A DNA stretch of 64,000 bases from positions 1,612,001-1,676,000 of the forward strand of contig NW_025791658.1 in assembly GCF_921293095.1 (NCBI RefSeq), written 5' to 3'. Made by a program: the position numbers and the translations under genes. This DNA is from Ischnura elegans (lineage: Eukaryota; Arthropoda; Insecta; Odonata; Coenagrionidae). The notes under the pieces were generated by a model. That model did no database searches, was not told the origin of the DNA, and saw only the letters and a program-made list of their open reading frames with translations. Of this stretch, positions 1 through 64,000 are shown piece by piece (position 1 is the stretch's first letter; every line of letters begins with the position of its first letter).

Positions 1-860
1 TGGCAAGAGAAGCGTGGGATGAGTTAGAAGCTGGAATAAAAGTGGGAGGAATGATGTTCAAATAAGTGAGATTCGCGGATGATCAGGCGTTGATTAGCCA
101 GTCAGCGAGGGGGCTCCAGGCTCTAGTGAATGCGTTATACGAGCGTTGCGAGGAGTATGGGATGAGGATTAATCACAAGAAAACTAAGGTTATGCGGTTT
201 TGTAAAGCATCATGAGCGAGGAATGTGAGACTTAAGATAAAGGCGGGTGGTGAAAAATTTGAGCAGGTTGAGAAGTTCAACTATTTAGGCAGTACGTTAG
301 AGGAAAACGGATGCGGTAGTAAGGACATTAGGAAGAGAATTGCATTAGCGAAGGAGGCGTTCATGAACAGGAAGGAGCTTCTGAGAGGATCGTTGTGTAA
401 GAGTTTAAAGAAAAGGTTAGTGAAGAGTTTGATCTGGAGTGTAGCGCTCTACGGTGCGGAAAAGTGGACATTGTGGAAAGAAGACGAGAGATGATTCGAG
501 GCATTCGAGGTGTGGGTATGGAGAAGAATGGAGAAGGTGAAATGGACGGAGAGGAAAAGGAACGACGAAGTGCTGGATATGGTTGGCAAGGAGAGGCAGC
601 TTTTAGATGAGGTACGGAGGAGACAGAAGGTATGGATGGAGTTAGTGCTTAGCGGGGAGGGGATGTTGAAAATGGTGTTAGAGGGTAGAATGTTAGGGAA
701 ACGAGGGAGGGGAAGGAAAAGAATAGGATTTTTAGATAAATTGAAAGGAAGTAGGCCTTACAGTGAATTGAAGAAGGCAGCGCTGGAAGGATAGGGAGTC
801 TCCCAAATCACTTCTTTAGTACTCCATGGAAACCTACCTTAATTGGTAGAATACTATAAT
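1..860 (+). pseudogene. LINE reverse transcriptase, 3' end, decayed
   Basis: This is the 3' part of a non-LTR retrotransposon polymerase. Near 68-85 the translation contains the reverse-transcriptase catalytic motif FADDQ. The palm/thumb and C-terminal tail typical of arthropod LINE polymerases follow (KFNYLGSTLEENG, then LVKSLIWSVALYGAE, then a basic tail to about 790). Stops at about 64, 213 and 492 break it into pieces, so it is dead. The 3' untranslated end, up to about 860, matches the inverted copy at 57706-58293, and both end near GTAGAATACTATAA. The 5' part lies outside the window. I cannot fix the clade; it resembles RTE- or Jockey-like polymerases. Confidence 0.85.
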
Positions 861-2431
861 TATAAACTGTATGTTGACTATTATATTAATTAAGGAAGGT
901 TTCGCTGCTTATAAATCGCATGTAATTACAAGGTGTAAAATCCAGCATGAATTCGAATACAATTACCTGCAAACATTCGTTACCAATAACGTAGTTCCAA
1001 AAGGGACATAAATATTACATTATTTCAGTAAGTCTTTAATAAAAACTGGTATCATTGATTCCATCGCACGTAAAAGTTCCTCATGGCATTTCAAACGTGA
1101 AAGCGCTTATATAATTACAAGTATAACTTTCAAGGACACTTACAAGTATAACTTTCACGCGACGAAATAATAACAACTAACCACATTCCATCATGTGATT
1201 AGGCTGCGTATTCTGATGTTTATTGTTTTAATTAATCTCTTAAATGTATCTCGGGTTACTTGTATCAGTTTTGCGACACTATAAACGTTTAAAAACCATT
1301 GCCACAAATAACTTTATAAACATGAAAAACTCTCAACAATAGCAGGAATTATTATGCACTCTTTTCTGTTTACATTACGTACATCGTAAAACTGAGTACC
1401 AAAGGTATTAAACTTTGAAACAAATCACCGCCTTTCATCAACTTAAGCCGAAACTAAGTAAAAACTTGATCTTCATATGAATAGTTACCCAATACATTGA
1501 TTTAAATCAACTTCTAACTCACCTCACAAATTGTGGAAGACGGCTATGGTTGCCACTTATCCATCCCGCACATTTGTTACAATTTCGCCCTTATCTCAGG
1601 ATTACAAGGAAAAACAAAAACACGGAACCCATCCCTGCAACTAATGGAACAGTTTAGTGCAGAAGAATCACCCACTTCTCTTATTAATCAATTACAAAAA
1701 TGTAAAAAACTGCACCTACTTGACGTTACGCCTATGCTACAACACAGCCCGCCATTAATGATTTGACCAACAATGGCGGACTGCGACGACTCAACTTTGT
1801 AGTTATTATTTGGCAATATAGAGGACTCTGACCGGCTTATGTAGTGGTTTACGGTTCACACGATTGATCAATGCAACCCTTTTTTGGAATTCAGAGAGTA
1901 TATCATAGGTCATAAGAGAGAATTATATATAAGTATAACGGATTTTAATGTTATTATTTTTTTTAGAGGACTCGTAAGAAATCTCGGATGGTGTGTTTAG
2001 TTCCTAAAAAACGGCGTAGCAATCGGTAATGGTTCAAATGGACCCAATTGAAAGCGAGCTTTCGTAAACGACATTTGTAAAAATTTAATACTTCACTTCG
2101 AATAAATCATGGAAATACATTAGAATTACGAAATGCGGGATGGCGGTTCTCATTCAGGTGAAGAAAAGCCTTCATTGACTGCAAAGAAACTTGCAATGTG
2201 GCCGCATTTGCGTGCTTCGATTCCCTATCCTGGGTTATTCTTCTCATAGCAATTGAATTTCACCGCCGTTTGCGCGGCATGTTGCCACAGTTGCAAACAG
2301 TTGGCGAATTTATTGCGCCGCACGGCTCTGCATGCTGGGCGGCGAGGGCTGCCTGTTGATGTTGATATCGTTTGTGTTTGGAGTCCTTGTTGTAAGCATA
2401 GGTCATATGGTACAATATTAAAGTATTCAAA
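861..2431. other. AT-rich upstream region of gene 1, nothing recognised
   Basis: No convincing ORF, RNA gene or terminal repeat was seen. The last 200 bases before the ATG at 2432 are more GC-balanced (about 2250-2400) and may hold the 5' leader and promoter of the zinc-finger gene. No TATA box or initiator can be called with confidence. Confidence 0.4.
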
Positions 2432-2563
2432 ATGAATCATGTCATCGATCATACTATGTGTAGATTGTGCCTATGTAAAGGCCGATTGTTTAACATTTTT
2501 GAAGACCATGTTGAAGTTAAATTCACTGTGAAGGCTGTGATTGAGGAACTGTTGCAACTAAAG
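2432..2563 (+). CDS. Gene 1 exon 1: first half of ZAD domain
   Basis: This first coding exon belongs to a ZAD C2H2 zinc-finger protein, a class of arthropod nuclear DNA-binding factors in which the ZAD mediates dimerisation. It starts at an ATG with a favourable A-rich context and encodes 44 residues. The first zinc-binding cysteine pair appears as CRLC (Cys-x2-Cys), followed by the helix region FTVKAVIEELLQLK. A textbook donor GTAAGTG begins at 2564 and leaves phase 0. Gene 2 exon 1 (55941-56072) has exactly the same length and phase. The second cysteine pair is in the next exon. Confidence 0.88.
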
Positions 2564-2763
2564 GTAAGTGAATGTGGAGAGTATTCCGTTTTAAATTTGT
2601 TTGAGATCTTACGAGGATGATACTATTTTTGAGTGTTTTGTAGTTGTAGAATATGCGTGTAAGATTCCGTTAGGCCATGTGTGTGATGCCTCGGTTATTT
2701 TTCTATATTATATGTTGTTGCGTATAATTTGACATCTTCCCTATTTTATTGTAATGTCTATAG

Positions 2764-2934
2764 GTGGAGAAGGAAGTCCTATATCCTTGGATGGTATGCC
2801 GCAATTGCTTGAATAAGTTATTTGATTTTATAATGTTTAAACGGCGATGCATGGAGAGTCAGCTGGTATATGACAACAGAATCAGGAAGAAAAAGTTTTC
2901 AAAGGGAAAGAGTCGAAAATCTGGAACCAAATTG
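2764..2934 (+). CDS. Gene 1 exon 2: second half of ZAD domain
   Basis: A 200-bp intron ends in TCTATAG and this exon continues in phase 0. It encodes 57 residues. The second ZAD cysteine pair is visible as VCRNC in YPWMVCRNCLNKLFDF, followed by the typical long helix containing FKRRCMESQ. A lysine/arginine-rich tail (RKKKFSKGKSRK) could be a nuclear localisation signal. The donor is GTTAGT at 2935, less canonical than the others. The spacing between the two cysteine pairs across the junction fits the ZAD family. Confidence 0.86.
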
Positions 2935-3304
2935 GTTAGTATTGATTATATTCATCGTAATCCGACGTTATGAACGAGGATGATTCAGTTGCTAAAGAGC
3001 ATTTCCTCAAGCTGTTAAAATTCATCGTGTGTTTACTCTTTATGTCAATAGATATTATGTCCTTTATGGACTCGAATAACTCCCTCACCGACTTCCAAGT
3101 TTTACTTGAGTGTTTATGTCGGTTATTCTCGAGAGAACTGTAACAACGTACATATTTATCATGATGCAGATTGAACAAATCGTAGTCGTGATTAAAAACT
3201 TTTGCGATTCAGAAATCTATGAGAGCAAATATGAAATGTCCAATTGCAGTATCTACACCGCCCTTAAAGTTTATGATTTTAGGTTTCACATAGCGTAATT
3301 AATT

Positions 3305-3541
3305 AAATATATGTTCCGGTGGGGGATTCAAAACCAGGGGGGAAAATTTTTGGTGAACAAGATACTAAGTTGGATTTTAAACTAATTTTAACAGTCTGTA
3401 TAATTGAAAAAAACTTAATTTGTTTCAAAAATATTTTGTAAGTTCAAGATTTTTCAATATTTTGTTTTCTTTTATGGGGGAAAATAACTGTATTTAAAAT
3501 TTTGGGGGGGTCCGGACCCCCTTACTGGCTACGTCACTGTG
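3305..3541. mobile_element. Fragment of G-rich DNA transposon end
   Basis: G-runs and C-runs (GGGGGGG near 3504, then TCCGGACCCCC) lead to a terminus reading CTGGCTACGTCACTG. Read in reverse, CAGTGACGTAGCCAG is a terminus commonly seen on arthropod DNA transposons. No matching second terminus was found, so this is a fragment. The family assignment is from recall, not from a search. Confidence 0.4.
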
Positions 3542-3699
3542 CTCTACTTTATCACTGAAAACGTGTGATTAATGGGTGGGTATTAGTATTATGGCCACAG
3601 TACTGAGACAATATACTTTCTCATTTGGGAGATATTGAGGATAATCCTTTCACCAAAGGCCGTGACATTGTCAGCTACCGCACTGAAAGAGGGTGGAAG

Positions 3700-4065
3700 G
3701 CACAAATACGAATGCTTTGTTTATATGAATTAGCTTAATGGATAATTGTTGCTTGCACGTAAATTGCAAGCTTGGAATTAAATTCCTCATTTTATTCTGA
3801 GAATTGTCAAATTTTGAACGAAGCTCTACCTTCAACATTAACACATTTAATGCAGCAACAATTTCCATGTTGATGTTTATACCGAAATTGAGATATTAGT
3901 TAGTATTTATTGTAGAATTTCGTTTAAAAATTGTAAACGATGCTCAATACGCAAATAATTCAATTCTTAGTTTATATTTTGTGAGAAAGGAACAAGTATT
4001 TATTTCGCAAACTGACTGGATAAACAATTGTATGACCGCGGTCCCTCACTGCCAAGAGGGGTAAT
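3700..4065 (+). repeat. Dispersed repeat K, copy 1
   Basis: This stretch (landmarks GATAATTGTTGCTTGCA near 3740 and GGATAAACAATTGTATGACC near 4018) is matched in opposite orientation by 26735-27075. The two copies are diverged but collinear over about 340 bp. No ends or coding potential were recognised, so the element class is unknown. Confidence 0.6.
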
Positions 4066-4576
4066 ATAAAGGCCTGGTTGCCTTCATATACTGTTGTTGC
4101 CTCAAAGCTGTGCAACGATTTGCCGAAATAGGTAAAAGACAGTGCATCACAGGAAATATTTGAGAAAAGGATTGGCTCCCACCTACTTTCTTGCTACCCA
4201 TGAACACTGATCACGTAATTTAATAATAATTTATCTGCTCATTGATGTGATTAATACTTATCGTTGTGTTAGAAGTATTAATCTAGTTCTTGTTTCATTT
4301 GTTAAGCTAAATTTCCTTTTTTAAAGTTGTGTTATTTATTATTTGGTATGTTTAATGTTCGATTTTCTGTTAGAATAAGAAATAATTCATTTCCAGTTTT
4401 ACTATGTTAATCCCAGTTTACTGTGTTAACCCATTAATCCTCACTGTTGCGTTAACGCAACATTATTGAATCCTAATTCTCAGAACAAGTTTCTACTTCA
4501 GAATATTTTTTTCTTCAATTTACTGACTTTTTTTAAAGTATCTCTAGTTCTAATTTTGTCATTTTCATTTATATAA

Positions 4577-5242
4577 TAGGGTAGTTTCCTTCATCAAAGA
4601 AAACGAAAGGCATTGATTGCGATTCGTTACCCACCATTAGTGTATTCATAATTTACAAATTATTTGGTTTTTGAAATACCGGTTTAAACGAATGGCAAGG
4701 GTCAAATTTTATCCTCATTTGAAAAAGGCCAGATTGGCGCCCATGCGATTCCACTCCGCATGACGTCACAGGGACCTAGTTTCTACACGAGAGGATAGGA
4801 GTTATACATTGTCTGAGATTACCAATGCATGCATTAGGCACAGAGCTCAGGGTAATATGTCTTAATAATCACCTATTAAAACTGGCTAAGTTCGGAAAGT
4901 TTTCTTCGTTTGATAAGGTATTAATAAACCTTTTTTAAGCCAAGCGCTACCATGCAGCAAGGTACTCAGCTATCCGCTAGCATCCTGCGACGTATCAGCG
5001 CTAAGCCTCGCCTCAAGGTCACCTCACCGGGCGGGAGGGGGTACCAGAAATACGACGTACGGAGATATTTCCCGGCATTCATACTTAAGCGTCGCGTTTT
5101 CGCGCGCTTGAAAATTTTCACTTTTCATTTAATTGCGAAAAATAGATGTTGTCATTTAAAAATCTAAAAGCGTGAAATACGTACTCCAGGAGTAATAATC
5201 TTTTGATTAAAGCAATAAAAAAATAATAGGAAACCACCCTAT
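4577..5242 (+). mobile_element. MITE family A, copy 1 (near full length)
   Basis: This is the reference copy of the most abundant repeat in the window. It is about 665 bp, opens TAGGGTAGTTTCCTTCATC and closes AATAGGAAACCACCCTA, giving imperfect inverted ends of about 15 bp that begin and end in TA. This suits a TA-targeting (Tc1/mariner/pogo superfamily) non-autonomous element, but no related transposase is seen here, so the class is inference. Shared internal landmarks are GAGGCACAGAGCTCAGG, GCTAGCA motifs near the middle, and CTCCAGGAGTAATAATCTTT near the right end. There is no significant ORF. Confidence 0.85.
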
Positions 5243-5716
5243 TGTATGTTAATGACTGATGGCGTTTGGCATAAAAATCGGTGCGCACATAGGAGACACC
5301 CTAGGAAAAATGACATACCCCAGCATGTCCGTTAAAAGGCAGAATGGGGAATTTCCTCTAAAAGAATACTGATAACTCCCGGCGAAGATGTCGAGTGTGC
5401 AAATCAAGATAAAAAATTATAGATGTAACCTAATTTTTTAAAATTACTTTATTTGTATTTATTTACGGTAGTTTTCCCAGCGTTGCGTATACGCAGCATT
5501 ATGAAAATCATAAAACGTGATGAAAGTATTTATTTTCCAAAAAGCCATCTTAATTAGACCAATATAATTCGGAAAATGCAAAACAACTGAAGTTAAAAGC
5601 CCTGAATACAGTCTGTGGAATAATGGGTTAATTGTACTGCTCACCACTTTAACAATTTCTATGTTCCAAAGGATTTTAAACTACTTGAACAAAAAATGAG
5701 TTTATTATTGTTTCAG
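5243..5716. other. Gene 1 intron 2, last part
   Basis: AT-rich intronic DNA with no recognised repeat. It ends in the polypyrimidine tract and acceptor TTGTTTCAG at 5708-5716. Confidence 0.5.
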
Positions 5717-5827
5717 GTGTCGGCCATGGAAGTTGATGGCAGCACGCAGGAGCAAGTCTCAGAGGATAAAGAGAATAATTCCTCCCCACTGGAAGCTGTG
5801 GGACATATCAAAGTAGAAAATGATTCT
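5717..5827 (+). CDS. Gene 1 exon 3: acidic linker
   Basis: This 37-codon exon lies between acceptor TTTCAG and donor GTAAGTATT, in phase 0 at both ends like the neighbouring exons. The peptide begins VSAMEVDGSTQEQVSEDKEN and ends HIKVENDS. It is acidic and polar, and IKVE matches the sumoylation consensus (hydrophobic-K-x-E) often found in ZAD zinc-finger linkers. It joins the ZAD to the downstream region. Assignment to the same gene rests on strand, phase and composition; no transcript is available. Confidence 0.72.
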
Positions 5828-6120
5828 GTAAGTATTAATGGGATAGCCTAAATGAAAAATTGCCATTTTTTTCTACATTTCAGCTAAAAGCTATTGTAAA
5901 TGATTGGTGATACATGAAAATAGCAATTTCATTTAAATTCTATGGCACTTTCAATTATAGTTTATGGCATTGTCTACCATCTAGTTTTTTCTTTATTTTC
6001 ATAATGTATCACTAATAGTTGACGACAGGTGTGATGAAACACAGTTATTTTAAAAAATATGGAGTAGTTTAAATAATTATGGGGTATAACAATAATAAAT
6101 TAAGGAATAACACATAAATT

Positions 6121-6698
6121 AAATTTTATGGTTGGAAGGAAATTACTTAGCTTTTCTACACAAAAACACACACTTTATTGCCGACTAGTTTCGGTTAGAC
6201 TGTACCATTTTCAAGACTAGTGATACACATAAGAATTTGCCGGTATATATACTCTGTGGTCAGGTGATTGGAGGGGAAGGGGAGAGGTAAGTGACGGGAA
6301 GGGTGAAGGTGGGAAGGGATAGGGGAAAAACCAGAGGTAGTTACAAAAAAATTGTAAAGAGGAAAGAACCCATTGCGAAAGAACCACCTTTTCTCTTTCC
6401 ACTCCCCCCTCCTAGACATTCCACTATTACACCCCAAAAAATCCTTGTGACGCCAACCCACGCTCTTCTTCATAACTACCTCTGGTTTTTCCCCTATCCC
6501 TTCCTACCGTCACCCTTCCCGTCACTTACCTCTCCCCTTCCCCTCCAATCACCCGACCACAGAGTATATATACCGGCAAATTCTTATGTGTATCACTAGT
6601 CTTGAAAATGGTACAGTGTAACGGAAACTAGTCGGCAATAAATTGTGTGTTTTTGTGTAGAAAAGCTAAGTAATTTCCTTCCAACCATAAAATATGGA
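6121..6698. repeat. Large fold-back (inverted repeat) element
   Basis: Two arms of about 220 bp are near-perfect inverted copies. The left arm begins near TTTTATGGTTGGAAGGAAAT (6124) and the right arm ends near TTTCCTTCCAACCATAAAA (6690). About 130 bp of loop (roughly 6350-6470) separates them. Each arm carries the phrase GACTAGTTTCGGTTA or its complement with a purine-rich tract. Similar cross-shaped inverted terminal repeats are known for Penelope-like elements, so this may be two such ends head to head; that is inference. Confidence 0.8.
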
Positions 6699-6887
6699 AT
6701 TCTACAAAGTAAAGGCCTCAAGAATTCAGTACATAAATTAAATACTTAAAAATGATACTAGCAGCCTGAATATCATTTACACTAGTCGTATGTCAACATT
6801 GATCACTTTCTTCCTTCAACGGATTGCATCTGTCTGTCACAACTAGATTGTACTGGCTGAAAAATCTCTCTGAACCCACGATGCTAA

Positions 6888-7925
6888 TAGGGTAGTTTCC
6901 TTCATCAAAGAAAACGAAAGGCATTTATAGCGATTCATTACTCACCATTAGTGCATTCATATTATACAGTGAGTCCTCGTTCTACGTCACCCCGTTTAAC
7001 GTCATTTCGCGATAACGTCACGAAAATTTTACGACCGTGATTCGTTTATCGCCCCTTCGCTTCGCGATAACGTCACGTATTTTAAATTTCGCGCGAGAAA
7101 AAAGGTGAAGTGGCAGGCGTTACAGGTTGTTTGTTTCGTGGGCGGTAATACGGTCAGTCTATTCAAAGTGTAAAATGGTGTGTATATTGTTAATTGCGAT
7201 TACGGTTTTGGCAAATTATAGCATTAGAGACATTTCCACGACAATGTCCAAGAGAACAATGTTCACAATAATTTTGGCGACTGCGACGATGTTTCAGCGA
7301 TGATGATGCCCAGGCGACGCCCGCCCGCCTCTATTCGTAATTAAAACCATCTCTTCGATTTCATAATCCCAGTTTGCCCGCCCTCGCTCATTTCCGCCAT
7401 TTTGATTTCGCTCCTGACCGGTCCGAAAAGAAATTCTCGTAGCGAGGGTAGGGCCTATGGACCAGAGCACCGGATCCCCGGTCTGTAGCGTCTGGTAGCA
7501 TTCATTGGACCGCACTATAGTGAAGCCGAAAAGCAAATGCGGGAAGATACAAAAATGGAGAAGGATTTACGTCACCGCTGCTATTGTCGTCGATGAAGAC
7601 AGGAACTCGTATTTATGCCATAGTTTGGCATTCCCATCGTAAAAAATGCCCCACATATGATACGCCAAAATTTTTTCGCATAGGAATTGTGAGGTCTAGG
7701 AACCGATATTCAATTTTTACATTGTTTTTATGGGATATTATGCTTCGATTAACGTCATTTCGTTTATTGTCACATTTCTCAGAAACGGTAGGTGACGTTA
7801 AACGAGGACTCACTGTACAAATTATTTGATTTTTGAAATCCCAGTTTAGACGAGTGTTAATGGTCAATTTTAAACTCATTTGAAAAAGGCCAGATTGGCA
7901 CCCATGCTATGCCACTCCACGTGAC
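6888..7925 (+). mobile_element. MITE family A, copy 2, interrupted and 3' truncated
   Basis: The left end is intact (TAGGGTAGTTTCC at 6888). The copy is split at 6966 by element B copy 1, resumes at 7818 (CAAATTATTTGAT), and breaks off near 7925, just after the CACGTGAC landmark. The interruption falls at a TA inside the family A sequence ATATACAAATT, which dates B as younger than this copy. A G/C-run segment with no identified ends follows to about 8000. Confidence 0.8.
6967..7815 (+). mobile_element. TA-flanked element B, copy 1 (849 bp)
   Basis: The element has inverted ends CAGTGAGTCCTCGTTCTACG and (complement of the right end) CAGTGAGTCCTCGTTTAACG. It is flanked by TA at 6965-6966 and 7816-7817, the target-site signature of the Tc1/mariner/pogo superfamily. 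Subterminal sequence is rich in CGTCA and ACGTCATTTCGCGATAACG. No transposase ORF survives, so it is non-autonomous. Two further copies are at 43333-44097 and 61897-62743. Confidence 0.88.
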
Positions 7926-8102
7926 ATTTCCTAAAATTTTGAGGGGTGGACCCCCGGTAATGAGGGCCCCCAATCACCCCAGACCGCCCCTGAAATGGCT
8001 GCACCGTATATTTAATGGCGAGTTCACTCGTGGGGACTAAGAGCACCCCAAAATCTTTACTTGCCTATGGGGAAGAAAGCCGCGATATATTTTTTCTAAT
8101 AA

Positions 8103-8242
8103 TAGGGTAGTTTCCTTCATCGAAGAAAACGAAATGCATTGATTGCGATTCCTTACCCACCATTGGTGTATTCATAATATACAATTTATTTGGTTTTAGA
8201 AATCCCAGTTTAGACGAATGGCAATGGTCAATTTTAACCTCT
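8103..8242 (+). mobile_element. MITE family A, copy 3 (left-end fragment)
   Basis: Only the left 140 bp remains, from TAGGGTAGTTTCCTTCATCG to about AATTTTAACCTC. The sequence beyond it is unrelated to the family. Confidence 0.8.
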
Positions 8243-9178
8243 CTTTGCATATGCCGTTGCACAACGATGTTTGTCCTACTCACGTGCAATTTTTTTTAAA
8301 GCTCTCGTAGGAGTATTGCAGTAGAATTTCAGCCATGGAAAATTTTTAATCAAAACACAACAGGCACATAGCATGAATCTTCCCAAGAGATTGGACAACA
8401 GGGGAATCTCAGCACCGTTAGAAAATAACCACGGCGTAGATTTCACAAAATACCCCCTATAGGCCCTCCATCAGCCCATGTCTATTTTTTTCCTTTCGGA
8501 GTACCCACGGACCATAAATCACTTGCCTCAAAGGAAAATATCAAGTTATTTGGGAACAATCGAAACGTGTTTCATCCATTCCCCGCCTCACCAACTGACC
8601 TTGATCGATCTCCCAGTTTCTGGAGGCCAAATGCTAACTGAGCCCGAAGATATCTTGATAGCTTTCAATAATCGTATGACACACAGGAGGTTCAAAAAAG
8701 AAAGATCTAATGCGACGCATGTCTGACAGAATTTAAGTTTTTTCAGCTCTAATTGTTTGACACAAAGATTTATAGTTACAACAAGGCTAATAATATTCAA
8801 AATAGTCCAAACAGGACAATTTCAGAAGAAACAAGCGTAGCATGAGCGCATTCAAACAAGGCGAGACAGACTGGAAACTTCAAGCAACTCAAACTGCGTG
8901 TATCACATTGCTGTGCCTTCACCCCTTCGCTTTGAAGACAATGATGTCACATGCAAGATCGGACGTGTTCTTCCCTTTCTCCTCCGCCCTCTGCCTCGTT
9001 GCTTCGAAGACGGAGGGAGCGCCTCCTTCCCCTCGACCTCTCCTTCAGCGCTCTTCACTTGCAAGCATTTCGGATTTCTTCTATCCGCCATTCAGTCAAA
9101 CAATGTACACACTCCTTCGAATTTTTTAAACAGCAGGTCTTGACACCAATATAATTTTCAATCTCAATAATCCTTATA

Positions 9179-12100
9179 CAGTAAACTCTTGATTTTACGA
9201 AGTCAGTGGGACCGGAAAATTGGCACTTCGTAAAATCGAGTTTCGTAAATTCAAACCTTTTTCATAAGTCACGAAAAAATGTTCGCTTTTGTTTCTTCCG
9301 CCCTTTTTTGTCTTTAGTGGTCTTATTTAAATGTTTTCGGTGGTTATTCTCGGTATTATTCCCGGTATTATTCATAGAAAAGGCTTTTTGTTATCGATTT
9401 ATGCTGTGAAAGATCGTTAAAGAATTATACCACCATAAAATTCCCATTTCTCGTTCATACTTCAACATCAACGATCGCTTAAGAAATTCCCGACCAGTTT
9501 AGAAAACGTAATCAAATAATGAATTGCTAAGTTTATTATAAGAATTTAATGTTATAAATTTGTGGTTAGGAGCCAATAGCTACTATTAAGTATGCAAAAG
9601 ATAGATATTTGTTTCTGACACCCATGGAATTTTAGCGGCAGCCGGCCTAACCGCCATTTATGTCGCCCTCTATAGCTCAGCGACGAGAAAAAAAAAGAAA
9701 AATGAGGGCCTCAACCCGTTTCCAAAATAACCTTCGTAAGTTAGTATTTCGAGTTACTCCGTATTTTCAGTTGAATGTGCTATCTTTTCCATTAGTTATT
9801 TTCATTGAGATTCAGTTACGATTATAAATTACGTAGGATATGATTATCTTCTGGCGAATATTAGAAGTAAATTCTGTTTGAGTTCTCCGTCCGGATACTG
9901 TGCTCCGTCATCTTAGCAGACATTGCTACGAAAGACCTTATTCTTCATCAGGACCATATTCTTCATACCGGGTGTGAAGTGCTACGTTCATATAGTATTT
10001 CTCTCTTTTTTTATGCCGGCAGGAGCAAGGTTCCAACCGAAAAACGACAGGAGAAACATATTATCGGAGAAATAAAAAGAGAAACGTTATTATCCGCATT
10101 GATTATTTTCCTACATGAGATGTTTCATCATTTCTCAACGTGTGTGAAGTATTGGTTCACTTGCGTGAATTCCCAAAAATGACATGCAAAAACCTGTACA
10201 TTCGCCTCGTTTAGTTTTCGTGTCCCTTTCTCCGCCGTATTGAAAGTTATGCAAAGAATCATTGACGTAGAGAAAAGATTTTCTTTTCTTTAGCACTAAA
10301 AAGTAGTCGCGCCATAATCATAAATAAATATTGTGAGGAAAGAGCAAAGAAAATAATTTCAATTGAAACGTCAGCAGAGAAGAAGAGAGACAATTATAAG
10401 CGCGGCACCATTTCCCCGACAGTGGAAGATACTTCTTCAGCCTCTCTCCGGTTAATAACTCACCCCCGTTGCAGGTAAAGATGCCCTTCTCCACAATCGG
10501 GGAACGTTCCCAGTGGGTGGGGTGAATAAGAGTGGAATGGGGATTGCCTGAGGAAAGAAGCGGTCAGCATATGGTGTGGTGAAGGGGGCAGGAGAAAGAA
10601 GGGTGGGGAAAGGGCCTTCAGCTCTGCCTCATTGTCAGTTTACGTTTGGGGGGCGTATTTTTCTACGACGCACTCAACCTCCGTAACCTTAGGGGGGGAG
10701 TGAATGGGAAATGTTGGGGAAGGAGGGGTTTGGGATGCGTAAGGTGGGTGTCAGCAAGATCAGCAGAAGGCCGCGGGAGGAAGTAAACAAAGACTTTGGA
10801 AAGAAAGATCTCTCGGCATGGGAAAACTGGGAGACGCGCGAGAAGAAAGTTCATGGTTAGAGTTAGAAGTGCGTCTTCATTACGAGTAGCCTGAAAAATA
10901 AGTTTGTGGTTAATAGAGCCCAATACTTAAGATATTTAAGTTGTTTACTCAGGAAGGCTATTGTATACACGAAAAGACACTACTAAAAAAATCTATTATT
11001 TTTTTTCTTTTTGCCCTTCTCCATCGCCGCTTCCACCATGGTTTCTCACTTGCACAAATGGGAATGAAATTGGGGACCTAACTCGTTAGCCAGATCAAAA
11101 TATCTTAATGTTTGGAGGGCAGCGTGTACTTCTTTTTTATTTGGTGAAATTGCTTCCTCGTCGTCACTGCTATTCTGACTAGTCCCGGCCGCTGCTTCTT
11201 CCGACTTATGTACCGGCGTCCCATTGTCGCAAGCTCGGAGATCATCGTCAAGGGCAATATAATCGTTTGATGTTGCGCGCTGTGCTCTTCCTGCTTTTTC
11301 CAAGAATTTTTAAAAATCATCTTTTAAGCCTCTAATCTCCTCCGCGATTTTATCCGCTGCAGCTTCCTGAAGGTATAACGTAACGAATCAACTATAGCCG
11401 TGATATTATAGCAGTAGAATTACTAGTAGGCTAGTTGTATCAATTACCAACCTCGAGAACATCCTCATGATGCGCTTTCAAAGGGAATCCGGCCGATTTC
11501 CAGCAATTTGCGATTGTAGTGGAGGAAATAAAGTACGTCTGTGAACCGTGTTCCTGCAATAAAAAATGACAATTTTATTAACTTGGCCATTTTAGCAAAG
11601 TTAATAAAATCGTTATTTCTCATCACAGAAACACGGTTCAGAGACGTACTTGAATGCCTGATTGGCAGGAGTGCGATGCAAACAATTATTTTTGATGACG
11701 GCATTGATTGATAGATTTTCAAAATGCAGTCAGAGCGGTCTCTTTTGGGGAGAAAGGCTCGGAGGGTCGAAGAGAGGGGCCAGCGAGGGTGAGCTCGTCG
11801 AGGAAAGGGTCCCGGATTAGGAACCCTTCGAAGTGCTTCGGCGAAAAGTAGTCAAGTAGTCTTCGAAGTACGTTCACAGCAGCCTGCCTTGCGAACGTAC
11901 CAGGTACGTTCACAGCAGTACAAAGGGTTAATTAGGAGTGTACGAAATACCCCGCGCGACCTTCCTGACATGTTAAACTACGAAGTATTGTCGATGCGAT
12001 TTTTACGAATAGGCACGTAAATAGGGGCATTATGTCAGTCGCGATATTTTACTTAACTCCTACTTCCCCTAATCTCCCACCGTGAGGTTTTAGGCGAACC

Positions 12101-12422
12101 CTTTCTCTCCAAAAGTTGCACTATCATGTACGATTTCACACTTTTGATGAACCACAGTTGGAAGCGCTGATTTTTTTAGCTACATACGCCGGCGTAACTA
12201 GTTTTGTTGACAAATATTTCGCCATAGTTTGTATAAACGAATGCCTTTCGCTCCTGGGGACCGACCCGGGGTTCGTAAATTCGAAACATTTCGTAAAATC
12301 GAAACTTCGCATAATCGAATAGCACCATGTATTTACCATAGGCTTTTTGCCGGGACGGCACTATCACTTCGTATAATCGAAAACTTCGTAAAATCCTGCT
12401 TCGTATAATCAAGAATTTACTG
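9179..12422. mobile_element. Element I, 3.2 kb Tigger-like transposon, decayed
   Basis: The ends are CAGTAAACTCTTGATTTTAC at 9179 and, as the complement of the right end, CAGTAAATTCTTGATTATAC, flanked by TA on both sides (9177-9178, 12423-12424). Subterminal regions repeat TTCGTAAAATCGAAA-type motifs. On the minus strand, 11046-11340 keeps the C-terminal part of a Tigger transposase (separate entry). The rest of the transposase is not recognisable, so the element is dead. An internal inverted repeat of about 45 bp per arm lies at 11533-11650. Confidence 0.75.
11046..11340 (-). pseudogene. Tigger transposase C-terminal remnant
   Basis: The minus-strand translation reads through a region resembling the end of Tigger/CENP-B-like transposases: an acidic segment with ALDDDLRACDNGTP, a serine/aspartate cluster SSDDEEA, then the final helix EVHAALQTLRYFDLANE. 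This order is characteristic of pogo/Tigger C-termini. A stop interrupts it near 11310, and no catalytic DDE core is found upstream on this strand. It lies inside element I and has the length expected of only the last quarter of such a protein. Confidence 0.62.
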
Positions 12423-12736
12423 TAATAGCGTCTGAAGATGATTTTTGAAAAAGCAGGCCCTTAGTGTAATGGAAATTACTCGGCAAGACAGATGTTGACT
12501 ATTTACCAGGTATTGTCCTTCAAAACTGCACTTTTCCCTACGTTTGATAAACGAGTACTATATGCAGTATAAATGCCGAGGTATGCCCACTCGTAGCAGC
12601 AAATTCAGCGCACCCTCCGGAGCAAAAAACCCCGCGCGATCTTTTCCATGTTCACATCTGAGGTACCTACCGACGTGACGGCGCGATGCTTATGAGTAAG
12701 AAACGCAAACAGGAGCATTTTAAAAATACGTCACTA

Positions 12737-13033
12737 AGTGATTATTAAGACATGTTTCCCTGAGCTCTGCGCCTCATGCATGCATTGGTAATCTCAGACG
12801 ATGTAAAACCCCTATCTACTCGTATAGAAACTAGGTCCCTGTGACGTCACGTGGAGTGGCATCGCATGGGCGCCAATCTGGCCCTTTTCATATGAGGATA
12901 AAAATGGACCATTGCCATGTTTCTAAACCGGTATTTCTAAAACCAAATAATTTGTATGTTATGAATTAACTTATGTTGGGTATCGAATCTCAACCAATGC
13001 CTTTCTTTTTCTTTGATGAAGGAAACTACCCTA
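12737..13033 (-). mobile_element. MITE family A, copy 4 (partial, inverted)
   Basis: An inverted copy that keeps the family's left half, ending GGAAACTACCCTA at 13033 and truncated near 12737. It retains the overlapping TGACGTCACGTG palindromes at 12842-12853. Confidence 0.85.
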
Positions 13034-14091
13034 TTAAATCTCTGTCCACTTCTGGTAGTTCTTTGAAATAAAAAGTTTGGGCTGTGTTTTTGTAGCTCTT
13101 TTTGTGAAATTCAGATCTGAGTTATTTGCCAACACTGCACAATGCTATCTCTGACATGGCAAGAAGGAACTCAATGCGAATGAGATGTTAAAATGGAAGC
13201 CTGGCTATCAGTCACACTAACACGAGCTACTTAGTCTGAAATTCAACCAGGATATCACTAAGGCAGCACCATATGAATGAGAAATTAATTAACTTCACTT
13301 AGAATGAAATTGGAGAAAACTTTCTGATGGCTCTCTTCTGCCTTTACATTTTATACCATACTCTTCAGTACCCATTACCCATGGAAGAGATAGCTTAATA
13401 GGAATAGTCCTTAAAGCACAAAATTAGCAGTACGTTGGGAAGTACATTCACATGATTGCTTATGTGTTTCCTAATCTAAGTGTCAGTAGCATACGCTATA
13501 GTGAGGTAATGCATGCTCCAATATTGTTTAATCATGAGTATAAGCTTATATCCCCTCTTAATTGTGTGATTTCTAGTATTTTTTTTTACTGAAAGGAACG
13601 TCGGACTCATGATTTTTTTTCGTCAGGATCTTTGCTCATACATTAATAATTACTTTAAACTGAACCCTGAGTCTGTATTCACATGGCCTTTCCCTGTGGA
13701 TGCTGACAATGAAAATTTATACAAGCGAGATTTTTTTGTAAACTTTATTTTTTTTTGTAGCTGAATTACTTCATGCAGTGAATATTAAATGATAATTGTA
13801 GGATCACTATGGACCACTTAGGTTTAGGAAAAAATATCATGGCTTTTGATCTCACAGGAATGGAGTTATGGATGAAAATAAAAATCACCATAGGTTGCAC
13901 ATTGTGGCACTGTAGGGGTCACGCCCAAATTTCAATTGCTCATATTTAATTAACAATTGACAATTGGAGGCTAAAATTGTACACAATTTCTAATTATACC
14001 AGAATGTATGATCATGGCAAGATTCATGAAAATCTGAGTCGGTGGGTATCATGGCCTGGTTGATTTGAATGGGAATGACCCTATGAGTAAT
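13034..14091. other. Intronic sequence, nothing recognised
   Basis: AT-rich DNA with no significant ORF, splice-flanked exon or repeat end that I can support. Confidence 0.5.
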
Positions 14092-14523
14092 TAGGAGTTT
14101 TACATCGTCTGAGATTACCAATGCGTGCATGAGGCACAGAGCTCAGGGAAACATCTCTTAATAATCACATATTAAAACTGCCTATGGTCAGAAAGTTTCC
14201 TTCATTTCATAAGGTATTAATAATCCTTATCAAACGAAGCCAAGTGAGACCTGCTATCAGGGTATTCTGCTACCTGCTAGCAGCCTGCATCGCAGCGGCG
14301 CACACATCCTCGCCCCAAGGTCACCTCACTTTGCGGCAGGGGGAACCATAATGACGTCACACGGGCTTTTCCCAGCATTCATACTTAGCCGTCGCACACT
14401 TGAAAATTTTCTCTTTTCATTTTATTTCAAAAATAGATGTAGTCATTTAAAAGCGTGAAATGCGTACTCCATGAGAAATAATCTTTTGATTCAGGCAATA
14501 AAAAATAATAGGAAACCACCCTA
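14092..14523 (+). mobile_element. MITE family A, copy 5 (right part)
   Basis: This copy starts inside the family at TAGGAGTTTTACATCGTC and runs to the right terminus AGGAAACCACCCTA. It ends only 56 bp before the acceptor of gene 1 exon 4, so it forms the 3' end of that intron. Confidence 0.85.
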
Positions 14524-14579
14524 TTTTGCCCAAAAGTTTGTTTTATTGTGATTTCTCAATAGAGTGCCACCTTTTTCAG

Positions 14580-14756
14580 TTGACCTCTGAACCTGAGATC
14601 GCTTCTGCATCGGTGCCATTAGCCAGCATTACCAATGTTCCTCGAAGTATATCTTCGCAAGCACCCCTCAGGACTGACCAAAGGTCTCCCAGCGTTGAGG
14701 GGGATTCGGCGACAAGTCAAGCAGCAATGCAAGATCCTCTTGATGTGAGTGAGATG
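14580..14756 (+). CDS. Gene 1 exon 4: Ser/Pro/Thr-rich linker
   Basis: The acceptor is CACCTTTTTCAG at 14579. The exon is open in phase 0 for 59 codons (LTSEPEIASASVP to DVSEM). The peptide is low in hydrophobic residues and rich in Ser, Ala and Pro, as expected for a disordered linker between a ZAD and zinc fingers. Two GTGAGT donors lie 12 nt apart, at 14745 and 14757, and both keep phase 0, so the exon may be 55 or 59 codons. Membership in gene 1 is inferred from strand, phase and composition. Confidence 0.62.
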
Positions 14757-14762
14757 GTGAGT
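14745..14762 (+). promoter_or_regulatory. Tandem 5' splice sites of exon 4
   Basis: GTGAGT occurs at 14745 and again at 14757, separated by 12 nt. Either choice preserves the frame and adds or removes the four residues VSEM. Confidence 0.5.
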
Positions 14763-16115
14763 GTGTCTTTATCTTCTTATGCATGCATTGGTTTTCGCAA
14801 TTTTAATTTCAATACTTGTAGTAATAATACAATATACAGTGCAACCTCGATATAACGACACCCCACGGTGCACTAATAAACACTCGCTATAGCGAATTGT
14901 CACTTTACCGGAGGTGGAGCAAATAATAGCCAATATACCTGTTGCGAACAGATATACAGGAACAGGAGTGGTGCGGCGACAGATAAACATCTATCCGATA
15001 AACGTAAGCATAAATCCAGACAAAAGGCGATGTTTTTTTTGCATCACTAAACTTCCTTATTCAAACAACGACGTAACTATTCAAACAATTTATAAGCGCC
15101 GCACTGAATAAAAATCATGCAAAGCATTGTTTCGTCAATCATTATGCCAATGCACAACCGACGGAGCCATTTTTCTATGCACTTAATTAGTTCCTTTACG
15201 TGATCATTCTATTATTTTGGTATTTTCCACTGAAAATTCAAAAATTAACTGATAAAACTGCGTTGCGGTTATTTAATGCCTGAAATAGTTCCATTGGCGT
15301 ATACAGTAAAACCCCGTATTTGCGTTATCGGAATTTACGTTTTCCCGCAAATTGCAAGTTTTTTTCTGGGTCCCGTCATATTTCCTATCTCTCCAATGTA
15401 AATAGAACCCTGTATTTACGCCGTGTTTTTTTCGTTTTCCCGCCATGTGCATCACGACGTGCCGACTAAAAAAAATTTTTTTGCGTAGTAAAACAATTAC
15501 TCGCGCATATCAGCCCTTAAAACTGTCTTTTGGCTTCCTTTCGCGCATTTTTATTTAAAAATCTAAGACTGAAAGACGTAATGAGAACTATTTTCGGGAA
15601 GAATTTGAATGTGGCGGGACAGAACGCCACTAACGTCGGAAAGTTGAACTACGTCCTCTCGTTTTCTGTCAGCGGCGAAAAGATTCACGATATGAAAGTA
15701 GGTGTATTGAGCAATCGAGCTATGTATTAATTATAATGCAAGAACTCCTGAAGGAATGTTGACAATAATCATGTAGTCGATAATTTGATACGAGAGTTTG
15801 CAAGGGAACCAGACGTGATAAATGCCAGAACTATATAACTTGACCGACATCTGGGATCATTTGCGCTGACTTCATTCAACAGTTGCGTAGCAATTATGGG
15901 TTAATTAAATACTTTTGAAAAACTTATTTAAACTTGAATTATCCCATTCAAATAGCAGTGTATCGCAAACTATTGTAAATTTAAAAAATTATGAAGTCCC
16001 ATGACAGTTTGTACTACGCACTTGATCGCCGAGGAGTATAGGTCAGATACTCGTGTGTTGCCGATCGGCAACTCGAGTTACCCTCAACTCGTACGGGAAA
16101 TAGAATTGATCCGGC

Positions 16116-16380
16116 TTGAAAATGGAAATTCGAGGTGAAAAACGGACATTTTTAATTGACGAGAAAATGAAAATTATAGAGATAGTTGATTCCCACACCG
16201 GAACCCGCATCGATTCAAACGCTGGCGACTCGAATGTTGGGACTTGGCAATCCGTTCGGATTCCCAGTCTCAACATTCAATACCGTGGTGAAAAATCGCG
16301 ATGCCATTGTAAAATATGCAAACCAGTGCGGGCATTTATCAAAAAAGAGAATATATGTGAAGAATTCCAGGTAAGAATAA
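16116..16380 (+). pseudogene. Tigger transposase N-terminal DNA-binding region, frameshifted
   Basis: One frame starts KMEIRGEKRTFLIDEKMKII, which fits the first helix-turn-helix of Tigger/CENP-B proteins. The homology then moves to another frame (about 16250-16374): FPVSTFNTVVKNRDAIVKYA, then KKRIYVKNSR. These are the recognition-helix and linker motifs of the same domain, so at least one frameshift has killed it. The rest of the protein continues at 17205. Confidence 0.72.
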
Positions 16381-16455
16381 ATAGAACGAATTCTAAAAGA
16401 GTAGTTTTTAGGTGCAAGATCATCAAATGTCCCTGCAAATGGTGTCATCTAAAGG

Positions 16456-17146
16456 CCTGTTTACATAGTACATTAACCCGTACAAGTTATTGTCTAAATT
16501 ATGAACACGAAAATGCACCGTGTATTCACCCAACTTGTGCGTATATGCACGAACAGAAAATAGAACCTGTTCAAATTTGGTTCATGCATTCATAGTCGGA
16601 TTTAGGGGATGGGGACGTGCCCCCCCACATGCTTAAAAAAAGAGATAAAATTTGAATACGGTTATCATAGGAGGATATATGGGGGGGTGCACGTGCCCCC
16701 CCAGACTTAAAAATATGCAAGATTTTTAATACGGTCCGGTTATCATTGCGTTCGTTTTGTATAACGTGGTATCATTGTGCCCCCCCCCTCCAGAACAAAA
16801 TCACAGCATTGCTTGTGCCCCCCAGAAAGAAATCCTGGATCCGCCCCTGATGGTCATCATTATGTTCGCTTTGTTTTGTGTATTACTCAAGGAGGCTCAA
16901 TCATTTAATTCAATAAGAATAAATTTGATATAAAAATAAAGAGAATTTTGTAAAGTCTTTGTTATATCTTGTTTTTAATCTCAATTAAGACAAGATATTT
17001 TGCCTGTCAGGCCCTCTAGTGCCCCTCCCAGAAAAAAATCCTGGATCTGCCCCTGTCTACATTCATACATATCCCGTTCCGGTCCACAAAAATCATTCAT
17101 GCAAGCAGAAATTAACTCATACATGTTAATGTATCGTGTAAACAGG
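16456..17146. mobile_element. Element R nested in E, hAT-like MITE
   Basis: The ends CCTGTTTACATAGTACATTAA and, read inward from the right, CCTGTTTACACGATACATTAA are inverted repeats. The 8 bp outside them (TCTAAAGG and ACCAAAGG) match at 6 of 8, which suggests an 8-bp hAT-type duplication. Inside, 16595-17055 is G/C-run-rich and has two termini like GGATCCGCCCCTG, perhaps yet another insertion. The class is inferred from ends only. Confidence 0.55.
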
Positions 17147-17204
17147 ACCAAAGGCCCTTGAGAAAAAAGTATTTCCCCACAAGATTGGGAATCGAAGATT
17201 CCAC

Positions 17205-17450
17205 GGCATCTATAATGGTTGGTTTGGCAGATTCAAAAATAGGTACAGTCTTGTATATAAGATGGTGAGTGGTGAAAGCAAAGATGTTAACATAGAGACA
17301 GCAACTCAGTGGAAAGAATCTGAATATATTAGAGTTCTGGAAGGTTACAGCCCAAAAGATGTTTTCATTGCAGACAAAACAGGATTATTTTTTAATTCTT
17401 GCTGCCAGCAAAAACACTGTGCTTCAGAGGGAAACAGTGTTATGGCATAA
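17205..17450 (+). pseudogene. Tigger transposase second HTH and start of DDE core
   Basis: The translation contains GWFGRFKNRYSLVYKMVSGE, the conserved end of the second CENP-B-type DNA-binding helix bundle. YSPKDVFIADKTGLFFN follows, the first catalytic block of the DDE domain. The usual ADETG is ADKTG here, although the catalytic Asp is kept. The match stops after about 15 more residues, and the right terminus of E follows within 150 bp, so the remaining catalytic core is deleted. Confidence 0.82.
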
Positions 17451-18049
17451 TGCTTAGTGAACAATTAAAAAATTAACATTTTCAAAGCCAGTATATGAAT
17501 AAAAGTGAAAATTCTCTATTTCCCACGATTTGCATTTTCCCGCAATTTACACTTTTTTTCTTGGGTCCCTAGAAAAGTGTAAATAAGGGGTTTTACTGTA
17601 TTTATTGTTTCTGTACGTTAAGCGGCAGTGAAGTGAAATAACGCATTACATTTGTTTCTACAGGCGAAAACGGTGGAAGGTTGTATATCGTTCCCGCCTT
17701 GGAAGACTTTTTCTATCAGATGATGTAATATCTTCATCATCTACGGTAAAAAGTTTGCTAAGCTTGAAAAATGATGTGATTAAAATTGCCGTTGATGAAA
17801 AAAGTTTCTTTTTTAGTGTTACGCTCGCGACGTATTTGAAATAATACACCGAGTTTACCACGGCACTGCAAACGAGAGTTAGTTGTTCTGTGAGTTCTTC
17901 CAGCGGCCACCAGGGGATGCTCGGCTACCCACGTGACAAAATAGAGCGCCAGTACGACTTCGACCACTGACGCGAATAGTTCACCCTTATAAATCCGCAA
18001 CGGAGAATAAATACGTCCATCCGGACAATTCACGCTGAGTATCATTGCT

Positions 18050-18530
18050 TCGCACATCCTACATCATCGCTAAGGCGCACTACCTACCTTTAGAGGCATC
18101 ATTGCAAGAAATACCTCATACTGCAAGGGTTTTGTCGGGGAGTTGGATGTAAAAAAGTTCCGTTTCGTCTATGTTATATGACGCGGGGAATACTTCTAAA
18201 GATACTTATGATCGGAGTCCTTTCTTCCACGACTTCGGGTTTACACCGCAGGCATCACCAGCAATTATGAGGGGAGATAACGCTTTGGTGCTTCGCATTA
18301 GTATAATCAACCTTCCGCACTCTTAAAATTCTCGATTCGCAATCTATCCCTGAAATACTCCGCTTTAGGCTTAGCCCCTTTCTCAGAAGTTCCCGCAGAT
18401 TTGAGTGGGCAAAACCACCCGAACAAAGCTCCTTATAACTTTTCATCGTCTGCATTCCTTGGGCGCCTTTGTTTTTTTTTAATTTTGCAGAGCGAATAGG
18501 AAGATAAATTAATTTCGACATTCTCATATT
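18050..18530 (-). pseudogene. Tigger transposase remnant of element D
   Basis: On the minus strand near 18120-18185 the translation reads YNIDETELFYIQLPDKTLAV, which matches the first DDE catalytic block of Tigger transposases (typically YNADETGLFY). Upstream, around 18200-18500, weaker matches to the DNA-binding linker can be traced through stops and frameshifts. The copy is inactive. It shows that D belongs to the Tigger lineage but is distinct from E. Confidence 0.62.
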
Positions 18531-19007
18531 ACTCCTTTATTTTTATTTTCTCGCTTAGACGTGTTTGGTGTTTTTTTGGTCATGGTGACTGCCATCAAAT
18601 GCCTTCTATTCACGCAACTCACGGACGTGCGGTTATGCTGCCGACTGCTTTCTGCCGCCCGAGGAACAAAAGAAGATGAAGCATTCGCGAATGCTAATGC
18701 CACAATATTTTCACCCAAATTATCTACTTATTTATCGAACGACAGTTTACCACATAAATTTGAGACTGAGCACTCCATTAACTTCATTTCTAACAGATCG
18801 CTAGCAATTACAGAGGTTAAGCAGTCTTGATGAAAGTCTTCCGGCGGTGAAACCCTCGCTATGGCGAGAGCCAACACCAAAAGGGTCTCGTAAAAACGAG
18901 TTTTTCAAGACGCTTATCATAGGGTCAATTGACGGTGCATCGGCTATCTCTCGTTATAGCGGGGGTGTCGCTATAGCCCGTACTCGCTTTAACGAGGTTC
19001 CACTGTA

Positions 19008-19690
19008 CAGTAAAACCTCTATGTAGAGAACCTCTTTACATCATAAACCTCCATACTTCATACCACCCCTATGGTCCCATCACATTTACATGTAAATATA
19101 TAGGCAAACCTCTATGTAGAGAACCTATTTACATCATAAACCTCCATACTTCATGCCAGCCATATGTTCCTGTCAGGTTTATATGTAAATTTATGGGCAA
19201 ACCTCTATGTAGAGAACCTCTTCACATCATAAACCTCCATACTTCATGCCACCCCTACGGTCCCGTCACATTTACATGTAAATATATAGGCAAACCTCTA
19301 TGTAGAGAACCTCTTTACATCATAAACCTCCATACTTCATGCCACTCCTACGGTCCCGTCACATTTACATGTAAATATATAGGTAAACCTCTATGTAGAG
19401 AACCTCTTTACATCATAAACCTCAATACTTCATACCACCCCTATTGTCCCGTCACATTTACATGTAAATATATAGGCAAACCTCTATGTAGAGAACCTCT
19501 TTACATCATAAACCTCCATACTTCATGCCAGCCATGTGTTCCTGTCAGGTTTATATGTAAATTTATGGGCAAACCTCTTTGTAGTGAACCTCTTTGTCTC
19601 GTAAAACCTCCACTTATCATACCAAAGAGACAACCCCGAGACGGCCTAACTACTTCCGCATATCGTACTGTAGCAGTTGTTGGTGATGAC
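19008..19690 (+). repeat. 93-bp tandem array, family C
   Basis: Units start at 19013, 19106, 19199, 19292, 19385, 19478 and 19571: six full copies and one partial, with an exact 93-bp period. Each unit contains AAACCTCTATGTAGAGAACC and ACATTTACATGTAAAT. Units 2 and 6 share a variant (GCCAGCCATRTGTTCCTGTC) absent from the others, which suggests a four-unit higher-order step. Because 93 is divisible by 3, an open frame runs through the array as a 31-residue repeat, but I see no evidence that it is translated. The array abuts the right end of element D, sharing its TA. Confidence 0.88.
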
Positions 19691-20307
19691 ATGGGTGGAT
19701 AGCGAGGCGCTTAGGTCGCACGGGCCATACGGCCCGCGCTTCGACTCTATCCGACGGCTACATTGCTGACTGACCACTGACGAGTGACCAGTGACAGAGT
19801 GAGTCCCTGAGTGCGTCCCTGAGTGCCAATTGCATCTCCTCCGTGCCATTATATAGGGAAGTGGAACCAGGATGTTTTCGTCCAAGAGGAAGGGAAGAGG
19901 TAGGTTAGGCTTTCTTGAAAGTGAAAAGGTGCAAATCCCGAGGCATAGTTTGTCATAGCAGGCAGTTCTGAGAAGTCACACAACAACATATTTATGCATA
20001 TTCTGGAAATGGAAGATTTCCATTTCCAGATCACTAAAATTTCATGAAATATTTGTTTATGTACAACCTAGATTTTGAAGTGGCAGTCATCATCGAAGAT
20101 GAGGTGCCTCATCAAAATCTATGTGGTACGAAAATTAATTTGTGCGTGATTGCAAACTTTTTTGCTTCTCATTATCCTTTGCCATTGAAATAAGGTCAGG
20201 GGAATTAAGAAATTTCTGAATTGAAATCTGGGAAAAGTTGAGGAAAATGAAATGGTGGCGTGTAGTCTATGGAGGGACATGTTGTCCTGACATGGTAATT
20301 GCAATTA

Positions 20308-20520
20308 AAACATTATGTACCGAACCTCTTTACATCATAAACCTCCACATTTCACACAACCCCTACGGTCCCATCAGATTTACATGTAAATTTATAGGCA
20401 AACCTCTTTGTAGTGAACCTCTTTACATCGTAAAACCTCCACTTATCATACCAAGGAGACACCCCCTGAGACAGCCTAACTACCTCCGCAAATCGTACCG
20501 AGACGAATAGATGCCATTTA
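20308..20520 (+). repeat. Family C dispersed copy
   Basis: This repeats the C unit (GAACCTCTTTACATCATAAACC) and continues into a conserved right flank (ACCAAGGAGACACCCCCTGA and AGCCTAACTACCTCCGCAAAT). The same flank is seen at 38870, 44995 and 20820, showing that the array unit and flank form one longer repeat. Confidence 0.75.
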
Positions 20521-20544
20521 CGCAACCGCAATTACAAATATGGA

Positions 20545-20767
20545 ATGAAATTATCAGCAATATGTACCTATTACCATTTTGGTGTACAAGATGGAATTTT
20601 ATATGCTTTAAGGCATTTAACTGAGAATAGTGTGCCAAGTGTAGTAGAAATTATGATCAATGTAGATGGACTTCCCGTGTGTAACAGTTCTTCCAGTCAG
20701 TTCTGGCCAATATTGGGGACATGTGCCAATATTAACTCATGTCAACTGTTCCTAATGGGCTGTCACA
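20545..20767 (+). pseudogene. Fragment of a transposon-associated protein
   Basis: The translation contains VEIMINVDGLPVCNSSSSQF followed by WPILG. A motif of this form (I-x-DGLP ... SSS-Q-WPIL) recurs in uncharacterised ORFs of repetitive elements in arthropods and cnidarians, as far as I recall. The frame is cut at 20768, where a family C copy begins. Only about 75 residues remain; function unknown. Confidence 0.45.
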
Positions 20768-21130
20768 GTAAAACCTCTATATAGTGAACATCTTTATCTC
20801 ATAAAACCTCCACTTATCATACCAAGGAGATACCCCCGAGACAGCCTAACTACCCCCACAAATACTACCAAGACTACTAGTGACCATTAATGCAGCCGCG
20901 ATTACGTACCTGGAATGACATTTTCAGCGATAATTGTTTCACCCTTATTTTTTATCTTATACACCTTTCATATGCTGTAATTTTCATACTTATCATTAGT
21001 TATGGCCATTTTGTTCCATATAAGAGCATACCTTACAGTAAATAATAAAAAAGGCATCCAACTATCCTATTCATTTTAAGTGACTGTTGAATTTAGAGAG
21101 ATCACATCGTTTTCTCTCGAATCATGGTAA
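20768..21130 (+). repeat. Family C dispersed copy
   Basis: Starts CAGTAAAACCTCTATATAGT and is collinear with 38725-39165 over most of its length, including the AT-rich tail (TGTTCCATATAAGAGC and GACTGTTGAATTTAGAGAG). Confidence 0.75.
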
Positions 21131-21276
21131 AAATCATGCGATAGGGCTCGCTTTCTGTAATTATTTATTAATAAATACATGTTCACTAATGCTTGCAAAT
21201 TTGTTTAAACACATAAATATAATGGTTTAATAGAAGTGCCTTTCATTTCCGGAGGATATGGAAAAATGGTGCCTAC

Positions 21277-21450
21277 CTCTGAAACCTCTGTATAATGAAC
21301 CTCCATACATCAAATTGCCCAAATTTTGGTCCCCTCCATCACGATGTAAAGAGGTTTTACTGTGTCTCACATCTCTTTCATTATTTTCAGCATTCTTTGT
21401 CAGAAGGAGGTATGAGTTATTCATCCCTGCAGTAATGAAAGAGTCAGGTC
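21277..21450 (+). repeat. Family C end copy with AGAGGTTTTACTG terminus
   Basis: Contains GAACCTCCATACATCAAATT and GATGTAAAGAGGTTTTACTG, then CAGCATTCTTTGTCAGAAGG. The same order occurs at 23155-23201 plus 26257-26390, where a family A element interrupts it. It therefore preserves the pre-insertion site. Confidence 0.75.
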
Positions 21451-21586
21451 TGTCGATAGGTTATATCTTTCGTTGAAGACAGAAAATGTATTCCGTCTGC
21501 TGTGCTTAGAGTTGATGGCAATTTAAAAAATCCTGTTGTGACAAAATATTCTCTCTGAAACTACATGATCATGTTAAAAATTCATA

Positions 21587-22170
21587 CAGTGGAACCTCGT
21601 TAAAGCGAGTACGGGCTATAGCAACACCCCCGCTATTACGAGAGATAGCCGATGCACCGTCAATTGACCCTATAATAAGCTTGTTAAAAAATTCGTTTTT
21701 ACGAGACCCTTTCGGTGTTGGCTCTCGCCATAGCGAGGGTTTCACCGCCGGAAGACTTTCATAAAGACTCCTTAACCTCTGAAATTGCTAGCGATCTGTT
21801 AGAAATGAAGTTAATGGAGTGCTCAGTCTCAAATTTATGTGGTAAACTGTCGTTCGATAAATATAATGATTGACGAAACAATGCTTTGCATGATTTTTTA
21901 TTCAGTGCGGCGCTTATAAATTGTTTGAATAGTTAGTCGTTATTTGAGTAAGGAAATTTAGTGATGCAAAAAAACATCGCCTTTCGTCTGGATTTATGCT
22001 TACGTTTATCGGATAGATGTTTATCTGTCGCCGCACTACTCCTGTTCCTGTATATCTGTTCGCAACAGGTATATTGGCTATTATTTGCTCCACCTCCGGT
22101 AAAGCGACAATTCGCTATAGCGTGTGTTTATTAGTGCACCGTGGGGTGTCGTTATATCGAGGTTGCACTG
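21587..22170 (-). mobile_element. Element D', short internally deleted D copy
   Basis: The ends are CAGTGGAACCTCGTTAAAGC and (complement of the right end) CAGTGCAACCTCGATATAAC, with TA duplications at 21585-21586 and 22171-22172. The left 275 bp match the complement of 18720-19005 and the right 300 bp match the complement of 14837-15145. The junction near 21865 marks the deletion that turned the transposon into a MITE. Confidence 0.87.
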
Positions 22171-22327
22171 TAATTAATTTTCTCGATTAATCTTGGTTGT
22201 TTGTGTTGGAACAAATTCTTATTTTTGTCTCATATCATGTTCATAAATTTGCCATTGCCTAAAACTTTTACAAGAGCATGCTCCACCATTTTTCTTTCGC
22301 AATGCATGGAACGTGCAGGGTAGAGAA

Positions 22328-22992
22328 TAGGGTGGTTTCCTATTATTTTTTTATAGCCTAAATCGAAAGATTATTACACCTGGAGTACGTATTTCGCGCA
22401 TTTAGATTTTTAAATGACGATATCTATTTTTCACGATTAAATGAAAAGTGAAAATTTTCAAGCGCGCGAAAATGCAACGCGTAAGTATGAATGCCGGGAA
22501 ATCTCTCCGTGAGACTTATTTCTGGTTCCCGCTGCCCCCCTGTGAGGTGACCTTGAGGCGAGGCTTAGCGCTGATACGACGTAGGCTGCAAGCAGGTAGC
22601 TGAGTACCCTGCTGGCTGGTAGCGCTTGTCTTAAATAAGGATGATTAATACCTTATCAAATGAAGAAAACTTTCCGACCTTAGCCAGTTTTAATAAGTGA
22701 TTATTAAGACATGTTTCCCTGAGCTCTGCGCCTCATGCATGCATTGGTAACCTCAGACGATGTATAACTCCTATCCTCTCGTGTAGAAACTAGGTCCCTG
22801 TGACGTCACGTGGAGTGGCATCGCATGGGCGCCAATCTGGCCCTTTTCAAATGAGGATAAAAATGGACCATTGCCATTCGTCTAAACCGCTATTTCTAAA
22901 ACGAAATAATTTGTATATTTTGAAGACACTAATGGTGGGTAACGAATCGCAATCAATGCCTTTCGTTTTCTTTGATGAAGGAAACTACCCTA
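22328..22992 (-). mobile_element. MITE family A, copy 6 (full length, inverted)
   Basis: Runs from TAGGGTGGTTTCCTATT to GGAAACTACCCTA. It keeps the overlapping CRE/E-box palindrome at 22801-22812. Confidence 0.88.
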
Positions 22993-23290
22993 TTACGATA
23001 AGGGTCATGTGAGATTCCTTTGAGAAATACCCAGAAAATGAATCTGAGGAATCCTTCAAGCGGCATGAAAAGGTGAGAGTAGTTTGCTACCCGTGAACAG
23101 TGCCATGTTTTCTCTTTCTCCAGCCAATCATTAGATGGCAGAGTCTGAAGAACTTACTGAAACCTCTCTATAGTGAACCTCCATACATCAAATTGCCCAA
23201 ATAGGGTAGTTTCCATCATCATCAAAGAAAAGGAAATAAATTGATAGCGATTCCTTACCAACCATTAGTGCATTCATAATATACAATTTA

Positions 23291-25684
23291 CCGTATTTTC
23301 CGGCGTATAAGACGACTTTCTAGCACCTAAAATCTTTTTTAAAAAGTCGGGGTCGTCTTATACGCCGGGAATGTGGCAGCAAGGAGGAGGGGTGGCCGCA
23401 CTGAACAAACACTTCACACATTTGCAGAACCCTAACCCTAACCCAGTGCTGAGATCTAATATACCAGGCTTTGTGAACTTCCATGTTAAAAGGAGGCCAA
23501 GGGAGAACCAAGCAAGACAATTAAACCAACGGTCGGAGGCACTTCAACACAATCAGCAGAGGACAGTTGTGAATGCAATGCATTAACAGGCGCGTGAGCA
23601 CGGAATATAAATCAGACAACTGGCTTTAACACTGACATACGAAGCAAAAGGCAGTACACTACCTCCCATTCGAAATATGGGCACCACACCCCGAAACACT
23701 ACGATGGTGCTTCATTTTCACTTTATAAAATTAAAGACATCACACGGATCACGAGAGCTCCTGACTTGCCAAGACAACGAATTCAAAACGTGGTCACGTG
23801 GTAATAACGGCCGTGGGGCCACGTGAGCTCTACGGAAACCCTCCCCTACTTCCCCCTTCCACTCTCACCTCCCCTACACCTTTCAATATTTCTCTCAGAT
23901 GGCGTTGGTGCAAGCTACCCGGAAGCCCCATAAGAGATCGCACTGGTTGTAATATACCGTATAAATGCCAAACAGTCAAGGCCCCAACATGGCTCCACTA
24001 ACAAGAAGAAAGAAATATGAAGCCAGTTTCAAACTAAAAGTTGTAAACTTTGCCATGGAACATAATAACTGCGCTGCTGCAAGACATTATGGAGTAACAG
24101 AAAAGATGGTTCGTGACTGGAAAGCAAACGAAAAAGCACTGAAGAATATGCCAAGGGGTAAGTGTGCATTAAGAAGAGGCACCCCACATTGGCCAGAACT
24201 CGAAAAACATGTAGCAGACATGGTGAATGAGCATCGCCAAAATGGTTATGTTGTAACACGCAATAAAATATGCTTGTTTGCACTTCAGTGGGCAAAATCT
24301 AATCCAGATCACAGCAACAGATTTAAGGCCACTGTATCCTGGTGTACTAGATTCTTAGAAAGGCACAATTTGGTACTGAGGCAAAAGACAAAAATTGCAC
24401 AGAAATTACCTGCAGATCTTGATGCCAAATTAAATAACTTCCATCGATACGTAATAAAACAGCGCAATAAACATGGCTATGCGTTAAATAGTATCGGAAA
24501 TATGGATGAAACCTCAATGAATTTTGATATGGTTGGAAATAAGACTGTCCATCTAAAAGGTGAAAAAACTATTTTAATTAAAACAACAGGACATGAGAAG
24601 TCCAGTTTTACAGTGGTACTAGCTTGCACAGCTGATGGCGCCAAACTGAGACCAATGGTTATTTTTAAAAGAAAAACAATGCCGAAACTCAAGTTCCCTG
24701 TTGGTTGTTTTGTACATGTGAATGAAAAAGGCTGGATGGATGAAGAAGGGGTAAAGCTATGGCTTGATAACGTATGGAGCAGGCGACCAGGTGGACTTAT
24801 TAAAAAACGTAGCCTACTGGTGTGGGATATGTTCAGGGCTCATTTAACTCCCAGCACCAAGGAAAGGCTTGCGAGACTAAATACAGATTCAGCAGTTATT
24901 CCTGCAGGATTGACATCATTGGTACAGCCACTGGATGTGTGCCTAAACAAGCCGTTTAAAGATCGCATTCGAGAACAGTGGAATGAGTGGATGGTTAGCG
25001 GTGAGAAGTCATTCACAAAAGGAGGAAACATGCGTGCTCCACAGTTGGATGTTTTGTGCAAATTTGTTATAAAAGCCTGGAATGACATTGATGCAAAAAC
25101 AGTAATCAAGTCTTTCAAAAAGTGTGGCATATCAAATTCGTTAGATGGTATGGAGGACGACTACTTGTGGCAAAATGAAGAGGAAGTCGAAGCTGAGACC
25201 ACACCATCTGATACGGAATTTGATCCATATGATGATTGCCTTACAAATGTAGAACAAGACGTTATTGATGTACTAATGATATCAAATGACGAACAGGAGG
25301 ATTTTAAAGGTTTTTAAATGGAAACTGCGTTGCTGACTCGCAGTGACTTGCGAGCTCTCTCTATCGTTTGTTAACTTCCTTGTATCAGACTGCTTTAGGA
25401 AAAGTTTAATCCACTTGCACTGTTTTAGTTTTATATGTTTTATGAGGAACTGACTTATGTTTATTAGTGACCGTTTTCATGCTATCATGTCATGCCATGA
25501 TGTCATAAGCATATTAATTAAAAATTTCTATATTGAAATCAAATCTGATGTTTTTTATTTACCGGTAGTGTGCGTTGGAAAAGGGGTAGTCTTATACGGA
25601 GAGTATAGCACGAATTATATATTTTAACAAAAAAGTTGGGGGTCGTCTTATACGCCCAGTCGTCTTATACGCCGGAAAATACGG
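23291..25684 (+). mobile_element. Complete pogo-like DNA transposon, 2394 bp
   Basis: The first 27 bp (starting CCGTATTTTCCGGCGTATAA) are a perfect inverted match to the last 27 bp. TA duplications lie at 23289-23290 and 25685-25686, inside family A copy 7. A second copy of the GGTCGTCTTATACGCC core lies about 50 bp inside the left end (23349) and 20-40 bp inside the right end (25640), as expected of subterminal transposase-binding sites. A single long ORF (23965-25317) encodes the transposase. With intact ends, target duplications and ORF, this is the youngest-looking autonomous element here. Confidence 0.94.
23965..25317 (+). CDS. pogo-like transposase (DD35D), intact
   Basis: A 450-residue transposase for cut-and-paste movement of the surrounding element. 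Residues about 14-60 form a helix-turn-helix (KKYEASFKLKVVNFA ... GVTEKMVRDWK). Residues about 70-135 resemble the CENP-B-type second DNA-binding domain (ending FKATVSWCTRFLERHNL). The DDE_1 core shows Asp181 in NMDETS, Asp288 in VWDMFRAH and Asp324 in QPLDVCLNKPFK, so the last two acids are 35 residues apart and all three are Asp. The C-terminus is acidic (EDDYLWQNEEEVEAE, then DEQEDF). A second in-frame ATG at 23989 (MAPLTRRKKY) is an alternative start. There is no stop or frameshift, and the length is normal for the family. Confidence 0.95.
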   Translation: MPNSQGPNMAPLTRRKKYEASFKLKVVNFAMEHNNCAAARHYGVTEKMVRDWKANEKALKNMPRGKCALRRGTPHWPELEKHVADMVNEHRQNGYVVTRNKICLFALQWAKSNPDHSNRFKATVSWCTRFLERHNLVLRQKTKIAQKLPADLDAKLNNFHRYVIKQRNKHGYALNSIGNMDETSMNFDMVGNKTVHLKGEKTILIKTTGHEKSSFTVVLACTADGAKLRPMVIFKRKTMPKLKFPVGCFVHVNEKGWMDEEGVKLWLDNVWSRRPGGLIKKRSLLVWDMFRAHLTPSTKERLARLNTDSAVIPAGLTSLVQPLDVCLNKPFKDRIREQWNEWMVSGEKSFTKGGNMRAPQLDVLCKFVIKAWNDIDAKTVIKSFKKCGISNSLDGMEDDYLWQNEEEVEAETTPSDTEFDPYDDCLTNVEQDVIDVLMISNDEQEDFKGF

Positions 25685-26366
25685 TATTTTGTTTTAGAAA
25701 TCCCAGTTTAGACGAATGGCAGTGGTCAATTTTATCCTCATTTGAAAAAGGCCAGATTGGCGCCCATGCGATGCCACTCCACGTGACGTCACAGTGACCT
25801 AGTTTCTGTACGAGTAGATAGGAGTTTTACATCATCTGAGATTACCAATGCATGCATGAGGCACAGAGCTCAGGGGAACATCTCTTAATAATCATCCATT
25901 AAAATTACCTAAGTTCGGAAAGTTTCCTTCGTTTGATAGGATAATAATAATCCTTATTTAAGCCAAGCACTACCTGCTAGCAGGGTACTCTGCTAGCAGC
26001 CTGCATCGTTTCAGCGCTCAAAGTCTCGCCCCAAGGTCACCTCGCTTGCGGCAGCGGGAACCTAAAATACGTCGCACGGACTTTTCCCAGCATTCCTACT
26101 CAGCCATGGTGTTATCACGCACTTGAAAATTTTCTCTTTTAGTTTAATCACGGAAAATAGATATCGTCATTTGAAAATGTAAGTGTGCGAAATGCACACT
26201 CCAGGAGTAATAATCTTTCGAATTAGGCGATAAAAAAGTTTTAGGAAACCACCGTATTTTGGTCCTCTCGATTACAATGTAAAGGGGTTTTACTCTATCT
26301 CACATCTCTTTAATTTTTTTCAGCATTCTGTTTCAGAAGGAGGTGTGAGTTATTCATCCCTTGCAG

Positions 26367-26450
26367 CGATGACTGAATCTGAAGACCAGGGGGCTCGTGA
26401 AGGCATCTTGCTGTATGAACTGTTGACTAGTCCCAGGCAGAAATTGCAAG
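26367..26450 (+). other. Possible small exon
   Basis: The open segment MTESEDQGAREGILLYELL lies between an acceptor-like CCCTTGCAG (26358-26366) and a donor-like GTATTGC at 26451, and would be phase 1 at both ends. The same position in the related block at 21430 is degenerate. Phase disagrees with gene 1, so it is not assigned to that gene. Confidence 0.2.
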
Positions 26451-26734
26451 GTATTGCAGACTATTAACCTTTTCCCTACTATACACGTATATATATTGTG
26501 TGGACGTTTCCTGACCTGGGAGATGATGGCTGTATATTTTACTGGAGAGATTTTCCTAGCCAGGAGAATGAAAGCCGTATAAACACGTTTTCTAGTTCTC
26601 CCCCATTTAGGATGGTCGTGGGTTTACGTCGTCTTTGTCTCAGGACCCAACCCTGCAGGGTTTAGGATTTACCCTCGGAATCCGGGAGCAGGTACCCGGA
26701 CCCCTCGTCTTTTATAACCCCTCTTTGCGGTAAG

Positions 26735-27075
26735 GGACAGCGGTCGTACAATTGTTTATCCAGTCAGTTTTCGAAATGAATATTTGTTCATTTCTCATAA
26801 AAAATTAACTTAGAATTGAATTATTTGTCTTTTGAGCAGCGTTTTTATTTTTTAAACGAAATTCTACGATAAATATTAACTTATATCTCGAGTTATGTAT
26901 AAACATCAACATGGAAATTGTTGCTTTATTGTTGCATGGAAATTGTTGAAAAAACCTTAGAACTTCGTTCAAAATTTGACACTGCTCAGAATAAAATGAG
27001 GAATTCAATTCAAAGTCTACAATTCATGTGCAAGCAACAATTATCCATTTGCTAAATATATATAAGCAATGCGTA
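26735..27075 (-). repeat. Dispersed repeat K, copy 2 (inverted)
   Basis: Reverse-complement match to 3700-4065, including GTACAATTGTTTATCCAGTC and CAAGCAACAATTATCCATT. Confidence 0.6.
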
Positions 27076-27413
27076 AGTGGACCGCGAACCAATGCCGCAG
27101 GTATGGTGGTAAACCCTGATATGAGGGAGCACAACTACTTTCGGAGTCCGAGATAATGCAGAGTCCCAGCGTGGAGGGGTCGAAAAAGGTTCAGCGAGAC
27201 CCTTCTTAATGAATGTCCTCCAAAAATGCTCCGTACCACGAGAAAGAAGAGTCTTTTGGGGCTCAGTACTGCAGTCATGCTAAGACGAAAACTCCGCCGT
27301 CTCGAAAGGGTTAAGAGTGAAAACTCCACAGGAAAACTCGTCAACTGGACTGAAATCAGGGGTTTCATTCCCAAATACAAACATCTTCATTCATATATAC
27401 AGTACACTCACAA

Positions 27414-27560
27414 TTACAGTGAAATGTCGTAATAACGAATGCCAGTGCAACGAAATATTCAGTATAACGGAATTATTCTCCATCCCTTATAACGAAATTT
27501 CCAGTATAGCGAACCTATATCGGCGGTCCATAGGGTTTTTTAATAAGGCAAGTGAAAAAA
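27414..27560. mobile_element. Fragment of a TA-type transposon end
   Basis: CAGTGAAATGTCGTAATAAC followed by repeats of AACGAA and TATAACGAAATT resembles the subterminal architecture of elements D and B, but no matching right end was found. Confidence 0.35.
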
Positions 27561-27984
27561 CTTTTATATAGTTTTTTAACCCCTTGCGCTGTAATGAAGA
27601 GTCTATCTCGTCATGAACTTTCGATGCCAAATCACACAATGACAAGTGTATCTCGTCATCGGATTTTCATAGTTTTAGCACTATTTTGAGGAACAATATA
27701 ATTAATTTGAAAGGTTAACAATGTTAAATCATTCATAGTGTACACAAATAATTCATATTTCATGAAACATGATGCATTGGAAGGATTAAAATTATTTTAT
27801 TCGAGTAGCGATGGCTGTGTTCCCCATGTTTAATGATCACATTTTATTTCAAGGTGCTACATTGATTACAAAAATCATTTCATTACCTATCATTTAAAAG
27901 AGTACCACAGAAAAAATAAATAGAGAACAGGAGAACGATATTCAGAATATAAATCGATGTGGAAGGGGTTAATTGGTGTTCTCT

Positions 27985-28640
27985 GCATTCTATTCGGGTT
28001 TTCACCACGTCCGTTGTGTTTTGGCAACAACAGTTTTGCTGACATTGCAGTCAGCGTCTTCAGGTCGAAGGTGGGGAAACATGGAAAATTTTCCGCCTTA
28101 TATAGGCAGAAATTTTCTGCCTTTTATAGGCGGCGGCGGCCTTTTCATCCCGCTGCTGCCCTCTCATTGGTCGGTGGTTGTCCATCTCTCATTGTTGGTC
28201 TCCCATAGGTTGGTGGTCGGAGAATCCTCTTCCATGCAATATGCAGGCGGTAGCCTTGATCCCTGTTGGAATTCGCGTTTTTGCTATCTCGATAGCTTCT
28301 CTGATGAGGCGAGGGAGGTATTTATTTTCTTTTGCTATTATTCTTGCGTCTTCAAACAGTATGTTGTGTCCAAGTTCACTCCAAGCATCCTCAGATATGG
28401 TTGAGGGTTGGACTGTTGTCGCCAAAACACAACGGATGCGGTGAAAACCCGAAGAGAATGCAGAGATCGTCTGATCAACACCACGATAATCTTCGAACGT
28501 ATCTTAATTGGTGTATTTTCTACGAGGTACAGCATACTTCCGATTATCTCCCCATGACTATCAGGCATGATTATCATGGGAGGAGGCGGCACGAATATTC
28601 GGATAACACGAATCGTAATCCAATCTTTCATTGTAATTTT
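27985..28640 (-). mobile_element. Penelope-like element remnant 1
   Basis: On the minus strand, 28189-28400 encodes the tail of a Penelope-type protein: DAWSELGHNILFEDARIIAK, then YLPRLIREAIEIAKT, the region just after the GIY-YIG nuclease. The sequence GTTTTCACC-ACGTCCGTTGTG near 27998 recurs in reverse near 28430, consistent with the inverted terminal repeats of these elements. The sequence is broken and not functional. Confidence 0.6.
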
Positions 28641-28704
28641 CATGTTTTAGGCCAATCAAACTATCAATAGATAGATGATTTGCCTAAATAAATAATAAAT
28701 ACAT

Positions 28705-28796
28705 AGATGTTATCATGTAAAAATATAAAAGCGTGAAATGCGCACTCCAGGAGTGATAATCTTTCGATTAAGGCAATAAAAAAATAATAGGAAACC
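28705..28796 (+). mobile_element. MITE family A, copy 8 (right-end fragment)
   Basis: Only the last 90 bp remain, ending AATAATAGGAAACC. The terminal CACCCTA is missing. Confidence 0.75.
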
Positions 28797-28843
28797 TGAG
28801 AGATCTGGCGGGATCCTCCCTCAAGATAATTCGACCAACTGTC

Positions 28844-29290
28844 CTAACCAGGCGTCATCCTGCCTATATACCCACCCGTCCGCCAAGGAATAGGGGCCGA
28901 GCAGGCATAGGGAGGCAGGACGGTCCGGGAAGGACGGTCGGCCGGATTATCGGCGGAGGGAATATACCGCCAGGTCACTACACGTGACGTATCCTTTATT
29001 ACGCGTATGAACAATACAACAATTTCTGATACATAAAATAGAAGGCCTCTTCCCTTCTCAAATGATTGAATAACAGACATATTATCACAAAATATATTCA
29101 CATTTGAAAATTTAGGTAACACTTTTATGGCGTGAATGGCGGCCATTAAGGCGGCCCACGTTTCTGCTTCGTAAATTGATAAGATATCTGGGAGAGACCA
29201 TATCTCCGTAAAATCTATACATGGTATGACCCACGCCACCTGGAACGGCAGAATAGACGTCGAAGGTTTGTTGATAAGCACTGAATTCCC
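28844..29290 (-). pseudogene. Retrotransposon RNase H-like domain fragment
   Basis: The minus-strand translation runs 145 residues without a stop. It has RNase H features: YEAETWAALMAAIHA, then NIFCDNMSVIQSFEKG with an acidic Asp, then VVTWRYIPSADNPADRPSR. The final IPSADNPAD-x-x-SR motif is typical of the RNase H of DIRS-like or LTR-type elements. The flanks lack reverse transcriptase or integrase. Fragment of a larger polyprotein, otherwise unclassified. Confidence 0.62.
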
Positions 29291-29629
29291 TTGGCGACTG
29301 CCAAATGCCTTCGTGCCTCCGATTGAGTGGAGAGCTGCGTCAAACCGATACTAGGATTGTTGACCAGTGATTATGATGTTGACTTCGTACATAGATAAAT
29401 TAGATGATTGAAAAGTTTATATTGTTGGGAATAATTTCGTTATTTTCTCATTGTTTTGCTTTCTTTGATGCACATCTTTCCTTTGCCACGTATTATAGTA
29501 TTGCCACATGCCTTTTAAGGCGGCTTGCGGGGTATATATAGATGTAGATATAATAAACAATTTTAATTTTTCCTGGTCAATACTTCTGACGAATATTTCT
29601 CGGGTTTTCAGCCAGGTTAATTCTTTCAT

Positions 29630-30110
29630 ATGAGCCGACGTTTCCTGAGACGACTTGTCTCCCATCTTCAAGGCCGTGTTACTTTATGGACGTCCAATTT
29701 CACACCGAAGATTTTTCAGATTAGCGCAACCAGAAAAGTCTGTCGTGGCGGAACACCGCATTAACGAAGACCATGCTATTAGATGGGGAGATACAAAAAT
29801 CCTTTGCCACGCACGACGTTAATGGGACCGCATAGTTAAGGAAGCAATAGAGATCCGCCTCAATCCCAAAAATTCCAATCGGGACACCGGCTTTCATCTT
29901 AGCAATGCATGGGCACACCTGTAATCAGCCATGTATAAAAAACATAAGGGTTGAACGTGATGAATTTAAAAAGACAATCGGACGACACCTGAGCCGCATT
30001 GTTGTCCTCGGTAAACGGTCGATCCAGTTCAGTGTGAAATTGGACTTCCATAAAGTAACACGGCCTTGAAGATGGGAGGCAAGTCATCTATCAAAACGTC
30101 GGCTTATATA
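29630..30110 (+). mobile_element. Penelope-like element remnant 2 with inverted terminal repeats
   Basis: A block at 29633-29712 (CATCTTCAAGGCCGTGTTAC) recurs in inverted form at 30014-30100. Between them the plus strand encodes VAEHRINEDHAIRWGDTKIL and WDRIVKEAIEIRLNPKNSNR, the post-GIY-YIG tail of a Penelope-type protein, with stops. Inverted flanking repeats are a known peculiarity of this class. Confidence 0.65.
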
Positions 30111-30123
30111 AAAGCATTATCAA

Positions 30124-30228
30124 TAGTGTGGTTTCATATTATTTTTTTATTGCAAAAATCAAAAGATTATTACTCCTGGAGTACACATTTCACGCATTTA
30201 GATTTTTAAATGGCAATATATATTTTTA
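30124..30228 (-). mobile_element. MITE family A, copy 9 (fragment, inverted)
   Basis: About 105 bp matching the family's right end in reverse (TAGTGTGGTTTCATATT ... ATTACTCCTGGAGTACA). Confidence 0.72.
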
Positions 30229-31351
30229 TATTGTGACCTCTCGTGCTGGGTCATAGGGGAGAATGGGAGGGAATGGGGTGGACTAGAAAAGGGGAAAGGC
30301 TTTTTTTTTTCTTTGGGAGAGGAATGGGGAGGGGTCACGGAAAGGGAAGGGAACGTATGAGTGATCTCTTGGTGATCGGTGTGCTTGAAAGAACGAGAGC
30401 GTTCTACAAATCCTTCGTTTAACACAAATTTAATGAAAATAACATACATACATCATACATCACACCTCCGCTTCCTTGCGGGCTTATGCGAGAATTCGAC
30501 CGAATATAACATTAAAAGAAAATTGAACAAACAAGTGAAACAACTAATTCTCGCCCGATTGATTTTATCAGTTCATCTTGCACCATCTGATCACAAAGTT
30601 AAATACAGTATAATCACAAGAAAAATGTACCCTGTCCTTACAAACTAATACACACATACTCACTCGCACACTGGGGGGGAATTGGGGGGTGGGGGGGGGA
30701 AATCGGAACACAGTAAAGATCGGGGGGGGGGGGGCTCTTCTGCACTGAATGGGGGGGGGAAACTTTGGGGATCAGTTAGGGGTTTGTAGACGACACTGGT
30801 CCGGGATCTTCTTAAATCTTGGGGAAGGGGAATTGTCTTATTTCGTGGTTGGGGTACGGGGATGTGGTACTTATCAGATCCGGGTCACGTCAACGCCGAG
30901 GGCTGAGTTTCTGCTGTCTTTGCGGCTCCTGGTGAGGGAAGTTGCCTTCTGCCGTGTCTCCTTGGTGGGATGGCGCGGGACGGCCTTCCTTTGGCAACGG
31001 AAAATTACCAGTCAATCTCCTTTCTCCTATCGCACTTCAATTTAGCCTGTCCACCCACGCCACATCCCGATGAATCTCCTCCGGCTGCATCTTTCGCTAG
31101 CAACACTTCAATAAAAAAGAACCAGGCCAACTTCTTCCTTCAGCTTCGCACTCTCGCGTGACCCGTCTCTTTTTCTTTTTCTCCTCCCCTGGTGGCCAAA
31201 AACGCAGGGTTTTTATCCCCCGAAAGTCAGGGTGGCGTACCTGGGGTGGGGCCGTCGGAGGGTCCGTAGATGGACACCCTGAGTCATACCACACTGGGGG
31301 AGAGGAGGGGGGGGGATTTCTTCGTCGTTGCACAATGAGGGAAAGCGGGAG
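30229..31351. other. GC- and G-run-rich segment, nothing recognised
   Basis: This 1.1-kb stretch has long G runs (30667-30760) and is GC-richer than its surroundings at 30850-31340. Several short open frames exist but none shows a family motif. It could be a long terminal repeat or untranslated region of an unrecognised retroelement. Confidence 0.35.
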
Positions 31352-32014
31352 TAGCGTAGTTTCCTTCATCAAAGAAAACAAAAAGCATTGATTGCGATTC
31401 GTTACCCACCATTAGTGTATTCATAATACACAAATTATTTCATTTTAGAAATAGCGGTTTAGACGAATGGCGATGGTCCATTTATATCCTCATTTGAAAA
31501 GGGCCAGATTGGCGCCCATGTATTGCCACTCCACGTGACGTCTCAGGTACCTAGATGCTATAGGAGTAGATAGGAGTTTTACATCGTCTGAGATTACCAA
31601 TGCATTCATGAGTCACAGAACTCAGGGAAACATCTCTTAATAATCACCTGTTAAAACTGCCTGAGGAGAAAGTTCTCTTCATTTGATAAGGTATTAATAA
31701 TTCTTATTTAAGACAAGCGCTACCAGCCAGCAGGGTACTCAGCAACCCGCTAGCAGCCGGCGTCGTATCAGCGCTAAGCCTCGCCTCAAGGTCACTTCAC
31801 AGGGGGGCAGCGGGAACCAGAAATAAGTCTCACGGAGAGATTTCCCGCCATTCATACTTACGCGTCGCGTTTTCGCGCGCTTGAAAATTTTCACTTTTCA
31901 TTTAATTGCGAAAAATAGATATCGTCATTTAAAAATCTAAGAGCGTGAAATACGTACTCCAGGAGTAATAATCTTTCGATTTAGGCAATAAAAAAATAAT
32001 AGGAAACCACCCTT
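31352..32014 (+). mobile_element. MITE family A, copy 10
   Basis: Near full length. The left terminus is mutated to TAGCGTAGTTTCC and the right terminus is AGGAAACCACCCTT. The CRE core is mutated (CACGTGACGTCTCA). It stands head to head with copy 11, 22 bp away. Confidence 0.85.
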
Positions 32015-32036
32015 TTGAAGGGGAGGGGGGGATGAG

Positions 32037-32541
32037 TGAAAAGTGAAAATTTTCAAGTGTGCAAAAATGTGATGGCTGAGTATGAATTCTGAGAAAAGCC
32101 TGTGTTATGTCATTCTGGTTCCGGCTGCCGCTGTTTGAGTCCGCCGTGGTGCGAGGCTATGAGCGCCACTGCGATGCAGGCTGCTAGCAGGTAGCGCTTG
32201 GCTTAAATAAGGATTATTAATCCCCTATCAAACGAAGGAAACTTTCCTACCCTAGGCAATTTTAATAGGTGATTATTAAGAGATGTATCCCTGAGCTCTG
32301 TGCCTCATGCATGCATTGGTAATCTCAGACGATGTAAAACTCCTATCTTCTCGTGTGGAAACTAGGTCGCTGTGATGTCACGTGGAGTGGAATCACCAAT
32401 CTGGCCTTTTGCAAAAGAGGTTAAAATTGACCACTAACATTCGTCAAAACTGGGATTTGTGAAACCAAATAATATGAGTACACTAATGGTGGGTAACGAA
32501 TTGCAATCAATGCCTTTCATTTTCGTTGATGAAGGAAAATA
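32037..32541 (-). mobile_element. MITE family A, copy 11 (inverted, both ends incomplete)
   Basis: Matches the family from the GAAAAGTGAAAATTTTCAAG landmark to GATGAAGGAAAATATC; both termini are degraded. It forms an inverted pair with copy 10. Confidence 0.8.
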
Positions 32542-32547
32542 TCAATA

Positions 32548-34522
32548 CAGTGGAACCTCGATCTGTCGTTTTTCAGGGGGATGGATGAAAAAAACGATGA
32601 ATGCGGGAAAACGATCAATGCGGGAACGTTTGTCCGGGTTGCCTATGTCCCAGGATCCGCTGGAGTTTTGCGAATTATGACATTCATTAATGGATTCAAA
32701 CGAGATTTCAGCTGATTACAGGAATATTATTACTTCATCGAAACACTTAGGTCATATTGTTGATTCGACTTATCTCTCTTTCTAAAATCCTAAAGGAACA
32801 AGCCGCCTTGCTAAAAAATGTTTGCACTCCACTCGGAATTTTCACGGCTATTATGCATTTCTGTCTGATGTAAAAATTCTTATCCATCAAATGCAATTTC
32901 ATGTACAAGTATTTACAAGAGAAATGTGCGTGTTATGCCTCAAGCAACTGATTTCGCCGTCACAGTGATTGGTTATGAGATGGATCAAGAAGGCCAAAAA
33001 TAGTTTATTATTTGAAATGTTCCTTTCTAGCAATTAAATTTTTAATATGATTGAGGCAATGTGGCGTTAATCGTCAGCGGCACGCCCACCTGATCCTCGG
33101 CTTCATCCCACTTCTTGTTTTCACCAGGGATCTTGCTCTACCCCCACCCCTGCCGTCATGTGCTACCGGACATACTGAGGCGTTCTGCAATATTCACGTA
33201 TTTCTAGCTCGGATTCTTTTCTTCGTTTTCAATTATTTTCAGTCCATCTTTTAAAGTTCTCGCTTATGTCTTCGTAAGGGCCATGGTCCGAAGACGAATA
33301 AGAATAAAACTAATAAAAATGAAACCGGACTCCATTGAACCCACACGGAAAACACTCGCTAGTTTTAAGTCAACCCACCCTGGAAAGTACGGAACCACTC
33401 GTACGAGGTGAAGTTCGGCACTAATGCTATCGCGTACGGCGTAATCAGAGCTTATTGGAGAGGGTGAAGCATGACCATATGACTGCGCAATGAAATTTAT
33501 TATCCTATAGAGAAGGCAAATTACCCACTCATTTCTAACAATAAGTAGCGTAGCTCTAGATGAGCAGATGAATTCAGATTGCTAGTAGAGAGAAACAAAA
33601 TATCCTGAGAAGACATCACTTCGTTAGCAACTCAGACAAGTGAGACTTGTAGCATAGCTCATAAATTGTAGCCAGACGCCCTGTTTTCGAAAAAAAATCG
33701 CATCAACTGCCGTGAAGCCCACTGTCAGCTGCGAGGATATCGATATTCGCCAGAAATCACCATCGTATTATTCCAACTATTTCCTTGCTTAAAATGCTTA
33801 AATAACGTTAGAAATATGTGGTGTTTGGTATCATTCTTTACTGAATTACGTGCACATCACTAATATCTCAATCTAATAAAAGTATAATACCAAATACCGA
33901 AATTCATTTTTAGACACCTTTTGGGCTAATTGGTGATTCATGCAGCAGTTGACCTCCAGAGGTGGGGATCTTTGAAGCGAGTCGGCTAAAAAAAAGTCAG
34001 CGTTCGAGAAAGGGGGAGGCGTGAAAAAGGTTTCTTCTGCTCTCGAGTAACTTGATATTTTCTTTTGAAGCTAAGGTTGTCGTAATACGATACCTGCTCA
34101 AGCTGGGACCTTTTTTTTATTTCGGAGAAGAGGAAAGCTTCAACCGGGGGGAGGCGAGTGCTGAATGGAGGGGGATAGCGGATCTTGTGAAATGCGCTAA
34201 TGTAACTATCCCACGGCACTCTGCTTCTCCCTATCGCATTTCTATCTCCTGGGGAAGATTTAAACTATGTGTCTGTCGTTATTAGCCATAAATAACACGT
34301 TGTAAACACTTCGTCTCATTTTTATCAAACGATGAGTGCGGGAAAATTATTCGACGGGACCGCGATCTTCAAACGATCAATGCGGGAAAACGATACTTCG
34401 GGGAACGATAGATGCGGGAAAAAATTACATTGTCTTTATGGAACTTAATTTGGGACCAGGAGCAGCGAACGATGAATGCGGGAAAACGATGAATGCGGGA
34501 ACGATAAATCGGGGTTCCACTG
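32548..34522. mobile_element. Element J, TA-flanked transposon with subterminal repeats
   Basis: The ends are CAGTGGAACCTCGATCTGTC and (complement of the right end) CAGTGGAACCCCGATTTATC, with TA at 32546-32547 and 34523-34524. AACGATGAATGCGGGAAAA and close variants are repeated about three times near the left end and about eight times at 34330-34510. No transposase was recognised in the 1.97 kb interior. The terminus resembles those of D, so a Tigger-type mobiliser is likely. Confidence 0.8.
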
Positions 34523-34523
34523 T

Positions 34524-34970
34524 ACTTAAACTCTTTACGTGATTGTGCCTTCAAAACTTAAAAAGCAACTGTATGGGGATCTCAGGATCTCATTCTCATT
34601 TACAATTCATAAATTACGTGCTCTTTCCTGTAATTCAACACCATGGCCCTTATTTTAATGATATAATATCTTGTTTTGCTTAACTTATTTAACGGTGGAA
34701 TTGTAGAATACTTATGCTCTAATGATTTAATATCTTTCGGTATGTCTGCATAAATACTCTTAGTCGAACATTGTTTATACGAGATGTTTCATGCCTGAAA
34801 AAATTAATCTGAAAATGTGTGATATTGAGTGATCGTATTTTTGATACATTCTCAAAGCACTCGTTTAATTAAGCTCCTAGGTGCAAAAAAATACGTTAAC
34901 GTTGTCATAGCGTAGAAACTAAGGCGTTGAAACACCATGTTTACCGATTAAAAAATACTTAAACCCTTAC
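34524..34970. other. AT-rich spacer, nothing recognised
   Basis: No ORF with a motif, no repeat end and no splice-flanked exon seen. Confidence 0.4.
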
Positions 34971-35095
34971 ATGATCATACAAATCCCTCCTTCTTACACA
35001 ATTTCCAGTTTTTCCTAAGTGTCCAGTGTTCGGCCTTCCCTCTCCACGCGGACGATCTCCGGGTCAAAATCACATGAATGTTTAACCCTAACATA

Positions 35096-37396
35096 CGGGC
35101 AACATATTTTTCTGACGTAATCGGGCAAGGTGAGTCCAATGGACTCTTTTAACTTATGCTTTTAATTTAAACTATTAAACAGTGAACAATATTACTTTTC
35201 ACATCAATTTGTACATATTGTGCGCTATAGAATCATTTAACAGAAAATTGATTATTTTTTGTTTAACAAAAGTTTTACATTACTCATTAATTTCATAAAT
35301 AGTCAAACAGCGAGTACAGTGGACTCTTTTGACTAATTCTTTCTGTTTTCACTACATAAAACACCAAATATTTATCGTTACATGTACATAGTGATGATTT
35401 TACATCATTTTGACAATTCAAACCAAAAATTTGTGAAATGCACATTACTTTTTTTACATTTCGTGCAAACAGACTCACCTTGCCTGGATTTGTGGGAATT
35501 CAGGGGAAAAAATTATTTTTTAGGTTGCGTTAATTCCGAAAGAAGTTTGAATTACACTAATTTATAAATAACTAGCTGACCCGGCGAACTTCGTACCGCC
35601 TAACATTCAATGAACTTATAGTTTAGTTGCACCATTTATAAATAAAGAGCGGCTGCATCGTTTTAATAATATTTGATTTATTATAAATTAAATGAGAAAA
35701 TATTGATGAAATTAAAATTATACGCAATCAGTTGTTGGCTATTTGTGTTATTAACCGTAAAAAAATGTTTTTAGGTCTAAGTCCATAGCGTAAACTTGGC
35801 TCGTTCACGGGGCAGGTTAACGCAACGCCAGACCGACGCTTGACTGATGCTCAAAACAGTGTAAGAAAAGCCCCTATGAAGCAGCATTCGTATGAAATGA
35901 CTTTAGGCGCGCCAGTTATAGTATCTCTGTTTGGAAAAAATGCACTGCGTAAACGTGCTGCATGCGTAAACGCACCACGGTGTGCCCTACACATTAGGGT
36001 TTAATGTCTTGCGTCAAGCGCCTTCTGATAAACAACAGTTTTTGTTTTGTTATCAGGCGCAAGATAAAGCGAATGAAGCTAAATAAAAATAGCGAAGCGA
36101 AGCAGGGACGCAGCGAGGGGGGTTTTTGGGGGTTAAAACCCCCGTAAAAGCTCAGAGAATCTTTTTAAAAAACAATTGGTTATTAATATTAGGGGGACGG
36201 ATGAGTCACATAATATTTAACTGTTCACACAGCTGAAAAACCTACCATTTTGAACCTTTTATCCTAAAAAAATTTCTGGGGAGGGCCCCCACACCTCTCG
36301 TTTACCTTGGCGAGTTTTCTATACCCTACAGACCCGCTAGTATTAGCTGCGCCTATCCTTAATTCCTAGCTGCGCCCTTGAAGCGAAGGAAGAAATACAG
36401 CGGATGATTTACCGACTCGTAAACATACCACATATTATTTACCATGAGAAAATCATGGGTTTTCACTGACACATGAGAACAAACATCACAAAAACTGAAT
36501 GACTGACCATGCGGTTTGTTAATCGTTATCACGAATGCAACACGAATTGGAAATTGAATACGTTTAAGCTCAAAAGGGCATATAAGTTGGGATCATGGAA
36601 TCTTCGGATTGAGAACTTCCTCATATTTGAATTTTCCTTTCAGTATAGTGGCGTGAATCACTTTCATTATCAGTTTTTTTAATAACCAAACTCGTTCCGT
36701 TGGATAGTTTTGGTTGGTTTAGGTTTCGAAAGATCATGAACACAGAGCCTACCTTTAGCTGTAAATCGTGCCGTGGTAAGCCAGGTGCGTCCAAGGACTT
36801 TAAATATTCAGATAGATAGTTGGTGACTTCGTCTTCGTTTATTACAAAGTTAAAAGATTTGAATTCATGCAGAGTACACGGACATTACTGATAATCAACA
36901 ATTGCTTGGAGATTTGTTTATACACACAGTAGTTATGTGTTTGTTGACAACTCAATTCGAGCTGAGCTTACCTCTAATTCAATTATTTTAATACTATTTT
37001 AATATTACTTTAATATTTTTAGCACGTTTGAACATTTTAATTTTTTTAAATATTGTTAAAAATCTTATTTTTTTGACCGTCTTAACAATCAACTCCTAAA
37101 AACATATCTCGAAGATAAAGTTGAATTTTTTTGTGAACTTTTCCTATTTTTTAATGTCCTATATGTTATCCAAGGCTGAGGCGAATCCAAAGAGCCTAAT
37201 GTCACTAAAATCGGTGCAGCCGTTCTCGAGTTATAAGTGTTCTAACTAACACGATTTTCGACTTTCTTTTATATATATAGATATACAATTAGAAGAAGTA
37301 AAAAAATTTACAAAATGCTGACATTTCAATAACATAATAAAATTCTCAAAAATGTGATGCGATGAGTCCAAGACACTCACCTTGCCCGTATTAGGG
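35096..37396. mobile_element. piggyBac-like element with TTAA duplications
   Basis: The left end CCCTAACATACGGGCAA and the right end (complement) CCCTAATACGGGCAAGGTGA are flanked by TTAA at 35092-35095 and 37397-37400, the piggyBac hallmark. A second CGGGCAAGGTGAGTCC occurs at 35122 inside the left end. No transposase is present. About 1.7 kb of the interior is another repeat (35572-37282), so the original element was a short MITE of about 0.6 kb. Confidence 0.78.
35572..37282 (+). mobile_element. Repeat N nested in the piggyBac-like element
   Basis: Begins CTAGCTGACCCGGCGAACTT and ends near CGACTTTCTTTTATATATATAG. A start of this kind and a pre-end like GCAGCCGTTCTCGAGTTATA are widespread in insect genomes, as I recall, usually on the 3' ends of non-LTR elements or their derivatives; I cannot settle the class. 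At about 36235-36385 it contains a piece ending CCTTAATTCCTAGCTGCGCC, related to repeat L (45350). Confidence 0.6.
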
Positions 37397-37578
37397 TTAA
37401 CTTCGAGGAGATGCTTCTCCACAAAAGAGGTGGTATCCCTTTTCTCCCTGCATTTTCTGTGCTCCTTCACGCCTGTATTGACGCTCCTGCCCGTCCGACC
37501 GATGTTCACTTTATTACAATCCTTGCACTGTATTCTAGAAGCCCCTGATTGTTGCGCAACCACTTCCATCGCCAGAAC

Positions 37579-38281
37579 CAGGGTTGATTGATTTAAATCA
37601 CTTTGATTTAAATCACTTGATTTTTATTTTTAAAAATCACTTTGATTTAAATCATAATGTGATCTATATGTTTGATTTTTAAAGAGTCAAGAAAAGGAAG
37701 CTGTAAGTGCATAATTTTGAATTTTATTTCTTAATTAATACAATGAATCGACAGTTATCAGCACAATGGTGGCTCTTAAATAGAAATGATACTGTAGGAA
37801 TGCATCTAACATGAAAATTAAAAAAAAATGGCTTTGGTTAGAATACTAGAGTATCCGTTGAAAAAAAATTGTTTTCTGATTTAACTTCTAAGCGTAGGCA
37901 CCATACAAAGTTGCAATTACAGAATTTTTCTAAACTTCATATGCTTTAGAACCGCATAATATAGCACATTTGATACCTTCAATGGCAATATTATATGTAT
38001 TAAGCTGGTGTAATTTTTAATTTGATACCATTGCCATTTCCATAGTTCTCTCCCCTGATTGACTAAATGTTGTATTAAGTTTAGAGTATGTTGCCTCTTA
38101 TTGTTTCTGCAAACGACCATTCTCCAATATATGCTGCCCAAATAGTTAGTTTTGCAAATAACTGAATTTTTGATGAATGGAGAATCATAAAAATCTCATT
38201 TAAATCAATAAAATCCGATTTAAATCAAAAAAATCAACAAAAATGACTTTTTTGAAAAAATCATGATTTTTATCAACCCTG
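37579..38281. mobile_element. hAT-type MITE with perfect 8-bp target duplication
   Basis: The ends are CAGGGTTGATTGATTTAAAT and ATCAACCCTG, with internal GATTTAAATCA repeated many times near both ends. The 8 bp GCCAGAAC are duplicated exactly at 37571-37578 and 38282-38289. It has no ORF, and the interior is AT-rich. Confidence 0.93.
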
Positions 38282-38724
38282 GCCAGAACTGCAAAATTTT
38301 CACGTTGATCGGTTACTAGGGATTTATAAGCGATTTTTCTACAGAAATAAATGAAAATTCCTTCGAGGAATGATTAAATGGGTCACTTTGTTTTGTTTAT
38401 CACATAAAAAACTCAATAGCTACTCGATATTTTATCTGCCATTGGGTATACGAGCGAATATCTACTTCATCGCGCTCGCATTCGAAAATTAACGTAATCA
38501 CTTGAAATACGGTTATCACTTACGTAAGTACGGATTTACGTGAGTCGAGACATACTTAACTCGGTGGATGCCTTAAACCCCTGATTGTTTAAGGTGAGGA
38601 ATGCTATGTTTAGAGCAGCAAAGCAGCTTTCCCAAGGTGATCGGATTGTAAAAGCAAGTTCAGAGTTTATTATTAGGGATGTGCTTGGCTATTTTGTTGG
38701 ATATATCACCAAGGAACTGAATTT

Positions 38725-39165
38725 TACACCACTTTTCTGTGAACCTCTTTACATTAGGAACCTCCATACTTCATACTACCCCTACGGTCCTGTCAGATTT
38801 ACATGCAAAATTTGTTGGCAAACCTCTTTGTGGTGTACCTCTTTATCTCGTTAAACCTCCGCTTATCATACCAAGGAGACACCCCCGAGACGGCCTAACT
38901 ACCTCCGCAAATCGTACCGAGACAACTAGAGACCATTGATGAAGCCGCGATTACATACTTGGAATAAAATTTTCAGCAATAAATATTTCAATCTTATTTT
39001 TTTTCTTGTGCACCTTTAATATTCTGTAATTTTCACAATTGCAACAATTAGTTGCCGCTATTTTGTTCCATATGAGAGCTTACCTAACATTAAATAAGAA
39101 AAAAAGATATCCAACTATCGTAATCATTTTAAATGACTGTTGAATTAAGAGAGATCACATTTGAA
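38725..39165 (+). repeat. Family C dispersed copy before exon 5
   Basis: Contains GAACCTCTTTACATTAGGAA, the CCAAGGAGACACCCCCGAGA flank and the AT-rich tail shared with 20768-21130. It ends about 185 bp before the acceptor of the long zinc-finger exon. Confidence 0.78.
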
Positions 39166-39349
39166 ATAAGGCCAGGGAAATTAAGAAATTTCTGGGAAAA
39201 TCAGGGAAAAGTTGAGGAAAAAAAATTGGTCGTGTGTAGTTGTGTTGTACAAGTTTTCGAGTACTTGCACATCCTTAGATAATACGTAATAAGTTAAATC
39301 GTTGGAAAATTCACTGATTCTTTTCATCTTTCTAGGAGGGATACTGCAG

Positions 39350-41530
39350 TCTTGTGACAGTGAAAGTGGGTTCCTGAGTTCCAGATGGAAGACAATAAAA
39401 TCAGAACCTGACAGGCCGTCCAGGACTCAGTCTTCCGATTCAGAGGAGTTAGACGTTGGAAGCCCAAAGATAAGGATAAGCGAAATCAGCATCGGCGGAG
39501 GAGGTTTATCGTGTGGAGGCGGAGAATGTGAATGGGAAGCTAACACGTTATCAAATGAAGCGTCTCCGTCTGAGTTGGAGGGTCAAGAGGAAAGGTCAGA
39601 TGGGTGCGGTAATGGTGAAGGGGTGAATTCAGTTGGAAATGAGGAGGGAGATTCGAAAGATAAGGTGGCGGAGTGGATAAACATGGACCGTTTCGCTCTG
39701 GAGAAGATTGCCGACTGTGATAATTGCATTTCTGTGATTAGCAGCGATGACGAATTGTACGAAGACTTCATCTTGGAGGATTCGGAAGGGTCTGGCAATG
39801 AAACTGATGTCTTACGAGGCGATCTAGATGGTGCTGGAAGAAATGTCTCTTCAATCTTGTGCACGGAGAGTCTGGAAGGCTTCGTGTCGAGTGAAGAGTC
39901 CATATTGCGGGAAGGGTCGTGCGAAGCGTACAGTTCTAAAGGAGTCGAGGGTATAGATTCCTCACATAGGGGCACGCACGGTTGTATATGTTTCAACACG
40001 GGTAGAAATGGTTTGCAGGTGGAGGACAGTGTGATGGAAAACAATAATGATAACGCCAATCGGATCTGTGCCTCATCAAGCAGGAGTTTGTCTGGTGCAT
40101 GCGGATCGCTTGCAGAAGCAGCTGGGCAATATACTGACACGGATGAAAATTGTTCAAGGATGGCCAACCCTCTGGATGAAAACAATGAGGACAGTGGCAG
40201 TTTGATTAATGCCACCTTGCTTAGTGCCAGTTTGATAAGTGCCTCGTTAAGGTCAAGATTTTCCCAGCATTGCATTCGTCGTACGTTTAATTGCAGAGAA
40301 TGCAGCAAAACTTTTGCAAGTCAATCTGCGTTAGTGATACACCAGGAGAAAGAATGTTTTCATAGGAAAATTAGTGAGACTTTTTTGATGATTTTATCCC
40401 CAAACACAAATGAATCTGGGTCGAATAGTTTGGATGGGCGTGAGACGAAACCACTTGGCCATGATTCTTTGGTTATGGGCCCAGGATCTCAGGCTGTAGT
40501 GCCTGCTGAATTGGGTACGATACGGGTTTTGGGTGGAGAAGCAGACAATCGCAATGTCAACGGTGTCAGTAGTGGGAACTGCGACTCGACAACGGACATT
40601 CTCTCCGCTCCAAAGTTGCGCATTGTGTTGTTTAAATGCAAAGATTGTGGCGAAACCTTCCGGGGTAAAGATTTGTTTTTGGAGCACAAGAAGAAGCACG
40701 TACGTGCGAAGAAACGCAAAAGGAAGCGTAACCGCCCAGAGCGAAACGCCTCGAATGGTTTTAATGGCAATGTTAGGGATCCAGACATGGTGCTTGGATT
40801 TGACGCGGGTAACGACGACGACATTATTTTCGTGTCTGCCTCTGCTGGGATCTCCTACGACTCGCCGCTATTTTGGTGTGAAATGTGTGGCTCACAGTTC
40901 AAGACGAAGTCAACTTTGGACTTCCATTGCCAGAGTCGTTGCATGGGAAGGGATGCGAATTTGGCCCACAAGTGCGATACGTGCGACAAACGTTTCTCAC
41001 TGCGCAGTACGTTGGAACTGCACATGAAGTACGTCCACGTCCAGAATCAGAAGAGGAAAATCTGTCCGACTTGCGGGGAGTCGTTCAAGAGAATGCGATC
41101 TCTGAGGAGACATGACGTGACTGTTCACATGGACAATGAGCTCTTGGAACGATCGTGTACAGTTTGCTGGATGACCTTTAACAGCAGGTGTTCCCTGAGG
41201 AGTCACAAGTTGAAGGTGCATCCCAAAAGGAAAAACACAAACTCGTCAAAGAGGAAATGTGTCGGGATACGAGAGAATAAGCCTTACTTTTGCGGACTTT
41301 GTTCGAAAACGTTCTTTCTCGAGTCGTCCCTGAAAGATCACCTGGAGAAGCACAAGCGCAGCGGCTCCCACCATTGTTTGGCGTGCGGGGAGAAGTTCAC
41401 GAGGCTGGCTGCATTGCGTCTGCACCAATCCTTCCACTCGGAGCTGTTCTGCAAAATTTGCAACCGTTTCTTTGGAGGAAAGGCTTCTCTGGATCGTCAT
41501 ATGCTGTCCCACGTGAGGCAGAATAAATGA
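39350..41530 (+). CDS. Gene 1 terminal exon: acidic region and nine zinc fingers
   Basis: The last coding exon encodes 726 residues to the TGA at 41528. The acceptor ATACTGCAG at 39341-39349 keeps phase 0; an alternative TTTCTAG at 39335 would need phase 1. The first ~310 residues are acidic, Ser/Gly-rich and probably disordered, with IKSEPD as a likely sumoylation site. Fingers follow at about 40286, 40631, 40870, 40967, 41057, 41153, 41284, 41369 and 41443. The first is irregular, the third is C2HC and the rest are C2H2. A basic run RAKKRKRKRNR after finger 2 is a likely nuclear signal. With exons 1-4 the protein would have about 923 residues, a DNA-binding nuclear factor. Confidence 0.88.
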   Translation, partial: SCDSESGFLSSRWKTIKSEPDRPSRTQSSDSEELDVGSPKIRISEISIGGGGLSCGGGECEWEANTLSNEASPSELEGQEERSDGCGNGEGVNSVGNEEGDSKDKVAEWINMDRFALEKIADCDNCISVISSDDELYEDFILEDSEGSGNETDVLRGDLDGAGRNVSSILCTESLEGFVSSEESILREGSCEAYSSKGVEGIDSSHRGTHGCICFNTGRNGLQVEDSVMENNNDNANRICASSSRSLSGACGSLAEAAGQYTDTDENCSRMANPLDENNEDSGSLINATLLSASLISASLRSRFSQHCIRRTFNCRECSKTFASQSALVIHQEKECFHRKISETFLMILSPNTNESGSNSLDGRETKPLGHDSLVMGPGSQAVVPAELGTIRVLGGEADNRNVNGVSSGNCDSTTDILSAPKLRIVLFKCKDCGETFRGKDLFLEHKKKHVRAKKRKRKRNRPERNASNGFNGNVRDPDMVLGFDAGNDDDIIFVSASAGISYDSPLFWCEMCGSQFKTKSTLDFHCQSRCMGRDANLAHKCDTCDKRFSLRSTLELHMKYVHVQNQKRKICPTCGESFKRMRSLRRHDVTVHMDNELLERSCTVCWMTFNSRCSLRSHKLKVHPKRKNTNSSKRKCVGIRENKPYFCGLCSKTFFLESSLKDHLEKHKRSGSHHCLACGEKFTRLAALRLHQSFHSELFCKICNRFFGGKASLDRHMLSHVRQNK

Positions 41531-41605
41531 TAAAATTGTAAGGTTCTGTATGGTACCAGATGCATGGCGCAGTTCTTTTACTTGTTATTATGCATATTGA
41601 AGGTT

Positions 41606-42725
41606 AAGCCTGAATCACACGATCATTTTTTTTCGTCGCGAAAGTGATCACTATCGCGAGCACTGGGCAAAATGATCGTCGGCGGCAATAGGGTGGTTTC
41701 CTTCATCAAAGAAAACGAAAGGCATTGATTGCGATTCGTTACCCACCAATAGTGTATTCATAATATACAAATTATTTTGTTTTAGAAATACCGGGTTAGA
41801 CGAATGGCAATGGTCCATTTTTATCCTCATTTGAAAAGGGCCAGATTGGCGCCCATGCGATGCCACTCCACGTGACGTCACAGGGACCTAGTTTCTATAC
41901 GAGAAGATAGGAGTTATACGTCGTCTGAGGTTACCATTGCATGCATGAGGCGCAGAGCTCAGGGAAACATGTCTTAACAATCACTTATTAAAACTGGCTA
42001 AGGTCGGAAAGTTTTCCTCGTTTGATAAGTTATTAATAATCCTTATTTAAGCCAAGAGCTACCAGCCAGCAGGGTACTAGGCTAGCCGCTAGCAGCCTGC
42101 GTCGTATCAGCGCTAAGCCTCGCCTCAAGGTCACCTCGCAGGGCGGGAGGGGGAACCAGAAATACGTCACGCGGAGAGACTTCCCGACATTCATACTTAA
42201 GCGTCGCGTTTTCGCGCGCTTGAAAATTTTCACTTTTCATTTAATCGCGGAAAATAGATATCGTCATTTAAAAATCTAAAAGCGTGAAATACGTACTCCA
42301 GGAGTAATAATCTTTCGATTTAGGCAATAAAAAAATAATAGGAAACCACCCTATTGTTTTTCGCGATCGCGATGTGGATTCTCATCGCTATTTTTCATCA
42401 CTCGTCCGGTCGCTTTTTCCGTCGCTAAAACCGTCACTAAAACCCCATATCAGCCAGTCGGAACGCATTCCCCTATGGAGCAATTGCAGTGCAACGTTTG
42501 ACAATTGTGGGAATGACATGGATAAACAAACACGCTATATAATTTCGTGATGTGGGTCCTATGACAACGAGCTGTGATATTGGAAATGATGCGAAAAGCG
42601 ACGGCGGGAGTGACCGTGTTATTCAGAAAAATGATCACAAGAGCGATTGCTTTTCGCGACGGGAAAAGTGATCTCGATAGTGATCACTTTCGCGACGAAA
42701 AAAAATGATCGTGTGATTCAGGCTT
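41606..42725. mobile_element. Element G, long-TIR element containing family A copy 12
   Basis: The left end AAGCCTGAATCACACGATCA and the right end (complement AAGCCTGAATCACACGATCA) are inverted repeats of about 45-60 bp rich in TCGTCGCGAAAGTGATCA. No clear target duplication is visible. About 450 bp of its own sequence flank the nested MITE. It lies 75 bp past the stop of the nine-finger exon, so it may sit in the 3' UTR. Class unknown. Confidence 0.75.
41689..42353 (+). mobile_element. MITE family A, copy 12 (full length)
   Basis: Starts TAGGGTGGTTTCCTTCATC and ends GGAAACCACCCTA, inside element G. It has intact CACGTGACGTCA at 41869-41880. Confidence 0.9.
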
Positions 42726-42729
42726 TATA

Positions 42730-43330
42730 CAGTAGATTCCGTTTAATGGCTTTAATGGTTACTTGGGGCAGCCGCTTAATTGGGGGAGATCTAGTAGAAC
42801 AGAACCCAATAGAGGAATATCCCAGAGTACTCTCCGCTTAATTGGGACAGCATGCCGCTTTATTGGGCCATGAGTCGGCGACAAAGACTCTATGCTTGCG
42901 ACTAAATTAAAATTTTTTGTTTTCAGAATACTATTTTTTTATATTTTCCTCCTTTGATTTACTCTTATTTTTCACAATTGTTCCTATTCTTGCCCTATTT
43001 TGAAAGCTCTTGTTGTTATACTATCCGCAAGAAGATAGGATGTTTCTTTTACAGGAGTTGGTAAAAGACATTCATTCTGCATCGCCCGAGGCTGTGAAAA
43101 AAATATTCTTAACTGAATTATTATAATTCTTAAAAATTATAATAAATTAACTAAACTCGCATATCTATTAATCAAATTAATAGTTTAATAAACTTATGTT
43201 GCATTATAAACATTCCTTAGTCTTCTTTCGATCATTTCAACGTTTGATTATGCCCGATGTACAGGATAGTTCGCTTAATTGGGGCAAAGTGCACAAATCC
43301 CGATATATCCCAATTAACCAGAATCTACTG
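42730..43330. mobile_element. Element H, TA-flanked MITE
   Basis: The ends are CAGTAGATTCCGTTTAATGG and (complement of the right end) CAGTAGATTCTGGTTAATTG. TA lies at 42728-42729 and 43331-43332, and the second TA is also the left duplication of element B copy 2. GCTTAATTGGGRCA is repeated near both ends. There is no coding sequence. A related fragment lies at 55070-55218. Confidence 0.82.
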
Positions 43331-43332
43331 TA

Positions 43333-44097
43333 CAGTGAGTCCTCGTTCTACGTCACCCCGTTTAACGTCATTTCGCGATAACGTCACGAAAATTTTGAGA
43401 CCGTCATTCGTTTATCGCACCTTCGCTTCGCGATAACGTCAAGTCTTTTAAATTTCGCTCGAAAAAAAGGCAAAGTGGCGGGCGTTGCAGGTTGTTCGTT
43501 TTGTGGGCGGTAATACAGTCAGTCTAAGCAAAGTGTAAAACGGTGTGTTTAGTCTTAAATGCGATTACGGTTTTAGCAAAAATTTATGCAAAATGAATTC
43601 TTAGGTAGGTGCGCAAGGTTTTACTTGCAATAATGGTTTTCAGGAACCTAAAAAGTGATTTCAAGGCATTTTTCCATGTAGAACTCGGAGTTTTTGTCAT
43701 CACTTTTTTGCCGAGTTCACAATAATTTTGGTTCCTGTAACTATGACGATGTTTCAGCGATGATGATGCCTAGGCGACGCTCGCCCGGGCGACCACCATA
43801 GCGAAGCCGAAAAGCAAATGCGGGAAGATACAAAGATGGAGAAGGATTTACGTCAGTGCTGCTATTGTCGTCGATGAAGACAGGAACTCGTATTTATGCC
43901 ATAGCTTGGCATTCCCATCGTAAAAAATGCCCCAGATATGATACGCTAAAATTTTTTCGCTTAGGAATTGTGAGGTCTAGGAGCCGATATTCACTTTTTA
44001 CATTGTTTCTTATGGGATGTTATGCTTCGACTAACGTCATTTCGTTTATCGTCACATTTTTCAGGAACGGTATGTGACGTTAATAGAGGACTCACTG
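43333..44097 (+). mobile_element. Element B, copy 2
   Basis: CAGTGAGTCCTCGTTCTACG to AGAGGACTCACTG, with TA at 43331-43332 and 44098-44099. It has an internal difference (about 43590-43720) relative to copies 1 and 3. Confidence 0.87.
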
Positions 44098-44126
44098 TAT
44101 TAGGTAGTTCACGGTAGAAAAGTTTA

Positions 44127-44360
44127 TTGGAAAGTCTTGATCATCAGCGTAACCGAGAAATATATGAATTAAAAGATGTTGACGATGGCATTTACACACT
44201 TTTAAATCTAGTTCATAAGTCATTCCATGGCTTCTTTCCAAACTTGGTATATGCTGTAGAGGGGCTCACTCTAAAGAACAAGGTATGCCGGAGAACACAT
44301 CAAACAAATGACGTCACAGCTCTGAGAATATGGCCGACTGGTGTTTCAGCGTATCATTAA
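44127..44360 (+). other. Open segment of unknown function
   Basis: A 77-residue open frame (containing LVHKSFHGFFPNLVYAVEGL) begins just after element B. I do not recognise it. It has no splice-flanked context and could be a gene or transposon fragment. Confidence 0.2.
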
Positions 44361-44693
44361 TTTTGCAAATTTTAATACATAATTAATATCTCACTTAAAA
44401 AGTACCTCTCTATTCTCAGACTCGGAATTTAGCCTAATTGAGATTATTTTTTTTTTAAGATCACTTCCCAAAAACGTGCACATACTCCATTCTGCAGACG
44501 TTCAAACTGAAACGTGCATAAACTTAAAATACGTATATTTTTGTTTTCACAACCCCTAAAATTAGCTAATTTCAATGAATGTATTTTCCTTAACAACCTT
44601 TAGCAATGAATCATAGGCAAATAACTTGAAGATAACTTATTATTATTATATTGGAGGATTTTAACCCTTGACCAGTGATGTGGAATTCTTGTT

Positions 44694-45372
44694 ACACTAT
44701 CCGTGACCTGGTGGGTATGGTATACCCACCAGGATGAGCGTTAGGTGCGATATTAATAAATTGTGGAATTTTAAGATAAACGGTTCAAAATTGTGAGTTT
44801 TACGGCTTTCTGAAGGATATTTCATTAATCCTTACACTCTTCTATTAATAAGGTAAAACCTCTATGTAGTGAACCTCTTTACATCATAAACCTCCATACT
44901 TGATACCATCCCTTACGGTCCCGTATGATTTACATGTAAATTTATAGGCAAACCTCCATGTAATGAACCTCTTTATCTCGTAAAACCTCCACTTACCATA
45001 CCAAGGAGACACCCCCGAGACGGCCTTAATACCTCTGTAAATCATAGCGAGACAACTAGAGACCATTAATGCAGCCACGATTACCTACATGAAATGACAT
45101 TTTCAGCGATAAATGTTTCATTCTTACTTTTTTCCTTATACACCTTTAATACACAGTAATTTAATTAGTACACAGAATTGTGTCAGGATGAATAAAATAT
45201 CCCTCAGAAAGCTGTAAAACTCACTACATCGAACCATATATTTTTAAAATTCCGCAATTTATTAATATCGCACCTACTGCTTACCCTGGTGGGTATACTA
45301 TACCCCCACACACACCGATATTGGTTGCACGTAAACTCCTCCCCAGCCTTAATTCCTAGCTGTGCCCCTGCT
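44694..45372. mobile_element. Repeat L with inverted arms, split by family C
   Basis: Arms near 44694-44840 (GGTGGGTATGGTATACCCACC, GAAGGATATTTCATTAATCC) and 45183-45372 (complementary) face each other. The right terminus reads CCTTAATTCCTAGCTGTGCC. A similar terminus occurs at 36350 and, in reverse, at 54098. Family C occupies 44851-45178 in the middle. Confidence 0.6.
44851..45178 (+). repeat. Family C dispersed copy
   Basis: Starts GTAAAACCTCTATGTAGTGA and carries the CCAAGGAGACACCCCCGAGA flank, followed by the tail seen at 20890 and 38945. Confidence 0.78.
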
Positions 45373-45506
45373 TCCACATGCTGAAGACCAGGACCCTAGG
45401 AACCCTTCGGTCCCAAGCTTTCCGGATTTGAGGTCCTCAACTGTAATAAGTTAAATTGTTGGAAAATTCACTGATTCTTTTCATCTTTCTAGGAGGTGAA
45501 CAGCAG

Positions 45507-46532
45507 TCTTTTGACAGTGAAAGTGGGTTCCCGAGGTCCAGATGGAAGACAATTGAATCAGAACCTGACAGGCCGTCCAGGACTCAGTCTTCCGATTCAG
45601 AGGAGATAGACGTTGGAAGCCCAAAGATAAGGAGCAGCGAAATCAGCATCGGCGGAGGAGGTTTATCGTGTGGAGGCGGAGAATGTGCATGGGAAGCTAA
45701 CACGTTATCAAATGAAGCGTCTCCGTCTGAGTTGGAGGGTCAAGAGGAAAGGTCAGATGGGTGCGGTAATGGAGAAGGGGTGAATTCAGTTGGAAATGAG
45801 GAGGGAGATTCGAAAGATAAGGTCGTGGAGTGGATAAACATGGACCGTTTCGCTCTGGAGAAGACTGTCGACTGTGATAATTGCATTTCTGTGATTAGCA
45901 GCGATGACGAATTGTACGAAGACTTCATCTTGGAGGATTCGGAAGGGTCTGGCAATGAAACTGATGTCGTACGAGGCGATCTAGATGGTGCTGGAAGAAA
46001 TATCTCTTCAATCTTGTGCACGGAGAGTCTGGAAGGCTTCGTGTCGAGTGAAGAGTCCATATTGCGGGAAGGGTCGTGCGAAGCGTACAGTTCTAAAGGA
46101 GTCGAGGGGATAGATTCCTCACTTAGGGGCACGCACGGTTGTATATTTTTCAACAAGGGTAGAAATGGTGAGCAGGTGGAGGGCAGTGTGATGGAAAACA
46201 ATAATGATAACGCCAATCTGATCTGTGCCTCATCGAGCCGGAGTTTGTCTGGTTCATGCGAATCGCTTGCAGAAGCGGCAAGAATCAGCGAAGGTGAAAA
46301 TTATGCTAGGGAAGACATTGCTGTGAGTAATGAGGACAGTGACAGTTTGATAAGTGCTCCATTAAGGACGAGATTTTCTAATGGTCAATATCTTTCTTTG
46401 TTTAGTTGCAAATATTGCTATGAAACGTTTAAAAGGCATCACGTGCTTGTGAAACACATGTGGAAACACACTTTTGAGAGGGGACCTCCTTGGGAGTTGT
46501 TGTTCTTAGAAAAAAAGAACTCTATTACATGA
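45507..46532 (+). CDS. Duplicate terminal exon: acidic region plus a single zinc finger
   Basis: Nearly identical to the start of the 39350 exon over about 257 codons with no indels, including the upstream intron from about 45442 and a CAGCAG acceptor at 45501-45506 in phase 0. The sequences diverge after LAEAA (about 46280). They briefly realign around EDSDSLISAPLR and then part completely. Here a single C2H2 finger follows (CKYCYETFKRHHVLVKHMWK, ending KH) and the protein stops at 46530, 341 residues in all. It could be an alternative last exon of gene 1, a truncated duplicate gene, or an early pseudogene. The open frame argues against old decay. Confidence 0.68.
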   Translation, partial: SFDSESGFPRSRWKTIESEPDRPSRTQSSDSEEIDVGSPKIRSSEISIGGGGLSCGGGECAWEANTLSNEASPSELEGQEERSDGCGNGEGVNSVGNEEGDSKDKVVEWINMDRFALEKTVDCDNCISVISSDDELYEDFILEDSEGSGNETDVVRGDLDGAGRNISSILCTESLEGFVSSEESILREGSCEAYSSKGVEGIDSSLRGTHGCIFFNKGRNGEQVEGSVMENNNDNANLICASSSRSLSGSCESLAEAARISEGENYAREDIAVSNEDSDSLISAPLRTRFSNGQYLSLFSCKYCYETFKRHHVLVKHMWKHTFERGPPWELLFLEKKNSIT

Positions 46533-46540
46533 AATAAATG
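46533..46540 (+). terminator. Possible polyadenylation signal
   Basis: AATAAA lies immediately after the stop codon of the one-finger exon. It is close to the stop, and the assignment is weak. Confidence 0.25.
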
Positions 46541-46572
46541 AAAATAAGGGGGTTGAGCTTCTACGGCCTCGG

Positions 46573-47056
46573 AAATTATAGAAAAGAAATTCTCAATTGG
46601 CCGTGTAATTCTCCCAAATGGCCGTGTATTTCTCCCACGTGTGTTTTCCTCATCCCCTTGCCGATCCCCCTACGACGCTCTCTTGGAGCAATATTTTTTC
46701 TCCCGGAACATTGAAGCCATCTACAGGCGAGTGAATGTGTGAGTGACTGCGTATTGAGTGCAAGTGTTTCCATGGATATCTGGCTGTCTTTAACAGGCCC
46801 ATCCTGTGAAGATTCCCGGTTTTTTGTGGAGCGAGAATCCTTAGTGGAGGTCCCTACAGCCCCCACACAGGATCTTGTTGTGTATGTTAGTGTGAGTGCG
46901 TGTGTTTTGGGCTTTCCGGTTGAGAGGCTGGTGTTTGGTCCCTGCGGGGAATTTCTCCCCCTTCCCGCACACCAACACAGTAACATTTCTGACTTGCAAG
47001 GTGGACGGGCAGGGAGAATTATATGGCCAATTTAGAATTTCTTTTCTATAGTTACG
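46573..47056. mobile_element. Fold-back element after the one-finger exon
   Basis: AATTATAGAAAAGAAATTCT near 46573 and its complement near 47055 form inverted arms of about 43 bp. The flanks TACATGAAATAAATGAA (46528) and TACGTGAAATAAATTGAA (47054) are similar direct repeats, which suggests insertion just downstream of the stop codon. Confidence 0.5.
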
Positions 47057-47129
47057 TGAAATAAATTGAATTTGTACACAAAAAGTGTATGGTACACTGA
47101 TTGTTCCAGCGCCACTTGAAGAGGGTAAC

Positions 47130-48215
47130 ATGTGCAGCGAGGTTTTCGGGTTGACCTCCGCGTCGTTTCATCTCCATGACGGCAGTTTCGCCGGCGTTGC
47201 AGCTGGCGTCTTCAGGTTGGAAGTGTTTGATGCACGTTTTTGCCCGTCTTATATAGGCCTTGGTTTTGGATAGGTGCGTTCTGATTGGTCGGTTTTGGTA
47301 AGAGTCTCTTCCAGCTGTTTGTGAGCAAATAGCTGTCCTCCCCGTTGAATGTGGATGGTTTTTGCTATTTCGATAGCATCTCGCATGTATCGCGGAAAGT
47401 AATACTTCTCTCCAGCGATGATTTTTGCATTTTCAAAGTCCACATTGTGTGTTGGTCCTTCCCATACGTGCTCGGCAATGGCGGTTAACCGAAACTGTCT
47501 ATTTTTGGTGGCCCTTAGGTGTTCTTGCATTCTGATTTTCATGGCTCTTGATGTTTGGCCAATGTATGAGTCTCCGCAAGAGCACTTAACTTCGTATATT
47601 CCTTAACTTCTCCATGTTTCTGGGTTTCACCGCGTGGATTTTCTTTGTGACGACAGTTTCTCCGGTATTCCAACCGGCGTCTTCAGGTCGATGTCGAGAT
47701 TCAATTTTTTGTGACTTATATAGTTCATTTTTGGCGCCAATTTTTCATGCTGGATGCTGATTGGTCCACCTTCTTTTCTCTCGTATGACCCTCTTCCACG
47801 AGCTGTGGAGAGGGTAGCCGTCTTCTCTATTCATGTTTTCCGGTGTCTTGTATATTTCGATAGCCTCCTTTATTAGCCTGGGAAAATATCTATTTTCTTT
47901 TCTAACAACTGTTGCTTCGTCAAACAGTATCTGGTGTCCGGGTTCGCTCCATGCATGCTCCGCAATGGCGGAGAGCTGAAATTGCTTATTTCTTGCGGCT
48001 TTTCTGTGTTCCTGGATGCGCACTTTCATTGGTCTCTCCTATGTAGTCTTTGCCACATGAACATGGCACTTTGTAGACACCTTCTTGAATGTCGTGCGGC
48101 AAAACGTCTTTCGGACCCTGAAATGAAACTGTTGTCACGAAGAAAATCCACGCGGTGAAACCCAGAAACATGGTGACATCATCTAGACAACGCCGTGGAA
48201 AACTACACATCAACT
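47130..48215 (-). mobile_element. Penelope-like remnants 3 and 4
   Basis: Two minus-strand tails lie side by side. At 47249-47542: MKIRMQEHLRATKNRQF, AIAEHVWEGPTHNVDF, YFPRYMRDAIEIAKT. At 47745-48190: GVYKVPCSCGKDYIGET, then MKVRIQEHRKAARNKQF and YFPRLIKEAIEIYKT. The second contains a recognisable GIY-YIG start (VYK, YIGET). Terminal-repeat-like phrases (GTTTCGCCGGCGTTGCAGCT, GTTTCTCCGGTATTCCAACC) flank each on the plus strand. Two related copies, both fragmentary. Confidence 0.7.
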
Positions 48216-48231
48216 TCCTTAACTTTGTATA

Positions 48232-49475
48232 TTAGGGGGGCGGGGTAAAACAAGGTCGAATTAGCTCTGAACAGGTCAAGAGGTGAGGACGTCGCTTCCT
48301 ACCTTCCTTAGGAAATCTCATCGCACGGGAGGGGTGGCGTCATCAGACAGACCCCTCGGCAAGTGTGGCAGTGCTTTCATTTTAGTGGAGCCACAGGACA
48401 CCCACTCAACCGTGAATGAGCCATGAATTTAGTCTTCCGGAAAAAAAACTGGATATAGCCTTCTAAATTATCTTTTACATACATACACAATTGAGATATA
48501 TACATACAAGGTAATGTTAAAAGTTTTAATCCCTTAAAATATGGTTTACAAGATTTCCAAGGGGGCATCTTTGCCATATACCTTATATTTCTTTTTTGTA
48601 ACAAAAAAAACCCTACGGAATGCAGGTGATGATCCCCAGATAGTAATACCATACGACAAATGGGATTGAATATAACTGTAATAGACCATTAAAAAAAAAA
48701 ATTATCAATATCTACAAGATTTCTCATAACATATCCACTTTTGGCGAGGGTGGAGCATGGAGAATTTGTATGGGTCTCCCAGTTAAGGGAATCATCAATA
48801 TTTAAACCAAGAAAAAGGGTACTATTTACATTTGATTTTTCATGATCATTTTGACAATATATATATGTATATACATATTTATACATTCAAGGTAATGTTA
48901 AAAGTTTCAGGTTAGTTAAGAGTTTCAGGTAGTCGGTAGTCAAGTTTCAGTTAAAAGTTCAATCAGTCCCTGTGGCCCTTGGTATCAGAAATTCTCTGGA
49001 ATTTCGTGACGCCCTGAATGGTCACTATGGCTCGTGGTGGGTGACTTAAATAACTGGCTTCTGTGATCTGCATGATGCGTAATGTGTTAATGAATTTAGC
49101 TTTCAGGTTTGGCTGCACGATCTCATGGTACAATAATGATCTGATTACTCAGTCCTTTCCTCCAAATGCCCCAGTACAAATACCTCAGTGCCATATAAGA
49201 TGAATGTATTTTTATAAATCTGATCTTGGGTCATGAGAAGCTCTAGATTTATTACTTAGCCATCGCAGAAACAATGGGTCATACAAGATGAATATTTTTG
49301 TATAAATCTGATTTTGGAGTGTGTTATATTCTATGAAAATTGTGATATTTAGTGTGAACAGAGTGTGGATTACTTTTTAATGATCATAAACCATGTCTAA
49401 AACCAAAACAGTGTTCTTATTTTTTAAAGGCTCACTACCTTGATGGAATGCGTAATGCTCAAACTAGTCCCTCAA
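48232..49475. other. AT-rich spacer with little recognisable content
   Basis: About 48395-48480 contains a short repeat (CCCACTCAACCGTGAATGAG) also seen at 53190. The rest shows TATATA-rich microrepeats (48855-48885) and nothing coding. Confidence 0.4.
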
Positions 49476-50131
49476 TAGGGTGGTTTCCTTTTTTTTCCCT
49501 AAATCGAAAGATTATTACTCCTGGAGTACGTATTTCACGCTTTTAGATTTTTAAATGATGATATCTATTTTTCGCGGTTAAATTAAAAGTGAAAATTTTC
49601 AAGCGCGCGAAAATGCAACGGCTAAGTATGAATGCCGGGAAAACTCCCGTGTGACGTCCTTCTGGCTCCGGCTGCCGCAAGTGAGGTGACCTTGGGGCGA
49701 GGCTCTGAGCACTGATACGACGCAGGCTGCTATCAGGTAGCAGAGTACCCAGCTAGCTGGTAGCGCTTGGCTTAAATAAGGATTATTAATACCTTATCAA
49801 ACAAAGAAAACTTTCTGACCTCAGCCAGTTTTCATAGGTGATTATTAAGAAATGTTTCCCTGAGCTCTGTGCCTCATGCATGCATTGGTAACCTCAGAAG
49901 ATGTAAAATCCTATCTTCTCGTATTGAAACTAGGTCCCTTTGACGTCACGAGGAGTGGCATTGCATGGACGCCAATCTGGCCTTTTTCAAATGAGGATAA
50001 AATTGGCCCTCGCCATTCGTCTAAACCAGTATTTCAAAAACCAAATAATTTGTGTATTATGAATACACTAATGGTGGGTTACGGATCGCAATCAATGCCT
50101 TTCATTTTCTTTGATGAAGGAAACTACCCTA
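49476..50131 (-). mobile_element. MITE family A, copy 13 (full length, inverted)
   Basis: TAGGGTGGTTTCC to GGAAACTACCCTA. The E-box half is mutated (TGACGTCACGAGG). Confidence 0.88.
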
Positions 50132-50460
50132 TTGCTTGTCAGCATTTGCATAGCATTCCTTTGAGGTACCAGCCTGTCCTTTCGTTACCCTATCAATGAG
50201 CTCTGGAGATCGAATGCAAACAGTTACGTGAGGACAGAAGAGGTTTCTTATTCCCAAAATATTCTAACAACTCAAAACATTGATGTGTACATGGCCTTTT
50301 CCCACTCAGAAAATGGATGTCTATATATTGTCTATTTTCATCTATGAATAGATATATACCTATTAGATACACAGGTGACATGCTGCTGTTTTGACAATAA
50401 TATATCTAATTGATATCTACGATAGATGTCTATTAGATAACGATTTATCGAAATAAAAGA

Positions 50461-51160
50461 TACAGTGTTCGGTGTGATGCGGTGGTAATCTTTGATATTC
50501 AACTTATTAAAGATACCGTTTATCCAGAAAATTTCTTTTAAACTTGGAAAGATTATTTCAAATGACAAAACCAAAGTGGCTTTTTATAATCCATTGACAC
50601 TAGGTAAATTATTGTCTAACTCTAAAGACGCATATTGTAATGATAATAAAAGTGGAGTGTATGAACTGACTTGTGACGATTGTGAAACCAAATATATTGG
50701 CCAGACTGGGAGGAGTGTTAAAACGAGAATGAGAGAACATAGACGATGTTTCGTAAATAATGACATCTCATCAGGAATTGGAAGACATTTGAATGACAAA
50801 CACCACTGGTGCAATTTTGATGCAAAAATTTCACATGTAGTACATGACAAGGGGCGGAAACTGGATTTCTCAGAACAGTTTGAAATTGTGAATTGCCCGG
50901 GCGCTGATTTTAAATTATGTAACGACCATATGTTCCCATTCCACTCACCCCTTCTGAACATTACCCCACCTCCAACCCATCGCCCATCGACGTCATCAGT
51001 AACCTCGGAATGAACACACCCCAATAACCCCTCCCCTCCCTCCTTCCCCCTCCTGAAAAACCTATAAAATGGCTGTCACCCAAGGCTATGTACCTTGACA
51101 ACGGCACAAGTTGCCGAAACCATGGTCGGTGAAAAAATAAAATTGTGGAAACAGACAAGT
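50461..51160 (+). pseudogene. Penelope-like element 3' part with good GIY-YIG domain
   Basis: An open frame at 50492-51013 encodes 173 residues: the end of the reverse transcriptase region (KVAFYNPLTLGKLLSNSKD), then the nuclease with GVYELTC and KYIGQTGRS, the catalytic Arg region VKTRMREHRR, and the tail HVVHDKGRKLDFSEQFEI. This is the best preserved nuclease of its type here. The reverse transcriptase core is missing upstream, so the element is 5' truncated. The 3' non-coding end (CAAGTTGCCGAAACCATGGT near 51107) follows. Confidence 0.82.
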
Positions 51161-52520
51161 TGTTTTAATAAGCTGAACTATTTATCTATCTGTAGATATC
51201 TAGTTTCCCACTGTCCCTATCTGGGATTTTTCTTCCTCATAGAAAATCTCCCCGGGATGGTGGTAGAAAAATTGCATACGCATGGTTTCGCTAGGTAGGG
51301 CCTCCTCTGCTTCAATAGCATTGGAGTGTTTTAACCCTATTCCACTCCCTTCCAACCCTTTTCCTTTCCCTGGAGGTGTCGGCGGGCTCCGATCGCGACG
51401 GCGTCTCCATCCTTTTTCCTTCCTCTCCAGCCCCTCCCCGGGTGTCCTGGCGTATAAGCCTCGGGCTTGGTTCCGGGCCCCGGTGGTTGTATCCCGAGAG
51501 GGTTCACCTAGAACCCTCTAAGCTCTTGTAGATATCTAGTAGATGTTTATTTTCTGTGTGGGTTTGTAGCCCGTTAGTCCTACATCACTTTCACAAAGAG
51601 AGCCATTTTGTGTTGCTCGGTAATACAGTCCTGTTTCATAAGCAGAAAACTTCTGGAGTAGCTTGGTCAGTTTGTTCAATTTCCACACTGCACCCACAAT
51701 ATCAGCACAATTTTTTTCTCGGTGAGCTCTCTTTTAGTTAGTGACCCATTAGTGCACAGCGTCCGATATATAGGACGCGCGTATTTAATTTTTTTTCTGG
51801 GCTCCAGTTGACTTTTGCTACATTTTGATACTATATTAAGTTTAAATGGATGCCTGTCTTCACCGCCCCGCTAATATTTTAGTTTCATTCCTTGAATTTA
51901 TCGTGTTAAGAAGCATTTATGTGAGACATTGCATTGAAAGAATTTTCAGTCACCCGAACGGGGTAAGTAAATTAGTTTTTACTGTAGTATTTTGCTCAAT
52001 ATGTTGATAACTTTTATCTCATTTTTCTTCCCAAGTTTGATCTTTTTATTTTCTATACTATCAAGTTTTTCCATACTATTTTGAATCTGTTTTCAACACT
52101 GAAAACTGACAGTCCGATATTACGGAAGGGCTGTATTATTTAAACTGTTGATTTTAAAAATTGCAGAAATAAGTTAAAATGAACCTTATTAACCAGAATA
52201 ATTACTTTTTAAATGAATATTTGACAAAAATAACTTTATGCTCTAATGGGTTAAATTTTATTTCATTTCTGGTCTTCCATCTAAACAGCCAACCAACTGT
52301 TGCCTGAAAATGGTCATGACTAAGTTACAAAGATAGTTCCTCTGACTTCTTTTTTAACTTTGGACCACTAATGCAAACCCCTCATTTGCTCAAAATTGAA
52401 AACCATTGGTTTAACCCTTAGGCTGTGGGAACATTTTTAAACGGTCTGCATGGATGAGTGCGGGAAAAACGTTTTTTAACGTTTGACCAGGTTTTCTTAC
52501 CACTGGAAGACTTTCATTAA
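51161..52520. other. Spacer with a GC-richer segment, nothing recognised
   Basis: 51300-51530 is GC-rich (GGTTCCGGGCCCCGGTGG). The remainder is AT-rich. No supported gene. Confidence 0.4.
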
Positions 52521-52559
52521 GATTTTATTGCCATCCTTTCAGTGGTTGCTTGAACTCAG

Positions 52560-53200
52560 CCCAACCTAGTGGCAGAGAGCACAAAGGCATCTTTGGAGGA
52601 CTGGGCACCATCACCACGGGGACTGCTAACCAGATTATTATCCCTTCTCCGAGAGAGAGCTCCCTGCTCTCTGCGGCACATTCACAATGAAAACAATTCC
52701 AACGAATCCTTGCATTTCCTAGGAATTTATTTACCTTACCGTTGTCCATTAGCCGGGGAAACTTATTTGAATGCATTGGTCTCTCTTTCTTATAATATCG
52801 GTGGTGGGTCTTCCGTTCCTGCGTAATTACCAAGGACATATGATATTCGTGGTCTGTCTGCAGGGGGTAGGTTGGGAGGTCTTGGATTATGAGGGTCTAC
52901 TACCTGCTAGACACATGCTTGGGGTGTACGGGAAAATATCTTCTCCGCTCGTGTCCCGCACACAATGGCAGCAAAATTTTGACGCTCCCGCAGCTGACAG
53001 GTTAAAGGGTTCTCGACATATGGATCCTTACCATGATGTTTGTTTTTTAGGGGTGGTGGTTGCTTTCCATTGTGGCTCCTTTCTTCTCTCAGCTCATCCT
53101 TTTACTGTAATAACCGATCAATCGTCGATTTTGGCACTCCAGTTATCTCAGCCAAACGTCGATGACTGGATTGGGGCTAACAGGGTCCCCACTCAACCGT
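52560..53200 (+). pseudogene. Possible LTR retrotransposon RT/RNase H fragment
   Basis: The translation near 53040-53140 reads VVAFHCGSFLLSAHPFTVIT then DQSSILALQ, resembling the Ty3/gypsy connection between reverse transcriptase and RNase H (usually HPFTVITDH-x-L). The upstream frame contains FLGIYLPYRCPLAGETYLNA, weakly like the RT thumb. Frames change and stops intervene. Low certainty. Confidence 0.4.
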
Positions 53201-53321
53201 GAAAACCTTAAAACCGTGCATAAGCCGTGAATTTCGTCTACCGTGAAGAAACCTGGAAATAGCCGTGAATTTCATCATAAAACATTAAAAATCTCTCAAA
53301 CTTATAGAAAAAGAACTAACG

Positions 53322-53977
53322 TAGGGTGGTTTCCTATTATTTTTTTATTGCCTAAATCGAAACATTATTACTCCTGGAGTACGTATTTCACGCTTTTAGA
53401 TTTTTAAATGACGATATCTATTTTTCGCGATTAAATGAAAAGTGAAAATTTTCAAGCTCGCAAAAACGTGACGGGTAAGTATGAATGCTGGGAAAACCCC
53501 GTGTGACATCATTCTGGTTCCCGCTGCTGCAAGTGAGGTGATCTTAGGGCGAGGCTTTGAGCGCTGATACAACTCAGGATGCTAGCAGGTAGCTGAGTAC
53601 CCTGCTAGCTGGTAGCACTTGGCTCAAATAAGAATTATTATTCCCCTATCAACCAAAGGAAACTTTCCGACAGTTTTAATAGGTGATTATTAAGACATGT
53701 TTCCCTGAGCTCTGTGCCTCATGCATGCATTGGTAATCTCAGACGATGTAAAACTCCTATCTACTCGTATAGAAACTAGGTCCCTGTGACGCCACGTGGA
53801 GTGGCATCGCATGGGCGCCAATCTGGCCTTTTTCAAATGAGGTTAAAATTGACCGTTGCCATTTGTCTAAACCGGTATTTCTAAAACCAAATAATTTATA
53901 TATTATGAATGCACTAATGGTGGGTAAGGAATCGCAATCATTGCATTTCGTTTTCTTTGATGAAGGAAACTACCCTA
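53322..53977 (-). mobile_element. MITE family A, copy 14 (full length, inverted)
   Basis: TAGGGTGGTTTCCTATT to GGAAACTACCCTA. The CRE core is mutated (TGACGCCACGTGG). Confidence 0.88.
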
Positions 53978-55940
53978 CTGCTGAGATGGGGATGGAAAAA
54001 AGAAAAAGGAACGAAGAAGCATTGTAATCTTCTAATGGCGATAGCTCAGTTGTATAGGTAGTGGAAAGTGGGAGAGGGCATAGACCACACACAGGCACAG
54101 CCAGGGATTAAGGGTAGGGGGGGGGGTTTCAGGCGCAACTAAAACTAGGGGGCTTGGGGCTATTGCATACCAGCCAGGGTAAGCGGGAGGTGCGGAGGCC
54201 TTCCTCCGGAAAAAACTCCGATAAATGGTTCAAAATGGTTATTTTTACGGCCTTCTGAGGGATATTTTATGAATCCTCACACTATTCTATTAGCAATATT
54301 AATCCAATTAAGTAAAACGAGCGTGATGCGCCCGCTCCCAGCGGGCTTCCCCCGCTCTTTTCAATGCAGGTCCACAGAGGGATAGGCGCGTTTCTAATTT
54401 TAAAATGTAGTAAAAAAAGGCAGGGTCTTATGTAAAAATGTAATTGGAACGTTCATGTACAAATTGAGGTCAGAGGACCTCTTTAAACACAGCATTGGAA
54501 GTAATTACACTATCCTCTGTTAAACGCACATGATGACTCATACTTACGTATCAACAGTTGAGGCTTGAATGTGGAATCAAGCCGCATTTTGATAAAAGTT
54601 ATTTAAAGAATGCAAGATATTGTTGCAAATGAACAAATGTATCAGTTTGTTCACCGTTATCGTCAGGAATATTTACAGGTTTTTGTTTTTTTTTGCTTTT
54701 ATTTTTTTTTGTTTTTTTTTTTTTTTAAATTATTTAAAACCCAATTTTAGGGAACAACATACCCACTCGTGTCGTGAACCCTCTGCATGGGTGTCTCCAC
54801 TTATCTTTATCATTATCCCGGGAAAATTCCATCATCTGCAGCCCAACTGCCACCACAGGAGTCCTCTCCTCTTAAAAACAACGTTATGTTGAATGAGATC
54901 TTTTGGTTGGGAAACTGAATCCGAATCCTCTAACGTACAGTATAACTTCAGGAGCTTTAAGAATAAGGAAGAAATAGGTACCCTTGTGAAAAATAGGACT
55001 AAATTAAAGAGTAAAATATTTCAAAAAAACAGTACATATATTATGATTCCAAGCAATTTTAATTATGTCGCGGGTATAGCCAATGTCGCCGAATCATAGC
55101 CCAATAAAGCGGCATGCCGTCCCAGTTCAGTGAAGAAAAAAGTAGGATATTCTACAATTGGATTCTGTTCTTCAAGATCTGCCCCAAATAACCGGTGGTC
55201 ACATTAACGGGAATCTACTGTAGTATAATTTCCACTGTAGGTCATGGTTCACTTCATGAAGATTCATTCATTCCAGCAAAAAGTTTATCACTCATTTATC
55301 CCACACATACGGCTCCCCTAGCATCTCTAAATCCATCGCGCCGCCCGTCCCGGAGTAGATCCTTGGATCGCCGAGATTGTCGTAGGCGTGGATGTTAGAG
55401 TTCCCTGATGTATATCTTAATGCTCTATGGTCATAAAATGGATCTGATAATCTTTTTTAACTACCGAAGAAGGTTAATAAATTTAGGTTTTCGTTTTTCA
55501 GAACTCAAATCAAGGGGTACTCCTTTATTAGTGACTCAAATGTTCCCGGGAAATGTTGACATATGATACCTCGCGGAAAGAAGGGGAGTTTTAAAATCGT
55601 ATGTCAATTGTTACTTTTCCCTTTTTTTTCCACTTGTTTATAAGTGGGTATTTTTTGCGTGAAGTTTTGTTTGGTACATATTGCCATTCGGAACTTGTAA
55701 TATATATGGGAAGTAAATATATTTATCACTTCTGAAGTGGAGAGCGGTAGTGACTGACGAACGAAGGGCACCATTTTTTCCGTGTATCAAAACTTCCTTG
55801 TTATAGATCGATCATGTAGCCTAGTGAATTGCCTGTGTTTATTTTCTCGAGTGTTTAATGGCCTGTGCGGCCTGTTATGACTAAATTGTGATTTCCAGAA
55901 ATTGATTGTGTCCTAACATTGTGACCCGGAATCCATCATA
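53978..55940. other. Intergenic region upstream of gene 2
   Basis: Contains a fragment of repeat L at about 54098-54300, a T-rich low-complexity run at 54670-54727, and an inverted fragment of element H at about 55070-55218 ending GGGAATCTACTG. The last 200 bp before 55941 may be the 5' leader of gene 2; no promoter motif can be asserted. Confidence 0.45.
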
Positions 55941-56072
55941 ATGCCCATCAAAACGATTGACAACTTGTGTCGGATATGTGTCCAAGAGAGTGGTGCCTAC
56001 ATGCATATTTACGACCAATCCATCCTGGACATCCGCTTGTCCGAAGTTATCAAGGACCTTTGCCAGCTGAAT
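55941..56072 (+). CDS. Gene 2 exon 1: first half of ZAD domain
   Basis: This first coding exon of a second ZAD gene encodes 44 residues from the ATG at 55941. The first cysteine pair is LCRICVQESGAYMHIYDQS, with the helix LSEVIKDLCQLN at the end. The donor GTACGTAAG at 56073 leaves phase 0. Length and phase equal gene 1 exon 1, and the residues align around C-R-x-C and the final hydrophobic helix, so the two genes are paralogous at least in this domain. Confidence 0.88.
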
Positions 56073-57705
56073 GTACGTAAGAATAAATATTATTTATTGT
56101 CATTAATTTATCGTTCGATAATTCAGTTTGCCTGGGATTGATTGCTCTGTCCACAATTGCTGAAGTTACAACTGAATTAATTCGCTACCGCATTATATTT
56201 ATTGATTTGTAGCTCCTTCCAATGTATTATCTGCGTTACGGTGGTCTTTTTTACTGCCATGGAGAGATCATTTCTTTCAATGACCACTGTTTAAAACGAA
56301 TGAAAAGTTTAGTTTTTTCGCGAGATTATTCACGATTTTAGCGCAACCGATTCCGCCTTTTTTTTTTAGATCTATTACTTCTTAATAGAACCACTCTCCT
56401 CTGAGTTAAAGTGCTCGCTGATGTTGGCATTGGGAGTTTTTCGACGTACATAAATTATGTTTTATAATAGTCCGCAAAATTGGAAAATTTCAGCATCTGC
56501 GAGGATCTCACTGCAAAATAAAATCGAAAACCTAGCATTGTATGTGAGTTTCTGATTTTAAAAGTTTGCCAAATTCCATGCGATTCCATGTTATTCGTTG
56601 TATTTTTTTTCTAGTGTCATGATTCTTATGTAACTAGATGTATTCCTTGCATCTGCAAATATGTGGACCATTGTTGTGATATACATCAATCCCGTCTCGT
56701 GAGATGAAATTTATCTATTTGGGAAACTGAAGCTCTATTCTTTACATAAAGAACTCCACAGCCAACTTGATATTTCTTTAGAAGTTTACGTATCGTTAAT
56801 CCAGAACCCATCAGTAACAATGTTAACCAAGTTGCTTGTGTCTTGGACAGTTGATATGAACCCTATGCATGAAAGGTAACAGCCCTGCCTCAATTCCCCT
56901 TCGGCATCAAGTGATTCTGTCCTTATTTCCTAAATGATCTACCAGGTACTCTTAAATCTGTTGCAGAGACACTTTAGGGAAGTCCCTGCTAAATGGATTC
57001 CACAGAAACTTAAGCAAATGAAGCCTGGTTGGGGAGATGTCAAAAAAAATTGCTGATATTTTATCAGGGACTGTTTGGTTTCCTCAGGACCACCAAAGAT
57101 GACAGCAGAAAAAGTTGCATTATGTAACCCTTAAATACTGGTGTGGGGTGTAGAACTGAGCCATGCTAAGGGTTATTAATGTTTTTTTTACATCTAAGCC
57201 TGTCAAGCACGTAGCGCCTGAACTCAGCAATTCCAATATTGCGCCTGACGAAAGGCTAGAGAAATGGATGTTAGGAGGTTTTCTTTAGCACCAATAATAA
57301 TGCAGTAGTCTTGTTAACACAAACAATCATATTACGAAGTTCCCCTTTTTACGAAGCAAATCGTTGGTCCTGACGAAAAGGCTAATCTAATCTAGGGTCA
57401 ACTAGCGAGAGATGCCGCACATTTTGTAAAATAACTATATTTTGTCCCATTTTGATTAAACTAAGTTGTAGACATGGTGACTAGTCTCGTTTCTGACCTA
57501 CAAACAAAAACGTATGCTTATATCATTCTTCTCTTAGCTGTAAGAATTATTTTTGTAAAACATTTCCTCATAATGTCTATCCCGTATGTTGCCGGTGACC
57601 CCTTTAAGGGTGACAAGCCACATGTTATTAAAACTAACCTAAAACGATTTCTGTATTCTGCAGCTCCAATAAAAAAGAAAAAATTTCGAACTATTGAAAT
57701 TTTGA
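56073..57705. other. Gene 2 intron 1, unremarkable part
   Basis: AT-rich, no recognised element. A small motif TTACGAAGTTCCCCTTTTTACG near 57333 resembles the subterminal sequence of element I but has no matching partner. Confidence 0.4.
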
Positions 57706-58293
57706 TGTTGTTGTTATAGTATTCTACCGATTAAGGTAGGTTTCCATGGAGTACTAAAGAAGTGATCTGGGAGCCTCCCTTTCCTTCCAGCGCTACCTTC
57801 TTCAATTCACTGTAAGGCCTACTCCCTTTCAATCTATCTAAAAATCCTATTCTTTTCCTTCCCCTCCCTCATTTCCCTAACATTCTACCCTCTAACACCA
57901 TTTTCAACATCCCCTCCCTGCTAAGTAATTGCTCCATCCATACATTGTCTCCTCCGTATCTCATCTAAAGGCTGCCTCTCCTCGCCAACCATATCCAGCA
58001 CTTTGTCGTTCCTTTTCCTCTCCGTCCATTTCACCCTCTCCTTTCTTCTCCATACCTACATCTCGAATGCCTCCAATATACTCTCGTCATCTTTCCTCAA
58101 TGTCCACGTTTCTGCACCATAGAGCACTACACTCCAGATCAAACTCTTCACTAACCTTTTCTTTAAACTCTTACATAACGATCCTCTCAGAAGCTCCTTC
58201 CCGTTCATGAACGCCTCCTTTGCTAATGCAATTCTCTTTCTAATGTCCTTACTACTGTATCTGTTTTCCTCCAACGTACTGCCTAAATAAACT
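57706..58293 (-). pseudogene. LINE reverse transcriptase tail, 5' truncated
   Basis: Minus-strand copy of the LINE at 1-860. It retains YLGSTLEENRYSSKDIRKR through VLYGAETWTLRKDDE and the 3' end, and breaks off at about 58293, a typical 5' truncation. Frameshifts follow the first 72 residues. Its 3' tail is CTATAACAACAAC on the minus strand, a short repeat tail like those LINEs leave. Confidence 0.85.
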
Positions 58294-58479
58294 CCTCTAT
58301 GGATGGTGTCAAAATAATTTCCTTAAACTGATCTTCTTGCCTGGTTAGCACGTTTTCCTGGATAGTACATTCATTTTTTACGGTCCCTTCAGAAATGTAA
58401 TAAACAAGTTTTACTGTATTATTGTTGTTGCATACTTGTTGATGATGCAAATGGCATGAATGTCTGTTTTATGTTGCAG

Positions 58480-58614
58480 TTGCAAGCGGGTGACGGCCTG
58501 CCAGAGTACGTTTGCCAAAGCTGTCACAGTAAGGTGGTGGAGTTTCACAAGTTCAAGCAGATGAGCCACGAGGGTGCAACTGCTCTTCTCAGCATCAAGA
58601 AGAAGCTGGACGAA
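58480..58614 (+). CDS. Gene 2 exon 2: second half of ZAD domain
   Basis: The acceptor is TTTTATGTTGCAG (58479) and the donor GTAAGT (58615), phase 0 on both sides. It encodes 45 residues: LQAGDGLPEYVCQSCHSKVV, then EFHKFKQMSHEGATALLSIK and KKLDE. VCQSC is the second zinc-binding pair of the ZAD, and the following helix is long and charged as in the family. Intron 1 is 2.4 kb here against 0.2 kb in gene 1. Confidence 0.88.
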
Positions 58615-58754
58615 GTAAGTTCATTGTCATCAACTGGTTTTCTGCACACTGTGAGGTCCCAACACCAAAGTTAACTCCACCTCTTCTGGTCCAAGGTCTT
58701 GAAACGTTCACCTCTATTGCACAAATCAAGTTGACAAAAAAAAAACAAATGCAA

Positions 58755-59418
58755 TAGGGTAGTTTCCTTCATCAAAGAAAACGAAAGGCATTGATTGCGA
58801 TTCGTCACCCACCATTAGTGTAATCATAATATACAAATTATTTGGTTTTAGAAGTACCGGTTTAGACGAATGGCAGGGGTAAATTTTATCCTCATTTGAA
58901 AAAGGCCAGATTGGCGCCCATGCGATTCCACTCCACGTGACGTCACAGGGACCTAGTTTCTATACGAAAGGATAAGAGTTATACATCGTCTGAGATTACC
59001 AATGCATGCATGAGGCACAGAGCTCAGGGAAACATGTCTTAATAATCACCTACTAAAACTGGCTAAGGTCGGAAAGTTTTCTTCGTTTGATAAGGTATTA
59101 ATAATCCTTATTTAAGCCAAGTGCTACCAGCTAGCATGGTACTCTGCAACCTGCTAGCATCCTGCGTCGTATCAGCGCTTAGAGCCTCGCCCCAAGGTCA
59201 CCTCACTTGCGGCAGAGGGAACCAGAAAAATGTCACACGGGAGTTTTCCCGGCATTCATACTTACCCGCCACGTTTTCGCGGGATTGAAAATTTTCACTT
59301 TTCATTTAATCGCGAAAAATAGATATCGTCATTTAAAAATCTAAATGCATGAAATACGTACTCCAGGAGTAATAATCTTTCGATTTAGGCAATAAAAAAA
59401 TAATAGGAAACCACCCTA
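58755..59418 (+). mobile_element. MITE family A, copy 15 (full length)
   Basis: TAGGGTAGTTTCCTTCATC to GGAAACCACCCTA. It has intact CACGTGACGTCA at 58934-58945, and lies about 140 bp downstream of the exon 2 donor of gene 2. Confidence 0.9.
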
Positions 59419-59487
59419 TTGATCTCTTTTATTGCTGCAAGTTATTTCTTGTTGGTGGATTTTATAGATTATTTTAATGAATTGTTC

Positions 59488-61200
59488 TTATGGGGCTGGA
59501 TTGCTACTTGGATAACATTCCACTCCAGCACTTGATGCTGGATTCCAGATGAAAAACCAGTGCCTAGACACTGGGATGACAAGAGGAGAACTACTAAATG
59601 ATATCTTCAATTTCTGTACAGCTGTGTGTGAAGCACTGAAGAAGTGTCTCCCAATTTTCTCTCGATGAATAATTTTGAAAAATTTCAAATTCCTGCCATT
59701 AAAGGCAGTAATTATTCAAGTTTATTCTGGGTACGTACAATCGAAGGAATGCTTTTTAGATTTTCATACACATTTTAATATTTTTATAGATTAAAAATCA
59801 TTTTTATAGGCTTTCAAGTTGTTTTTTTTAACATCCCTACATGCTCAGGACCTAAACTGTTACGCTTCGGTTTGGAAATGAAAATAGGAAAAATCTTCGG
59901 ATAAACCACTGAACAGTGGCGTAGGACAAGAATCGCATGCGACAGCGCATTCGAAGATAGAATCGGAACTCTTTCCACCCTTATTGGGGCGTTGCATTCA
60001 CTGAAGCTATTATTTAAAATTTTGGATTCAGATCCGATGTCTTCCGCGACTTTGGATCCGATGTATCCGATGAAGGGTGATATCCGTGGATATTTGGATC
60101 CGAGGTATCTGATCCCAACATCCCTTGCATATACATATTAATTGGATGATTAATTTACGCTAGATTTGGATTTAAAAAATTGTTTTTATATTCTAGGCAG
60201 TGCGTTAATTATAAGATATAAGATGTGATGGATGCACTTTTAAAATTTATAGGTTATTTTTAGGGATGGATGGATCCAGGATTTTTTTCGGATCCGGATT
60301 CGGATTGGATCCTTGATTTTTGGAGCTGGATTTTTCAGATCGGATATTTTTGGATTGAAATGCATTTTCAAATTCCTGGTGCTCAAATTCCCCCGATGAC
60401 TGTTCAATCTCTTGGGAAGAGTCGCACTATGTGCCAGTCGTATTTTGCCTTTTTTATTTTCCACGGCTGACATTCTCCTATGTAACCTCCGCGAGAGCTT
60501 TCAAACAAAATGGTTCATGAGTAGGACAAGAATCGCATGCGACGACGCATTTGAAGATAGAATCGGAACTCTTTCCACCCTAATGGGGCTGGATTGCTAC
60601 TTGGATAACATTCCATTCCAGCACTTGATGCTGGAATCCAGATGAAAAACCAGTGCCTAGACACTGGGATGACAAGAGGAGAACTACTAAATGATATCTT
60701 CAATTTCTGTACAGCTGTGTGTGAAGCACTGAAGAAGTGTCTCCCAATTTTCTCTCGATGAATAATTTTGAAAAATTTCAAATTCCTGCCATTAAAGGCA
60801 GTAATTATTCAAGTTTATTCTGGGTACGTACAATCGAAGGAATGCTTTTTACATTTTCATGCACATTTTCTATTTTTATTGGCTTTCAAGTTGTTTTTTT
60901 TTTTTAAACATCTTTACATGTTCAGGACCTAAACTGTTATGCTTAGGTTTGGAAATGAAAATAGGAAAAATCTTCGTATAAACCACTGACCAGTGGCGTA
61001 GGACGAGAATGGCATGTGACGGCACATTCGAAGAGAGAATCGGAACTCTTTCCACCCTTATGGCATTCACTGAAGCTATTATTCAAAATTTCGGATCCAA
61101 ATCCAATGTCTTCTGCGACTTTGGATCCAATGTATCCAATGAAGGTCAATATCCGCGGATATTTGGATCTGAAGTATTCGCTCCGACCATCCCTAGAATA
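59488..61200. repeat. Tandem duplication, about 1.09 kb spacing
   Basis: 59488-59770 and 60582-60865 are almost identical (ATTGCTACTTGGATAACATT, TCAATTTCTGTACAGCTGTG). Further on, 59895-60120 aligns with 60955-61180 (GGCGTAGGACRAGAATSGCAT, AATCGGAACTCTTTCCACCC). A third piece of the second motif is at 60520-60590. The interval 60040-60360 is rich in GGATCC/GGATTTGGAT words. It is non-coding as far as I can see. Confidence 0.85.
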
Positions 61201-61654
61201 TAGCAAACTGAAACTCCCAGACCAAGGCATTATAATGATTTACCGACTTTAAAAACGATATTATTACTGGAATTGATGATAGCGCTTCCTGTCAGCTGAT
61301 GCCTGAACGTACTGGCCTCGACAGCTCTGTAACTGAAACTACTCGACTTGACATTCGTAATGTTACTCGAAACCCTCGAGTTGAGTAACAACTACTCGAC
61401 TCAACTTGAATTTTTGAGTACTAGCACATCCATATTTATCTCTGTTTATGCTCTTCTTGTCGTGACGAAACGACGACTGCTACCTGCTAGGAGGACTTCT
61501 ACCTGGATAAGGTTCTGAAGGGATAGTGAATCAAATGCACTTTGAGAGTTACTAAACTCAGCTTTTATTGTCCTTGATATTCCGTCCTTACACTTGTACG
61601 AGGGGGGGGATTTGAGGCTGGCTCGCACGGAGGTGAAAGTCTGGGGTATAAAAC

Positions 61655-61890
61655 TTACGTGGCGGTTAGTAGGGAGAGGCGACGCTGATGGTCAGGGTCC
61701 TGGTCGTACCCGGTTCGAGTCCCACACGAGTCGTCGTTCGAGATCTACTGCGGCTCCCGTGTCAAGGTCCCGAAGTGTCCCCGGAGGAGAATCGCAGAAG
61801 TCCTCGAACAACGAACTCGTCCTACCCAGGCACAAACACATGCACACCCTGGACAGCCCAAAATCTGTCCAGCGGGGACAGAATTTCTGC
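61655..61890 (+). repeat. Possible tRNA-derived SINE head
   Basis: GGTTCGAGTCC near 61712 matches a Pol III B box. About 50 bp upstream, GGCGGTTAGTAGGGAGAGG is a loose A-box candidate. The following 150 bp are GC-rich, unlike the surroundings. No poly-A or simple tail was identified before element B starts at 61897. Confidence 0.3.
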
Positions 61891-61896
61891 CCTATA

Positions 61897-62743
61897 CAGT
61901 GAGTCCTCGTTTAACGTCACCTACCGTTCCTGAAAAATGTGACGATAAACGAAATGACGTTAATCGAAGCATAATATCCCATAAAAACAATGTAAAAATT
62001 GAATATCGGTTCCTAGACCTCACAATTCCTATGCAAAAAAAATTTTACCGTATCATATCTGGGGCATTTTTTACGATGGGAATGCCAAACTATGGCATAA
62101 ATACGAGTTCATGTCTTCATCGACGACAATAGCAGTAGTGACGTAAATCCTTCTCCATTTTTGTATCTTCCAGCATTTGCTTTGGCTACGCGGTCCAATG
62201 AATGCTACCAGACGCTACAGACCGGGGATCCGGTGCTCTGGTCCATAGGCCCTACCCTCGCTACGAGAATTTCTTTTCGGACCGGTCAGGAGCGAAATCA
62301 AAATGGCGCAAATGAGCGAGGGCGGGCAAACTGGGATTATGAAATCGAAGAGATGGTTTTAATTGCGAATTGAGGCGGGCGGGCGTCGCCTGGGCATAAT
62401 CATCGCTGAAACATCGTCGCAGTAACAGGAACCAAAATTATTGTGAACATTGTTTTCTTGAACATTGCCGTGGAAATGTCTCTGATGCTAAAATTTGCCA
62501 AAACCGTAATCGCAATTAACAATATACACACCGTTTTACACTTTGAATAGACCGACCGTATTACCGCCCACGAAACAAACAACCTGTAACGCCTGCCACT
62601 TCACCTTTTTTCTAGCGCGAAATTTAAAATACGTGACGTTATCGCGAAGCGAAGGGGGCGATAAACGAATCACGGTCGTAAAATTTTCGTGACGTTATAG
62701 CGAAATGACGTTAAACGGGGTGACGTAGAACGACGACTCACTG
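61897..62743 (-). mobile_element. Element B, copy 3 (inverted)
   Basis: CAGTGAGTCCTCGTTTAACG to GTAGAACGACGACTCACTG, with TA at 61895-61896 and 62744-62745. Collinear with copy 1 over its full length on the opposite strand. Confidence 0.88.
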
Positions 62744-62813
62744 TATATGTAGTTCCTGGGGGTGCTGGTGGCAGGAAGGGGGTAGGAGCGGGAAAGGGTA
62801 GAGTGCCCTACTG

Positions 62814-63476
62814 CAGGGGCTCCCAAACTGGGGAGCCCACCCCCCTGGGGGGGGTGGAGAAAGTCCAGGGGGGGCGTGGAGAAAGTCCAGGGGGGGCGTG
62901 GAGAAAGTCCAGGGGGGGCGTGACACCCAAATGAAATAAATAAAAAAATGACGAAAATAATTTCCTCAGATCTTTGAAACAAAGTCTTTCTAAGTTTTCA
63001 TAATTGTTTTTGTAATGTTTCAATAAAGTTGTAAACTTTATCAAAGAAGGCTACAGTTTTTAAAACTACAAAACACACAAGAGTTCAAAGTTCTCAAAAC
63101 CGTCCCCCTCCATAGCAGTTACAGTCAGACACAACGGGTGTGTGTACCGATCTGGGTTGCGATATCCGTATACTTCTCGCGCACGCGCAGTGCAAGCTCC
63201 CTTCTCATTGGCGCAAGGGGCACCGCGTTGTTTTTCGTGTAATACTTGTTTTAATTTTCACCATACGTACAATTATTGAATCTTTCCGTTCTGCGTTACC
63301 GCATTCAACAGTGAACAAAAAAATCTACCTACTCACCGTATCAAGTCGGCACATACTTGTACGAGTACAAGTAGGAGTTGGTATGTGCGGCACCGTGGAA
63401 ATAGGGTATTGCAAAATGGAAAGCTGATATGTGTAGCGGGGGGGGGGCGTGGTACAAAAAAGTTTGGGAACCCATG
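62814..63476. mobile_element. hAT-like MITE M with internal minisatellite
   Basis: The ends are CAGGGGCTCCCAAACT and (complement of the right end) CATGGGTTCCCAAACT, typical of hAT elements. The 8 bp outside, CCCTACTG and CCGTAGTG, match at 6 of 8. Inside the left end GTGGAGAAAGTCCAGGGGGG repeats three times (about 62858-62920). Confidence 0.65.
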
Positions 63477-63479
63477 CCG

Positions 63480-63725
63480 TAGTGCATGGTCCGAATTCTG
63501 AGAAATGCTCCTTGGACCCACGCACCCTAGGGCGGGAAAAGTAGCGTCACGCCTCCTTTCCCGCCACGCAGAGTATCTTCCGATCACCACATTCTCCTCA
63601 AGGCTAATAGCAATTGCCTCCTTTACAATTCTATCCCAATAGTCACTAGTGCGGCTCAAAACCTTAGTACTTTTGAAGTCCATCCTGTGCCCGAGGTCCA
63701 AGCAATGCTCCGCTTCAAAATCCTA
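63480..63725 (-). mobile_element. Penelope-like element remnant 5
   Basis: The minus strand encodes AEHCLDLGHRMDFKSTKVLS, then YWDRIVKEAIAISLEENVV, the tail following the GIY-YIG nuclease. It is close to the remnant at 29745 (WDRIVKEAIEIRLN). The 3' side is cut by element M. Confidence 0.65.
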
Positions 63726-63960
63726 TGTTTATAAATGCTAATGCACGGTTAATTAATGCCAAGTTTTTAAATACTCTTATAATTTAAACGTTGGGAGGAT
63801 TAACCCAATCCCACATCCGGTGGGAAACCCGAGAAATTTTTCATCAATTATCTCGTTATGAAAAATATGAGCGTACATGAGTTTCTGCCCAATTCCACCA
63901 CTTAGTAATGTAGAAAGAGGGCCAAATTTCAGAGTGAGACGAAATGATTTCCTGTTTCAG

Positions 63961-64000
63961 ATCACAATCGAAGAGATGGAGTTGCCGTTGGAGAAGGTGG
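63961..64000 (+). CDS. Gene 2 exon 3, start only
   Basis: The acceptor TTTCCTGTTTCAG ends at 63960. The open frame ITIEEMELPLEKV continues in phase 0 from exon 2 and is cut by the window end. It is acidic, like a linker exon. The zinc-finger part of gene 2 must lie beyond 64000. Confidence 0.65.
   Translation, partial: MTIEEMELPLEKV

What the first reader, a model, noticed from the sequence alone, without database searches (positions are those of the whole stretch)
39285..46532. Two tandem last exons share an acidic region but carry different zinc-finger ends
The exon at 39350 (nine fingers) and the exon at 45507 (one different finger) share about 257 codons and the preceding ~65 bp of intron, including an equivalent phase-0 acceptor, on the same strand 6.2 kb apart. 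If both are spliced to the upstream ZAD exons, one locus would give proteins with one dimerisation domain and interchangeable DNA-binding ends. That is the logic known from Drosophila lola and mod(mdg4), but built here by last-exon duplication. The alternative is a dead or separate duplicate.
Basis: partly seen in the sequence, partly recalled or inferred. Interest (0 to 1): 0.72.

Follow-up and report, generated by a model that had tools for sequence, protein, structure and literature searches.

The report
Truncated duplicate last exon, ZAD-zinc-finger gene
A damselfly transcription-factor gene carries a second, shortened copy of its final exon 6 kb downstream; the copy keeps the spacer region and a degraded zinc finger, so if it is used at all it would more likely make a nearly finger-less partner protein than a protein that reads different DNA.

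Summary
The two exons are real. They share 50 bp of intron edge, the splice acceptors and 258 codons (30 of 774 bases differ), found at two places only in the 1.72-Gb genome, probably Ischnura elegans. The upstream ZAD exons are real. Three details change the reading. (1) Exon B's finger is not a different finger: the tails are homologous and B's finger sits in the register of A's first finger, so B is a shortened copy without A's other eight fingers. (2) The copies have two ages: synonymous divergence is 0.05 in the shared head and 0.57 in the tail, which fits an old duplicate whose front was recently overwritten by gene conversion. No ZAD exon for B was found. B's frame stayed open, but present selection on it is not shown. 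Best reading: a candidate alternative last exon giving a ZAD-acidic form with one weak finger, comparable to truncated cucoid isoforms. A dead duplicate is nearly as likely. No RNA evidence was available.

The parts
2432..2563 (+). ZAD exon 1 (44 codons), donor GTAAGT
   Evidence: read; donor score 8.0; zf-AD 41.1 bits with exon 2
2764..2934 (+). ZAD exon 2 (57 codons)
5717..5827 (+). predicted linker exon 3, phase 0 at both ends
   Evidence: splice scores; only its own place in the genome
14580..14756 (+). predicted linker exon 4; donors at 14744 and 14756 (phase 0) and a weaker one at 14748 (phase 1)
39286..39335 (+). intron edge before exon A, shared with B (1 of 50 bases differs)
39336..41530 (+). 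last exon A: acidic spacer and nine fingers; strong acceptor at 39336 (phase 1), weak one at 39350 (phase 0)
39350..40123 (+). head of exon A: 258 codons shared with B
40286..40366 (+). finger 1 of exon A (C2HC spacing) and following residues
45443..45492 (+). intron edge before exon B
45493..46532 (+). exon B: truncated copy; strong acceptor at 45493 (phase 1), weak one at 45507 (phase 0)
45507..46280 (+). head of exon B: 258 codons shared with A
46281..46482 (+). diverged tail of B, homologous to A 40124-40366
46401..46481 (+). single C2H2 finger of B (15.6 bits, below Pfam cut-off 25.2) and following residues
46533..46538 (+). AATAAA directly after the stop codon of B
55941..58614 (+). first two exons (55941-56072, 58480-58614) of the next ZAD gene, a separate unit
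   Evidence: zf-AD 61.3 bits

Best explanation
Gene 1 is one ZAD-C2H2 transcription-factor gene whose last exon (A) encodes an acidic spacer and nine fingers. Exon B is an old, truncated tandem copy of that last exon whose front (intron edge, acceptors, acidic spacer) was recently made like A's again by gene conversion. Because it kept the same acceptors and frame, it can be joined to the same upstream ZAD exons as a distal alternative last exon. The product would keep the dimerisation domain and the acidic spacer but have one weak finger, and so should act as a dimerising partner with little DNA binding of its own (competitor or cofactor form), not as a second DNA specificity. Shown: the duplication, homology of the tails, the two ages, no trace of fingers 2-9, matching acceptors. 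Inferred: gene conversion as the cause, splicing to the ZAD exons, function.
For: Two copies only, same strand. No ZAD exon found near B. The 25 bases before the strong acceptor are identical in A and B (99.3rd percentile). Head dS 0.052 against tail dS 0.57 (P 8e-8 on rounded counts). The tail kept an open frame (chance 0.04 to 0.13 without selection) and a net in-frame length difference; the five signature positions that the two fingers share are all among the 11 of 27 identical residues (P 0.006). AATAAA directly after B's stop. Precedent: ZAD gene cucoid with alternative last exons and isoforms lacking C-terminal fingers (PMC6783274, PMC9810180, passages).
Against: No RNA evidence. Head changes fit neutral drift (21.5 nonsynonymous, 8.5 synonymous) and tail dN is about equal to dS (0.58, 0.57), so no purifying selection is shown. 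An open head is unsurprising by chance (0.24 to 0.45). B's finger is under the Pfam cut-off. The exon that supplies a phase-1 donor is not identified. The paralogue shows no second last exon in the 12 kb after its first.
Confidence: 0.47

Rival explanations
1. Exon B is a dead partial duplicate: transcription ends at A's poly(A) site or splicing takes A's acceptor, and B is never or hardly ever joined. Its open frame is luck plus recent overwriting by A.
For: Neutral-like changes in the head and dN about dS in the tail; chance of an open head 0.24 to 0.45; gene conversion can restore an open head without any selection on B; weak finger; truncated end.
Against: The old tail has no stop (chance 0.04 to 0.13) and keeps the finger signature (P 0.006); acceptor context intact.
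Confidence: 0.4
2. One reading: interchangeable DNA-binding ends on one dimerisation domain, as in lola and mod(mdg4).
For: One set of ZAD exons, two last-exon copies with matching acceptors.
Against: B carries one diverged finger in the place of A's finger 1 and none of the rest; a single finger seldom gives specific DNA binding (general knowledge).
Confidence: 0.07
3. Exon B belongs to a separate small gene with its own promoter, starting for example at the internal ATG at 45840.
For: An in-frame internal methionine (WINMDRF) is present in both copies.
Against: B keeps a strong acceptor, which a first exon does not need. Promoters were not tested.
Confidence: 0.06

Closest known systems
cucoid, a ZAD-ZNF gene of culicine mosquitoes (PMC6783274, PMC9810180; passages read)
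   Same: ZAD gene; alternative last exons; shorter isoforms that lack C-terminal fingers, one of them the localised maternal form
   Different: The passages do not describe the alternative ends as a duplicated last exon; expression and function are shown there, not here
lola and mod(mdg4) of Drosophila (recalled; only search listings seen)
   Same: One shared N-terminal dimerisation part with several possible 3' ends
   Different: BTB instead of ZAD; many ends with distinct DNA-binding domains; here two, the second a shortened copy of the first
Gr39a of Drosophila (PMC2204066; abstract read)
   Same: Alternatively spliced large exons with duplications, pseudogenisations and losses
   Different: Gustatory receptor whose alternative large exons are spliced to small conserved exons, not a duplicated final exon of a transcription factor

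Membership tests
ZAD-C2H2 (ZAD-ZNF) transcription factors | N-terminal ZAD (zf-AD) | tested here: met
   41.1 bits, cut-off 28, on four joined predicted exons
ZAD-C2H2 (ZAD-ZNF) transcription factors | C-terminal C2H2 fingers: exon A | tested here: met
   zf-C2H2 82.2 bits, 5 stretches; nine by pattern
ZAD-C2H2 (ZAD-ZNF) transcription factors | C-terminal C2H2 fingers: exon B | tested here: inconclusive
   complete C2H2 spacing, but 15.6 bits against a cut-off of 25.2
Gene with alternative last exons | Second terminal exon with a usable acceptor on the same strand | tested here: met
   acceptor at 45493, 99.3rd percentile (consensus score only)
Gene with alternative last exons | Transcripts that join both ends to the shared exons | not testable with these tools
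   no RNA data for this genome
lola/mod(mdg4)-type locus | Ends carry distinct DNA-binding domains | tested here: not met
   B's only finger is a diverged copy from the same exon
lola/mod(mdg4)-type locus | BTB domain as the shared part | tested here: not met
   the shared part is a ZAD; no BTB among the Pfam matches

The most novel reading that the evidence does not exclude
The locus encodes its own ZAD-dimerising, nearly finger-less antagonist through a duplicated last exon. Gene conversion keeps that exon interchangeable with the full one at the splice acceptor and acidic spacer, while its DNA-binding part has decayed; and this sits on the scaffold that may carry the damselfly female colour-morph locus.
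Probability: 0.25. Interest if true: 0.55.

Novelty: new variant of a known kind. Interest (0 to 1): 0.3.

Why it matters
If B is used, a transcription factor would have gained a built-in competitor form by partial duplication of its final exon, with gene conversion preserving the splice-compatible part; that gives a simple test of how ZAD factors obtain isoforms. If B is not used, it is an ordinary partial tandem duplicate in a repeat-rich zinc-finger region.

Tried and rejected
Selection on the shared 258 codons: 21.5 nonsynonymous and 8.5 synonymous changes; simulated neutral evolution gives means of 21.5 to 23.8 nonsynonymous, so dN/dS cannot decide between live and dead. Search for an exon ending in phase 1 between 14757 and 39335: 4 candidates after masking local repeats, 8 unmasked at other thresholds, none with a convincing counterpart among candidates of the next ZAD gene or the paralogue. 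Remnants of fingers 2-9 after B: none convincing within 48.8 kb of the window (beyond the tail and finger only weak hits, E 0.6 or more). B as a recent copy with an accelerated tail: rejected, as synonymous divergence differs 11-fold. B's tail as a piece of another gene: A is the next best match in the genome (E 0.0016), the rest look like generic fingers (150 of 311 candidates scored). Which A finger is B's relative: bases shared 43 of 69 with finger 1, 42 with finger 2, 26 to 32 with the other seven; the protein score slightly favours finger 2 (61 vs 57); position and spacing favour finger 1. Indels in the tail depend on the aligner: MAFFT gives 6, 6 and 30 bases, cheaper gap costs give small unequal gaps; I rely only on the net difference of 42 bases before the finger. 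Literature: nine searches; the listings of those on ZAD isoforms and exon duplication (39, 41, 42, 46, 47, 60; the top rows only) showed me no ZAD gene with a duplicated last exon, which is not proof that none is in print. Five papers were opened, each in part: PMC10781644 (passages and section 10), PMC9975421 (part 1 of 2), PMC6783274 and PMC9810180 (passages), PMC2204066 (abstract and outline).

Full report
Where it is. The window is C15:1612001-1676000 of a genome of 1,722,721,009 bases in 110 contigs. Ischnura elegans ioIscEleg1.1 is published as 1,723 Mb in 110 scaffolds with a chromosome 13 of 21.32 Mb (PMC9975421, part 1 of 2 read), and C13 has a match near 21.297 Mb. I take the species as I. 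elegans; this is inference. C15 is 11.87 Mb. From its place in the contig list it may be unlocalised scaffold 2 of chromosome 13, whose first ~1.5 Mb in another assembly hold the female colour-morph locus (PMC10781644, passages and section 10). That link is not verified; the window lies at 1.61-1.68 Mb, and coordinates differ between assemblies.

The gene. On the + strand there are ZAD exons at 2432-2563 and 2764-2934, predicted linker exons at 5717-5827 and 14580-14744/14748/14756, and last exon A ending at 41530. The four joined upstream exons score 41.1 bits against zf-AD (cut-off 28). Exon A has nine fingers by pattern; Pfam's zf-C2H2 passes in five stretches. The next ZAD gene starts at 55941 (zf-AD 61.3 bits).

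The duplicate. 39286-40212 matches 45443-46357 at 92.7% over 927 columns. In 258 ungapped codons 30 of 774 bases differ; the 50 bp of intron before the TAG differ at one base, and the 14 bp between the two AG sites at four. DNA and protein searches of the genome give only these two places for the shared part. The linker exons match only themselves. For the finger part of A, the 50 other matches at E <= 1e-6 are at most 39% identical (99 of 1373 candidates scored).

The finger. The DNA of the two tails aligns through the finger (score 92.5; best of 200 shuffles 44.0 or 37.5, by the stretch of A used). The finger starts 13 residues after a shared RFS motif in both. B's finger shares 43 of 69 bases with A's finger 1, 42 with finger 2 and 26-32 with the other seven; the protein score slightly favours finger 2 (61 vs 57). 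By position I call it the counterpart of finger 1. B ends about 16 codons later, and no convincing remnant of fingers 2-9 was found downstream. So B is a shortened copy, not an exon with an unrelated DNA-binding end.

Two ages. Head: dS 0.052, dN 0.039 (258 codons). Tail: dS 0.57, dN 0.58 (67 codons). The difference at synonymous sites is significant (P 8e-8 on rounded counts). An old duplicate whose front was recently overwritten, most simply by gene conversion, explains this; a fusion of a new front to an old tail would look the same.

Is B alive? Changes in the head look neutral, and an open head is unsurprising by chance (0.24 to 0.45). The tail says a little more: no stop despite its age (chance 0.04 to 0.13), a net in-frame length difference, and the five signature residues shared by the two fingers all among 11 of 27 identical residues (P 0.006). 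Against this, tail dN is about equal to dS. The tail was probably coding for much of its history; that does not show that B is used now.

The splice sites. The strong ones are intron phase 1: out of phase with exon 4 donors 14744 and 14756, in phase with the weaker 14748. A paralogue on C15 (ZAD exons near 5,473 kb, nine-finger last exon near 5,432 kb, minus strand) has its best last-exon acceptor (score 4.3) also in phase 1, before DGIT where A has GGIL (aligned by eye). A weaker acceptor (1.6) lies 22 bases further in the paralogue. I therefore favour 39336 and 45493, with the partner exon unresolved. Either acceptor pair would serve A and B equally. In the 12 kb after the paralogue's last exon no second finger exon was seen by pattern; tblastn gave one weak match there (E 0.12).

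Reading. The best explanation is a candidate distal last exon that would give a ZAD-acidic form with one weak finger. The nearest precedent is cucoid, a ZAD gene with alternative last exons and isoforms that lack C-terminal fingers (PMC6783274, PMC9810180, passages). A dead duplicate is almost as likely. RNA data would decide.

Noticed in passing
39336-39349 vs 45493-45506: The 14 bp between the two acceptor AGs differ at 4 of 14 sites, against 30 of 774 in the codons that follow (P 0.002) and 1 of 49 as entered for the intron edge (P 0.007) (post hoc).
   Followed up: partly
G000 contigs C13, C14, C16, C17: ZAD matches are concentrated on these contigs: of 146 matches (a capped list, counted by eye), 12 lie on C1, C2, C6, C8, C10 and C11, 8 on C15, and the rest on C13, C14, C16 and C17.
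   Followed up: no
L025:2493-4554 (C14:8738493-8740554): Two near-identical ZAD first exons lie head to head in an inverted repeat (616-nt arms, 95% complementary, 830 nt apart). Several other ZAD matches come as opposed pairs at about 1.6-1.7 kb.
   Followed up: partly
C15:5431955-5473284, minus strand: A paralogue of gene 1 with ZAD exons 45-54% identical and a nine-finger last exon about 41 kb away, a gene span like gene 1's.
   Followed up: partly
41687-42356: A repeat of about 670 bp with six further copies of over 650 bp in the window; here it lies inside a stretch bounded by inverted repeats at 41606-41664 and 42667-42725, between exons A and B.
   Followed up: no
23965-25317, +: A 450-codon open frame in the long intron that looks like a Tigger/pogo-type transposase (recalled resemblance; not tested).
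   Followed up: no
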